From contig WNNJ02000651.1 of assembly GCA_012934845.2 (NCBI GenBank), forward strand, positions 1 through 64,000: a DNA stretch of 64,000 nucleotides, written 5' to 3'. Positions 1-64,000 of the stretch are shown in pieces. The notes beneath the pieces were generated by a model, which ran no database searches, was not told where the DNA came from, and saw nothing but the letters and a program-made list of their open reading frames with translations. Each line of letters begins with the position of its first letter. The first letter of the stretch is position 1. A program made the translations under genes and the position numbers. The DNA is from Pomphorhynchus laevis (Eukaryota; Acanthocephala; Palaeacanthocephala; Echinorhynchida; Pomphorhynchidae).

Positions 1-199
1 TCCAGCTAAGTCGTGTGCCTTTTAAAAGTGCAGGTTGATCATCCAGACTCCAGTCTCACTTTGAGCATCGTACCTAAGTTTCCGAACTTAACCTTTCCTT
101 TTCTATAGTAGATCCAAAACAAAAATTAAAACCCCAGCTTACACAGGTTAAAAGTAATAGAACAATATTCATTTTTTATATACACATACGAATAACTCT

Positions 200-634
200 T
201 CATTTTTTAATCTTTCGTTTCGAAGATTGTGGCTTGTTATTAGTATGGGATCTTATTGCTAGCGAACTTTCGCGTGTGCCAAAATTAGGTGCAAAGGAAG
301 CAATCTGTAGTGGCCGGTTAAGGTTCAAGTCTACGCGCCTGGCAAAATCGGCTTCTACCCCAGTTACACAAGGTAATTGGGATTCTACTGTTTGCCAGAC
401 GTGGGTGACCGCCATGTAGATGGTCACCACACGACGAACGAAGATCTGAAACCATTATTTTGCCACGCTCGTTATCAGATCTTCGTTCGGCATTGCTTTA
501 AGTATAGAATGATACACAGCCAGTTCATGCATATCCCTTGGCTTCGCCTACGAGTTGTTTAAGGCGGTCTCGAAGCTTAGGATCATATCTTTGATCTTCT
601 CTTGAGTGAAGTCATTCCCTGTAGCAGGCGACAT
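200..634 (-). pseudogene. decayed reading frame of unknown origin
   Basis: Read on the - strand from an ATG at 634, this frame stays in one phase to a stop at 200 but is broken by two internal stops. Its last 76 codons are open and end in a basic, serine/lysine-rich tail. No domain is recognisable. The base composition is more balanced than the AT-rich flanks, which suggests an old mobile-element or gene remnant. It is not obviously part of the LINE that starts near 1.2 kb on the other strand. It could be a non-coding chance frame. Confidence 0.2.
436..488. repeat. 14-bp perfect inverted repeat
   Basis: Positions 436-449 (GAACGAAGATCTGA) are exactly complementary to 475-488, with a 25-nt spacer. 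It lies inside the decayed - strand frame. Function unknown. Confidence 0.6.
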
Positions 635-659
635 CGTTATATCTTCTCTTAACAGTATT

Positions 660-1200
660 ACTGAAAATAATAATGGGCTTAAGGTGTTTCCTTGTAATAC
701 TCATTTCGTTTAAACAATAGGATATTATAGTAATTCATTTACCTTGATTTTTATGTAATTAGTATTAATTATTTTATGAATTAATTAAAGCATTTTTCCT
801 GGTATACCATAAATATCAAACTTTTGCATTAAAATGCTGCGATTTATCATAGCAAAATCTTTAACAAAGTCCACATAAATTGTGTATGTATTGTGCGGGG
901 TATGTAATTCTTTTAAAAAATTTCTTGCGTTTTATTTAGTGCATAAGCTGTTGACTAACCGATTCTGAAATCAAATTGTTCATTAGGAAGTGACTTCTCA
1001 ATTACATAATTAATGATTAATCGATTATGTATCATTAAAGTCATTAATGTCACATGACATCAAAGAGATATTCCTCGATAATTAATTGGATCAGTAATTC
1101 CACCCTTAACTTTGTATAAACCCTTGATTATTGAATATTGTCAAATTGAAATGAGTTCCGATCCGTCTAGAATTTTATTAGTCACACATTTTATTAGACA
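660..1200. other. AT-rich gene-free stretch
   Basis: No supported reading frame, RNA gene or clear repeat is visible between the decayed frame and the LINE that begins near 1.2 kb. Confidence 0.5.
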
Positions 1201-1261
1201 TTCATTTTAGACACACATCTTTCACCTGATAGCAACCCAGCAAGACCGGTTACGTTCACGA

Positions 1262-2464
1262 GAGGCATCAAAAGCTATTAGCGAACATCTGAACATGTTC
1301 GCAAATTCCTGTATTACCGATCTCGCAGGTTCTTTAGCAGATAAGAGATACTCAAGGAGCACAAACAGGTGTGGCAAAGTATCGGAGGTGATCACTATTG
1401 CTAGGAGAGGGAACTATGGTAAGGCAGTGCGGCGGCTGACGTCAAACGATCTTTGTGACGCTTCGCAGGAAGTGTGAGAACGATTGGTTCAATTACACCC
1501 CCGTCAGAGTGTCCAAGGTGAGTTTCCGTCAATGCATCCGGATATTCAGCGATGCAGTGATATAAGTGACGCTATACAAGTAGACCGAGACCTTGTGTGG
1601 AGAGCCATCCAGTCATTTCAACCGTCAACTTCACCAGGTTGCCTAGGGTGGCGTCCTGAACATTTGCAGGACATGATTGCAGCGGATTGTGGGGGCAGCT
1701 TATTGGAGAGGCTTACACAGCTTGTCAACCACTTATTGGCGGGGCTTGCCCCAACTGAGCTTGCGCTGTGGTTAGCTGGAGCAGCATTGATAGGAGTGCC
1801 TAAAATAGATGGAGGGGTTCGGCCAATTGCTTCGGGTGAGACGCTGCGTCGACTTTGCGCCAAATGTATCTGTATGAAGCTGAGAGGTAGCTTTGCACGG
1901 ATTCTCCGCCCGACACAACTTGGTGTCTCGACTCCTAACGCCATTGAAACAATAATACACAAAGTACGAAGGATTCACACATCGTATAGAAACCGACTTG
2001 ATTGGGTTTGGGCCAAGATGGACCTGTCCAATGCATTTAATTGTGTCAACCGATCATCAATGCTAGACGAGGTGTTTGATCTCACCCCAGAGATTTACCC
2101 ATGGGTTAGCTGGTGTTACGACAAGCCATCAAATCTAAGGTTTGGAAACATGGAACCTCTAATATCAGAGCAGGGAGTTCAACAGGGCGATCCTTTGGGA
2201 CCTTTTCTTTTCTCTCTAGCGATCCAGAAGGTGATTACCCAGCCCAATGATAGTGAGGGAATCGAAGTTAACTGCTGGTACCTCGATGACGGCATCGTTG
2301 GAGGCAACCCTGAGGCTGTGGCTAATACCCTCAACAAACTAGAGAAGGCGTTCCACGTTTTGAACCTAAACTTAAATTGGGCAAAGACTGAAGTTACCGG
2401 TGATCCGGTAGCTGTTCGAAAGTGCATTTCGCTGTGCACAGAACGTCCATCTGCAGACATGTAA
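1262..2464 (+). pseudogene. reverse transcriptase, N-terminal and palm region of RLE-1
   Basis: The frame opens before 1295, has a stop at 1475-1477, and is then open from 1484 to 2464. Around the RT fingers a segment reads SPGCLGWRPEHL and RPIASGETLRR, typical of non-LTR RTs of this group. Motif A is AKMDLSNAFN with its catalytic Asp. Motif B is QQGDPLGPFLFSLAI. Motif C is WYLDDG, supplying the catalytic Asp pair. Motif D contains NWAKTE. All polymerase carboxylates are therefore present. The frame ends shortly after motif D, and the protein continues in another phase from about 2463, so a single-base frameshift near 2455 separates the palm from the thumb. The copy is decayed but young. Function in life: target-primed reverse transcription of the element RNA in the nucleus. 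Confidence 0.8.
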
Positions 2465-3035
2465 TTTTCATGTGCTTGGAACACCCATTGGTGACGATAT
2501 TTTCGTAAACTCACACCTGCACGAGCAAGCTTTCCCCAAGCTAAAACAAGCAATCGACGCTGTTTCTTTGCTTCCAGATCCGCAGATTGCATATTTGCTG
2601 TTGCGTCATTGTGTCGCCGGCCCAAAGATCAATCATTTCAACCGTACAATTCCACCCCTAGTAATGGAAAGTTTTTTACACAGGTTTGACCAGGAAGTCA
2701 TGCAAGCCTTTGAGCGAATAACAGCGACTCAATTAAATGAGGCCACTCGACAACAAGTTGCGCTCCCTCTAAACCTTGGAGGACTCGGTCTGCGAAGTGG
2801 AGAGAAGCACTCATTTTGCGCGTATATCTCTAGCATATTGTCGGTTGCACGGAATGGATCGCGCGACCCCAGAGAGTACGTAGGTTATGATGACACTTTG
2901 AGTCGGATGGTCAGTATGTTACAAAATGAGTTTGAACCTTTTGCCAACACAAAACAATCACGAATGTCATTTATGGTCGATAAGAAGTCACATGAATGCT
3001 TGCCCGGTCAAGCGAACCAATTTGATAGAGCGTGA
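2463..3035 (+). pseudogene. RT thumb/linker segment of RLE-1
   Basis: This segment continues the polyprotein in the phase used by the downstream endonuclease. It begins with VLGTPIGDD, a block that follows the RT palm in this LINE group. It then has the helical thumb and the hallmark block ALPLNLGGLGLRSG. It ends at a TGA (3033-3035), but the same phase stays open immediately afterwards (SAWLQV and then LWLGLAIFPKK). The TGA is therefore one nonsense mutation, or a TGG/CGA lesion, rather than a natural end. No initiation codon is needed here. Confidence 0.75.
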
Positions 3036-5633
3036 CTACTCGCAATAGCAAGACCGCATGCAAGTGCCTGGCTGCAAGTAACCCCCTGTCAAATCCAACG
3101 AGTAGATCTAACGCCGCCACAATTTTGTATCCTCGTGCGTCTATGGTTGGGACTAGCCATTTTCCCAAAGAAACATCGGTGCGACCGTTGCCTTCGTTCA
3201 TCGGATATTTATGGTCTGCACGCGCTCACATGTCAATACGGGGGACATCGAGGCCTTCGTCATGATGGCATTCGAGATGTTTTATTCCATGCGGCGCAGA
3301 ATGCTCGAATGCACGTCTCGCTAGAACCACAGAGATTATTGCCTGATCTTCGTGAAAGACCAGCCGATATCTTGATACATGGAGACCCCCCAGAAGCGGT
3401 GGATTTTGCAGTTACGCACCCACAACAGAGTGGTTTCCTGGCAGAAGCTGCTATTTCAGAAGGCTACGCAGCAGCGGCATATGCTGCCAATGTTAAGGAT
3501 CGAAAATACCGAGCGCGTATGGAGGCCCATGGTTATGTGTTCACACCCGCTGTTGTTGAGGTGTTTGGAGGTTGGAATGTCAAGGGCGAACAATTAATTA
3601 GACGTATCGCTGGTAATGTTAGTAAAGTTCGGGGTATTCCCTATAGCGTAGCGGTTACCAAGTTGTTCCAACGTACCTCAGTGGCCCTTATGCGTGGTAA
3701 CGCCCGCGCGCTATTGGCCTCACTTGGAATATCCTACTCGTCTAGTTCATGGGGACGCCCTCCGGTAACCCATGAACCGCTCGAACGATTTTTCGAAGAA
3801 AGCCAAGATGAGATGCAAAAGTCACAAAAACAAGGTAGCATCGAAGATATGGTTGACAAAGAACTGAGCACCTTTAAAGAAAAACTTACTGACAGGGAAG
3901 ATAATGAGATGATCCATCTGACCACTGACGTATTCCTGACAGCAGAAGAACTCGAAAACGTTAATGAATCTTCCATTCCAAAAGACCTTTCCATTCCATC
4001 CAAAAAACAACAGCAGGAAGGTCTCAATCAGGGTTACAGCGAAGGTTCGCCTCTTAATATGGCGAAATGTGTCGATGACCTGACAATCTCTCATCCGTCT
4101 CCAAACCACTTAGTCTTAACGGAGGAATTTTATTCACGAAATAATGGCCATTACAGCGACGCAGAAAGCCAACACGCGCCATCCAAACGAATTGTATCGC
4201 AAAGTCATTCACGTCCTATCGGTTTCCCCAATATAGGCAACAGTTGTTTTTTGAACGCTATCCTGAGGTCCCTCTTTTGCCTCGATATGTTCATGATCCA
4301 TGTTCGCACACAACACGCTTTCAGCGAGATTCTTAATTGCATTAGGAAAAAACGGGAATCAATTGACAATCAACCATTTGGCGTAACACGATTCACAGTC
4401 AAAGCAATCAGAAAACGAAATCGGCAATATCGTACGGTTACGCACCCGCCTACTGACATTGAAAACCGCGTCGTTACATTTTTGGGACATATGAATTGCC
4501 TCGCCGACATATTAGAACATGCAAATAGTAAACAGGGCACAGTCAAGAGAGCCCTACGGGGTATACTGGACCTGACCCCACTCGAGAAACTTAGACAACA
4601 TAACGCACACGAGATGTTGCTCTCTATTTTTGACCTACTACCCGGTTGCGATGACCTCTTCTCGTTTACGGTGTGTAATACCCTACGATGCACTCACTGT
4701 GACGCAGTGACTCGATCAGAAGACGTGAGTTTCGATCTCTGTCTTGGTACCAGATTGGGCGGGGCCATGAAAGTCAAAGACGCTAACTCAATCCCACAGC
4801 CACGGCCCGAATGGAAAACTGACTATCCAGATGAGTGCGATCTAAATGCCTGTGTGCAAAAGAGGTTTGGTGATGAGATGGTTGACGGTTTCTTGTGCAT
4901 CCATTGCGGGAAGTATGGTGTAAAGATCAGCCGAAAAATTAACTCACTTCCGTCAATGTTGATAATCTCCTTGCTGCGCTTCGGAATCGAGCAATGTCCT
5001 TACTCGAATGTGTTTGACGCAAGTACTCGGAACTGCAGCCGTGACATTGTTACTTCAAAGCTCATGACAAAGGTAGCTATTCCAGAACATCTAAATATGT
5101 ATGATTATTGCGTACAACCCTCGTTACCCACTGAATATATACTCCACGCGATAGTCAGCCACGAGGGGTTCTGTCCGAAGTTTGGTCACTACATCTGTGA
5201 TGCCAGGCTGCAAGTGCCCTGTGCACAGATACCACACGGATCTAAGAACAACGACCCCGTCATTCGTTGGTTTACTTTTAACGATGACGTTGTGGACCGG
5301 TACAAGGACTTTAGCAAGTTACTGCAGGATCGGCAAAGGTCCGCATACATCTTGTTTTATCAAAGAAGTGATAAAGCCGCAAACAAAAATATGTGCAATG
5401 TAGAGATGCACTTGACGAATAAATACAGGGATCTTTGTAAGAGTCAAGTTTACTCAGAACAAACGAGCGGCGTGATGTTTTGCCCCCAGGCCGAAAAGAG
5501 CAAAAACAGGAAGGGGTCAGGCGAGAAGCAGAGCGAAGCCCCCGACGAAAAGACGATGATGACGGGGACTGAAGAAAGAAGTGACGTCCGCTCGGCGGCG
5601 ACTGGCAGCAGTAAAGCGCGAAAAGGATCCTAG
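3036..5633 (+). CDS. restriction-like endonuclease fused to ubiquitin-specific protease (RLE-1 polyprotein C-terminus)
   Basis: The phase is uninterrupted from 3036 to the TAG at 5631. The first ATG is at 3135; residues below are counted from it. Residues 16-33 form a CCHC zinc motif (C16, C19, H29, C33). It is followed by an RH(D) block, then RPAD near residues 76-79 and VDFAV near 89-93, the catalytic pattern of the LINE restriction-like endonuclease. A linker rich in Glu, Lys and Ser (about 215-360) leads into a peptidase C19 fold. The Cys box is IGNSCFLNA with C371. Two CxxC pairs sit in CTHC and CIHC. The His box is FGHYICDA with H685, and WFTFNDD with D717 completes the triad. A USP removes ubiquitin from proteins. 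All catalytic positions look intact although the upstream RT is broken. Fusion of a USP downstream of an RLE is unusual. A chance chimera of element and host gene is the alternative. Confidence 0.8.
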   Translation, partial: LLAIARPHASAWLQVTPCQIQRVDLTPPQFCILVRLWLGLAIFPKKHRCDRCLRSSDIYGLHALTCQYGGHRGLRHDGIRDVLFHAAQNARMHVSLEPQRLLPDLRERPADILIHGDPPEAVDFAVTHPQQSGFLAEAAISEGYAAAAYAANVKDRKYRARMEAHGYVFTPAVVEVFGGWNVKGEQLIRRIAGNVSKVRGIPYSVAVTKLFQRTSVALMRGNARALLASLGISYSSSSWGRPPVTHEPLERFFEESQDEMQKSQKQGSIEDMVDKELSTFKEKLTDREDNEMIHLTTDVFLTAEELENVNESSIPKDLSIPSKKQQQEGLNQGYSEGSPLNMAKCVDDLTISHPSPNHLVLTEEFYSRNNGHYSDAESQHAPSKRIVSQSHSRPIGFPNIGNSCFLNAILRSLFCLDMFMIHVRTQHAFSEILNCIRKKRESIDNQPFGVTRFTVKAIRKRNRQYRTVTHPPTDIENRVVTFLGHMNCLADILEHANSKQGTVKRALRGILDLTPLEKLRQHNAHEMLLSIFDLLPGCDDLFSFTVCNTLRCTHCDAVTRSEDVSFDLCLGTRLGGAMKVKDANSIPQPRPEWKTDYPDECDLNACVQKRFGDEMVDGFLCIHCGKYGVKISRKINSLPSMLIISLLRFGIEQCPYSNVFDASTRNCSRDIVTSKLMTKVAIPEHLNMYDYCVQPSLPTEYILHAIVSHEGFCPKFGHYICDARLQVPCAQIPHGSKNNDPVIRWFTFNDDVVDRYKDFSKLLQDRQRSAYILFYQRSDKAANKNMCNVEMHLTNKYRDLCKSQVYSEQTSGVMFCPQAEKSKNRKGSGEKQSEAPDEKTMMTGTEERSDVRSAATGSSKARKGS

Positions 5634-5912
5634 CGGAAATCCAAATCAGACAGAAAGCGATCAAAGAAAGTGGGGAGGAAAGAGAATATGAACGGAAAAT
5701 CGGCGTCGAGTGAAAAGAACGACATAAAACGTAAGAAGAAGATAATCGAATCGGAACAACCGAAAAAGGATGCGAAAGTCGAGACAGTGAATGGTAAGAA
5801 AAGCAGCTTCGGTAATCCCATCGAAAAGACAAAAAAGAAGGAGGAAGTCATGAAGCCGCTCACAATGGCGGACAATGAAGAGACTGAAACAATAGAGGGC
5901 GCAAAACATTAA
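5634..5912 (+). pseudogene. in-frame basic tail after amber stop of RLE-1
   Basis: Directly after the TAG at 5631 the same phase remains open for 92 codons to a TAA at 5910-5912. It encodes a very Lys/Arg-rich tail (for example SDRKRSKKVGRKENMNG). The composition matches the Lys/Glu/Ser-rich end of the preceding frame, so it is probably the original C-terminus, cut off by a point mutation or reached by readthrough. Such a basic tail could bind nucleic acid or act as a nuclear localisation signal; this is inference. Confidence 0.5.
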
Positions 5913-6087
5913 CAGTTGTAATTCTTTTAAACTCTTGTCTTTTTAAAAAATGTATTCAGTATGTCACATTTTAAGTATGACCCAATACAATAAATGCAGG
6001 ATTTTAATTATTCAGAAACGATTCCGTTTAAAGATCACTTTATTTAAGCACGTTATATTTATTCTTTTTTAAATAGTTGCTAATGAT

Positions 6088-6240
6088 CCGCATTATTAGA
6101 GCTGGATCAAAGAGCAGAGGAAAATTTTATTTAATATTTTGCTAACCTCTATTAGCATCTTCAGAAAATGCTAACAGAAGTAGTTAGCGAAATATCAAAA
6201 ATAGTTTCCTCTTTTCTTTGATCCAGCTACAATAATTCTT
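6088..6240. repeat. foldback element, family FB-A copy 1
   Basis: The left arm starts near AGCTGGATCAAAGA (about 6100) and pairs with the reverse complement ending at 6228 (TCTTTGATCCAGCT). The arms meet at about 6160. The same element, about as long, recurs at 55366-55510, and a terminal fragment lies near 47640. Each arm carries half of a hammerhead-like core. It is MITE-sized with no coding capacity. Confidence 0.7.
6160..6200 (+). ncRNA. hammerhead-ribozyme-like core in FB-A (candidate)
   Basis: In the right arm, stem II GCTAAC (6170-6175) pairs with GTTAGC (6183-6188). GAA (6189-6191) follows, then the self-complementary ATAT (6192-6195) and C (6196). The CUGANGA strand is damaged here. 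In the left arm, read on the - strand, CTGAAGA (6158-6164) is intact with a 6-bp stem II, but GAAA has become AAAA. Together the arms suggest an ancestral hammerhead with a 4-nt palindromic stem III, which would act as a dimer. This copy should be inactive. Confidence 0.35.
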
Positions 6241-6758
6241 TATTTCTTTTAATATTAGTTGGGTCTTTCTTCGAGAAAAATAAGATAAATAGTTTTATTT
6301 TCGAATTTTCGAAAATGTGATTGGCCTCTTCAGATAAATACTGATTTTTCTATTGTAAGATCGTTATCAAAGTCACAATGTATGTTATACAGTACATTAT
6401 GGTTTGCACTCTGCTTCTTTAGTTGCATTATTTTCAATTTTCATATAATAAACTTTGTAATAACTTGATCAACTGTTAAAATCTAATCTTCTTTAGTTGA
6501 TATTCACCATTTAGTTATCAATTAGTCATTCTGTTTTTATATAAGAGCATTAACCATGTTTTTAAATATTTAATAATTTTATCTTTTACGTATCGATGCT
6601 TACTTTTGTGACTAATTTATTAAGATGTGTTGCTAATTATACTAATCACATCATAGCTTTAAGTAAGTGTACTTTTATTCAATAGATTCATCGCTTAGCT
6701 TACTTTTATAATCGAGATACTCAAGACGTGCAGAACTCTAAGTACTTCAATTTTACTT

Positions 6759-6912
6759 TATTTTTCTTTCAACAGCTTTATCTATACGACTAGTTTCATA
6801 TCGTATTTCATAAAAACAAAAATGAATGTTTTGTTGGTAATTTTCATTAGTAAAATGATTGAACAAATAAAAATGTATAACAAAACAGGTGATAATGCAC
6901 ACGATCTACTAC
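6759..6912 (+). repeat. dispersed repeat R600, truncated copy 1
   Basis: About 150 bp nearly identical to the 5' part of 22883-23501 and to 18058-18170. It includes the block GTTTTGTTGGTAATTTTC and ends at the same ACGATCTACTAC. It is truncated at its 3' end. Non-coding. Confidence 0.75.
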
Positions 6913-6990
6913 AACTGACCTCAGCAACTGACATCTAATATGACTTACCATATCCCGCTTAAACAAACGTTCGCCAGTATTTAAAAAAAA

Positions 6991-7512
6991 GAGGTATCAC
7001 GCACTGTTCTAGCAGCCTCGCATGCTACGAGAATTGACTCTACTGCTTTAAAACTGGCGCAAACGTTTAGTAGATATTCACAGAGATTTTCAAAAGTTAT
7101 TATCCGCGGTATTAGGCAGTCGGGTGATGATCTTCGATTAATTAAGGAAATTTGCTCTTTGCTAAGCGTGCAGTTGCCTTCTGATAACAAGGTAAAACTA
7201 CGGCGTTTCTCAGCAAAACGAGTTGATATACCACCGTGGATCTTAATGACTGTCGACGAGTCCACCGTTACTCAGCTGCTTTCAAGATTTCACTTATTGA
7301 AAGATTCGACGAATTTCCAATATGTTTTTGTGAATGCAGACTTGTCCCTCCCAGAACGTGAGATTCAAATATCGTTACGGGAAGAGCTTAATCAGAAGCG
7401 TGTTGAAAATCCTAACATTGTTTATCACATTCGAGATTGTCGTGTAGTGCCAAGTTATGTCAAAAAGGCTACCGATGAGAATAAATCTGGGGCTGAAAAG
7501 ATATCCATATGA
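6991..7512 (+). pseudogene. LINE ORF1-like fragment
   Basis: One phase is open from about 6985 to a TGA at 7510-7512; the first ATG-like start would be 7159. The protein has a globular part with FRVDIPPWIL-like wording (actual: KRVDIPPWIL) and then the block FVNADLSLPEREIQ. That block resembles the ER-rich helix following the RRM-like domain in ORF1 proteins of CR1/Jockey-type LINEs. Just downstream (about 7550-7620) another frame reads LLYNVEGLN, similar to the start of an APE endonuclease, which supports a decayed LINE. No intact ORF2 follows. Assignment is by pattern only. A host gene fragment is the alternative. Confidence 0.4.
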
Positions 7513-7902
7513 CTAGCTCAAGATAGTATTCGAACTTACTTCCAGACCAAAGAGTCAAATTTACTCCGATTACTCCTATATAATGTCGAGGGATTGAACT
7601 ATTTAATATCAGCGGGATTCTGCTTATAGTGTTTCTTCGATTGAAATGCAAGTTAATCTCTTTACGGATCTGCCGTAAAAATGTCCTGCTTCATTAATTG
7701 TTATTGACCCAACGAGGAATCTCGAGTATCGGATAAAACCGAAGATCCAAACAATGAGGGCTTGATTCATCCGTATCTGCAGGTCGACTTTGAATCTTTT
7801 CACTCAGTGGCTTCTAGGCGGCAGTCAGGCATATCGCACTCTTAACGCGAATCGTCTAAAAATATGGACAAACACAGTCAAACAGCAAGCTTGATACACG
7901 TG

Positions 7903-8948
7903 GATCATGATAACTCTAGTCTACCAAACGAATCCGTGTATGAGCAAGCAGAACGTTTTGAGGGATAACCATCACTCGTATCGATTCCGACCGATAATTT
8001 AAAAAATATTTTCTCTGTCAAAGATAATGTACAAATGGTGGTTGACAAAACGTTTGATGAATTAGAAGCAGTAATGCAAGGAGAAGCAACGTATGATACA
8101 GTTAAAAATTTTGTGAAATCCAATATTGTTCCGTTGCTTTCAAATTTTAATGCTGAAGATGCTAAACTTATGTTTGATATTAAAGTGAACGTTCTGTTAT
8201 TTGCCGGAAATTCATCTAATCCACTAAGACAAGTAAAAAGGATATTATTGATAATACAGAAATGTTATGTTGGAAACCGCAAATTCATTTTATGGGACAG
8301 TTGCATTCGCTCATGTGGATAGTGACCTGGAAGATCCTTCACGGATATTTGAGTTTTTCGATTTAACTGCTACCCAATTACCGGCCATCCGTCTTATCAA
8401 GATTAAAGGCGATTTGATTAAGTACAATTACGACAATGAGAATGAAAAAAGCGCCGTTAATCTAACGCATTTCGTTCAAAATTGTTTAGATAACAAAATT
8501 ATGCCTCACTACAGATAAGTTGCCGGAGGATTGGAACAGTGGTCCAAACAAAACTCTTGTACAGAGCAATATCATTTCTGTATCACATGATCCATCGAAA
8601 GCTGTTTTAGTGGGATCTTATGCACCCCAGTGTGGTATTTGCCAGTGTATAAACCTGTGTACAATTTGCTCGGTACTCATTTCGAAAATAACTCAGATGT
8701 CTTCGTCGCTTAAATTGATGCTACACTTAACGAAATACCACCTTCTATCCCTATTCGCAGCTTCCCGACAATTATGTTATTCCCAAAAAGTGAAAATACT
8801 CAGCCAATTGTTTATGGCGTAAATCGTACTTTAGAAAGTCTTATCGTGTTTTTTTAAAACTGGAGGAATATCTGAATCAGCAATCGTGGACAAGGATAAA
8901 TCCATACCTATAGATCAAAAGGAGTCAGTAGCAGTTCCAGCAAAATAA
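7903..8948 (+). pseudogene. protein disulfide isomerase retropseudogene
   Basis: Several frames joined together give the C-terminal half of a PDI, an ER thiol oxidoreductase. The segment VYEQAERFEG through KNFVKSNIVPLL matches the b/b' region. AFAHVDSDLEDPSRIFEFF belongs to b'. LPEDWNSGP marks the start of the a' thioredoxin domain, followed by APQCGICQ in place of the usual APWCGHCK. The end of a' reads SFPTIMLFPKS. There is a stop at 7966, frameshifts near 8245, 8515 and 8650, and further stops after 8700. No introns are visible across regions that normally span several exons, which suggests a processed copy, although no poly(A) tail is visible. It ends VAVPAK with no KDEL-type ER retention signal. 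Its Trp and His changes in the redox motif and the many frame breaks show it is not functional. Confidence 0.8.
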
Positions 8949-9034
8949 GAATTTTAGAACAATGTTATTTTTTAACATTTATAATGTTTCAACTTATATT
9001 CTTTATTTTATTTATTATTGTATTTTCTCGACGT

Positions 9035-9815
9035 GTAAGAACAGTGACTCGTAATAATTGTTTCTAAACTCAACTCACTACGTTCATATGTTGGATTTAC
9101 ATTTAAATCATTAGAATTAACCTCTTTCATTAGTATATCATAATAAAGCTTTTTGCATATGAAGACAAAGTTATTACTAGCTTTATCAATAGTTGTTATT
9201 ATATAGTTATCCTTTAATTTAGTAAGTTCTTTATACATATCTTTATTAATTTTATCTTTCCTTTTATAATTGCTTGTTATTTTCATTTTATTTTTAATTA
9301 TATAAAATATATAATCTTTCCGAATTTTTATCTTAGATATATTCGAGCTTTCACTATTAATCAGCTTACTAAAGTAATCATTTAAGTTATTATATAACGA
9401 ATTGTAAATTTTATTTTTGTCGTTGTTATTATTTAATCTATATTTATACCCTTTTGATAGCAGCTTTCTTAATTCACAATTTTCAATTAATTCTAGATAA
9501 TGAGTGCATATATGTTCATTTATTTTATCAAAACTAAGACTTTTACAATTGCATTCTGTTTCCATTATGTTTCTAATATTATCGTTACATATTGATTTTA
9601 ATTCTTTATTATAATTACAAATTTTTCGTCCTAATTGCGGTAGGAGTTTATACCTTATTTTAGGAATATGTTTGTACTTAAATCTGATCCTATTATTTCT
9701 TAACTTTTAGAATTATTTAAAAGTCCTGCTATATTTATGTTATCTATACATTTATTAATGAAGTTTATGGTTAATGTATATTTTTTATTGTTATTAAGCA
9801 CATAAAAGATGTTTT
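9035..9815 (-). mobile_element. Penelope-like element fragment (PLE-1)
   Basis: The - strand carries an internal part of the PLE copied more fully at 23.5-25.7 kb. The open part (9565 to 9008) begins METECNCKSLSFDKINEH and includes the RT N-terminal block TIDKASNNFVFICKK. Both ends are cut: it stops at the equivalent of SHCS, before the RT palm motifs, and starts inside the 5' coding region. The orientation is opposite to the other PLE copies in the window. Confidence 0.75.
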
Positions 9816-11150
9816 ATATTTGAACAGTGATTGAAGTCGACACAAAACAACTCGCGTTAACATCAAATACGAACAATCTTAAGAAACACGTCGTTGGTAT
9901 TACTTCCGAGTTCAGGATTATTCTTCTTATTTAGCATAAATGTTTGCTAACTTGATTAATTTTCAATTTTTTGTTCTTTTAAAATATCAAAATACCATGT
10001 TTTCGTGTACAATCAAGTAGCAGCCATATATTCACATTAAGCATGACTGTCTAAGACAATGTTTCTTCAGACATTCATAGTTAAGCATAAGAGGATAATT
10101 TTCTTTAAAAACATGATATTTGTAACTCTTGAACTTAAAGATATTTTAAAAACAACGTCAACATCGTATATCCTTTTTGGTAGTATTTCAAAAGTCAAAC
10201 TTGCTTGTAACTTTATACAAATAAATTTCGAATCAATTTTTTGCTCTGATTTAATGATTTTCGTTCAAATTTTCATAATTTACTTAAATATGCAATTGGC
10301 CGAATAGTCCATTTCAAGAAAGGGAGTACCTTATGCTAATCGAAAATGACAGCAGTGTCGTCATCTGCCTACATCGCGAGTTTTGAAAAAGTAATGAATG
10401 CTGTCTTGCCGCCGTAAGACAGCATTCATGAGCACTGCCTCCTCTCCAGGTAACAATGAACCCTTATCTCGCTATGAATTGAATGGCAATTCTCTCAGCT
10501 TCACTTTCTCACATTAGAGAATACATCGTCGCTCGTTATTTACTTTTGCATACACTCTGATTCTTTTCATATTTCGACTCAGCAGAGTAAAATTGATGTC
10601 GCAAAGTAACTCCAGTGCAATATCAATTGCACAACTCACACACCTAGTAGTTTTAGGAGGTGATAATGTGGTACTAATCGTACGGTTTAGGAGGCGATAA
10701 GAAGGATAATAGTGTTGAGCGTTGCGACGTTATCTTTCTTTAGCATTATTTAATTGATAATATTAGGAGTGGTTTTATTTTGAAGTGCTCTGAGTCGTTG
10801 TAAAATCATCGAATTATTCTAAAAAAATGGAAAACGATGACCGACTAATAGATTGTGGCAAACGACTCAGCAGTATTCTAGCTGCATATATGTCTGTTTC
10901 TCTCATTTCAAACAGCGATGAGTAAGTTTTGCTTTTCTTGATAGCTCTACTATATGTGTGAGACAATAAAACGGTAGATATCAACATAAAAATATAGTGT
11001 GCACATAAATTAAGTTTCTTTGACCATGTAGGCTTATGCTTTTAGTCTAAAATAGATGTAGGGAGTGTGAAACATCGAATGTGGCGCTATAGAGGCTAAA
11101 CTTTATCAAGCTCCCATTATATCTGTGACTGTTTCGAATTTGAATATGGG
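9816..11150. other. gene-free stretch
   Basis: No convincing gene. A chance frame of 82 codons lies at 10059-10307. A perfect hairpin is at 10394-10429. Confidence 0.45.
10394..10429. repeat. perfect 14-bp hairpin
   Basis: ATGAATGCTGTCTT (10394-10407) and AAGACAGCATTCAT (10416-10429) are exactly complementary with the 8-nt loop GCCGCCGT. This resembles a structured RNA or the core of a small foldback. No partner copy was seen in the window. Confidence 0.6.
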
Positions 11151-11161
11151 AGTTCACTTTT

Positions 11162-11584
11162 TTGCTTTTACCACGTCTATACAGCGTATCTTCGTTTAAT
11201 GCAATGTTCCGCATATTATTAATATTGAGGAGAGAGGAACGAACCGGAGATATTAGAGTTTGTATTCAAAGCAAAATGTGTCGTTATGGTTATTTAAGCT
11301 GGTGTTGTGTCCGTTTTTTTATTCTACCTATTTTAGTATTTTCATTATTTCAGGTGAGTGTAGTGTTTTGTAGAGATGCGTATTCTGGTTGCTTAAATAT
11401 AGATATGCCTATCACCAGCAGCGATCTGTTTACAGTTGCTAAATCATTAGTCGTTCAAATAAATTTTCTATATCCGATCAGGTTTGGTTTGTACATTTTT
11501 TGTGTTGACTCTACCAGCGACATGGTTTATATGCTGCTTAATGTACCAACTGTGTTACCTTTCCGACAATGTGATATATTTTAA
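11162..11584 (+). CDS. hypothetical protein, possible signal-peptide first exon
   Basis: A 140-codon frame in an otherwise non-coding stretch. From an internal ATG at 11277 (A at -3), the peptide MCRYGYLSWCCVRFFILPIL plus VFSLFQ looks like a short positive/hydrophobic signal sequence. It is followed at once by the strong splice-donor match CAG|GTGAGT at about 11352. One reading is a first exon coding only a signal peptide, whose downstream exons are not recognisable here. The rest of the frame (hydrophobic, no known domain) would then be intron. A chance frame is equally possible. Confidence 0.2.
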   Translation: MLLPRLYSVSSFNAMFRILLILRREERTGDIRVCIQSKMCRYGYLSWCCVRFFILPILVFSLFQVSVVFCRDAYSGCLNIDMPITSSDLFTVAKSLVVQINFLYPIRFGLYIFCVDSTSDMVYMLLNVPTVLPFRQCDIF

Positions 11585-11589
11585 GTTGA

Positions 11590-12420
11590 TATTCAATGTG
11601 ATATATGCCAAGAAATAATCAAATATTATAAATAATATATTTAATATAATATATTAATATTATATATTATATAATATTAATATTATAGCTTTAAATATTT
11701 TATTTAATGTATTTCCTGCTGTAGTTGGCGTATTTAGAGTCGATATTTTTTATAAATTGCTTTGTCTCTAAGTTTTATAATAATTAATATTTTTTGAATG
11801 TACTTTTTATTTGTAAAATGTAAAATATAAATCATTGTATCTTACAATAATGAATGATAATTTCATTATATTTAATAAGCACATATATTATAATGTATAT
11901 TATAATATACATTATATATTACATGTATGTTAAAATATGACATATTATATTGTGAAAATATATAATTATATATTATAATATATAATTAATATATAATATA
12001 TGTTAAATATACATTAAAAATGTATATTATAATGTACTTTATAATATATAATATTAAATTGTAATATTATAATACATTAAAATTTTGATGATTTTTTACA
12101 ATGCACGCTGCTTTAATCCTATCTATAAGGCAATAGCAATACACTACATTTCAGTATTGGTTGACCTTATCATTATTATATTATAATATATAATATAATA
12201 TGACTGCGCTATCTTGGCCATGTACTGCGGATGGGAATATATAGACTACCTAAGTTAACGTTATACTCGGATTAGGAGGAATCTTGGCAGCGTCCTAGAG
12301 GCGGTGACCAAAAGAATTTAAAGAGAACAACTGAAGACGAGTCCAAGAAAATTCTTTTCAACTACTCGAACATTAGCTGGCGCATATTTAAACGAAGATG
12401 GAGACAACTTGAAATGGTGG
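11590..12420. other. very AT-rich palindromic stretch
   Basis: Long runs of TATAATATTA-type sequence with many short palindromes. It contains the half-copy of foldback FB-B at 12077-12175. No gene is visible. Confidence 0.5.
12077..12175. repeat. half-copy of foldback FB-B
   Basis: About 100 bp matching one arm of the foldback at 19311-19628, including GCACGCTGCTTTAATCCTAT and CATTTCAGTATTGG. Only one arm is present. Confidence 0.65.
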
Positions 12421-12523
12421 CTCAGAATAGACACTCCTGGTTGCATTTTGCTACTTCGCTTTGATTTGACTTCTTTTTCGTTTTCTTGATGCTTTGTAAC
12501 TCACTATAAGTAAGGTCTAGTAG

Positions 12524-12527
<4 letters not shown>

Positions 12528-12605
<78 letters not shown>
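12528..12605. repeat. (TA)n microsatellite, left flank of L2-1
   Basis: An uninterrupted 78-bp alternating AT tract immediately before the L2-type LINE. A matching 73-bp tract follows the LINE at 16516-16588. Confidence 0.9.
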
Positions 12606-12607
<2 letters not shown>

Positions 12608-12892
12608 GCAAGTACAGTGCTCGATACACGATTGCAGCGTCTGGACAACAATCACCTGCGACAAGAATAAGGCTTAAGAAGACTTCGTATGTGGTTTTTG
12701 TGCCAACAAACTAATATGCAACCTTTCCAATAAGCACATATCAACATCCAACACGTCAACTCAAACTACCCCCGTCGTTTCTAATGTTCTTTCTCCACCC
12801 TCCGACCCTGCCACCATATACACTTCCCATTCCATGTCATATTCACTCCCCGACACCCCAATCCCGTCCTTCCTGTCTCGTTTCTCAATAAC

Positions 12893-13582
12893 TTGCATCC
12901 ATCCATCAAAATCACCTCCACCAACCTCCACTATCCTTCCACTCATAACCTCTCTTCACATCGCTTGCTACCCTCTTTTTTATCATTATCCACTATGTCT
13001 CCCGTCGTCAAACCAAATCCCTCCAAATCATCAACTGCCAGCTCTTCTATCGTGATCTCACCTACTCACGTCAGTCGTCCTCCTTTACGGAAGCGCTTTG
13101 CTTCTCGCGATCGTTGCGTCATTGTTACTAATATCACGCCTTCTAACGCCTTATCTCCACAAGCACGTCTCGACCACGATGTTTCCGCCTTCAGATCCAT
13201 CCTCTCGTCTTTTGTTCCTGCGGATAAACCATCCTTTTTCAAGGACATTTCTCCTGTCGCATTCATCCGTCTAAACAAATCTTCTCAATCTAATCCTTCC
13301 CAGCCCCCTCTCCTAAAAATTGTTTTCAAGCATCGCTTTCACGCGTCTTCTGTCCTCTCTCAACGATTCAAACTCATGTCATCTTCAACCACTCGAATTT
13401 TCCCCGATCGCGCCCCTTCCGAAATCGCTCAAATCTCTTCAGCCCGCATCGAAAAACGCCGTCGCGGGGAAAACGGCGAAACATCACTCGCTATCCGAAA
13501 CATAGACGGAAATTTTCAAGTTTTCCACACCCGTCCAAAAATTCGATGGCGCTCCATCTCTCCTATGTGTCTTCTCCACTAG
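12893..13582 (+). CDS. L2-1 ORF1 protein
   Basis: 229 residues, Ser/Pro/Thr-rich at the N-terminus. A globular segment (about residues 75-200, containing CVIVTNI, LNKS, and PLLKIVFKHRF) has the layout of the RRM-like domain in CR1/L2 ORF1 proteins, which bind element RNA. It overlaps the start of ORF2 by 37 bases in a different phase, a compact arrangement that implies reinitiation or frameshifting for ORF2. The frame is intact. ATGs also occur upstream in other phases; this one gives the longest frame. Confidence 0.65.
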   Translation: MHPSIKITSTNLHYPSTHNLSSHRLLPSFLSLSTMSPVVKPNPSKSSTASSSIVISPTHVSRPPLRKRFASRDRCVIVTNITPSNALSPQARLDHDVSAFRSILSSFVPADKPSFFKDISPVAFIRLNKSSQSNPSQPPLLKIVFKHRFHASSVLSQRFKLMSSSTTRIFPDRAPSEIAQISSARIEKRRRGENGETSLAIRNIDGNFQVFHTRPKIRWRSISPMCLLH

Positions 13583-16444
13583 TCTCTTTCGCCACAGCAC
13601 ACGGTTTCCGCCTCGGTCTCCTCAACACTAGATCTATTCTCAATAAATCCGATCTTATCCTCAACCTATTCACCAAGCAATCCATCGATCTCTTCTGCCT
13701 CACCGAATCCTGGCACTCAGATTCCGACGACCTTTCCATTCGCCATCTGCTCTCTGCCGGTTGCTCCCTAGTCGAATCCGCCCGCCCCCTCAGCTCATGC
13801 CCGTCTAAATCCTCTAATCATGGCGGCATCGTCGCATTCGCGCGTCACCCAGCGTCTCTTCGCAAAATCAATCCCCCTTTCAGTCCTTGCTCTTTTGAAT
13901 TGCTCACTTGTCGTTATTCTAACCCGATCACTCTAGATCTCGACATTGTATACCGTCCTGGTTCATCAGCTCCTACTGCCTTATTTTATACCGAACTCGC
14001 TGACCTCCTTTCTCATTGTTCTTTGTCCTCAATCCCTTCACTCGTTCTAGGCGACTTCAATATACGCCTAGACCGCCCCTCTTCTACAGATTCCATCAGC
14101 TTCATCAACATTCTATCCAACTACAATTACAAACAAATATCCACTGCCCCCACACATATACTTGGCAGGGCACTCGACATCATCGCTGTCCCCGATCATT
14201 TTGCTGCCCACACCTCACTGTCCATCTCTGATCCTGGTCTATCCGATCACTTTATTATCACCCTTGATCTCGCTCGCAACCACACCCCTCCTCACACACC
14301 TACAATCCTACGTCGCCCTTGGAGAAATCTTGACCTCTTCCCTTCTCCGCTCTGCCTTACTCAAATCGTCTCTATCATTACCCACAATAACATATTCATC
14401 TCCTCACGATCTCGCCTTTCTTTTCGACTCTGAACTCACATCCACTCTCGATATTCTCTTGCCCTTCAAGTCTCACCCACACCGTCGCTTGCACCGTACC
14501 CCATGGTTTGACATCCAATGCCTACTCTCAAAGCGTCGACTCCGCCATGCTTTTCGAGTCTATCACCGCTCTCTCAGACGCGATTTCCGCTCGATCACTC
14601 CGTCTTTCCGTGATTCCTATCTTGCTCTTCGCCGGTCTCATCTCCACCTACTACGTACCAAATGCAACTCCTTCTGGCAGCATAAAATCATCACTTCATT
14701 CAACTCTAAGACTCTCTGGCATACTTTTAACTCAATCCTGGCTCGTTCCTCTACGCCTTGCAACATCAATGCTAATGATTATTCGTCATTTCTCCAGACT
14801 AAAGTATCCACGCTGCTCTCTCACACCCCGGTCTCCATCCTATCCCACTCTGCCCAGTCTACTCTCATCCTTCCGGAACTCTTTCATCTTCTCCCTGTAT
14901 CACCTACTGAAGTATCATCTGTCCTCATGTCCTTGCCCAACAAAACCTCACCTGCCGATCCCCTGCCTACCCACATATTAAAATCTATATGCTCATCGAT
15001 ATCCCCATTTCTCACAACCTTGTTTAACTCTTCCATCCGCAGTCGTATCTTCCCTTCACACGGGAAATCCGCAATCGTTCGTCCCCTCCTTAAGAAACAA
15101 TCGCTCGACCCCTCCCTTCCTTCTAGCTATCGCCCCATTTCACTACTCCCTACTCTTTCAAAGCTCTTAGAACGCCTCATCTTAATACAAATCAACGCTT
15201 ATCTCTCCTCATCCAATCTGTACCCTCCTTTCCAATCCGCTTTCCGCTCTAATCACTCGACAGAAATCGCATGCATAAAAGTGTACAACGACTTACTCAT
15301 TTCTCGAGACAAGGCTCTATATAGTGTTCTCATCTCCCTCGACCTCTCCTCCGCATTCGACATTGTCGACCACTCCGTCCTCCTTTCTCGCCTTCGTTAT
15401 GATTATGGCTTTTCTTTCTCCTCCGTAGCTTTGTTCGCCTTCTATCTATCCGACTGTTCCTTTCGCGTCTGTTCTAATTCATCATCCTCCCCTCCCATCC
15501 CTATTTTTTGCGGGGTTCCACAAGGTTCAGTCCTAGGTCCCCTGCTTTTCTCTCTTTTGCTTGGCGATCTCTCTCCATTTATCAAACCTTACTCCTTTAA
15601 CGTCATGCAATACGCCGATGACATTCTAATCTATGCTCATGCACCCGCACATCGCATACACGATATCGGCATTTCTGCCTCCAACTGTCTTTCTTCTATC
15701 TACAAACGTCTCTCCAATCTCCATCTCGTTCTAAACGCCGAAAAGTCCAAAATAATGTGGATCCTTCCCCGTAAACCAAGCATATCTCCTCCCATTGTAT
15801 CTTTTGCCTCATCGATCATCCCTATAGTCCACAATCTCACTTTCTTAGGCTTCCATTTCGATGATCACCTTTCCCTTAAACCCTTCGTCCGTGACAAGGT
15901 CCGCTCGTCTAACTTAATTCTTCGTGACATCCGCCGTATCCGCCCCCTTATCGACTTCCGTTCTTGTATGTCTCTTCTTTCATCGCTTCTTTTCCCTAAA
16001 ATCGATTACTGCCTTAGCCTTTTCGCCAATTCTCCAAAATCCATCATCCTACCCCTACAATGAATAATCAACACCGCCGTTCGAGTGCTCTTCCGTCTCC
16101 GTCGCTTCGACCACACATCCACATATTTTGCCCAACTCTCCTGGCCCACCATCCACATCCGCATCAAACTCCGCCTTCTTCTCGTTACTTTTCGTCTCAT
16201 CGCTGTCGGCTCCCCATCGTTCATCAACCTTCCTTTCTTAGACGATACTCGCCCCACCTCGCTATCGCTTCGTTCCTGTCATACCCTCTTACTCCACGTT
16301 CCTAATTACTCCAACAACTACGGTCTCCGATCCTTCCTCGTCGCGGCCTCACTCGCCTGGAATCAACTCCCTCCAGACGTCCGCCGCGCTCCCTCCTTTA
16401 TCACATTCAAACACCTCCTCCGTTCACACCTTCTCGACACCTGA
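13546..16444 (+). pseudogene. L2-1 ORF2: APE endonuclease and reverse transcriptase
   Basis: The phase from 13546 covers the apurinic-like endonuclease: LNTRSIL, LTESWH with catalytic Glu, VYRPGSSAP, LVLGDFNIRLDRP with the catalytic Asp, and GLSDHFI. A one-base insertion near 14345 moves the protein to a second phase; the - strand copy at 62 kb has no such base. That phase holds the RT: YRPISLLPTLSKLLE, motif A LISLDLSSAFDIVDH, motif B GVPQGSVLGPLLFSLLL, motif C MQYADDILIY, and FLGFHFDD. A TGA at 16061-16063 breaks it, but the same phase continues to 16444 through the L2-type C-terminus. It has only two lesions, with all catalytic residues intact. Confidence 0.85.
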
Positions 16445-16512
16445 TTCACAGTTTTGTTTTGTTGTGGTCATGTAAGCGTGCGCTGGCACGCATTTGCCAC
16501 GTTAAAATAAAT

Positions 16513-16515
<3 letters not shown>

Positions 16516-16588
<73 letters not shown>
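16516..16588. repeat. (TA)n microsatellite, right flank of L2-1
   Basis: A 73-bp pure alternating AT tract directly after the L2-1 3' end. Confidence 0.9.
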
Positions 16589-16591
<3 letters not shown>

Positions 16592-16637
16592 ATGTTCAAA
16601 GGAGAAATAGAACGACCAGGAAAGAACAAATTGATTT

Positions 16638-16680
16638 TTATAAGACGTTTCGGCCGAAGCCTTCTTCAATTGTAAGATGT
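16638..16680 (-). ncRNA. hammerhead-ribozyme-like motif (candidate)
   Basis: Read on the - strand: TTACAA, TTGAAGA (consensus CUGANGA with C3 changed), stem II GGC-TTCG-GCC, GAA, the palindrome ACGT, C, then TTATAA. The flanking hexamers TTACAA and TTATAA can form five of six pairs as stem I. GAAACGTC followed by TTATAA recurs at 48861-48873 on the + strand in another context. Probably a decayed ribozyme from a PLE-like or retrozyme-like element. Confidence 0.4.
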
Positions 16681-16718
16681 TTGTCATCAAGAAAATTTAT
16701 ATAAATAAATATATATAG

Positions 16719-16892
16719 CCAAATTGAACTATGCGTGACAAAACCGATAGTATTGGAAAACCCGCTCCTGCATTCAAAACAGATGCCTTAATTGACAGTA
16801 GATTCAAATCGGTATCTCTTGCTGACTACAAAGGACAATATGTGGTCTTGTTTTTCTATCCATCGGACTTTATATATAATATCATGGGCTAA
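16719..16892 (+). pseudogene. truncated duplicate of peroxiredoxin exon 1
   Basis: From CCAAATTGAACTATG (16719) to 16872 the sequence is almost identical to 17704-17856, the start of the peroxiredoxin gene about 1 kb downstream. The copy begins about a dozen bases before the ATG and breaks off just after FYPSDF, before the catalytic cysteine. The reading then runs into AT-rich sequence and stops at 16890. Most of the few differences alter the protein (Cys2 to Arg, Ala6 to Asp, Thr16 to Lys, Gly23 to Ser), as expected for a copy without selection. Confidence 0.9.
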
Positions 16893-17715
16893 TATTTTAT
16901 TTATAAATGTATATTAATATACATTTATAAATGTACCTTATAATTTTTGTAGTGTACCATTTGAGAAAACTCTCTGATCTGATCTAAAAATAACTTGTTT
17001 CATTGATTTTTTATGAAGAAATCGTACCTAATTTCCTGAAGTAAAAATCAAATTTGCAATTTCATTTTTTTGTAATATTCATAATTAATGTATTCGCCAC
17101 TTCATGTGTTTGTCATTATATTGAATGTTCTTGAGTTTTTCGTTTTAATTTTTTTCGCTGCCCAAAGCGTTGAAACATTCCACTAGCAATCATAGATACA
17201 TCACATCAACTTCAAATCAAAACATTTTTATCTTGAATCCCATTTTCTCTAACTTTTCAATTAAAAATTGAAAATAGAGATTTATGACGAATTTTGCCTA
17301 CAGTGTTGATTGACTCAAGTTGTTTCTATTTGGTTTTCTTTTAGCACCTTGATTTTATTTTCCTCGACTCGAAAGCATATAGGGACCCTGTAAAACACTT
17401 CAATATTGAAGATTAAATATCTTAGTTACATATTAGTAAAATTAAATGTCTGAAAAAGGTAGTTTTGATTGTGTTACTCTGTGTAATTTTTTACATAAAT
17501 TTGAATTTATGTAAATAAAATATTTGTATGTTCGACTAGAATATTATGTTTTTATTAATTGCAGTTATTTCTTTATAGATTACTACTATTATTTGTTTTC
17601 ATTTCTTCTGAATTCCGATCAACATTTGATAAAATATATTTTTAGCTATTGAATTAATACCTCCTTGTTAATTTGCTGGATTATTTAGCTTTAAGATATA
17701 AAACCAAATTGAACT
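16893..17715. promoter_or_regulatory. upstream region of the peroxiredoxin gene
   Basis: About 820 bp of AT-rich sequence without a reading frame lies between the exon-1 duplicate and the real start codon. It must hold the promoter and 5' UTR, or an upstream intron. No TATA box, initiator or trans-splice acceptor can be assigned with confidence. Confidence 0.3.
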
Positions 17716-17972
17716 ATGTGTGACAAAACCGCTAGTATTGGAAAACCCGCTCCTGCATTCACAACAGATGCCTTAATTGACGGTAGATTCAAATCGGTAT
17801 CTCTTGCTGACTACAAAGGACAATATGTGGTCTTGTTTTTCTATCCATCGGACTTTACATTTGTATGTCCTACTGAGATCACTGCGTTTAGTGATAGTGC
17901 AGATCAGTTTAAGAAAATTGGCTGTCAACTTATAGGATGTTCGACAGACAGCAAATTTGCCCATCACGCATG
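17716..17972 (+). CDS. peroxiredoxin exon 1
   Basis: Residues 1-85 plus two bases of Trp86. Holds Cys51. Ends at the donor TG|GTAAGT. A broken duplicate lies at 16719-16892. Confidence 0.95.
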
Positions 17973-20900
17973 GTAAGTCAAAACGAATTTTTGAATTTAT
18001 TCCAGTCTATATTTATGACTGTTTGCCAAGTAAGTTTTGATTTGCAATCTACATTACAATCGTATTTCATAAAAACAAAAATGAATGTTTTGTTGGTAAT
18101 TTTCATTAGTAAAATGATTGAACAAATAAAAATGTATAACAAAACAGGTGATAATGCACACGATCTACTACTTTCTTAATGTCCATCCACGTATGCGAAA
18201 AGCAATCAAATCACTGATGGAAAACCACTTACGACCAAGCCTCTTAGAGCTCTTTGAAATATGGTTATTTGTTATGGAAGATGTAATATAAAAAAGAAAA
18301 CAAGTCCCGAAATAGTTGTAAGTATTGCTTGGAACACCCGATGGCAGACGTTGAACTCGTTTTACAGTCTATCTTGCTGTATTCTAAACGTTGTTGAGTC
18401 TATTCAAGTCAAATTTGCCTGTAATTAACTGTAATTGTAAACCCTTGTATTTTACCAAATGTGCAACGATATGGACAAGGTTGATAAGACATAACTAAGA
18501 AGACTTTAAGGATAACCAGACTCTTTAATTTGTGTATCAATTAAGTTCTATTAAATAAAAAAACTCGTCCTGAAATGAGCTGTTCGATATCATCATAGTC
18601 TATCATATGATGTTGATCGGACAATAATGGTTTATTAAGATAAATTGAATCGGATTAATATAAGATTAGAAATAAAGGGAATCGTTGGGCAGAGCTGACG
18701 AGTATCTGTGTAGTCTCCTTAGTAGATGCGCTTGATGTACAACTGGTGTTTTTAACTTATTAAAAAGTCTATTGGGAACCCTAACATATCTAAGAAAACA
18801 TATAACGAAAGGAATAGAAATGCAGTCAAATGCAACGCAAAGTCAAAAACCTGCTGAGAACAAATTAAAATTATCATTATTTAAATTTCTATATTGTTTA
18901 GAGCCACTAATTTTCATATCTTAATATATTATCCTATGTTTCACATTATTTAAATTCCTCTACAGGTAATTACATGACGTAATTTTTTAAATATATTTTA
19001 GTAAGCATTTGTAATAAAACGCTAACTATTTTCCTATTGCTTATTTTCATATGTAGTTTTTGCTTTATGCTAGTATACCAAATATCGAAAAATATTTCTG
19101 TCATAATATTAAGGACGCAGGTGGATCGCAAAGATGGTGGTATTGGTAAGCTGAACATTCCATTGATTTCAGATCGCAATCAAGAAATATCCAAGGCGTA
19201 CGGTGTTCTGAATGATGTGTCTGGAAATGCGTACAGGTGCGTTTTCACTTTCGCAATAAAATCGTCAAACCAGTTTCAAAAATAGAATTTATTTTAATAT
19301 TAAGAATTTATTGAAAATTTGATGACTATTTTAATTATCTATTTTGATTATCCTAAGCGCCGATTTAATCCTATCTATAAGCCAATAGTAGTACGCTACA
19401 TTTCAGGATTGACGGACCTTATCATCTACTGATTTAATATTTACATTTCACGTTTCGTTCTTTTAATGTTGGCTGACGATCACTAAAAGGACCGAAACGT
19501 GAAACGTAAATATTGGACCAGTAGCTAAGGTGATCCACCAATACTGAAATGTAACTTACTTCTATTGGCTTAGATATGATTAAAGCAGCGTGCAGGATAA
19601 AAAATATTTATCAAAATTTCAATTGTAACAATGACCGCACATGCATATCAACTTAAAATAAGGAATTTTGTTTAAATAATAATCACACCAATTATACTAA
19701 TATATTAATATTTACGTGAATGACTTAAATTTAGTAACCGTTCCAAATATTCGAGTAGAAGCATTGCCGCTAGTTATCATAAGTAATCTTAGCCTGCAAT
19801 CTACTGTAATCAGTGATCGTATAAATTATGGGAATAATGGAAATCTTAAATACTTTAATCAATACAATAAAGCATTTTTCGAATGTTTAAAAATAGAACT
19901 ATGACTTGGACATCTGTTAATGCACAGCTTACCTTATTTTATATAATATTAGATAAGAAATATAATCTATAATATAATATATTATAATATAATATAGTAT
20001 TATAATATAAGAAAAATTTATTAGTATCTAGCACACGGCCGCGTCGAGTCAATGAACAGGGACCGAAGTTCCTATTTAAGATTTATTATTTGAATATCAA
20101 AAAGGGTATATAAATTTATTCATAGAGTGAGGACCTAATCATCAAAAACGTTTTGTAATAATATCGTTAATGCAATTTCAGCGAATTAATTTTTAAATTC
20201 CTACTTGAAAAGTTTTAAAAATGCTTTAATTAAAATCATTGTTTTACAATTACAATTATTTGGTTTATACAGACAATGATTGCAAATTAAAAGTAAATTC
20301 ATACAAGAGAGCTCAGAAATTAGGTGAAATAGATAGTGTTTTAATTTAAAAAAAAACTTGAAATAAAAAATAGCGTATCATGGGAAATAATTTCAAAAAA
20401 TAATAACAGATCGTTATACGCATAGGTTTACACAATAGATAAAATTTGATCGTTTTATAATCGTATTATTTTTGATTATTTTGATTCTTATCGAATCAAT
20501 TCTCTTTAATCTGTGTGTTATTTGAAAATTATACAAAGTGTTACCTTGTGAGGTGTACGTTGTGTTGAATGTGTAGATATTCCTGTATTATCGATGCAAC
20601 GGAACCGTTAGTTAAGTGCATTCGAGAAAAAGCTGTTGATAAAATTACTGTTATCAAAATTCCGATTATATCAGTGCAGCAGAATTACTGAAGAATACTT
20701 AAGTACGGAGTGAACTAATGCTTCGACTTGTAAATTTCTCGAAATTATTTAAAAAGCCTTATCAAGAAGTTCAAATATCTAAAACAATTCTGAAAATAAA
20801 ATTATCAAACACAACATCGTTTTAATGATATATTATGTAAATTCAAAGAATCGATTTATAATTAACCCTGTTACTTCATTTGTATTTGGTTTTAGAGGAC

Positions 20901-22308
20901 TGTTCATAATTGATGATAAGGGCATCTTACGACAGATAACCATAAACGATTTTCCAGTTGGTCGATCAGTAGAAGAGACATTACGTTTGGTAGAAGCTTT
21001 CATGTTTACTGACAAACATGGTGAAGGTATGTCTTCATAGATCGGCTAGTGAATACAGTAGCCACTGTTTTTAATCTATATATATGAAATATATTCATAT
21101 TCATATTAATTTATTATTAGATAAATTAATAAAAGCAGGCAGTCGGATGCACATCTAATTGATTATAGAATAATTTGTCAAAATTGAATCAACTTTGCAC
21201 ATAATCCTCGTCATACGAAGACTGATGGTATTTTTCTTTGTCCATATCACTGCTGACGATTATCAAGTCACATATTTAACAAGTTTTCAGTTACTTTTAT
21301 ATATCTTACATTACAATGTTAATGTAGTAATGTTTGTAACGTGTAGTTTCCCGCAATTTGCATTTAAGATCGGTTATAATGCTCATGTATTCCGTTGTAG
21401 TATACATTGCCTTATAGCATTTTCAACATGGCTTTCGGTATGGAAACTTACACACAATCAAACTTAAATTATCCATATCTAATTGATATCTCACAATTCT
21501 CTGTCTTCATGATTGATTCATGAAATTATTAATTTATTATCAATATTCATTATTAATTTCTTATCTTAACATTGTTAACATTTCTACAGTGGATTTTATC
21601 TTTCTAAAATCAAACATTGCACAAAGTCATATAACAGATCAATTTGTCCTTATTTATTGACATTAAACAGATTATAGGCTTTATGCATGAAAAGCAGAAA
21701 GCCGAGTGTCATCAATATTAAAGGTTTGAGTTCAACACGTATTCACTTGAAAATTACCTTGGTTATTCCACCCACATTCAGTGATTACGCGTTATCTTAC
21801 TACAATATGCACAGTTTCGATCAAACTGCAATACATGCATACATATCAACGTTTGTATAATTAGAAGGGTTGTACTTGCATAATCAGTTTGATAATTAAG
21901 GACCAAGTATAACTCTTTCCCTATGATGATTGCATAGCTAAAAGTGGATTATTGTCGGTGCATCACCTACTAACGACGCATCTATGTGATGAATATCCTC
22001 TGGCTTTCAGCATCAGGAATATTATCGTTTGAATAAATATATAACCCAAACTCTATCAATATATATATACTAAATGGTGTTGCTTGATATATATATTCAT
22101 TTCTCTAAAAAGTATTATTTTCGCTGAATTGACTGTTTCAGTTAGTAATATTACATTGATGAAATTGTAGTTTTCTTTCTATAAAATATTGTCATCATTT
22201 AAATGTATATAATACTTTTAATTAGTGTGTCCAGCTAATTGGAAACCAGGAAGCAAATCAATGGTTGCCGATACGGTGAAGTCGAAGTCGTATTTTTCGA
22301 AAATCTAA
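17716..22308 (+). CDS. typical 2-Cys peroxiredoxin (thioredoxin peroxidase), four exons
   Basis: Reduces hydrogen peroxide and alkyl peroxides with thioredoxin as reductant; expected to be cytosolic because no leader is seen. Exons are 17716-17972, 19114-19236, 20896-21026 and 22226-22308. They join to 594 bases, that is 197 residues and a TAA, the usual length. Introns have phases 2, 2 and 1 with GT-AG ends (donors GTAAGT, GTGCGT, GTATGT). The peroxidatic Cys51 is in FTFVCPTE; the resolving Cys172 is in [11 protein letters not shown], split by intron 3. The sensitivity motif GGLG is GGIG here, and the C-terminal YF is present (KSYFSKI), as in hyperoxidation-sensitive eukaryotic enzymes. The wording is close to animal PRDX1/2 and helminth thioredoxin peroxidases. 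Introns 1 and 2 carry repeats. The intron 1 acceptor was chosen because only the AAG at 19111-19113 keeps frame and family length. Confidence 0.95.
18058..18636 (+). repeat. dispersed repeat R600 copy 2, in peroxiredoxin intron 1
   Basis: About 580 bp almost identical to 22927-23501. The first ~110 bp are also shared with 6802-6912. It lacks the first ~45 bp of copy 3. No coding capacity beyond a short chance frame. Possibly a SINE or the end of a longer element. Confidence 0.85.
19114..19236 (+). CDS. peroxiredoxin exon 2
   Basis: Codes [17 protein letters not shown] through GNAYR. Bounded by the acceptor ATTAAG|G and donor CAG|GTGCGT. Confidence 0.93.
19311..19628. repeat. foldback element FB-B, in peroxiredoxin intron 2
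   Basis: Two inverted arms of about 125 bp meet near 19478. The left arm starts with sequence near TTTAATCCTATCTATAAGCC and the right arm ends with its complement near GGCTTAGATATGATTAAAGC. In the middle, CTGACGA (about 19483), a weak hairpin and GAAACGTG recall a decayed hammerhead core. One arm recurs at 12077-12175. Confidence 0.75.
20896..21026 (+). CDS. peroxiredoxin exon 3
   Basis: Codes [35 protein letters not shown] and TDKHGE. Acceptor GGTTTTAG|A, donor GAAG|GTATGT. Confidence 0.95.
22226..22308 (+). CDS. peroxiredoxin exon 4
   Basis: Codes [16 protein letters not shown] through YFSKI and a TAA. Acceptor TTAATTAG. Contains the resolving Cys172. Confidence 0.95.
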
Positions 22309-22882
22309 GAAAATGGACTGCTATAGCTGATGATTTACATGTTATTAGAAAAATCATTCAGGGTTTACTTGCTATATCTCGATTGTTAACGCCACCACGA
22401 CATAATTTATAAAAAAATTTGCTGTCTTATGATCATTTTTCGAGATAGGATTGTATAGATAAAATTGCTTATATTTTATATAAAATAATGTTTATTTTTT
22501 AATTACAAATTCCACATTTAATATATTTAATTTACCAATAGCAAAATCATAAAAAATTCTGAATTGTTATAAACTATTGTACTATTATTTCCTTACATAT
22601 CATTATAAAATATTGATATATAAATATTACTATTAAATATTAATGTTAATATTTATAATATAAAGACCATTATTATATTAGTTATTATATAAAATATATA
22701 TTTTATTAATCTAGATATATTTTACACGCTAGTGTCCAAATATTAATGGTATATTAATGAAATGCTTAATAAATTTAATTTAAAACTGGTGCATTTTAAA
22801 ATTACTATAAACAAAACAATAATGCTTATCTTATAATTTAATTTCCAAATATAATTGTTTCTGTTCTACGTCTAAGTTTATA

Positions 22883-23501
22883 TTATTTTTCTTTCAACAG
22901 CTTTATCTATACGACTAGTTTCATATCGTATTTCATAAAAACAAAAATGAATGTTTTGTTGGTAATTTTCATTAGTAAAATGATTGAACAAATAAAAATG
23001 TATAACAAAACAGGTGATAATGCACACGATCTACTACTTTCTTAATGTCCATCTACGTATGCGAAAAGCAATCAAATCACTGATGGAAAACCACTTACGA
23101 CCAAGCCTCTTAGAGCTCTGGGAAATATGGTTATTTGTTACGGAAGATGTAATATAAAAAGAAAACAAGTCCCGAAATAGTCGTAAGTATTGCTTGGAAC
23201 ACCCGATGGCAGACGTTGAACTCGTTTTATAGTCTATCTTGCTGTATTCTAAACGTTGTTGAGTCTATTCAAGTCAAATTTGCCTGTAATTAACTGTAAT
23301 TGTAAACCCTTGTATTTTACCAAATGTGCAACGATATGGACAAGGTTGATAAGACATAACTAAGAAGACTTTAAGGATAACCATACTCTTTAATTTGTGT
23401 ATCAATTAAGTTCTATTAAATAAAAAAACTCATCCTGAAATGAGCTGTTCGATATCATAATAGTCTATCATATGATGTTGATCGGACAATAACGGTTTAT
23501 A
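22883..23501 (+). repeat. dispersed repeat R600 copy 3 (longest)
   Basis: The longest of three copies, about 620 bp, placed between the peroxiredoxin gene and PLE-2. It begins TATTTTTCTTTCAACAGC and ends near GGACAATAACGGTTTAT. Near-identity to copy 2 argues for recent spread or a local segmental duplication. Confidence 0.85.
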
Positions 23502-25675
23502 TCGTTTTTACATTAAAACGCTTAATTCCTAATACCCATTAGGATTGAATGACGTGATACAAGGAATTGGCAGAAGTAGTATAGTAAATAATAAACAACT
23601 ATATAATAATCCGGTTAGATGCAAGCCAAGAATCATGGCGATAAAAGGAATAAAAAATAGACTTAAAAATATTAAAAAAGATATGCATATAAATGAACAA
23701 TTAGAAATATTAAAACGACTTTTAAGAGATAATATGCTGAAAGATCTTTATGTAAATATAAGTTTTTCTAAAGATATATTTGTTCAATAAATCAAAGATT
23801 AAAAACGATTATGACAAATTAAGTTGTATAATTAATAGTTATTGTATTGTAAAATACTATAATCGAACAATAAATGTTAATAATAACAACACCAAATATA
23901 CATTAACCAAAAACTTCATTAATAAATGTAAATATAACATCGATATAGATAGACTTTTAAATAATAAAGTATAGGAATAATAGGATCAGATTTAAGTACA
24001 AACATATTCCTAAAATAAGGTATAAACTCCTACCGCAATTAGGACGAAAAATTTGTAATTATAATAAAGAATTAAAATCAATATGTAACGATAATATTAG
24101 AAACAATGGAAACAGAATGCGATTATAAAAGTCTTAGTTTTGATAAAATAAATGAACATATATGCACTCATAATCTAGAATTAATTGAAAATTGTGAATT
24201 AAGGAAATGCTATCAAAAGAGTATAAATAAAGATTAAATAATAACAACGACAAAAATAAAATTTACAATTCGTTATATAATAACTTAAATGATTACTTTA
24301 GTAAGCTGATTAATAGTGAAAGCTCGAATATATCTAAGATAAAAATTTGGAAAGATTATATATTAGATAAAATTAGAGAGAAAATGAAAATAACAAGCAA
24401 TTATAAAAGGAAAGATAAAATTAATAAAGATATGTATGAAGAACTTACTAAATTAAAGGATAACTATATAATAACAATTATTGATAAAGCTAGTAATAAC
24501 TTTGTCTTCATATGCAAAAAGCTGTGTTATGATATACTAATGAAAGAGGTTAATTCTAAGGATTTAAATGTAAATCCAACATATGAACGTAGTGAGTTAA
24601 GTTTAGAAACAATTATTACAAGTCACTGTTCTATAATGGATAAAAAGGGTATAAAAGTTGAATCAGATAATAAAATTATACCTATATTATATCGGAATCC
24701 AAAATTACATAAAAATCCAATAAAACCTAGGTTCATATGTATTGCGTTTAAATGTACATTAAAACCACTTTCTGTCGATATTAATAAAATACTTAAAGTA
24801 ATTAAAGCACACTTCAAAAAATATTGTAGGATATCGAAATTAATACTGGTATAAAACACTATTTCAGTATTAATTCTACAAAAGAATTTTCAGAACAGAC
24901 AAAAGGAATAAATTTTCAAAATATAAATACATACGATTTTAGTACGCTTTATAAAAATCTAGATTTAGTAGATATTAAAGAAGCGTTAGTAAAATTAATT
25001 AATCTTATATTCGTAAAAATATATGCATATATATGTTATAATAATTATAACGCCTATCTAACAAAAATTAAACCATCAAGTAAATATAAATATATGGATA
25101 AAATTGAATTAATAGAATCCTTAAATATTTTGATAAATCAAAATTATTTAAAAGTAGGGACATCTATATTTAGACAAGTAAAAGGTGTTCCAATGGGAGG
25201 TAATCGTAGCCAAATTATAGCTAACTTGTTTTTTAGCTTTATAGAATATGAATTTGTTCATAACTGTGTCAAAACTAAATCTAAACTATATAAATATATG
25301 AAATATATGTTTCGATACATTGATGATATATGTGTATTTAATTCTAATAATTTTTATTCAATTAGTGAACAAATTTATCCAGAAAGCCTTATTCTTAACA
25401 AAACCAATGATATTGGTTTTCTTCAAAATCATTTAAATAATTTAATAGATACATATTTTAAACTAGGTTACTATAAAAATACCATCAAGCAGAAAATAGT
25501 AAAATATATAAATCAACACAATAATATAAAGAATAAATTTAAACTCTTAAGTGGCAAATTTTTATGGATGGATAATAAATAATATACTTTGTATTAGAAT
25601 AAGATACTAGATAGTTTTATCCGAGGAAATACATCATTAGCATGTATTTGGCCCCGCTGCTATGTTGGGTAATGA
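23502..25675 (+). mobile_element. Penelope-like element, most complete copy (PLE-2)
   Basis: The 5' coding part is split into frames at 23545-23790 and 23780-23974. The RT follows (24384-25582), then a 3' region with the hairpin AAATACAT/ATGTATTT, ending at ...CTGCTATGTTGGGT near 25670. Compared with PLE-4 it lacks about 170 bp after ...IYPESLILNKTN (the PLE-4 segment reading LDINIKL through ATICN). No GIY-YIG endonuclease could be recognised at either end. It abuts R600 copy 3 upstream. Confidence 0.8.
24384..25582 (+). pseudogene. PLE-2 reverse transcriptase
   Basis: The frame 24384-24854 holds IIDKASNNFVFICKK and the PLE block ILYRNPKLHKNPIKPRFI followed by CTLKPLS. In another phase, near 24927-24960, motif A reads TYDFSTLYKNL with its Asp. 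A third segment (25094-25582) holds motif B KGVPMGGNRSQIIANLFF and motif C MFRYIDDICVFN with the Asp pair. The protein ends KLLSGKFLWMDNK. Frameshifts near 24850 and 25000-25090 make it defective. PLE RTs are related to telomerase and can prime at DNA ends. No endonuclease domain follows the RT, so this may be an endonuclease-lacking or N-terminal-endonuclease lineage. Confidence 0.8.
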
Positions 25676-25679
25676 TGTT

Positions 25680-26035
25680 TCGTCGTTATATCAATCGTCA
25701 TTAAGCAATTTAGATAAGCTAAATAAGTCTAGATATTTTATATTATTTTTAAATTAAAACTAATTCTAAAGAAAATTCAAATAATTATAAATAATAAATA
25801 ATTGTTGTGTAAGATTTTATATAATTTATATCAAGTTAAAGTTTGAAACTTAAAATGAAAGTCAATTGTCATGAATTGACTAATAAATTACAGACAATGG
25901 ATCAAACTAAAATTAGAGGTCAGATAATACTCAGATCTTATATAAATGGTTATCAAACGATAACACCATTGTCATAAATTATAACCTGATTGTGATCTAC
26001 ATTGCCATCTCAATTATCAACTTATTTAGATGACA
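25680..26035. other. AT-rich gene-free stretch
   Basis: No gene or repeat is recognised between PLE-2 and the next foldback. Confidence 0.5.
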
Positions 26036-26083
26036 AACTAAAATATCTAGTAAAAAGATCAAGACTAGTCAAATTATTTTTTT

Positions 26084-26127
26084 GTTTTCAAATTTTCAAC
26101 CACTACTGCGTTCATCATCAGGAAACA
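26084..26127 (-). ncRNA. hammerhead-like core, left arm of FB-C (candidate)
   Basis: On the - strand: stem I strand TGTTTC, CTGATGA (26115-26121), a loop-forming segment ending in GTGGTT, GAA, AATT, T, then GAAAAC. Stem I has four pairs. Stem II is short (AAC with GTT). Stem III would be the palindrome AATT, formed only between two molecules. Confidence 0.4.
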
Positions 26128-26149
26128 CCACTACTGCAGTCATTATCAG

Positions 26150-26192
26150 GTTTTCCTGATGATTACCCAGTAGTGGTTGAAAATTTGAAAAC
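26150..26192 (+). ncRNA. hammerhead-like core, right arm of FB-C (candidate)
   Basis: A compact 43-nt unit. GTTTTC (26150-26155) pairs perfectly with GAAAAC (26187-26192) as stem I. CTGATGA is at 26156-26162. Stem II is weak (ACC with GGT). GAA (26179-26181) is followed by the palindrome AATT (26182-26185) and T (26186) as the cleavage-site base. All invariant core residues are present. Confidence 0.5.
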
Positions 26193-26529
26193 AAAAAATA
26201 ATTTGACTCGTTTTGATCTTTCTACTATTTTAAAATGGAATCTGTTACACACTAAAATATCTGGAATGCTGTTTCGTCGTTTTATTGAATCGTAATTAGA
26301 CGACACTCATTAACAGCTAAATATATACATCAGAGCGGCTATAAATGGTGATCCAACGATATTAATCTAGTAACATATAAAATTAGTTATCTAAATTCAC
26401 TTGCTATATAAATGTAATATAGATGTGCAATGACATCTCATATTGTAGTGTTGAAAATCGAATTAAACATTAACGAACGCTACAATATTTATTTTTGTAT
26501 AAACTTACCGTAATCTTAGATATCTATTT

Positions 26530-26718
26530 CTAGACCCATTGCGACCACGGGGCAAAGGGTCTAGAAATCAAGACTAAAAAATCTACACAAATAAAATTTT
26601 CAAGGTGACGGCCGTCGATAAGCTGGCGGCAGCCGATGAAGTCAGCTTGTTCTTGTGGGTTAAATTTGTTAGTAATTATCTTGTTAGCTGATCGACCTGG
26701 CAAAGTATACTTTTTCAA
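26530..26718 (-). other. short open frame, unrecognised
   Basis: A 62-codon - strand frame (contains ADFIGCRQLIDGRHLEN) in sequence more balanced than its flanks. No family recognised. It may be a remnant of a retroelement. Confidence 0.15.
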
Positions 26719-26782
26719 AAATAGGGCAACAACAAAATGTACATCGACATCAATTTTTCATGAATCAATACAAAATCACCCT

Positions 26783-26984
26783 ATACAAAATATATCTTAA
26801 AAGAATTACTTGCTTTCCCGTAATATAGGCGACAAATTTATATAGGCGACAAATAGCATAGGCAAATAATATAGGCAAGTAATAGGTGACAAATATATAG
26901 GTGGTAAATAATAAAGGAACAAAATATCTCAATACAAAATATATCTTAAAAGAATTACTTGCCCTACATAATATAGGCGACAAA
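26783..26984. repeat. 149-bp tandem duplication with short inner repeats
   Basis: ATACAAAATATATCTTAAAA and the following ~30 bp occur at 26783 and again at 26932. Between them the motif ATAGGCGACAAAT recurs several times with variations. Confidence 0.7.
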
Positions 26985-27103
26985 GCGGCCGGAGAAAGTA
27001 TGTGGTCAAGATGTATAGTGACGGACTTATCCTCACAGATTTCTCGGTGTTTTATCGAATTGCAAAAGTTAATCAGATCAAAGGCTGAGTTAGTTATTAT
27101 CTA

Positions 27104-27145
27104 TTGCCCAAGCTTTCGTCGCGTTACGGCTACGTCAGTGGTTAA
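27104..27145 (-). ncRNA. hammerhead-like core, left arm of FB-D (candidate)
   Basis: On the - strand: CTGACGT (one change from CUGANGA), A, GCCG-TAACG-CGAC, GAAAGCTT. Stem II has one mismatch. Probably inactive. Confidence 0.4.
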
Positions 27146-27225
27146 TTGTAATTAGTCTAAACAATTATAACTTTTTCTTTAATTGTAACTTAGAAAAAGT
27201 TATAATTGTTCAGACTAATTACAAT

Positions 27226-27270
27226 TAGCCACTGACGAATCCGTAGTAACGCGGCGAAAGCTTTGGCAAT
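27226..27270 (+). ncRNA. hammerhead-like core, right arm of FB-D (candidate)
   Basis: GCCA, CTGACGA (27232-27238), a stem II with CCG and CGG, GAA (27256-27258), the palindrome AGCT, T, then TGGC. GCCA and TGGC pair as stem I. Combining both arms gives a consensus stem II of GCCG with CGGC around TAACG. The CUGANGA and GAAA strands are intact in this arm. Confidence 0.5.
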
Positions 27271-27319
27271 AAATATAATAACTAACTCAGCCGTTGATCT
27301 GATTAACTTTTGCATCTTA

Positions 27320-28147
27320 AAAACATGAAACTGAGAGATAAGCGGATATTTAATTCTATTGTTTTATTAAATTATTTGTTTCTGTAAGAATAAATCTTCC
27401 TTTCAGTTCAAATATATATGGGCACTCGTTTATTAGTAAATCCAAAGTCGATGATGATTTTTTTAGATAAACAGAAGAATCTTAACATTAAGTTCAATTT
27501 GATTTTATCGGTAGCCTTGAGATTGCTAACGTTCAGATCCTGCAGTATTACCGTTAGGCTGTAGGAAATTCTAGTAGCTAGCAAAATAGAAATATTTCAT
27601 TGCCGTAAACGTAACCAACTGAAGCCAAGATGTTTATCATAGCAAATTGGGAATCTATTTTGCTAACAAGTTTTAGATATGCACAAAAAACGTCCAACGG
27701 TAATTTAATGTATTAATAATGTATTAAACAATTTAATGTATTTGACGCATTAGTGTATTTAATGTATTAGACTACTACTGTCAACCCGTTTTTCTAAAAA
27801 TATAATTCAAACTCATTTTATACAGATAAAATGTTTGCTGGACTAAAGTAATAAAGAGCTAAGTCGTATTAATAGAGCAGAAGCATCTGTTGAACTTCAT
27901 GAAAATCTGCTATAAACTGATTAGACAACAACGGACTCAAGGAATCTTGATGAATGACATTTAATTGTAGCGAACTTTTAGAATACTGGATACTGCCGAT
28001 GTAGTAAAAAATACGCAGATTCAGTTAGCTGATCTAATTTATTCTACGGATAAGTTATTATTGATTTGTAAACTGTTTTCTCTGTAATATAACCTCTGTC
28101 AGAAATACTGGAACTATGTATTATTGGTTACAACGTTATTATTATTT
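27320..28147. other. AT-rich gene-free stretch
   Basis: No gene or clear repeat is visible. Confidence 0.45.
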
Positions 28148-28720
28148 TTCTGCTAATGTTCAAGCAATTTAATGAATTTTTTCTATTTCTTATAATGGAA
28201 AAATAAAAATCAACATAATATTATTAAAATATTAAATTTACAATATATAAATCAACAACATATCATTAAAAATAAATTTAAACTATTAATCGAAAACCTT
28301 AATATGGATAATAAACAATATGCTTTGTTAGACAGTAACATCATCATCCGTTTTTCGACAATCAATTTTTAAAGCCAAAAAATATTCTTCTGCTAATGTT
28401 CAAGCAATTTTATGATTTTTTTCTATTTCTTGTAATAGATAAGTATAAATCAACAAAATATTATTAAAATATTAAATTTAAACTATTAAGCGAAAAAATT
28501 AACATGGATAATAAACAATATGCTTTATATTAGAATAGGATACTAGATAATTAAATTGCATTAGAGGAAATACATCATTAGCATGTATTTGGGCCGCTGC
28601 TATGTTGGGTCGAGGAATAGGGATGGAAACCTGATAACATAGCAGTTCCTCCTGATGAACTTTAATCCTTATTATGATACATCGTTTGTTATTTATTAGT
28701 AAATACATATTGACTTCATT
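28148..28720 (+). mobile_element. PLE 3' end with 240-bp tandem duplication (PLE-3)
   Basis: TTCTGCTAATGTTCAAGCAA occurs at 28148 and 28388. Each copy is followed by the PLE sequence just before the RT stop (TTAATATGGATAATAAACAATATGC type). The second copy continues through the conserved 3' structure: hairpin AAATACAT/ATGTATTT near 28567-28591, then CTGCTATGTT near 28597 pairing with AACATAGCAG near 28635, then a stretch complementary to the start of the 3' region. Confidence 0.75.
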
Positions 28721-28865
28721 TATAAAAGTCAATAAAAATTGACTTTTATTTTAAATTTTAACAATTTTTATCGTGATATAAATATTAATTGTATAAAATT
28801 TTAAATAATTATTTATTATTATTTATTATTATTTATCTTTATTTTTAATTTATAAATAATATAAA

Positions 28866-29132
28866 TTACGTAAACTCAGTTAGCAAATCTGAGTAATGAG
28901 GAACAAGAATTTGATGGATTACATAAAGCATTGAATCTCCAAGCTTCAAAATACATGTTAACATTTTTGAAAGGAGACTTCCACTGTCGGAATTGAATGC
29001 CTTTGTAAAATCAACAAAGACAACATGCAATGACTTTATATATTTTTTGGCTTTAAAAATTGATTGTCGAAGAACGGATAATGATGTTACCGTATTACAG
29101 GATGTTATACATCCATGTTGTTCAGCAGACAA
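28866..29132 (-). pseudogene. LINE reverse transcriptase fragment
   Basis: An 88-codon - strand frame contains QHGCITSCNTVTSLSVLRQ and VVFVDFTKAFNSDSGSLL. These match the block before and at RT motif A of APE-type LINEs (usual wording QHGFRPGRST and FIDLTKAFD). No further RT motifs follow in any frame. A small relic of a LINE family not otherwise seen in the window. Confidence 0.65.
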
Positions 29133-29139
29133 TATATTA

Positions 29140-30820
29140 CAAACAAAAACTAATAGTCTTTGAAGCCTACCTTAATGACTTCAATAAAACTTGCTATTTC
29201 CAACTTTATCTTTATTAAGTAATGATAAAGTATCCAAGATAACACTAAAACTATATTTAGCAAATATGATTGCTTTCATTTCTTTAGTGGCATATGGTAA
29301 ATTCTTTCATAAATTTATAGGAACAAAGAAAGTGAGTGAAAAAGTTTTAGTACAAAAAAAATCACGATAGCTACTGCAACAGCATCTCTATGAAATTAGA
29401 AACAGCTGTTTTAACTGTTTAATTTTTTATTTTTTAAGCAGTAAAACTTTGTAATTTCATGAAAAGTATATTGCAGGAACTATCGAAATAATTTCACTCA
29501 ATTTCTTCGTTTCTATAAATTGATAAAAATTAAAGAAGACAAAAGGGATATCTTTAATATTAATAAATTCGTTACATCAATTATTTTTTTCCGCTGCGCA
29601 CTGTTGTCTTAAATACCATTGAAATCAATAAATGTACGTACATGCCATTTAAAAAATAAAAAGATGTACAGATTGCATACAAAGAAGTACAGATGGCATA
29701 TAAATATGACATCTGTACGTATCCATCTAGTCTAGATATAGTATCGGGGGACTTGTAAGTGTTTGCTTATTGTGAATCGATGATATATCTGAAGATGTTT
29801 TATATGCGCTCTGTTTTTACTACCCGACATAACATAATCAGCAATTACGTATTTATATTTTTAAGACTGTTATGTTATTTTAGCTACACATTTTCATGAA
29901 GAATCGGGCTAACTTATTAGTTGTACTTTAGAAATGCTTTAAGGCAGCACATACTACGTGCTCACAGACCGAATAGGTACAATGGAAGACCGCTTTTTAT
30001 TGTAATTTCTTCTGGTTGCTTATAGAAAAATATGTTCGGATTTAAACATATGCATGTGGGTTAATCTAAAATACATCTCAGCAGGTTGACAGGCAAACAT
30101 TGGAGGAGAACAGAGTTGGGGTCTTCTCGGTTTGGTTCTCCCAAGCAAATAAAAAATCTTTTGGCTTATTTTAAGCAGTATAAATATGCGTATCGACTAT
30201 GTCAATTTTATTTTGTAGAAACCAAGTTGAGTATTAAAAAAACATAATTTATTTTTTTTGAAAATAAAAATAAAAATTAAATTAAATCTCAAATATAAGA
30301 GCGTTGTGGTTAAAAAATTACATAAAATACTTATTATACATCTTGACATGACTAATAAGTTTGAGCTTTAAATAATGCATATTCACAGAAAAATTTGTTT
30401 TTTAAGTTTTCGTCAAAAAAGTAAATTAAAATTAAAAAATCTCAACATTTTTAAGCACAAATACAAACTTTTGTATTGCTATTATAAACTAATTTTTATG
30501 CTATATAACATACTATAATTTGATCAGCCATGCTCTTAAATATTTGACGATATTCAATTTTACATTTTTTTATAAATATTTGGAAGTATTATTTAAAAAA
30601 ATAATTTTTAAATTTCATAACCAATATCAGAGTATATTGCTCAAAATATTTACATAAAATATATATGATACATCTCGATACTTTAGTTGTGTTTGGGGAC
30701 GAATAATGCATCTTCATTAGAAAATAATTGAAATTGTTTTATCATATTTTGCTATTTGCCTCTCCCCCCCATTCGTTAACAAAATAATGATTCCAAATGA
30801 TAAATATATTATTCTTTAAA
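29140..30820. other. gene-free stretch
   Basis: AT-rich sequence with no supported gene. Near 29635-29720 there are several short direct and inverted repeats around ATGTACAGATTGCAT-type words. Confidence 0.45.
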
Positions 30821-30824
30821 ATAA

Positions 30825-31139
30825 TTACATTACAGCAAAATCTCGAATGAGAGTGAATAATTTTTCAAATAAATTTTGTCCGCAATTCCTGTGTCGCCAT
30901 AGAAATTCAACTAGATAGGAATCCAGCATTTGTCTATGTGTTCCACATTCCAGCTTGTGCCGTCTTTTTAGCTAATTCCACGTGCTTTCCACTGTCTGTG
31001 TGTGGTGGCCAACTTCCGATACAAATTCCTCACTGTGATTAACAGTGTAATGCTGAAAATTGTATCCGTCCATTGAATCTAGCCCGCTGTAACCCTTCCA
31101 CATATTTGACAGAATAATGCTGCCAGGTTGTTGCCTGTG
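30825..31139 (-). pseudogene. Merlin/ISXO2-like DNA transposase remnant
   Basis: On the - strand one phase from 31139 to the TAA at 30825-30827 reads GSIILSNMWKGYSGL, then GYNFQHYTVNHSEEFV, GHHTQTVESTWN, an in-frame TAG, LKRRHK, and LVEFLWRH. The NHS, the Glu of the TVEStW block and the spacing match the C-terminal half of Merlin (IS1016-like) transposases, whose catalytic triad includes that Asn/Glu-containing region. The N-terminal half is not recognisable upstream. One in-frame stop and the truncation make it a relic. Terminal repeats were not found. Confidence 0.7.
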
Positions 31140-31559
31140 TTATATATAGTATACATCTACCTGCCACTTTTCAATGACAAGCCGATGGTGGCAATACAAG
31201 CGCAAATTATAACGTCTGTAATAAATACTATCATTTTTGCATATCCTCGTTTATTTTAGCTGAAACGCTTTGATGCTCTAATTTCGAGTTTTTAATTTAC
31301 TGAATTGCTAAATTAACTAGGTGTTGAAAATATCAGAGGTAAACATTCGTAATCGGCACCGTGAATTCGTTCACCGCATTTCGAATGTTTTCTAGTTTCA
31401 CTGAAATAAAGCCAGGTCGGTCTACATAAAGTGAATAGTATCCAGTTAAAGGATATTGACCATATATAAAAATATTAATCAAAATAAGTCAAAAATTCAT
31501 AATGATATACAATAAAGTATACTTCATGATTTACTAATTTGAAAATTTATTTATTTACT
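31140..31559. other. possible upstream part of the Merlin relic
   Basis: More GC-balanced up to about 31450, with no continuous frame. May be the decayed N-terminal half of the transposase. Confidence 0.25.
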
Positions 31560-31852
31560 TAGAAAAATTAATTAATCTTATATTCGGAAAAAGATATACA
31601 TATATATGCTATAATAACTAGAATGCCTATAAAACAAAAATTAAACCATCAAATAAATATAAATATATGGATAAAATTGAATTAATATAATTCTTAAAAA
31701 TTTTGACAAATCAAAATTATTTAAAAGTAGGGGCATTTATATTTAAACAAATAAAAGGTGTTCAAATGCGAGGTAATAGTAGCCCAATTTTAGCTGACTT
31801 ATTTTTACGCAATCATTTCTAGCCAGACGCGGAAGAACGACGATAACAGTAG

Positions 31853-31895
31853 CAAGTACCGTTTCGTCATCACAATGACTCATCTGTGCCAGATC
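31853..31895 (-). ncRNA. hammerhead-like motif in the nested element (candidate)
   Basis: On the - strand: GGCA, CAGATGA (one change, U4 to A, from CUGAUGA), stem II GTCAT-TGTG-ATGAC (5 perfect pairs), GAAAC, GGTAC. GUC...GAC flanked by AUGA and GAAAC is the usual wording of animal and plant hammerheads. Stem III and stem I are not clear. Confidence 0.35.
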
Positions 31896-32091
31896 CCTCC
31901 CATTGCTGGATACAGAGGAGAACTGGCAGGCGGAACACGAGTCATGCGTATGAAGTACCAGAAAGATTTCTGGTAACTTCACATTGAGTGCTAAATCAGC
32001 ACTACTGCTTCACCAAATAGGATCATTAGCAAAAGCATTGGCAAATGTCAACGCAAGTCTCTTTTGGCGGCTAATATCTTTTTAAATTTTC

Positions 32092-32248
32092 AAGGAGTGT
32101 GAGACCATTCCGCGTGAATTATGTACGCAATCATTTCTAGCCAGACGCGGAAGAACGACGATAATAACGACGATGTTATCGTCGTTCTTCTGCGTCTGGC
32201 TAGAAATGATTGAGTACATAATTCACGCGGAATGGTCTCACACTCCTT
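32092..32248. repeat. near-perfect 73-bp palindrome
   Basis: Left arm 32092-32164 and right arm 32176-32248 differ at very few positions, with an 11-bp spacer. A stem this clean indicates a young inverted duplication. Confidence 0.9.
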
Positions 32249-33524
32249 CTTGGAGACTTATTTTTAAGCTTTATAGAATATGAATTTGTTCATAACTGTG
32301 TAAAAAATAAATCTAAATTATGTAAATATATGAAATATAATTGTAAATATATTGAAATATGTTTCGATATATTGATGATATATGTGTATTTAACTCTAAA
32401 AAATTTTATTCAATAAGCGACCAAATTTATTCAGGTAGCATCATTCTTAATAAAACCAATAACGATAAATAATGTATATATCTAGACATAAACATTAAAT
32501 TAACATCAATTAAAACTACCTTTGATTTATATCGTAAAGATGACATATTTAAATTTACAAGAAACATATTTTTGCATGAGCATTCATGCATACCATATAA
32601 TATAAAATATAATACATTAAATAATGAAATTTTAAGAATTGCAACAATATGTAATGATATTGGCTTTCTTCAAAATCATTTAAATAATTTAATAGATACA
32701 TATTTTAAACTAGTTTACTGTAAAAATACCATCAAACAGAAAATAGTAAAATATATAAATCAACACAATAATATAAAAAAATTTAAAATCATTATTTGAA
32801 AATTTTTATGGATGTATAATAAATAATACACTTCATATTTGAATTTTATACTAGATAATCAAATTTCATCAGCAAAAATACGCCATTAGCACGTGTTGGG
32901 CCCCACTGCTATGTTTAGTTGAAGAATAGGGGTCGAAACCTGATAACATATCAATTCCTTCTGATGACCTTTAGTCCTAATTCTAATACAACGTCTGTTA
33001 TTTATTAGTTAATTCATAGAAATTGACTTTTATTTAAAATTTCAATTTTTTATTTTAACTGGATATAAGTTATATAAAATTATATGACAATTATTTATAA
33101 TTATTTATTATCTAATTATTAAATTTTGATTTATTGATTTAACATTTATTTTTATTTATCTATTTATTTATTATTGTATAATAATATTAAATACGTATAC
33201 TCAGTTAGCTGAATTGATTCATTGAAACATCAATGACAAACAAAGATTTGATTCATTCCAATTTATTTCATGCTTTTAGTTTAAAGTGATCCATGATTGT
33301 ACTAGAAACTGATGTTGTTTTGTAAGAATGCATTTAGGTTGTTTGACTATTTTCGCAGAGCTATTAACTCTTTAATATTTTATTTTATACGTAGAATTAC
33401 GTATACAACGTTTTCTTTGTATATTGATTTAAATTGTATGTATATTTTGGTACAGATTTATTATTTTGGTATAGATTCTGATTATCCTGGGATATATTGT
33501 ATTTCTTAGCATCCTTTTTACAAA

Positions 33525-33690
33525 ACTTTATTTGAAAATTTTAAGAATGAATAATAAACCATATACTTCGTATTAGAATAAGGTACACTAGATAATCAAA
33601 TTTCATCAGAGGAAATATGTCGTTAGCATGTATTTGGCCCCGCTGTTATGTTGGGCCGAGGAATAGCGAGGGGGGGGCGAAACCCGATAA
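33525..33690 (+). mobile_element. PLE 3' end fragment (PLE-5)
   Basis: About 165 bp of the PLE 3' end only, from the last RT codons through ATGTCGTTAGCATGTATTTG and CTGTTATGTTGGGC. It adjoins a poly-G tract and the end of a decayed transposase (33700-34137). Confidence 0.7.
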
Positions 33691-33699
33691 CATATAAAA

Positions 33700-34137
33700 T
33701 TGTCTACTTTAAAAACTATAAATCCAGTCATTGGAAACTAACTTTATCGTTATTTAATGTACAAATAATCTCCTTATTCACAATTTTATTGTGGATTTCA
33801 CGTGCTCTGGAAAACAAGAGATCGTCTGTGATAAATCCTCCCTTGTTTCAGACAATATCAACCCATTCCTTCATTGCTTTATCCACCGTTGGGTTTTTTA
33901 TTTGTCTCTGCGTATTTTAGCCTCCGAATTGCATATTAATGCGCTTTTAATTGACTCTTCATTATCAATAAAGTTCTTCACTGAGGGCCTATTGATTTTC
34001 TTTTTGAACTTTGAACTAAATAATTCTGATATTCTTGTGTCTGAAACATCGGACTGGATTTTCTTATATTCTATTATTTCCATTTTCTCCTTAATCGTTG
34101 ATCTCTTGGTGATTGATTTCGATTGTTTTTTACTCAT
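33700..34137 (-). pseudogene. pogo/Tigger or CENP-B-like N-terminal DNA-binding fragment
   Basis: From 34137 leftwards the frame reads STIKEKMEIIEYKKIQSD, ISELFSSKF, INRPSVKNFIDNEESI and then, past the first stop, NPTVDKAMKEWVDIV, a TGA, NKGGFITDDLLFSRAREIH. After a frameshift, SNDWIYSF follows. This is the double helix-turn-helix layout of CENP-B and pogo/Tigger transposases. The DDE catalytic domain is missing: the sequence runs directly into PLE-5, which probably cut it. Two stops and one frameshift make it a relic. Confidence 0.65.
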
Positions 34138-34179
34138 TTCTTTCAGGCTAGATTTTTCATGGAAAATAAATTAGACAAA

Positions 34180-35320
34180 AACCTATATTGACTAAATAGG
34201 GTATTTCATTAAGGTTGTAGATTTATATCACTATACCTTTTATTAAGGTCATATATAGCATTTAATATTTAGTTATACAAATATTTGTTAGATAAAGTTA
34301 ATTTACTCCTTCGATGATAGTCAGACGCTGCTGATATTAAGGATTATTTATTCGATACATGGATGCTTCCATGGAGCAATATTTAATGGAATACGGCAAT
34401 ATTTTGAAATTCTATTTGTGATATCATATTATATATTATTGAATATGTGATAACGAGAATATTAATAATTTCGTTATCGGTTCGTGCGACAAGAACTCAA
34501 AGAATGATATTATGGTATTGTAATATTTTGTTGTTAATTTTCGTTAGTCAGTGTTGTTAAAATAATTTAACGAATTTAAAATTACTGATAATCAACCTTT
34601 TTCATTGTAATTTTTTTTATTTTTTTTCCAAGTCAAATATCAACGTCACTCTTAAAAGTTACAGATTTAACGTGGTGAGGTTGTTACTATCTTGCCTGAT
34701 AGTTTACTGATCTGTTTGAAATTTATTTACGCGAACTTTGTAATATTATTCATACAGATTTTTGTAAAATTGACTGTTTTTAAATTTATTTTAAATAATA
34801 AGTGATAATTATTAATCAATACTAATAATAAACTAACGACAATTATCATTTTCTAATCCATTAATTACTGAAAGATTTTAAATTATAATTTCATTTCAGT
34901 ATTAATACATTTTCATTAGGTAGTTTTTGATTAGATAAATTAATGATTTTTTAAGATTTTGTTAAGACATTGCTGTTAAGAAATATGATGACGCTGTAGT
35001 ACGCAGATTTAAGATTTGATTATAAAGTTTTTATAAATTTTTAATAAAGTTTTGATTGTTTTTACAATCGTGCTATTCACAGAACTTTATTATTTTATTC
35101 CATTATAACAATATGTTAATATTTTTACATTTAGTTAAAATTAAATAGTTTTGGCAGATTTTTCGTATTTTTTATCGAAAAAAATCCAAATGAAGTAGAA
35201 ATGAAATCTAATAATAAACTCTCAGAATAAAAATAAAAGATTTGTTTTTAAAATTAAGAGTATCATATTTGACGTATTTGAATAAAAAAATTAAAGTTGA
35301 AAAATAACCGAGAAAATAAG
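34180..35320. other. AT-rich gene-free stretch
   Basis: No gene, RNA or repeat recognised. Confidence 0.5.
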
Positions 35321-35324
35321 GAGA

Positions 35325-35576
35325 ATGCACTCGAAAATGCAACACAATTATACGTTATGTAGAACTGTTTTGGGCTTAGATAAAGCGAATTCTTTTAGCA
35401 AATCAATCTTGGAAGCACTACAAGTTCCAGATTTCGGCTGTGAGATTTGTTGTTTTTGGATTCTGGGACAAACTTTATTATTTCAACACAACTTGAATTT
35501 GGATGTGGTTTCGGCTAAAAGGATCAACTACAATAGCAAATATCAACATCATTTTAAACTACAAATATCATCATAA
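35325..35576 (+). other. 83-codon open frame, unrecognised
   Basis: Starts MHSKMQHNYTLCRTVLGLDK. No family is recognised. It may be a chance frame, but it is slightly less AT-rich than its surroundings. Confidence 0.15.
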
Positions 35577-35716
35577 AGCAAAATGTGTGGCTTTCACAAA
35601 ACCAGTGATTTCCACTCGTTACATTTGCTGATACATATATATAGCGTGCTTACCACACTTTAATTATTAATGTATGGAGACTATTTGCTTGATTTGTGGT
35701 TCGACGCATCTAAATT

Positions 35717-36256
35717 GTTGTTGTTTTTCTAGTGATTTTTTTAATTATTTTATAGTGGTTGTTAGTTTATTTAAGAAATTCCTTATTATTAATTATTAAT
35801 GCAGTTTGTTTAGCCTAAATGTTAAATGCCACTGCAACTTTTCTTACTGCTGGATTTCTTATTTCGAAATTTACTTCAAATAAACAGCTAGCAACAATAA
35901 TATCATGATAATATGTTACTGTATTAAACAACTACATTATTAAATTTATATACATTTTTTTAATTATACTAGTATGCAACTTAAATAATTTTCAACAGTG
36001 GTTGGATATTGGGAATAACCAATAACTTGAACCGTTTTACTGACATTTCGCCGATCAGCTGGTAATGAGGCGCATAAATTTCAAGTAGCAAATGTGTGTA
36101 GAGCATGATGAATAGTAACGTGTGAACTTACAGCATTATTTATGTTGACTTTGTTTTATTTTTATTGAATATATATACCATAATAATAAGGAATTTCTTA
36201 AATAAGAAACTTAACAACCACTAAATAACTAAAAAGAGACAGAAGAAAAACAACAG
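35717..36256. repeat. long inverted repeat with ~385-bp interior (FB-E)
   Basis: The arms 35717-35795 and 36181-36256 are about 80% complementary, with TTTAAGAAATTCCTTATTAT conserved at the inner side. Composite-foldback arrangement without a recognisable transposase. Confidence 0.65.
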
Positions 36257-36492
36257 TTTAAGACATGACAAAAACTAAATAAAGACATTCAGTCTTCACA
36301 ATATTGTTACGGCCTCAGGTCCAGCGGGATCTGAGCCCTCCAGCCAATACAACATGCCGCTCTCCGACTAAACCACCCGGGGTCTCTCACCCCTCGAAGT
36401 GTCCAATCAAGGCGGACTATGCTCGGTAATCTGAAGATGAGGAGCTTCAGAAACCTGTCTTTGCTCTTGGGGACGTCTTCTCGAAAAGAAGA

Positions 36493-37241
36493 CTAATCCC
36501 CATATAGCCCAAGTACCCAAGAGGAGCACGGGCTGTTCCCATTCAACGTCATATGCTGAGCTCGTTTTAGAACCCACCTAGTTCTCTTCAGGATACGTTT
36601 GAGTCTATTTAGGTAAGCTTTCGCTGACCGGTTCATCGTAATGGTGAACCCCAGGTATTTTACTCGACTTGTGAAGGTAGGGAGTGGTTGATTAGTCAAT
36701 ATGGAAGTTAGAGCTGAGAGTGTTAATCTTTTTAATTTTTTCTTTGTCGCAGGGGCACCATGAAAGACAAACACCTGCGACTTGGAGTAGTTTAAAAAAG
36801 ATTGGATATGGATAACTGAACTTTTAATCTTAAAAAGAAACGGCTGATATCAGAGATTACATCTTTGCACCTGCGTCAAGAGAACAGGGATGTGGTATCA
36901 TCAGTGTATACCACTAGATGCTGGTCGCGTTTAAATGTCTCGAAAATAACAATGGAGGCAGCAAGGTAGAAGATTAGAGAAAGTGGGGAGCCTTCAGGCA
37001 CATAGGAAATAGGGTAGAACTGACGTGCATCACGGTCTTCTTCATAATAGAACCGGTTGGTGTACAACACTATTTTAAATCTGTTAACTATTCTCGCAGG
37101 CAAACCGAAGGATCTGAGAGGGGAGATAACAAAGGGAGTGGAGATCCGGTCAAATGCAGCTGAAAAATCAAGAAAAACAGCCACAGCAAACTGATGACTG
37201 TTATACTGACAAAACTGATGCACTTCACCAATTGTGAACAA
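36493..37241 (-). pseudogene. LINE-J copy A reverse transcriptase pieces
   Basis: From 37241: FAVAVFLDFSAAFDRIST (motif A), VPEGSPLSLIFYLAASI (motif B, usual PQGSPLSP), VVYTDDTTS (motif C, usual YADD). After a frame break, 36774-36493 holds the thumb with RVKYLGFTITMNRSAKAYL and LKRILKRTRW. The catalytic Asp residues are present but the frames are broken. Confidence 0.7.
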
Positions 37242-38778
37242 ACCGAGCGCCCTTTGACAAACTAATGAAAACTCGGTGGGATCAAATTACGCCTACATAA
37301 ATGATTGCGGATTCTACGCGCAAGAGCTTTTTTATAGATGGACTTGAGGACGTTTTGAATGTAGATGGGCCGCAGATCTTTAGGACAAGTGATCAATCTC
37401 CTTTTAGGTAAAAAACTCGACGGCTGATGTTGATGTCAGCAACATATGACGGGGAGGCTAATAACATTGTGATTGCGACATCCTTTCTCTAACTGTCTGT
37501 CAAAAGCTGACAGACTCGAGTGGATAATGGCGAGTTGGGTTTGGAGGTACCCAGAAGTGGCCCCCACCCAAGAGTTTAGGATATCTGGAACAGATTGATC
37601 CCTACTCCCGAAGTCACCCAGTGCGGGATTCGTTGGGGATATTGAGTGGCCCAGTAATTTTGTAGGGATAATGACTACTCCAAAACTTTGTCAAGGCCTA
37701 TGCTACCGATCCAACCCAAGGCTTTATCCTTCAAGCAGACAAACTTCTCCTTCTTGAATATCCTCCAAAGGGAAGACTGAGAAGGGTTAAGGTGAGCAAT
37801 GCTCGCTTTATCCTTACTTAGCTAGAATTTATATATAGAGCTTCAGTATTCATTCAAAGTAAAACCTCCTTCTAAGCAAGGTATGTTCCTCTATCCCCAA
37901 CGAATTAGGCTCTACCCAAAACACGATCCAGAAGCATACGGTTCTTGTGAATTTTTCCTGGCCTAATATAGATATTGACTATTCTGATACGTTTACCGTT
38001 CTTACAAAGTGAGATAGCTAAAGAAAACAGGGCTGGACAAGAATAGTTGTCTAGCCATGAAAGGTGGGGAACGGTATCTTATGAATAAGGTAGTCGTTCC
38101 TGGCTCTGCGGAGGACTAAATTAATCCAACGACCAGTTCTGTCGTTGAAGTCACTGAGTAACATGTCATGGCCTCTACCCAAAACACTAACCCGGAGCTC
38201 ACGGTTGTTGTGAATTTTTCTGGCCTAATATAGATATTGGCTATTCGGATACGTTTACCGTTCTTACAAAGTGATATAGCTAAACGAGACAGGACTGAAC
38301 AAGAATAGTTTAAAAGGAGGGACTATCTTAAGGCGCATTAAACTAGGGTTAAAATACCCCGAGATGAAGAGGAGTCAGGAGGGGTTATGTACGGAGTAAA
38401 GTGGGTGTACATGTGTTTGGGGATAAATCGAGTAATGTCCTAGGGGAGACAGATAGACCACATCTCCGGAAGGACTATAACATATGCATATCTACCAGAT
38501 AGAAGGCTTAGGGCGGAAGCACCTCTGGAATTCCACTTAAGGAGATTTAGCTGAAAAGGCTCTTGACTACTTTGCATTGTATTACGTAGGCTAAAGTGGA
38601 ATGCCTACCTCCCAGCAGGAACCAATAAAGATAAAGTTGTCCTTCTCACTCCCAGCCCTACTGGGAGAAGACACTTGCCCACCGTCATTGCCTTAATATC
38701 CCTTTAAGGCTAACAACTCACAGCAGATATCATCTTTTTTGCTAACTTCAAGGAAGCCAGCCCCTGTTTTGAAGATGA

Positions 38779-39678
38779 TCACTTCTTAGAACGCGAGGTT
38801 CTCTTTGATGAGGTAAAAATCGTCGATGGAGGAAAGCGGGAATTCTCGAATTTCGCTATCAGATGATTCGTTAAGGCTCGAATCTCGTCATTGTACATCT
38901 GTAATCTAGCGTCAAAAAGTTTATAATATCGGCGTCCGTCATACCAGCACAGGTTGAATCGGACAAGAAGGCAGTGGCAAAGTGGGACGGTCTGGCCGGT
39001 GCCCCGCAATGCCTTGACTTGTATTCTTTGAAGATAGTACATCTTCTAGACCAGGCCGGTTGCTGATCACCGCAATTGGAACATAGAAGGGGAGATCACA
39101 TTTTCTCTCATGAACGTCAGAAGAGTTGCAAACCCCACATGTACGGGGCCTAGTGCAGTTAGAGGACCAGTGCACCCAAAGGTAGCACTTATTGCAATGG
39201 GGGTATGTTAAGTCGTCAGCGTCTATAAGTGTAAAAGAAAGGTTGTACCCCAAGAAGGGGTTACATTTACTTTTAGCCAGGCATTCCGCCAGGTCAACTG
39301 CGGTAGAACAGAATGCTACTGGTATAGGCGGGCCTTTCTTGTCCAAGATGGGGCGAATATTGTGAATTCTGTACTCAAATGTGAGGGCTCTTAAATCATC
39401 AACGTTGCGAAGGTCGGAAAGTTATTAATTTTCAGAGTAGCCTGAATATGCCTGTAGTTAGTAGATTCAAATCCTTTTAGTTGCATGTCGAAAAATTCTA
39501 GGTACGCTGCTGCCAGATCCGGAGAGCTGAAGAAAATCCGGATTTCCGAGTCCAAGTATTTTCTTGAATTGAATAGAATTATATTCTTATAAGCGCTTGT
39601 AAACTCCCTTAGGAATATATTGAAGAGATTATTACGATCAAATGGTTGGAAAAGTCTGATTATTACAAGGTTGACCAA
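38779..39678 (-). pseudogene. LINE-J copy A ORF1 (gag-like, zinc knuckle)
   Basis: 39678-39391 encodes an N-terminal segment (IFFSSPDLAAAYLEFF). 39346-38939 encodes the middle part with a zinc knuckle, CNKCYLWVHWSSNC, followed by CGVC...HERKC. CCHC knuckles of this kind bind RNA in LINE ORF1 proteins. Frame breaks near 39370 and 39010. The matching part of copy C is at 46273-46626. Confidence 0.65.
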
Positions 39679-39779
39679 TTTAGGTACAGGAGGGAGTTCT
39701 TTCTCCGTGCTCGAGTCAAAAAAATGAGAAGAAATAGCACTAACCTTATTTTATTTTGATGGAAAATTTCTTTCACTGG

Positions 39780-40455
39780 AGCTCCTCCGACCAGACAAAT
39801 ACTGGACATTTTTATCACAGTGATTGTTTGAATATATACTGTTTAAACAATTTGTTAAAACAATTGTTATACTACTAGTTAAAATAATTGTTAAACACTG
39901 GATAAAACAATTATCTTAATTATAACAAATTACTTACAACTGAAAAAGTAATAGGTAAGTTCTTTAATTTGCTGGTGTAATATATACTCGTATATATATT
40001 AACTAACCGAGCCAAATTCAAAAACAAAATGACAAAATGTATATTTTTAAAGCTTTTTTCGGCGTGAGCCTTCTTCAGTAATTTACTAATCAAAAACACT
40101 AATTATATATATAATTCAGCAACAACCTCTGCCAAGTGTTAAAGGATGGTCCGCACAGCAATTCGATCTGGTAAAGAGCCTACGCCTCAGTCAATTAAGT
40201 AAAGTGTCGGAAACGCCTTCATTCACAATGTCACACAGGCAACCGAAATGATCAGTGGGGACTTCATTCTACTGATGAGTGTTGCATGATACTCATAATT
40301 TCGATACTGAAGTGGTCGTCTAGAAGTGACATGGTGACTGAAAGTCGTGAATCGAATACAGTCTATCATGCAAACACCATTTTTATAAAAATGCCGAATT
40401 TCATAAGAAATCCAAGACCGTTGTCTACTCAGCACATCTGTGCACATCCATTATA
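39780..40455. other. gene-free stretch
   Basis: Contains a cluster of AACAATTGTTA-like palindromes (39840-39930) and the hammerhead-like motif at 40050-40088. No supported gene. Confidence 0.45.
40050..40088 (-). ncRNA. hammerhead-like motif (candidate)
   Basis: On the - strand: CTGAAGA (intact CUGANGA), A, GGC-TCAC-GCC as stem II, then GAAA leading into the near-palindrome AAAGCTTT. Stem I is not convincing. Similar layout to 16638-16680. Confidence 0.4.
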
Positions 40456-40712
40456 TGTTTTCATCATGAAGAGGCGTAAACACCAGGCAGCATTCTATAT
40501 ATATTCATCAGACTAAGAAATAGAACCGAATTATTCTCGCAATATTCAAAGTAGCTACGTATGCCCAGTCATCCTATGCGTGACGACAAACTTCCACAAC
40601 GGTAGATGCGTTTCGCTCTGACGGAGCTCATCAGTATCGTGACTTTAATAATCATCCATAGGCACCTTAGCACACGCTTATACAGTGTTTAAAGCTCAAA
40701 AAACAGAATTAT
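40456..40712 (-). mobile_element. retrozyme-like element, monomer (family RZ-1)
   Basis: About 257 bp aligned by eye to 46881-47320, sharing AACACCAGGCAGCATT, CTACGTATGCCCAGTCATCC and CAGTGTTYAAA near the right end. It contains a single hammerhead-like core (40601-40638), whereas the other locus has two. No coding capacity. Confidence 0.65.
40601..40638 (-). ncRNA. hammerhead-like core of RZ-1 monomer (candidate)
   Basis: On the - strand: GATA, CTGATGA, stem II GCTC-CGTCA-GAGC (4 perfect pairs), GAA, ACGCAT, C, TACC. The core strands are intact. Stem I (GATA with TACC) keeps three of four pairs. Stem III is one change from the palindrome ACGCGT. Confidence 0.55.
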
Positions 40713-41765
40713 TCTTACTCTGAATCATCAGAGGGATTTAAGGATAAGATATGTGCATGGCAGTGCGTATAGCAGTTTAACCATGCATCAGACACTAAAT
40801 TCCTGTTACTAGAAATGCTGTTTAACATGGACACGTTCAATTGTACAAATATATAAAATATAAATTGTTTTTACACCTGCCCTGGGAAAAGCTTTATATA
40901 TGATTGTTAATATACAATATAATTGCTGTTCTATAATACATCAAAGGTATCTTCTAAGTCATGATGTACCCGTTCAGGATTCTTTGATCACTTGTGATAC
41001 TGATAACGTTTATTAAAAAATAGGAAAGTATTTAAGCTTTTGCTCATCACCAAAATTGTAAACTAAGCAATTTAAGATTCCTACGGATATAGCATGAATG
41101 CAAATCAAATTTACACCCATGTATTGTACACTGGAATGTATACATTCTGAAAGCTATTAGAAGTATGTTCAGTGGTCAATTCAAAATAAAAATTTATGCA
41201 ACGAAATTAAAATGGAAATATGAAATATTATTAGATACGCATTATTTTATTATCGAAAAATATATTTTCAAAAAATGTGGTTTTATGTTTTAAAAGATTA
41301 TTCTAATAGGTTTGCATTTAATGCTTGTTTAAAATAAATTGGACAAATTCGCAATAAATAGAAGATATACAGATATCGCCATCGACACGATGTTAGCGAA
41401 TGCAACGACTTATTTACGGTCATTCCTCTCTAGTTGAAACTGTGACTGCATAAATGTGATTCTGAATGAATCACAGTGGATCAGAATTGATTTTTTTATT
41501 TTTATATTGGTTAAAGATTGTAACAGTAAATATCTTATAAATATGTACAAGACGGACCAAATTTTAGATTTTTACAAAAAGCTTTATTTAATTTTTTTTA
41601 TAATCGAGCATATCAAATCGCGGAACACTTTCTATAATGTGAGATAAAAAAGGTGTACTATACTTAGTATTAATAAAAACTGCTAATTTCGACATTCTTC
41701 TTTAGGGTGACAAACCGACACGATAAAACACATTGGTTTAAGATTTCAATTGCTAATCTGTGTTG
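40713..41765. other. gene-free stretch
   Basis: AT-rich; a 63-codon frame at 41456-41647 looks like chance. No repeat recognised. Confidence 0.45.
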
Positions 41766-42458
41766 TCATTGGTCAACACTTTTCACCACGCTCAGATAGT
41801 GGCCTTTGTAGAAAAATAAGTTGACATCCTTGACAACATTCGCACTCTTGATTTTGTTGTCGCAAGTGCAGAGATCATTCTTTCTGCTTGGTGGGGAATT
41901 TAGGCAACTTTCACATGGCACAACTATACTTCCAAAACGAATTGGTGCGCAATTCAACTGATGCACGGTGATTGTAATTGACTTGAGCTGGCAGAAGGCA
42001 GCTAATGCTTCTTGGCCTAGCATTGTATTGGGCTCCATTAAAGCACGAATGTATTCATCGTAATTTCGATGAACAATATAGGGCTGAAACATGTCCTTAT
42101 TACGTAGCATATAATTGCAGACTTCCTTACGGTAGAGTAAATGATTGTCATATGATCCTATTAATTGGTCAGATAAGGCGTTCATCATACAATTTCCTCC
42201 AGCTGGGACGTCTTTCGCCTGAAGTCCTAAGGGTCGAAGCTGTCTATTAATCTTATTTATGATTGAGCGATTACGACGGGATGATTCCAAGGACATTGTC
42301 GATAATGACAACGGCGGTGGAGATAATTGACTACTGATTGCTGCAGTTGATATTAAAGTCGCGGGAGTGTTTTTTTTCGAATTTCTCTGTTGCATGGAAT
42401 TCAACTCATCCTCCGAGTTTGAGTGTTCACTAGATCTGTTTTGAAAATTATCTTTCAT
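41766..42458 (-). CDS. OTU-domain cysteine protease (deubiquitinase-like)
   Basis: 230 residues in one uninterrupted frame, between LINE copies. Residues 1-70 are Ser/Asn-rich and probably disordered. The OTU domain runs from about 73 to 225. The nucleophile block is KDVPAGGNCMMNAL with Cys90; the C-terminal His is H220 in GHYLSVV. In most OTUs the residue three before Cys is Asp (DGNC); here it is Gly87 (GGNC), so the triad may use another acid or the enzyme may be inactive. Overall wording is closest to OTUD3-like proteins, which cleave ubiquitin chains. Just upstream of the ATG the sequence TTTCCTCTTTGCTAG is a good splice acceptor, so this may be the last coding exon of a longer gene. OTU domains also occur in some LINEs; no RT is adjacent in frame here. 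Confidence 0.7.
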   Translation of the reverse strand: MKDNFQNRSSEHSNSEDELNSMQQRNSKKNTPATLISTAAISSQLSPPPLSLSTMSLESSRRNRSIINKINRQLRPLGLQAKDVPAGGNCMMNALSDQLIGSYDNHLLYRKEVCNYMLRNKDMFQPYIVHRNYDEYIRALMEPNTMLGQEALAAFCQLKSITITVHQLNCAPIRFGSIVVPCESCLNSPPSRKNDLCTCDNKIKSANVVKDVNLFFYKGHYLSVVKSVDQ

Positions 42459-42839
42459 CTAGCAAAGAGGAAACTAGGTTAATAATAACGTAGCATAGCA
42501 TAACTGAATTATTGAACAATTAAATGTCGAATAATAAGAATAAAAATTAAAAAAAAACACATTATTATAAAAGTAAATACTCGAATTCGTTAAATTTATT
42601 TTAAATGATTTGGACAAATTGATAACATAATCCGTTAAAAAAGCGTTATCACCACTTATATTGTATACTTGTATAAAATGATGATGTATAATATATACAT
42701 CAGCACATGACAATGACGCCATAAATAAATAAATAGTTTCTTTTAAAATAAACAATACAAGGTTCAGGGTTAACATGTAAAATAAAAACAACTATAACAA
42801 ATCAGATCAGCGACCACAAAAAAATGTCGTTGTTAGTCT
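42459..42839. other. possible upstream intron of the OTU frame
   Basis: AT-rich, with no recognisable upstream exon. The acceptor-like TTTGCTAG abuts the OTU ATG on the - strand. Confidence 0.25.
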
Positions 42840-43465
42840 TCGCCAAAACTCACGGCCTAAGATCCAGTGGGATCTGAGCCCTCTGGACCTAGCCAACACG
42901 CCGACTTTCGACTGAACCACCGGGGTCTTTCATCCCCCGAAGAATTCAATCGAAGCGGACTATGCTAGGTAAACGAGAGACAAAGAGCTTGAGAAACCTT
43001 AGTCTTTGCTCATGGGGACGTCCTCTCGAAAAGAAGACTAATCCCGAGATAGCCCAAGTACCCCAAAGGCGCACTTGGGTTTTCCCATTTAATGAAAGAT
43101 GCCGAGCCCGTTTCAGGGCCCACCTAGCTCTCTTCAAAATACGTTCAAGTCTATCCAGATCAGTTTTCGTCGACCAATTCACCGTAACGGTGAACCCCAA
43201 GTATTTTACTCGACTCGAGAAGATAGAGAGTGGATGAGGTTGCAAAATGGAGGAGAGTGCAGAGAATACTAATCTCTTAAGTTTCTTTTTGGTCGAAGGG
43301 GTGTCATGAAAGACAACCACCTGCGATTTGCGGGAGTTTAGAATAAGATGGGAAGCGAGGAGCTGGTCTTTTAATCTTAAAAAGAAACGGTTGATGTCCA
43401 AGACTACATCTTTGTACCTGCGTCTAGAAAACAGGGATATGATATAATCAGTGTATACCACCAGA
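42840..43465 (-). mobile_element. LINE family J, copy B (5'-truncated 3' end)
   Basis: Shares its 3' end (CACGGCCTAAGATCCAGTGG) with copies A and C. Its open frame 43461-42946 holds MVYTDYIISL (RT motif C, decayed), KYLGFTVTVNWSTKTDLDR and LERILKRARWALKRARHL. It stops at about the RT palm, a typical 5' truncation from incomplete reverse transcription. Confidence 0.75.
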
Positions 43466-45153
43466 ACCTAATAATAAGATTTTCGTAACAGATCATACAT
43501 AAGATGATAAAAACACAAAAACATATAATTCAATGAAATAACATTCTTCTACGTTCTATCTTCGCCAGCAACTTCTGACTTCTTCTATACGTTCACGGCC
43601 ACATGTCTAGAGGGATCTGAGCCGCCAGCCTCAACAGAGCGCCGTCTTCCGACTGAATCATTTGGGGTCTCTAGCCCCCTAAGAGTCCAGTCGAGGCGGA
43701 CTATGCTCGGTAATCTCGAGATGAGGAGCTTGAGCAACCTTAGTCTTTGCTTAGGGGGACGTTATCTTGGAAAGAAGACTTATCCCGAGGTAGCCCAAGT
43801 ACCTCAGAGATTATCAATGTCAGATTCCAAATCAGCTAGGTGGGCCTTCATAACCCACCTAGCTCTCTTCAGGATACGTTTGAGTCTATCTAGGACAGCT
43901 TTCGCTGACCAGTTTATCGTAATGGTGAACCCAAGGTATTTTACTCGACTTGTGAAGGTAGGGAGTGGTTGATTAATCAATTTGGAAGCTAGCTGAGAAC
44001 ACTAATCTCTTTGATTTTTTCTACGTCGCAATGGCACCATGAAAAACGACCACCTGCGATTTGGACAAATTGAGAATAAAATTGGATGGGATCAGCTGGT
44101 CATTTAATATCAAAAAGAAAGGCTGATGTCCGAGACTACATCTTTGCACCTGCGTCGAGAGAACAGGGTTGTGTTATTATCAACGTATACCACGAGATGT
44201 TGATCACGTTTAAATTCTTGAATAGTACAATGGAGGCAGCAAGATATATGATTGGTGAGATAATGGGTATCCTTGAAGCACACCCGTAGCAGGGGATTTG
44301 AAGGTGTCCGGAAGTGAATCCCAACAGTTGAGGATATCTGTGACAGATAAGTCCCTGATTCTGGTCACCCTAAGACAGTATTGGTTGGGGAGATTGAGTG
44401 GCTCTATAGTTATGTAGGGATAGTGGCTCTTCCAATTCTCTGCCAAGGCCAACGTTCCCAATCCAACTTAAAGCCCTATCTTTCCAGCAGACAAACTTCT
44501 TAAATATATGTCAAAAGGGAGACTGAGAAGGGTTAAAACAAGCAAGGCTCGCCCTATCCCTGCTCAGCTAGAATCTATATCTAGAGCTCCAGTATTCATT
44601 CGAGAGGGCCTGCTTCGCGGAAACAGAGCGATTTGGAAGGTGAAGCATTTTGGACGGGACTTTGAGTTTTATTGGAGTGAGATTGTATAAACGACCTTTA
44701 TAGGTACTAAAGAGAAACGCAGTAGCTTGCGAAGAGAGGAAGGAATTAAATTCGGTTAAACTATCATTACAATTCTGGGTAAGAGTTGGATAGCCGCATG
44801 AAAAGATGAAATTCTGATGGGTTCATAGTGAAGCCTCCTTCTAAGCAACGTATGTTCCTCTATTCCCAACGAATTAGGTCATGAGGGGTGGTCTGTTTTT
44901 TAAAGCGACTGCTAAGTACAGATGAGTTTCAACAACAACATCTTATGAAGCAGTAAAATGTCGATGAGATAATTTGTTGTTGAGTAATGAAAGGTGGGAG
45001 ACGGTGGTTTGTGAATAAGGTTCGTTCCTGGCTTTGCGGAGTGCTGCATTAATCCAACGACCAGTTATGCCGTTAAAGTAACCGAGTAACATGTCATAGC
45101 CTTTACCCAAAACACGATCCAGGAGCTTACGGTTCTTGTGAATTTCTCCTGGC

Positions 45154-45284
<131 letters not shown>

Positions 45285-46272
45285 TGATGCGTTTACCGTT
45301 CTTGACAAGTGATATAGCTAAACAAGAAAATGCCGGACATGAGTAGTTTAGTAAGAGGGAGGACCTTAAGGAGCATTTAACTAATGCTTAAAGGCCTTGG
45401 GAATATGAGGAGTGAGGAGGGGTTATGTTCGGAGTGGAGTTGGTGGAAATGTGCTTTGGGATAAATCGAGTAATGTCCTGGGGGAGACGGATAGACCGCG
45501 TCTCCTGAAGGACTATAAAATCTGCATATCCACCAGAATGAAGCTTAAGGGCAGAAGCACCTCCCGAATTCCACTGAATGATATTCAGTGAAAATGCTCT
45601 GTAGTAATTCCCAATACATCAGTGCAACAATAGTTGGACGCTCTCTCTATCTATTCGAAACCAGAGGCGGAATGGTGGCCCATTCCGCTACCAGCCACGA
45701 TAGGTGGAGTCGCTTGCCAACGGGCAGTATCATCATTTTTCTCGTTAGCCACAGCCCGGATCAAATCCTTCCAAGCCAGCTTCAGAGTGACTATGCTCAG
45801 CGCTGACCCGGTTCGTTTCTTAGATTTTGATGACTTCTTTATATTGTTGGTCTTCCCAGAAGGAGGAGAACGGAAAGATTCCGCTAATTGTCCTACCAAT
45901 TTTTGGACCAATTTTTCAAGGTGCATCATTAATGCTGATGCTTATCTTCAATAAGTTTCAGATTTTCCTTATCCAGCATCCTGTCATCTTTCTTGTTAGA
46001 CGAGACAGCTTCCACGAAGCTAGTCGGTTTTGCTGTCACACTCCTGTGTCTCTTTTGGTATGCCTTAAAGATTTTACACTTTTTCGACTATGTGGAGGCT
46101 CACCACCGCAATTTGAGCAAAATGGCTTACCTTCACACTTCCCGGGATGTATATCAGTTGTATCATATACCCCGCACTTATAGGTAAAGAACATTTAGCA
46201 GACTAATGTCCCACTGATGATAATTGCTGCTGTGAGGGTACGTTAGTGAGTCGGTTTCGATGATTGAAAATC

Positions 46273-46626
46273 TCAAGTTACCCCATAAAAGGATTGCATG
46301 TCGAAATCGAACGGTCTTAGAGCTTCATCCACTTGAGCATTGAAAAACGCTACGGGAATGGGGAAGCTTTTGATTCTTTTTATAAAACAGACGCTTGAGA
46401 TTTTGTAATCACTTTCTATGGTTGATATATCTTCCTCTGAAATGAAGGTTGGTATATTGTTTACCTTTATTGTTGCAAAAATTAGTTTGGAAGAAATTAT
46501 ACCTCGTTCAGAATTTTCGTTTTTAAAGTAGTCGACGTATGACATTGCCAGATCTGGAGTGCTGAATGAGATTTTAATTTCAGATTCGTAGTATTTAATA
46601 GCATTTAATAAGATTCTTTTGTTCAA
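46273..46626 (-). pseudogene. LINE-J copy C ORF1 fragment
   Basis: 117 codons containing KISFSTPDLAMSYVDYF, matching RIFFSSPDLAAAYLEFF of copy A, then FPIPVAFFNAQVDEAL matching PIPVAFCSTAVDLAE. The frame ends before the zinc knuckle, which is in another phase near 46090-46200. A decayed RNA-binding ORF1. Confidence 0.6.
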
Positions 46627-47031
46627 TTATCGGCAAAGCCTCTTATAAAAACATTGAACGTGTTTTGCCTTTCCAGAGGCACCAAAAGTTTGATAATCAC
46701 CAGATTGGATAATTTTGATATCGGGGGAGTTCCCCCTCAGGAATATATTCAAGAGAAGCTAAATCTCTACTAACCTCTTTTACTGCATTGGCATAAAAAT
46801 TCGTTATTATTGGATTCTTTGATCACTCCGACGTGTTAAATTTATTCATGTAAACTAACAGCGGAGGTGTAAAATAAATCAATATGTTTTTACCACAAGG
46901 AGGCAAAAACACCAGGCAGCATTTTATATATCCTCATTAGACCAAGAAATATAACCAAATTATTTTTGCAATATTCAAAGTCGCTGCTACGTATGCCCAG
47001 TCATCCTATGTTTGACGAAAACTTCAACAAC

Positions 47032-47069
47032 GGTAGACGCATTTCGCTCTAACGGAGCTCACCAGCACC
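47032..47069 (-). ncRNA. hammerhead-like core, RZ-1 dimer unit 1 (candidate)
   Basis: On the - strand: GGTG, CTGGTGA (one change, A6 to G), stem II GCTC-CGTTA-GAGC, GAA, ATGCGT, C, TACC. GGTG with TACC forms stem I including one G-U pair. The A6 change would likely abolish activity of this unit. Confidence 0.5.
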
Positions 47070-47214
47070 GTGATCACACTAATCATCCGTAGACATAAAC
47101 ACCAAACAGCATTCGATATATCTTCATCAGAACAAGAAATAATTATTCTTGTAATATTCAAAGTTGCTACGTTTGCCCATGTATCATGTGTGACGACACA
47201 CTTTAATAACAACG

Positions 47215-47252
47215 GCAAACACTTTTCGCTCTAACGAAGCTCATCAGTACTG
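47215..47252 (-). ncRNA. hammerhead-like core, RZ-1 dimer unit 2 (candidate)
   Basis: On the - strand: AGTA, CTGATGA (intact), stem II GCTT-CGTTA-GAGC (one G-U pair), GAA, AAGTGT, T, TGCC. All invariant core positions are present. Stem I is weakened. Confidence 0.5.
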
Positions 47253-47435
47253 TGACCACAATAATCATTCATTGACACCTTAACACAAGCTTCAACAGTG
47301 TTCAAATCTCGAAAATATTGCAAGAATAATTCGAATATTGCGAGAATAATTGGGATATTTCAATAATAATTTGCTTCTATTTCTTTGTAAGGAGAAAACA
47401 TCTTTGCGGTACTACAATAACTGATCGTTGCATCC

Positions 47436-47475
47436 ATCTTCGTGGATCCAACGATTGAGTTGCATCCACGAAGAT
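47436..47475. repeat. perfect 12-bp hairpin
   Basis: ATCTTCGTGGAT (47436-47447) and ATCCACGAAGAT (47464-47475) with a 16-nt loop. Confidence 0.6.
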
Positions 47476-48837
47476 AATTTTATGGCATGCTTTAGTAGGT
47501 ACGGAAAGTGTCAAGTACTCTTTATCGATAAGCCATTCTATAAAGCAGGATTACCACAGATCATCCTGATATAGAATTTTGGTCACAGTGAAAAAGTAGG
47601 GCAGAAGCTAAATATCAAATAAAAATTTTCCTTCTTTCTTTGATCCAGCTCAATAATTCTTTATCAATAATGGATCATTATCAACTATTTAAAATTTATT
47701 AGTCAATTCATAAAAATTAGCTTTTATTTTAAATTTCAATTTTTTATTTCAACTTGATATAAATTATATAAAATCTTATAACAATTATTTATTATTTATA
47801 ATTATGTATTATTCAATTATTAAATTTTGATTTCGCATTATTATTTATTATTTTATAACTATATTAAATACGTAGAGTCAGTTAGCTAATTTAATTTATC
47901 CAATTGTAGGGCATAGCGGTATTTGATAAAACAAATTTAGAATCTATTATTATATACCCTTGCATGCACATAACGTGTTCTCCTCTTAAGACTGAATATA
48001 TGGAAGGAAGATGGAAGTCTGGAGTATTACCTCTACCTCATATTCTCCAGTCATATATCAGTATGTATTTTTTTACATAGGAATCAAGAAGACTCGGAAG
48101 CATAAATGTGACTTAGTTCTTCGTGGTAAAGGAGATATTATGCCCTTTTTGATGTGGTAGCGAATGGTTTTTGTAGGTGCAAGACTTTCGTTTGATCGCT
48201 ATTGGTGTCAACTTATATGCATTGCGTTAATATATACTTCTTGGCGGAATATCGAGTGTATATGCTTTGGTGACTGGCTTTGTATTAAAAGTCGAAGAAT
48301 GTCGGGGACATCAGCTACCTTTGGGCGTCGTTGGGACGATGTAGATCGCATCCGTACGAACTCCCCTATCAAAGATTAATGTAATTCAGGTCACGTTCAA
48401 TGAACATTTCATGATGCACACAGACTACTGAGACCATATTTACAAATGGGACAATGACATCACATAGAATCACTCACATGCTAAATCTATAATATCACCC
48501 TAGTGACGCTTATCAGTTTGTTCAGCTACTTATCAGTTTGTTAAGCTAAACTTTAATTGTTTTCAGTTTCTAGATTAAAGAAGCCCTTCCAGTGCGAAAG
48601 GTTTGAAACAATACATGGATCAATCAAGTTTAAATTTAGTGCGAAGATTAAACTTTAGAAGCTCACATTTTCTAGCAGGAAATTCTAGTGGCGGTAACGT
48701 ACGACATGCACTAGAACACAAAGAGATAGATTGCTATCACTATGTGATATTCCACAGTAATAAAAATGATATTTTCATTTCATAGTTCACAACATTAGCA
48801 AAAGCTGATATTCAAGCGATGCTTTAGTGTTTTTAGA

Positions 48838-48875
48838 TTGATAAAGCTCCATAAAGGAGCGAAACGTCTTATAAT
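48838..48875 (+). ncRNA. hammerhead-like motif (candidate)
   Basis: TTGATAA (two changes from CUGAUGA), A, stem II GCTCC-ATAAA-GGAGC (5 perfect pairs), GAA, palindrome ACGT, C, TTATAA. Shares GAAACGTCTTATAA with 16638-16680. The first core strand is decayed. Confidence 0.35.
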
Positions 48876-49556
48876 CCTGTTTTTGCATTCTTGGTTCGCA
48901 AATATACTATTATGCAATATATAATAAAAAATATTTTCAAAATATGCATGCAATGAGCATTGACGATGTAGCATGTATGCAAGAAAGCTTCAAATCAATT
49001 TAAATAGTAGAACTGCACTCTTAAAATTTCAAGTTTTACTTTATAAGACTTTAGATATAAAGAGAAAAAATTTTTATATGAGTTACGAATATTGTCGGAC
49101 GTATCTTTAATGTGAAATAAATTTCATTGCAAATATTTAAAAGGAGCATAATCAATAAACAATAACGTTTTTAATAATGAACAAATTGTACGTGTTTGTT
49201 AATCCGGTCATTTTATTGACTAGGCTAACCGTCCACTAAAGCTAGAAATTCCTAAGTATAATTCTTCAATATAATTAATTTCTGAAACCGCATTTTCCGA
49301 GATGCATGCAAGGCATACTTTCTTGTATTTAACACTAATGAGATCATGAGATAATAGAATCAGTGATGTTGATCTTTTGATGGATTCTTTTATTTATATT
49401 GTCAATTTTGCTAGATCAGTAAAAATGATTTTGTAGCAAAAACCAGCTACGATGTCATTCATTCATTATTTCCAACTCCATACACCTCGGATCACAACAT
49501 GCTAGTTATCAATCTAATATTTTGGTATTGTTGACAACACTATCACTGTGCAAAGG

Positions 49557-49650
49557 TACAACCGGACTCGTAATGCTACTACTGGACTCGTAATGGTACC
49601 ATCATACTCATAATGGTACTATCGGGCAAATGATGGTACTACCGTATTCA
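49557..49650. repeat. short tandem repeat, ~20-bp unit
   Basis: About four degenerate copies of a unit like GGACTCGTAATGGTACTACC. Confidence 0.65.
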
Positions 49651-49934
49651 ACTGCAAATGTCGATTCAGCATTATTTCAAAACAATCTATGCGCTATATA
49701 ACTTATATATCAAATATCAATAATAAACTGTACTTCCAGAAATATAAATGTCAATGATTAACGAATTTTGAATCAGGTCACTTAACTGAACATGTAAAAA
49801 ATCATTCAGATAATATTTTGCTAATGTGTCAAAGAGTTATTAAAAATTATGTTTACGAGTCTGGAAGTCTTGTTGACATAAATTTGTTGAAAGACATTTT
49901 AGGTTAAACTTGATAACAATAAAGTATTAATTAT

Positions 49935-51450
49935 TATTATTCCAATACATACCAAAAGGTTTGATCCTCAGGTTTGCCTGAGGATCTGTTGCGTGTATGG
50001 CAACTTCTCAAAATCCAAGGACCAAAATTCGGATATAATGTGAACCCTAGCAAAACCAAGATGCTCCTTCATCCGCAATCCGAAGGGGTGTATCCACTTC
50101 CCGCAGACATTGAGACACGGTTCGATTGCATCGAGGTGCTTGGTGCGCCAATTGGCTCAGGCGAATTTGTAAAGGAAATTACAAAAATTAAAATATTAAA
50201 GTGGACTGAGCTTGTTTCTCGTATATCTACTGTATCACGATTTGATCCCCATGCTGCTTTCTCAGGATTCAATAAGTCAATACAATGGAAATGGACACAC
50301 TTTATGAGATCGACACCAAGTGAAACGGATCTGTATTTGTCCTTACGGGATACTATATTCAGTGGTTTGGCTCCCTCACTTTTCGATCAAGATCTAAACT
50401 CAGTTATGCACGCGTTGATTTCGTCACCAATTTCAAAGGGTGGAATGGGCATTGTTGATCCAGTAAGCGCAGCTTTGACCGAGTTCGAAAGCTCGAAAAA
50501 ATTTTGTAAAACATTTGATAGTGGGCTACAAGGTGATCTTCTCAGGGATGCTCAGAATAACTTGACAAAAGAGTTGAATCGAGAACGACAAAAAGTTGTG
50601 GATGAGCGTTTGGCATACATTTGATCAATCTTACCCGCCTCAATGCATCAAGCCCTGGAATTTGCACTGGGACAGGGTGCTTCCTCTTGGATTAGTGCAG
50701 TTCCAGTGAAAGCTGAATTCAGTCATTTGTGTCCACATGAATTCAGAGATGCTCTTGCGTTGCGATATGGCTTTGACCCTATCGGGATTCCCAAGGACAA
50801 GTGTGTGTGGTGATGATGCGAAACTCCCACATTTGCTTTCGTGCAAGCGAGGAGGTGTTGTAATAACAAGGCATAACGCCTTACGCGATTTCTTGGCCAC
50901 CGAAATATCACAGGTGTGTACTGGGGTTGGTGTCGAACCGATATTACAACGGGTAGATAGTGATCACTGTTTTGATCATCGGGTCACTTGTCGAAGTGAC
51001 GACGCGCGACTCGACATCGTCTGCATTGGGCTTTCTGACGCCAGATATGAGCGAACGTTCTTTGACGTTACGGTTTTCAACCATTTTGCTCCATCGTGTG
51101 CGTCTACGAGAAATGCTGCATTTGATTTTCATGAAGCGAGAAAAAGATCAAAATACACGGAACGTATCATCGATATCGAAAGGAGTAGATTTATGCCGCT
51201 GGTGTTCACGGCTTCTGGTGCTGCGGGACCCGACGCCATGGTTTTGCTCAGGACAATTGCTCGATTGCGTTCATCACGTGGGAATAAAAGCTATGCTGAA
51301 TGCCTGTGTGGCCTCAGAAGGTCCATAAGTTTGCTGCTGTGACGTACTGCCTCACATGCAATCAGAGGGTGCCGGTCGACTAGGGGTCACCCATATAGTC
51401 GTGGATCCGAACGGATGGATGATTCTAATGTTTTAAAATAAATAATAATA
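49935..51450 (+). mobile_element. RLE-type LINE, 5'-truncated (RLE-2)
   Basis: Begins after the RT catalytic motif, so about two thirds of the protein is missing at the 5' side. Ends in AAAATAAATAATAATAAATA near 51436-51456. It flanks the CR1-like LINE (51520-55100) on its left. Its endonuclease wording differs clearly from RLE-1 and RLE-3, so it is a separate family. Confidence 0.75.
49965..51342 (+). pseudogene. RLE-2 polyprotein C-terminus: RT thumb and restriction-like endonuclease
   Basis: The frame 49974-50624 starts in the RT just past the YxDD motif (FGYNVNPSKTKMLLHP) and holds LGAPIGS and SKGGMGIVDP. A TGA at 50622 is in phase with the continuing MHQALEFALGQGASSW and LRYGFDPIGIPKDK. 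A two-base loss in the GTGTGTGTGG run near 50805 shifts the phase. Correcting for it, the zinc motif reads C-V-C-G then LPHLLSCKRGG, followed by RHNALRDFLA, ARLDIVCIG and FFDVTVFN, the RLE pattern with its Asp residues. It ends SISLLL at 51342. Only two lesions. Confidence 0.75.
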
Positions 51451-51600
51451 AATAACAATGTTAAATGTATATTGGCCCATTTGAGGGAACCATATGTTTT
51501 AATTAATAATATATTAAAAAAATACATACCAAAGCCAAAACGCTATTCAGGCAGAGTCCAAAAAAATAAAAAATAAAAAGCAAATGGTCAGTCAACGTAG

Positions 51601-54573
51601 CTAATTAGGGTATTCCAGTGGTAGTGTTGAATGGCGGCATTGTTCATGTATCCATTTGTAGCATCGTGATTTAAACGTTCTCAAACTGGGGGCTGCAACG
51701 ACTTCCTCAGGCAACGAATTCCACATGTTAATTCCTCTCCTTGAGAGTCTATACACTTTTGGTAATCTGCCAAATCTAAATTTATACAAGACTCTGCTAT
51801 GTCCCCGCAACTGATCTACCCGCCTAGTGATTACATCGGTGGGATAACCTACCACATCATTCGACATATGCCATAGACATAGCATTTCCAAGGATATGAA
51901 CCTCTCACGTACCGACAACATCCCAATACGACTTAGACGTACATAATAGTCAATACCACTTAAGCCAATACAGAGCCTCGATCCGCGCCTAAGAATAGAC
52001 TCCAGGTCTAATAGTTCTTGCTTAGTGACAGGGAAACAAGCCTGAATGCAGTACTCCAAGTGTGGCCTGACGATGGAGATGAATAACCTCTTGAACATAT
52101 GACAGCTTAACCTGAGGAATGCATTTTTAATACAATATAACGCCCTAGTAGCTTTACCTAGAAAGAAGTCGGTGTTCAACTTTGTTTTCAAGGATCTATG
52201 AACAATAATCCCTAAATCCTTATGATGAGACACTTCCTTTAAGACCATATCTCCAATAAAGTACCTTAGAGTTTCAATAGGGCGACCTAGTTGCATGAGG
52301 ACACATTTATCAACATTCAACCGTAGTCCGGTAGAATCGCACCACTTGATCAGGGAGTTTAGATCATTTTGTAACGATACTCGATCAGCAGGACTTCTAA
52401 TGATCGACCAAATCTTTAGATCGTCTGCAAACGCTAGATGAGAGCATGATAAGCGGAGTAGCAGATCATTAATGAAGATTATAAAGAGCAGTGGGCCAAG
52501 GACTGATCCCTGCGGTACGCCAGAATTAATATTTACCGAATAAGAAAACACACCCCCACACAAACTCGGAAAGACCTATTCGATAGAAATTCCCTGACCC
52601 ACTCACAAATATATGAATGAAGTCCATAGTGATACAGTAAAGACACTATGCCGTCGTGTGGTACCCTATCAAAAGCTTTCGAAAAATCAAGGAATACTGT
52701 ATGAACCTGAAACCCAGCCCCCAGAGCATCAGCCCATTTTTCACGCGCAGTTAGTAGTTAGTAAGGCATGAACGTCCGATCATGAAACCATGTTGAGATT
52801 CAACCAATATGTGATTACGATCCAAATGATCCCTGATTCTACTAGCAATGATTCTTTCTAAAAGTTTGCAGAATACGCTAGTCAAGCTAATGGGCCGAAA
52901 GTCCGCGCAAAAGCTAGCAGGATGCTTTTTGGGAATAGGCACCACAATTGCACACTTCCAACTGTCAGGAATCCAAGATGTGTCTAAGCTGTATCTGAAG
53001 AACATAGTTAAATCATTGCTCAGTTCGTTCGCTAGGGATTTGATGAGGAAGGGGAAAATATTGTCTGGCCCCGGAGATGTAAGCGAATCGAGCTTCATAA
53101 CCTCGTTCAACACCTCATCCACTCTGAGTGGACGAACACAACACCGATGAGCAACCGGAACATACTTCCAACTAAAGTCATGCAGTTTGTTAGAGGTCAA
53201 AGCCTGTACCAAGAAGCCATCAGCTAAATGTTGGGCGATTAGAGACGGATCGGTCAAAGTTTCAGTTGGCGTTTGGATTGAGCTAATTGTGGCGACAAGT
53301 GTTCTGTTGTTTCTTACATAAGACCAAAACCTCCTAGGATTCAAAGATGCATCCCTGGCGATACTATCTTCGTACGAATAGCGTTTCTGAAATTTAAGCT
53401 GATTGCATAAGTTCCGAGAGTCGATGTAGGCACGTTTTGAAGCAGGAGAACGCCTAAATTCGCGCAACAATTTGTTGCGGGATCTTATAGCATCAAGAAG
53501 CTCTCTGTCGAACCAAGGAGGATGTCCATGCTTGGACTTGCAGGCACGTAGCGGAGCAAAGATATCAGAAATTCGATCAATTCATCATGGAGCAGATCAA
53601 ATACTACAGGAACCTCCAAACCGAAGTGGATACGAAGACTATCACAGATACCTTTTGGGAAGCTTGCAGCTAGTTGACTAGCATCAACACCTACCCAACA
53701 ACGTTTTTTAAAATTAGAGTTTTGTGAGGCCCTGTTGAACAGCGACAGTCGCATAGAGAGTACACAGTGATCGCTATTGCCAATTGGTGCGTCATAACGA
53801 ACACCTGAAACTTCACCCAAACACTTAGTAAAGACCAAATCGAGTATAGAAGGCGTCCCTGTCACACAAGTAGGTTCTTTAATATGTTGAACTAGTAGCA
53901 TCTCGAGTAACAGAAAGTCACTCAGTACTTTCCCAATTCCGTGAATTGGTCGTGAATGACTATTTTTCCAGTCTATTTGGGAGATATTGATGTTACCCAG
54001 GAGCAAAATCAGAGGATACGAAGATAAACTCATCAAATGTAGTTTAAGAGAGTCAAATCTTAATTCATAGGACGGAGAACGGTAAAGGAAGCAGAATCGG
54101 GATCGTTGACCATTTCCCAGTGTAAAAGCAAGACCTTCAAAGGAATAACCAATATCGTCGCGAAAAGCCGAGATATTCGATACCAGGAGACTATTTCGCA
54201 CATAGGCGGCTACCCCACCTCCACGTTTACCACATGAGCGATCCGAACGTATTACAAAATAGTTAGGGATGGCAACACAGTCATCCGAAATGTCAGAATG
54301 TAGCCATGTTTCGGTTATACAAAATACATCAAAACGTTTCGAAGCAACTATGAATTTAATTTCCGAGAACTGAGCCAGGAGACTACGAACATTTGAATAA
54401 CCGACAAAAATGTTCGTATAATGGGAAAATTTGACACGCTTGGTGACACTATCTAAGTCTACTAGTTTTCCTACACACGAACCATCACTACTAAAGAGGT
54501 CTGACTCTACAGAAGTAAGGGATGCCACCGGACAGTCGGACGCCACTTGACCACCCGAAAATTCCGGACACAT
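51601..54573 (-). pseudogene. CR1-like ORF2: endonuclease and reverse transcriptase
   Basis: 54573-53485 holds the APE endonuclease: YSNVRSLLAQFSEIKF, CITETWLHS with the catalytic Glu, RGGGVAAYVR, YRSPSYE, LLLGNINISQIDW and GNSDHCVLSMRL. The usual GDFN is GNIN, an Asp-to-Asn change likely to kill the nuclease. 53470-52751 holds SPGPDNIFPFLIK, FRPISLTSVFCKLLE and QHGFMIGRSCL. In the next phase motif A reads VFLDFSKAFDRVPHD (about 52690). From 52563: GVPQGSVLGPLLFIIFIND (motif B), LAFADDLKIW (motif C) and the complete thumb to LEYPN. Two frameshifts; otherwise complete. Confidence 0.85.
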
Positions 54574-55052
54574 AGGCTGTTCTCACCACTTTCCAGCCGT
54601 CGATGCAGCTCGTTGAAAGCCTCGTGTCTTCTCAAACGATCTGCAGGAGATAAATCACGGAGTATATGAAAATCAGAGCGCGATAATCTAAATGCATGCT
54701 TGAGTAGGAAGTCAACATGATCTTTTGAGTCTAGAACAACTTTTAAAAGTCTAGGTCTATCTGAAAGTTTCTTGCCTAGACGAAAAACTCTTCGAACTTT
54801 AAGACACTTCGCAACATCCACATCGCTCTGAAGAAAAATCTTAGAAAACACTGCGTGAAGATGCACAATATCGTCATCCAGTCTACTTTGGGGATTGTTA
54901 CTGAGAGATTCTTCAACACCGCTCACGATAACGTTTAACTCTCTTCTGGAGTTAAATTGTCTAGAGCTAAATTGTTTAGGGCTAGCAGACGGAACTAATG
55001 AAGAATGAGTCTCAGGGGTAATCGATGGCCGTCGATGATTTGGAGGAATCAC
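54507..55052 (-). CDS. CR1-like ORF1 protein
   Basis: 181 residues, intact. After a Ser/Pro/Arg-rich start, NVIVSGVEESLSNNPQSR opens an RRM-like domain. KVRRVFRLGKKLSDRPRLLK and VVLDSKDHVDFLLKHA follow, then ILRDLSPADRLRRHEA. This is the standard ORF1 arrangement of CR1-type LINEs, an RNA-binding chaperone. It overlaps the start of ORF2 by about 67 bases in another phase. Confidence 0.75.
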   Translation of the reverse strand: MIPPNHRRPSITPETHSSLVPSASPKQFSSRQFNSRRELNVIVSGVEESLSNNPQSRLDDDIVHLHAVFSKIFLQSDVDVAKCLKVRRVFRLGKKLSDRPRLLKVVLDSKDHVDFLLKHAFRLSRSDFHILRDLSPADRLRRHEAFNELHRRLESGENSLCVRNFRVVKWRPTVRWHPLLL

Positions 55053-55242
55053 TGCATGTTGTTTATTATTTGGAAGGCTAACTATTTGTCGTAGATTATC
55101 TATAGTCCTAACTTAATTTGACTAGCCTTTGCAAGATCCTTAACGCTCTCAATTAACGGGGCTACTAGATGAGTAACACATAAACTGCAGCGGGAATGCA
55201 GTAGCTGCGGGTAAGCACAAGGACGCTCACTACAATCACTAC

Positions 55243-55272
55243 CTAGAGGACAGTTTTGATACTGTCCTCTAG
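55243..55272. repeat. perfect 12-bp hairpin
   Basis: CTAGAGGACAGT (55243-55254) and ACTGTCCTCTAG (55261-55272), loop TTTGAT. Confidence 0.6.
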
Positions 55273-55365
55273 TAATACTGCATTAATACTGCATTACTAC
55301 ACTTTTATTATATTAAACTTACGTTTCACTAAATATTCGATTAAGAATTATTGAGCAATTATTAA

Positions 55366-55510
55366 GAATTATTATGGATCAAAGAAAGGAAAATTTTTGT
55401 TTGATATTTTGCTAACCTCTGATAGCATATTGAAGATGATAACAGCAGTTAGCGAAATATCAAATAAAATTTCCTCTTTTCTTTGATTTAGCAGTAATAA
55501 TTCTTTATCA
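55366..55510. repeat. foldback element FB-A copy 2
   Basis: Same family as 6088-6240: GGATCAAAGAAAGGAAAATT at the left, TTTCCTCTTTTCTTTGAT at the right, arms meeting near 55430. Followed by AATAATTCTTTATCAATCATGG as in the fragment near 47650. Confidence 0.75.
55430..55465 (+). ncRNA. hammerhead-like core in FB-A copy 2 (candidate)
   Basis: TTGAAGA (55430-55436, one change from CUGANGA), stem II GATAAC with GTTAGC (five of six pairs), GAA (55454-55456), palindrome ATAT (55457-55460), C. Better preserved on this strand than copy 1. Confidence 0.4.
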
Positions 55511-55599
55511 ATCATGGATATTATTTGAGTTAAAAAATTCTTGATTACTAAGTACTTACAATCGTTGAATCTTTTGGTTATTAAAACTTACATCGTTTA

Positions 55600-55700
55600 T
55601 TGAACTACGATTACAACTTTATTACTACGATTAAAACGTTTACAACGTTTACATCGATTACAACGCTTACATCGATTACAACGATTTAACAGTGCATAAT
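55600..55700. repeat. degenerate short tandem repeat
   Basis: Several copies of a 15-16 bp word like TTACATCGATTACAACG just upstream of RLE-3. Confidence 0.6.
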
Positions 55701-56136
55701 ATCCATCAACAACGATTACAAGTGCGTCAACAATTACAAGTGCGAAATCTCATTCAACAACTTTAAGTGGACACCACATCGACGAATCTACGAAGGACAT
55801 AACAAAGTCCACAAGGCAGACTGCGTAGATAAGCAGCAAAGTATGCCCAGATTCGCGACAAAATCATCAACCGCCGCTAGATCGTCATACCCACATATGA
55901 TAAGTGACCCGCATCTTTCCGAGTCTGTGCCTCCTCAGTCTGACGCTACCCACTCCATTCAACCTGTCCCTGTCGAGTGGGAATGTTCAATTTGCAAAAT
56001 TTCTTGAGGGATCACCAAATTTGGAAAATTCCGGGTTCACGGGCCCCTCCGTTTCAGGTGACAGGGGTCTGGTCGTACACTTTCTGCATTACAACATCAA
56101 CAAACTGCAAATAACCCAACTCTTCATGTCGTAAAA

Positions 56137-57490
56137 TTGAGCCTTATACCCTCCTTAGATCAGCTGTCCCAGCATCTCCCTAAATCGGTTTTGAAAAGAA
56201 TACCGAAGGGCGCTAGATACCATACAGCTAAGGCATTTATTCGCCTCTTAAATGACTGTGCGGATGAGAACAGTCCAACAAGCTGGCTTCGGTTGTTCAC
56301 TTTCTCTAGACTCGTGCTTACATCATGTGAATCATCCGGACGATCCCTTACATCGATCATCAAGGATAGAATTTTGAAATTTGATGATAGCTCCCTTAAG
56401 ATTACCCGATAATCGGACCCTTGTATACCAATGAAAAATAATGCACATTCGAAGGCTCCGAAATCAAAAACCTTGTGCGAACGAGTTTCTATCAAGTTTG
56501 CAGACTGTGATGTTCGTGGGGCTGTACGGCTACTCACATCATCTGACTCCTTTGCTGACAATATAGAGAGTTCCTTTCAGTCCCTTAAGGAAATGCACCC
56601 TTCACACACAAGAGATAGTCTCATTCCTCAAAACTATCCTTCAGAAAATTCGAGTCGTTCCAACTCTTTCGAGGTAAGAAGGGACATTTCAAGTTTCGCC
56701 AATGGTTTGGGACATGGAATGGATGGCCTTCGCCCTTAACAATTGAAAGACATGATGTCCTATAGCGCTGATGATACAGTTCCGTCTATGGAACGCGCTC
56801 TTTCTCGTGTAATCGATGGTTTTATAAAGTAATCTCGTCGCGGAAGGAGTGCAGCTTTTCTTTCCAGCGTTCTTATGTGCACTCAATAAAAAGGATGGTG
56901 GAATTCGCCCAATCGCAATCGGGATCACACTTCGTCGCATTGCTGCCAAGATACTGTGTATAAGGATATCACAAAAAGTAGATGATCACTTCCATTCATA
57001 CCAACTAGGGTGTTGTACACCATGCGGAGCAGAAGCAATTGTTCACGCAGTCCGATAATTCATAATAAACTGCCAACAGCCTACAGTTGTTCTCATAATA
57101 TACTTTCGAAATGCTTTTAACACCACAGATCGCGGTGTTCTTCTTTAAGCAGTAAAAGAACACATCCCAGAAGCATTTCCATATTTTCATTCTGCCTACG
57201 ACTCTCAGAAACCTCTGGTTTATGAAGATCGAATCATTTGGTCAAAAACAGGCGTTCAACAGGACGATCCCCATGGTCCAATTGGTTTTGCCCTGACAGT
57301 AAATCCTATTTCGCACTATCTTCAATCCACCTTTATCGCGTGATATTTGGACGACGCAACGCTTGGAGGAGATTCATCTGTTGTGCTGCACGATTTGGAG
57401 ACGATTTTGGCATCAGCTAACCGAATAGGTCTGGAGCTTAATGCAGACAAATGTGAGCTCATGTTCCTGAATATGGGGGAACATTAAATC
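56137..57490 (+). pseudogene. RLE-3 N-terminal region and reverse transcriptase (broken)
   Basis: 56137-56412 encodes the N-terminal helix-rich domain that precedes the RT (LPKSVLKRIPKGARYHTAK). 56849-57058 holds GGIRPIAIGITLRRIAAKI and YQLGCCTPCGAEAIVHAV. RT motif A is decayed (IIYFRNAFNTTDRG near 57100). Motif B reads QQDDPHGP (near 57260; usual QGDPLGP), and motif C is YLDDATLGGD (near 57349), preceded by a TGA in place of Trp. NADKCELMFLN follows. The RT is certainly inactive. Confidence 0.7.
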
Positions 57491-57496
57491 GAACAG

Positions 57497-58810
57497 ATGA
57501 CGACTACCTTTTCATATGTAGCCCCAAACATAAAAGTAATTGGTCGGGAAAATGTGCAAATCCTTGGGAGCGTTGTCTTTGAAGAGAATTCACTGAAAGA
57601 TTTGACTCAGAGCGAGGAGCAATTGGTATTAATGTGCACTAGGGTTTGCGAGGTTCGTGCTCACGAGGCACTTTTCCTTGTAAAGAACTGCCTTTACATG
57701 CCCAGACTGCTTTATAAGTTCCGTACAACTCCTTCCTCCAACATGTACGCGGAACTCTATAAGCTCGATGATATACTGAAAAAATATTTATCCCACCTCA
57801 CAAATTACGTGATAACGAACGATTCTTAGCGTCAAGCTTCATTGCCCGTGCCGTTTGGTGGTTTGGGGATCCGCAGTTCAGCGGACATTGCTCTTCCGGC
57901 TTTTTTATCGTCTGTAGTGGCAACGAAGGACTGCGTCAACATTCTTTTGAATAACTCTACACATTGCCCACATTTCGACGCTGGCTACTCAACTTGGTTG
58001 GCCAAGACGGGTCTCAGTGAGGCACCAACTAATAGCTATAAACAATCCGCTTGGGACACTCCCTTCGTTTAACGAGCTTATGAATCTTTAATTGAATGCT
58101 CGGAAGGCGAGGCATCTTGCGTGCGAATTATGGCGGTCTCCACAAGTGAGTCTGGTGCTTGGCTAAACACAGTTCCGATTGGTGCCCTGGGAACTTTGCT
58201 CGATGACGAGAATGTGAGATTGAAAATTTCCCTAAGACTAGGCCTTACTACATGTACTCCACATATATGTCATTGTGGAGCGTCTGTTGAGGAGTCAGGA
58301 TGGCACGGATTAACATGCAGAATTTCGAGAGGCAGATTCCCCAGACACGCGGAAATAAATTCAGTGATAAGCATAGTCATCAACACCGTCAACGCCCCAA
58401 ACATTCTAGAGCCATCCAATGTATGCAGATCGGACGGTCGACGTCCTGATGGAGTCACCATTTTTCCTTGGCGTGAAGGGAAATGTTTGATATGGGGCGC
58501 CACCTGCGTGGGCACCCTCGCAGCCAGAGGAGCGAGCGAAGCAGCTTCATATGCCGAAGAGCAGAATCGGCTGAAATATGCCGACTTGACCATGTTCTAC
58601 ATATTTTGCCCTTTTGGAGTAGAGATTTATGGATCACTGGGATCTTCAGCTTTGGCTCTTGTTAAGGAGATAGGGAAAAGATTGAAGCACGTTACCGGGG
58701 ATTCACGTGCTACTTCATACCTCCTCCAAAATGTTAGCATCGGCATCCAACGTGGAAATGCTGTCAGCATTCTGGCAACGGCTCCAAAGGGCAAGAACAT
58801 GGTAGGCTAA
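57497..58810 (+). pseudogene. RLE-3 thumb and restriction-like endonuclease
   Basis: 57497-57829 and 57842-58072 hold the thumb, with PVPFGGLGIRSSADIALPAF. 58121-58810 holds LRLGLTTCTPHICHCGASV, then WHGLTCRISRG (zinc motif), RH, RPDGVTIFPW, and LIWGATCVGTLA. In related elements the last block is WDxT; here the Asp of the nuclease is Gly. ALVKEIGKRLKHVTGDSRAT and IGIQRGNAVSI close the protein, as in relatives. Confidence 0.75.
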
Positions 58811-58834
58811 TAGTAGCAGCCAGTCTTGCTAAAA

Positions 58835-59500
58835 GAATGACATTTCTCTACGAAGAAGACGAACGCTCTCCTGTATTTATCTTTTTTAATATTATTGTTA
58901 AAAAAAAATAAAAAAATTATCAACTATTTAAAATCATTTATTTTATTGCCATATATTTCTTGATATTAAAAAATTCAGCTATAAAAATTGGAGACTGGCA
59001 TTCAGCATCACAAGAGTTTTACATAAATTAAGAAACGTAAAAACATCACACGAACGTTCGATATCTACGAGTTCTGGTCAATTAAGATGATGTACTTGCA
59101 TCACTAAAAACTCAATTTTCCGCAGCTGCTCTCGTGCAAAAATTGGCAGCAATTGCACTGATTGCTATAAAAGGTACATGTTTATTAAAGTGGCTATTGT
59201 GGATATACATTCACTTACAAGTTCATTAAACAAGTCCACAAATTGCAAATTAAAAGTTTTTACAACAAATAAAAAATGAAAAATAAATATGTTGATGTGT
59301 GGGAGTTTTAAAGAGTGGGAAAATACTAAAAATTATTTAAAACTTTTATATTTAATTTTTTTTTTAATATTCGATTTGTATGTATATCGATTTTGCAGTA
59401 GAGATAACACTAATTTACTATCTGATTTTAACGTGAATCCAAAATCTTATTCGGGGTGCTTGATGAAATGCCTGCTCACCTATGATGACTGAATTGAAAA
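58835..59500. other. gene-free stretch
   Basis: AT-rich; a 67-codon frame at 59289-59492 is not recognised and probably chance. Confidence 0.45.
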
Positions 59501-59945
59501 TAATTAAGCGAACATCGACAAGTATTAAAATAATTACACCAGATTTGCAGATGGTACAAAATATTAAAGTCCATAAAACGGCACTATCAAAGTCCATGAA
59601 ACGGCACTATCAAAATTCATGAAACGACAAAATTAAGATCTATGAAATGACTATATCAAATCAATAAAACAATACTATCAAAGCATACGAATGAACAAAA
59701 CAGCTGGGACAAGTCAATATTGTTGAGATAAAAAAATAAGCGAATATTGACAAGTATTAAAATAATTAAACGTGATTTGTAGATGGCAGAAAATATTAAA
59801 GTCCATTAAACGGCACTATCAAAGTCCACGAAACGACAATATTAGAGTCCATGAAACGATCATATCACATCAATAAAACGATATTATCAAAGCCGACGAA
59901 TGAACACAACGGCTGGGTAAGTCAATATTGCTGAGATTAAAAGGC
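59500..59945. repeat. tandem duplication with inner ~24-bp repeats
   Basis: Two units (from about 59503 and 59738) share CGACAAGTATTAAAATAATT, the run of 'ACTATCAAAGTCCATGAAACG' variants and GCTGGG-AAGTCAATATTG. Inside each unit a word like ATCAAAGTCCATGAAACGGC recurs four to five times. Satellite-like. Confidence 0.75.
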
Positions 59946-60004
59946 ATTCCCAGCAAATAAAATTAAAAAATTGATTTATTTTTATGTGGCAAATGCGTGC
60001 TGGT

Positions 60005-62655
60005 GTACGCTTACATTAACAACGAAGAAAAAAACAAAAGTCTAAATCATGTGTTGAGAAGGTGGGGACGGAGGAGATATTTGAATGTGACAAAGAAGGG
60101 AGCGCGGCGGACGTTTAAAACCAGATCAATTTGGAGACTGTTGTTAGAGTAATTGGGAACGTGAAGTAAGAGGGAATGACGGGTGCGTAGCGATAGAGAG
60201 AGGTGAGGCGAGTGTCGTCTAAGAAAGGAAGGTTGATGAACTATGGGACCTGACACCAATGATACATAAAGTGACGAGAAGGCGGAGTTTGATACTGATG
60301 TGGATAGGGGGTCATGAGTTGGGCAAGATATGTAGATGTGTGGTCGAAGCGACGGAGACGTAGGAGCACTCGAACGGCGGAGTTGATGATGTGTTGTAGG
60401 AGTAGGATGATGGATTTTGGAGAATTATGAAAAAAACTGAAACAGTAATCGATTTTAGCGAAGATAAACGATGAGAGACATACACGAACAGAAGTCGATA
60501 TGGGGGGGCGGATACTGTGGATGTCACGGGGAATGAGGTTAGACGAGCAGACCTTGTCTCGGACGAAGAGTTTAAGGGAAAAGTGATCATTGAAATAGAA
60601 TCCTAAGAAAGTGAGATTGTGGGCTATGAGGATGATTGATGAGGCAAAAGATACAGGGGATGCGATATGTTAGATTGACGGAGGATCCATATCATTTTGG
60701 ACTTGTCTGGTTTAGAACGAGATGAAGATGGAAGACGTTTGTAGATAGAAGAAAGAAAGTTGGAGCAGAAATGGCGATATCGTGTATGCGATAGGCGGGT
60801 ACATGAGCATAGATGAGGATGTCGTCGGCGTATTATATGAAGTTAAAGGAGTAAGGTTTGATAAACGGAGAGAGATCGCCAAGTAGAAGAGAAAAAAGCA
60901 GGGGACCCAGGACTGAACCTTTTGAACCTTGCAGAAAATATGGATGGGATGGGCGTATGATGAATTTGAAAAGACGCGAAAAGAACGGTCGGATAGATAT
61001 GAGACAAACCATGCTACGGAGGAGGAAGAAAAGCCGTAATTATAACGAAGGCGAGAAAGGAGTATGGGAGGAGAAAAATGTCCTATTTCTGGGACGTGTC
61101 TCTCTAGGAGGAGAGAAATTGAACGATAGCTAGAAGGAAAGGTGGGGTCTAGAGATTGTTTCTTAAGGAAGGACCGAACGATGTTTGATCTCTGGGACAT
61201 TTCTCTCCTAGGGAGGAGAGAAATGGAACGATAGCTAGAAGGAAGGGAGGGGCCGAGCGATTGTTTCTTAAGGAGGGATCAAATGATGGCAGAATTCCAA
61301 TGTGAAGGAAATATACGACTGCGGATAGACGAGTTAAACAAGGTTGTAAGGAAAGGGGATATCGATGATCATATAGATTTAAGTATGGGGTTAAGCAGGG
61401 GATCGGCAGGTGAGGTTTTGTTGAGCAAAGATATGAGGACAGATGAGACTCGGCAAGCGAGACAGGGAGAAGATTAAAGAGTTCCGGGAGGATTAAGGGA
61501 GGCGGGGAAGAGTGTGATGTGATCTAGACTGGGGTGTGAGAGAGCAACTTGGATACTTTGGTTTGAAGAAATGACAAATAATTATGGGGATTGATGTTGC
61601 AAGACGAAGAGGAACGAGAAAGGATTGAATTAAAAGTACGCCAGAGAGACGTAGAGTTGAATTAAGTGGTGATTTTATGCGGCCAGAAGGAGTTGCATTT
61701 GGTACGTAGTAGGTGGAGATGAGTCCGGCGAAGAGCAACTTAGGAATCACGGAGAGAAGGAATGAGCGAGCGGATATCACGTTTGAGAGAGCGGTGATAG
61801 ACTCGAAAAGCATGGCTGAGTCGACGCTTTGAGAGTAGGCATTGGATGTCAAACCATGGGGCACGGTGCAAGCGACGGTGAGGCTTGAAGGTCAAGAGAT
61901 GATCGAGAGTGGATGTGAGTTCAGAGTCGAAAATAAAGGCAATATTGTGATGAGAGGAAGATGTTATTGCGGGAGAAGATATAGACGATTTCAGTAAGGC
62001 GGAGCGAAGAATGGACAGGTCAAGATTTCTCCAAAGGCGACGTAGGATGGTTAGGTGTGTGAAGCGGGAAGTCGTTGGAAGTGTGATCAAGGGTGACGAG
62101 AAAGTGATTGGATAGATCAGGATCGGAGATGGACTGTGAGGTGTAGGCAACAAAACTATCGGGTACAGCCATGATGTCTAGTGCCCCGCCAAGGATATGT
62201 GTGGGGGCACTTGAGATGAGTTTGTAGTTGTAGTTGGATAGAATGTTAATGAATAGGATGAAATCAGTGGAAGAGGGGCGGTCGAGGCGGATGTTTAAGT
62301 TGTCAATAACGATCAAAGGAATGGAAGACAAATAACAGTGATACAGGAGGTCTGCGAGTTCCGTAAAAAATAAGGAGGTAGGAGTTGATAAACCAGGACA
62401 GCATATAATAGCGATATCCAGAGTGATCGGGCTAGAAGAACGACAAGTGAGCAATTTATAAGAGCAATGACTGAAAAGCGGGAGTGATTTTGCGAAGAGA
62501 CACGGGGTAACGGGCGAATGCTACAATGCCGCCATAATTAGAAGATTTAGAAGAGGGTGAGCTGAGGGGGCGATCGGATTCGACTTGTGAGCAACCGGCA
62601 GATAGCAAACGGCGAATGAAGAGGCCGTTGGAATCGGAGTGTCAGGATTCGGTGA
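60005..62655 (-). mobile_element. L2/CR1-group LINE, 5'-truncated second copy (L2-2)
   Basis: - strand relative of L2-1. It starts inside the endonuclease at the equivalent of LFCLTES (about 62655) and ends at the same 3' sequence (GCACGCATTTGCCACATAAA). It has no (TA)n tract at its 3' end. An internal part before RT motif A is rearranged or deleted between about 60712 and 61200. Confidence 0.8.
60047..62454 (-). pseudogene. L2-2 ORF2 pieces
   Basis: 62454-62020: LTCRSSSPITLDIAI, LIVIDNLNIRLDRPSS (GDFN is DNLN here, so the endonuclease is dead) and DLSNHFLVTLD. 62153-61740 continues in the adjacent phase through RRLWRNLDLSILRSAL, showing the phase L2-1 lost. 61200-60712: KKQSLDPTFPSSYRSISL, then a jump to LLSRLRYNYGFSSSSVAW, so motif A has been deleted; YNTPTTSSSM marks the decayed motif C. 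60259-60047 holds the C-terminus (LHVPNYSNN). Non-functional. Confidence 0.7.
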
Positions 62656-62659
62656 GGCA

Positions 62660-63004
62660 GAATAGATATTATAATTTAAGCAAATTATAATTTAATTAAC
62701 AACGCTTATGATAGTGAACTTTGTTTTAAAATTCGACAATTTAAATTATTAGCGACCCGAGTTTTGTAATAGCGAACTGTCGTAATAAAGCAGGTAATGA
62801 TTTTTATCGAACAATGGCATAAGTACTTGCAAAAACTAACATTTCAAAATCGTATTAATATCAAATTGCAATGTATTCTTGATTATAAATTACTTTCTGC
62901 CAAGAACGTGAAACCAACACCAGCACTCAGTAGATACAATTACATATCCTTATATAATATTTATGTAATTGCTTTTAATTATTGAAAAATAATAAAAAAC
63001 ATCG
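62660..63004. other. gene-free stretch
   Basis: AT-rich, short chance frame only. Confidence 0.4.
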
Positions 63005-63195
63005 TTACAATTAATTAAAATTATATTTTCGAATTTTTGTCAGAAACTGCTGGCGTCCTAAGGAACCAAGATGTAAACATTGAACAAACAGGGGACAAGA
63101 GGAGTTTTTTGTCTTTTGTTTGCTGAGCATTTTCCCTTTAGATGTCAGCAGTTTTTCTGACAAAAATTCGAAAATATAATTTTAAATTAATTGTG
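63005..63195. repeat. foldback element FB-F
   Basis: Arms 63005-63060 and 63141-63195 are complementary, with TTTTCGAATTTTTGTCAGAA at the left and its complement at the right. A partial third copy of one arm (ATGACAGCAGTTGTGAATAA and following) lies at about 63828-63885. Confidence 0.75.
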
Positions 63196-63268
63196 ACTGT
63201 TCGCTTTGATACGGCTATATTCTGATATTATTCAGACAAACGATAATTTCTTCCGTGGATTATATACT

Positions 63269-63670
63269 TTAATGTGAGGGTATTTGTATAATACTCACAA
63301 CTGGAGAATATATTTTATAGATCACATTAATTTGTGTATAATTTATAATTTTATTGAAAACAAATGTTATGAAATTTGTTAATAAAGTAAAAAATTCGGT
63401 TTCATGAACACATGGCAAAAAGGTATTTAAGGTTCGGTATCGACGGCCATAACTGTAATTACCCGGTGTGAACGCATACATGATCTGAATGGTGAAATAA
63501 ATTAGGCTGTATTTGAATAATGAAAGCTGAATTATTGCAGTTTCTGCATGAAATAACTTACATGGTATTTTAGAAATTTCACACGGGTTAGATGTATTAA
63601 ACAGTTTATGTGAAGACGTAGTTAAATATTTGTTGGCAACAAAACATCTACGAAACGGCAATAATAGCAA
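63269..63670 (-). other. 133-codon open frame, unrecognised
   Basis: Starts MLLLPFRRCFVANKYLTTSS. No family recognised and no motif seen; hydrophobic, AT-driven composition. It may be chance or part of a gene extending beyond the window. Confidence 0.15.
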
Positions 63671-64000
63671 CAGCGTAAAAGATATGTGGAGACGTTAATT
63701 TTATGGTTATTACAAAGATTATATTATTTTTGCACTAAAAGGCAAAAATTATGTAAAAGTTTAACGAAATATTGGCATTGACCTCTGAAAAAAGAATCAA
63801 TCACTAGTCTTTAGTCAGATGTCATTTACATGACAGCAGTTGTGAATAAATATTCGAAATTACTATTTTAAATTAATTGTTGACGTTCAGCGTTTATTTA
63901 TATATTATTGTATACATTATATTAAACATTTTGTTCATAGTTGTCCTCGATTCTTTAATATGATTAAACAGATAAAATCTAAAAATTCAAATATCTAAAA

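Follow-up and report, generated by a model that had tools for sequence, protein, structure and literature searches.

A decayed, internally deleted copy of a retrozyme-type repeat in Pomphorhynchus laevis and the TA-rich ends of its repeat family

Features of the Locus

The window is the whole stretch of DNA analysed here, the first 64,000 nucleotides of contig WNNJ02000651.1 (assembly GCA_012934845.2) of the acanthocephalan Pomphorhynchus laevis. It contains three copies of a repeat that carries a hammerhead motif. Two of these copies lie head to tail and form a dimer, and the third lies some distance away. Positions within the repeat refer to a 464-bp consensus unit. The features are as follows.

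47091..47315, minus strand: upstream (RNA-sense 5') partial retrozyme unit of the dimer, unit positions 397-464 and 1-163, 81% identity (blastn with the 464-bp consensus)
46872..47095, minus strand: downstream partial unit of the dimer, unit positions 435-464 and 1-192, 86% identity
47086..47097, minus strand: approximate deletion junction between the two cores of the dimer, about 270-280 bp lost (pairwise alignment with the tandem consensus)
47211..47255, minus strand: hammerhead 1, core start 47247, with CTGATGA, GCTT/GAGC and GAAA
47029..47073, minus strand: hammerhead 2, core start 47065, with CTGGTGA, GCTC/GAGC and GAAA
47355..47388, plus strand: short inverted fragment of the unit, positions 90-123, adjoining the dimer
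40454..40887, minus strand: third retrozyme copy, 434 bp, running from unit position 212 through the cleavage site to 181, 90% identity
40598..40642, minus strand: hammerhead 3, in the third copy, core start 40634
40113..40455, minus strand: piece of TR380, a second tandem family with a 380-bp unit (also seen in locus L089), directly abutting the third copy at its RNA-sense 3' end

A first-pass annotation had described a head-to-tail dimer without giving its strand. This description holds: two related copies, at 47315..47091 and 47095..46872, place their cores 182 bp apart on the minus strand. On its RNA-sense 3' side, the downstream unit stops at GATTTATTT, which corresponds to a TA-rich spot in the consensus.

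The same annotation took the spacing for the true length of the unit, about 183 bp, and the locus for two working units of a 183-nt replicon. Although the spacing agrees with that length, it results from a single deletion of about 270-280 bp that joins two units of the 464-bp type. A core spacing this short is unique among the loci compared, the next shortest being 417 bp (L073), and 13 of the 14 complete units found outside the window measure 452-465 bp, with one of 493 bp. A 183-bp unit would also lack positions 397 to about 435, which the upstream copy has and the second copy does not. With one core mutated and both palindromes lost as well, the chance of such a replicon is negligible, and this reading was rejected.

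All three hammerheads in the window have lost the palindromic stem III. Hammerhead 1 keeps an intact core and 5 of 6 stem I pairs, with U at H17. Hammerhead 2 pairs fully in stem I (6/6) and has C at H17, and its core carries the change A6G. Hammerhead 3 has an intact core, 5 of 6 stem I pairs and C at H17. The identities of the window copies to the consensus (81%, 86% and 90%) compare with 84-99% for other pieces.

Because one core carries A6G and both stem III palindromes are gone, the window dimer is a fossil, and the palindromic stem III of the first-pass annotation survives in neither of its copies. Judged by these changes, neither hammerhead of the dimer would be likely to work well, and the locus is probably old and silent. 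It is a decayed, internally deleted copy of a retrozyme-type family found throughout the genome.

Anatomy of the Hammerhead

In the consensus unit, the strands of the hammerhead appear in the order ACGGTA, CTGATGA, GCTC-CGTTA-GAGC, GAAA, CGCGT, A or C, and TACCGT. They provide a stem I of 6 bp, a stem II of 4 bp, and a stem III that consists of a loop-less palindrome, ACGCGU. This order of strands is that of a type I hammerhead (PMC7229834).

Several elements of the motif had been proposed earlier. The stem I of GGTA/TACC is present, in full as ACGGTA/TACCGT, and the CUGANGA and GAAA strands are kept in a consensus built from many copies. The proposal of ACGCGT followed by C was half right: the palindrome belongs to the family consensus, but C is a minority base at H17. 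At 111 sites that lie outside the window, this position is occupied by A in 91 cases, by C in 18 and by U in 2. These sites come from loci L009-L028, L057-L076, L087 and L088, with the near-duplicates L066/L068 and L021/L022 both counted.

Most copies are predicted to be competent. A full sequence descriptor, which asks for an intact core and stem II, five or more pairs in stem I, U16.1, and any base but G at H17, is passed by 87 of the 111 sites; the core is intact in 91 and the palindrome is kept in 93. Since none of 40000 dinucleotide shuffles of the consensus gives the descriptor, it is not a chance match. Together with the recurrence of the family in the genome, this confirms the hammerhead cores as real.

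General covariance models recover the motif poorly. Rfam gives no match on the window at the gathering threshold and no hammerhead in 46700-47500 at E<=10. For a 101-base consensus-like copy, the best family is Hammerhead_HH9 at 14.3 bits (E 0.32, gathering 52), so the covariance check suggested in the first-pass annotation returns no significant score. We infer that the missing stem III loop explains the low score. When a model is made from 43 copies, including the three sites of the window, it recovers these three there and has no other notable match in the window.

The loop-less palindrome suggests that the ribozyme would act as a dimer. Conservation sets the hammerhead little apart: it reaches 98.2% at core positions and 95.1% elsewhere in the unit, and a 42-nt segment covering the hammerhead ranks 71st of 464, so that the hammerhead is only weakly better conserved than the remainder. 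No compensatory changes were found in the stems among 36 distinct copies. Because no pair is changed on both sides, and all 500 shuffles reach the observed stem pairing, the stems are supported by complementarity in the consensus, not by covariation. The minimum-energy fold of the unit as a circle reaches -124.8 kcal/mol (z -3.4 against 60 shuffles) and pairs CUGAUG away from the active hammerhead form.

A Repeat Family, Dispersed and in Tandem

The retrozyme family occurs both dispersed and in tandem in the same 249-Mb assembly (3242 contigs). The TTAGG telomere pattern gave 0 matches, and bantam gave no signal, controls included, so that it carries no information on the host. A genome search returned at least 73 matches among the best 40 of 1338 candidates scored, and searches with other parts of the unit gave 1889, 2119 and 2170 first-look candidates, of which the best 40 were scored each time. 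Copy number is a lower bound because 40 candidates were scored per search.

The consensus unit is 464 bp long, has 38% GC, and contains one hammerhead. In the tandem consensus, the longest frame from stop to stop has 70 codons and the longest from an ATG has 43. The RNA circle expected from such a unit would have about 464 nt. The search for multimers proposed in the first-pass annotation does find arrays, of at least 18 units, but of the 464-bp unit: L087 contains 18 cores spaced 461-465 bp, and L088 contains 14. Pieces of the retrozyme lie in both orientations in 10 of 41 loci, and no LTR arrangement is seen at the array ends of the loci inspected.

Metazoan retrozymes of the non-LTR kind can be recognized by a GC content below 45-50%, by the lack of an LTR, a primer site, and a polypurine tract, by target site duplications that, if present, exceed 4 bp, and by a strongly self-paired RNA circle in which the hammerhead stays free. 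By its anatomy (a type I hammerhead, multimers, 38% GC, and no coding capacity), the family is classed here among the non-LTR retrozymes of animals, as a new member. The earlier assignment to an animal retrozyme stands in this form, and not as a dimer of a 183-nt replicon.

The window locus probably goes back to the insertion of a non-autonomous retrozyme that has since decayed and lost an internal part, one that would have passed through a cycle of ribozyme processing and reverse transcription. A different account makes no use of RNA: a plain satellite with a fossil hammerhead would have spread through unequal exchange, circles of extrachromosomal DNA, and repair at microhomologies. The weak excess of core conservation agrees with it, and the 87 of 111 ribozymes that look intact speak against it. 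Further evidence on this question can be found inside the arrays and at their ends.

Evidence from Within the Arrays

Some arrays bear the marks of ordinary satellite evolution. In L087, 12 of 17 units differ by 0-1.5%, and the other five are more divergent, three at the edges and two inside. Such an array, largely homogenised with divergent edges, looks like the product of unequal exchange. In L010, two neighbouring units share the same broken core; broken units are amplified too. This case fits exchange better and needs no ribozyme.

Locus L014 shows another pattern. Its four cores alternate between broken (G8A) and intact in an ABAB order, and the A units share the same dead ribozyme. Units two apart differ by 0.2-1.7%, against 5.7-7.0% for neighbours. 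If cleavage sets the unit that is amplified, loss of every second ribozyme must double that unit, and L014 fits this expectation. It is a single case, and unequal exchange could also make an ABAB period.

Repeated stretches within one insertion are often closer to each other than to those of other loci, as in L066 (0.6% within, 3.5% between) and L072 (1.0-1.2% within, 4.2-6.0% between). In several comparisons of L009, L013, L015, L017, L019, L027, and L071, differences within the insertion are as high or higher. As a guide to whether a circle or a multimer served as template, likeness within insertions is not decisive, since homogenised arrays would produce it too.

Evidence from the Ends of Insertions

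The ends were analysed in 40 fetched loci and the window, with L006 and pieces shorter than 100 bp left out. Array ends away from locus edges and from other pieces were used, giving 42 RNA-sense 3' ends and 32 5' ends. Alignment by blast stretches such ends a few bases into TA flanks.

The two sides differ strongly. Three TA-rich spots, at unit positions 130-142, 185-196, and 236-258, make up about 10% of the unit; with the spots defined after the ends had been seen, 34 of 42 3' ends fall within them and 8 outside, compared with 1 of 32 5' ends within. After two near-duplicate loci and one artefactual 3' end are dropped, the counts are 32/39 and 1/30 (Fisher p 1.4e-11), with an artefactual 5' end (L009, position 1) kept among the 5' counts. 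Loci were chosen by similarity to parts of the unit, which biases the sample against copies ending before about position 187; among 3' ends at positions 188-464, 32 of 37 lie in the TA-rich spots.

The flanking DNA shows the same asymmetry. A TA run of at least 8 is present at 26 of 39 3' junctions against 8 of 30 5' junctions (de-duplicated, p 0.0015; 28/42 and 9/32 before de-duplication), and at 1% of random window positions. Some loci are TA-rich in both flanks, and many have rearranged 5' ends.

The 5' ends are scattered along the unit. The cleavage site has none of the 42 3' ends in its 6-nt neighbourhood; one 5' end (L011, position 27) lies at the site. In the 19 insertions with both ends in view, length varies from 0.76 to 3.03 units and is not an exact multiple in 18. 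The exception is L074, exactly one unit with adjoining ends (45 to 44) and without TA, as expected for insertion of an opened circle. Because the ends are one-sided, insertion of opened circles does not fit the other cases.

These observations also weigh on the satellite account. L074 is a point in its favour. Against it, insertions from opened DNA circles should measure whole units and have ends that adjoin, and the TA-rich ends seen here are fixed on one side only. A plain satellite spread without RNA is for these reasons unlikely. The one-sided pattern resembles target-primed reverse transcription that starts internally and stops at an arbitrary 5' point.

TA Tracts and Neighbouring Repeats

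In the 3' flanks of L028, L061, and L065, a (TA)n tract is followed by a repeat that begins CGAATAGTTGCTAGG, and a variant of it is found in L066 and L068. A pattern of 12 TA bases plus CGAATAGTTGCTAGG occurs at 11 further places. Five of these were fetched; all five (5/5) have a TA tract of 49-86 bp, differ in their upstream sequence, and show no match to the retrozyme within the 351-381 bp fetched. Since the pattern itself required 12 TA bases, the five places show only that the TA tract is independent of the retrozyme. In these places (L090-L094), the sequence beyond the (TA)n tract differs from one to the next. Because its far side differs in this way, the CGAATAGTTGCTAGG repeat is perhaps itself a TA-tailed element.

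TR380 is a second companion. Of 42 retrozyme loci, 10 contain it, compared with 2 of the 38 loci examined for the PLE and LINE (p 0.028), and several times it is joined directly to retrozyme 3' ends. TR380 was possibly moved by the same machinery as the retrozyme. As a sibling retrozyme it was rejected, having no Rfam match at E<=5 and no hammerhead of this type. At the TR380 junctions of L017 and L021, the TA tract far exceeds the TATA found in the TR380 unit, which means that slippage or later growth also contributes.

Candidate Helpers

A retrozyme without a long frame of its own would depend on the reverse transcriptase of another element. Candidates can be found in the window itself.

13294-16444, plus strand: LINE copy, repeated many times in the genome at 99% identity, with a (TA)36 tract directly behind it at 16516-16588
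9038-9796, minus strand: fragment of a Penelope-like element (PLE)
23505-25671, plus strand: PLE fragment
28007-28884, plus strand: PLE fragment
31559-33694, plus strand: PLE fragment
47694-47897, plus strand: PLE fragment

Two other coding regions of the window may be mentioned here. At 1478-5633 (plus strand), a reverse transcriptase frame lies upstream of one that encodes a ubiquitin hydrolase (UCH) domain, and the two perhaps form one LINE. At 41766-42458 (minus strand), there is an OTU protease frame.

The LINE at 13294-16444 attracts attention as a helper because of the (TA)36 tract behind it. Among 10 fetched loci, TA follows the LINE in the window copy and the identical copy L078 and is absent behind the other eight; for six reverse-strand loci, about 5 flanking bases were read. 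The LINE was rejected as a TA-tailed helper on this ground, and a helper role for it is very improbable.

An abundant PLE is the other candidate, and it would be compatible with the retrozyme reading, as it concerns the helper alone. Its PLE-type reverse transcriptase has at least 297 matches among the best 150 of 26857 candidates scored, with open frames of up to 908 aa, and tandem 3.5-kb units occur in the genome (L049, L050). The PLE here is one that we take to carry an N-terminal GIY-YIG-like motif and to go by the name Naiad. Three of its 14 protein relatives have a precomputed GIY-YIG domain. In Pfam, the window fragment matches RVT_1 below the cut-off, and the full frame is without a score.

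Published work lends the PLE some weight. PLEs are the helper favoured in PMC7229834 and PMC7761336, and a lizard PLE starts reverse transcription within its RNA at AT-rich cuts (PMC11167929). However, in 6 of the 8 PLE loci fetched, the main copies stop at position 372-375 of the PLE unit (TTAGCTGATTTAATT), and no (TA)n follows; in L051 the PLE ends elsewhere, at position 2785, and in L050 it runs off the contig. The retrozyme's 3' ends are thus unlike those of the PLEs found here, and with most main copies stopping at a fixed non-TA sequence, the PLE was set aside as the obvious helper. Across the eight PLE loci, PLE and retrozyme share no stretch longer than 15 bases, and model R1 gives nothing better than E 0.19, so that the retrozyme hammerhead is not one that sits within a PLE pseudo-LTR in these loci. 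Movement of the retrozyme by this PLE is rather doubtful.

Proposed Mechanism

The retrozyme reading can be set out as a cycle. A multimeric transcript, with one type I hammerhead per unit, would pair its hammerheads through the self-complementary ACGCGU stem III. The paired hammerheads would cleave after H17, once per unit, and a host ligase would close the 464-nt monomers. The reverse transcriptase of another element would then copy the circle or the uncleaved multimer RNA. Copying would have an internal start, where a UAUA stretch of the RNA pairs with TA-rich DNA of the target, often (TA)n. It would run past the cleavage site and halt at an arbitrary 5' point. Longer arrays may later have been reshaped like ordinary satellites. 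The hammerhead anatomy, the unit length, the arrays, the TA-rich 3' ends, and the scattered 5' ends are observed, and the steps of the cycle are deduced from them. Several observations speak against this reading: the stems do not covary, the hammerhead is conserved little better than the rest of the unit, the minimum-energy circle pairs it away from its active form, 8 of 42 3' ends miss the TA-rich spots, one 5' end lies at the cleavage site, L074 fits an opened circle, and L010 and L087 fit unequal exchange.

A stronger version of this reading is tentative and less likely than not. It states that the ends record the priming. A 464-nt circle processed by the ribozyme would be primed internally at UAUA on TA-rich DNA, and copying would roll past the ligated cleavage site to give ready-made arrays. 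The circle would double when one ribozyme of a dimer dies, as L014 may illustrate.

Relation to Known Systems

Metazoan non-LTR retrozymes, as Cervera and de la Pena 2020 (PMC7229834) describe them, are low-GC tandem repeats of 150-450 bp that carry type I hammerheads and are expressed as RNA circles, with RNAs of about 170-400 nt. The family in P. laevis shares with them a hammerhead once per unit, arrangements from dimers to large multimers, low GC, and a stable predicted circle. It differs in its 464-bp unit, slightly above both the range of 150-450 bp and the lengths of those RNAs.

A likeness in helix III, judged by description, is found in HHR_Amex1 of the axolotl, itself like the newt satellite hammerhead, in which helix III has one A-U pair and a palindromic tetraloop. 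According to the same paper (PMC7229834), such palindromic motifs cleave better as dimers; a helix III of this type is described there for amphibians, whereas a firmer one is described for invertebrates. Satellite DNA with a hammerhead has also been described from Dolichopoda cave crickets, as pDo500 (PMC2837043).

Penelope-like elements with hammerheads (PMC11167929) have in common with the family tandem copies, an internal start of reverse transcription, and AT-rich targets. Unlike the retrozyme, which is without a frame above 70 codons, they encode their own enzyme.

On the return of retrozymes to the genome, it has been said that a properly primed circle would be needed, with the primer being either target DNA or a small RNA (PMC7229834), and retrozyme repeats are described as having no motif that reveals the helper (PMC7761336). 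Insertion of retrozymes at TA microsatellites is absent from the titles and opening abstract lines of the open-licence papers listed for target-primed insertion and for microsatellites with hammerhead repeats.

Taken alone, the window locus is ordinary; what merits attention is the signature of TA-rich ends. The family offers numerous insertions of fairly uniform make, fixed on one side and with a TA target that can be recognised, and so makes the return of a retrozyme to the genome testable. The pattern points to an enzyme that would cut TA-rich DNA and copy RNA from within. Internal priming at TA, if true, would supply the missing primer of animal retrozymes.
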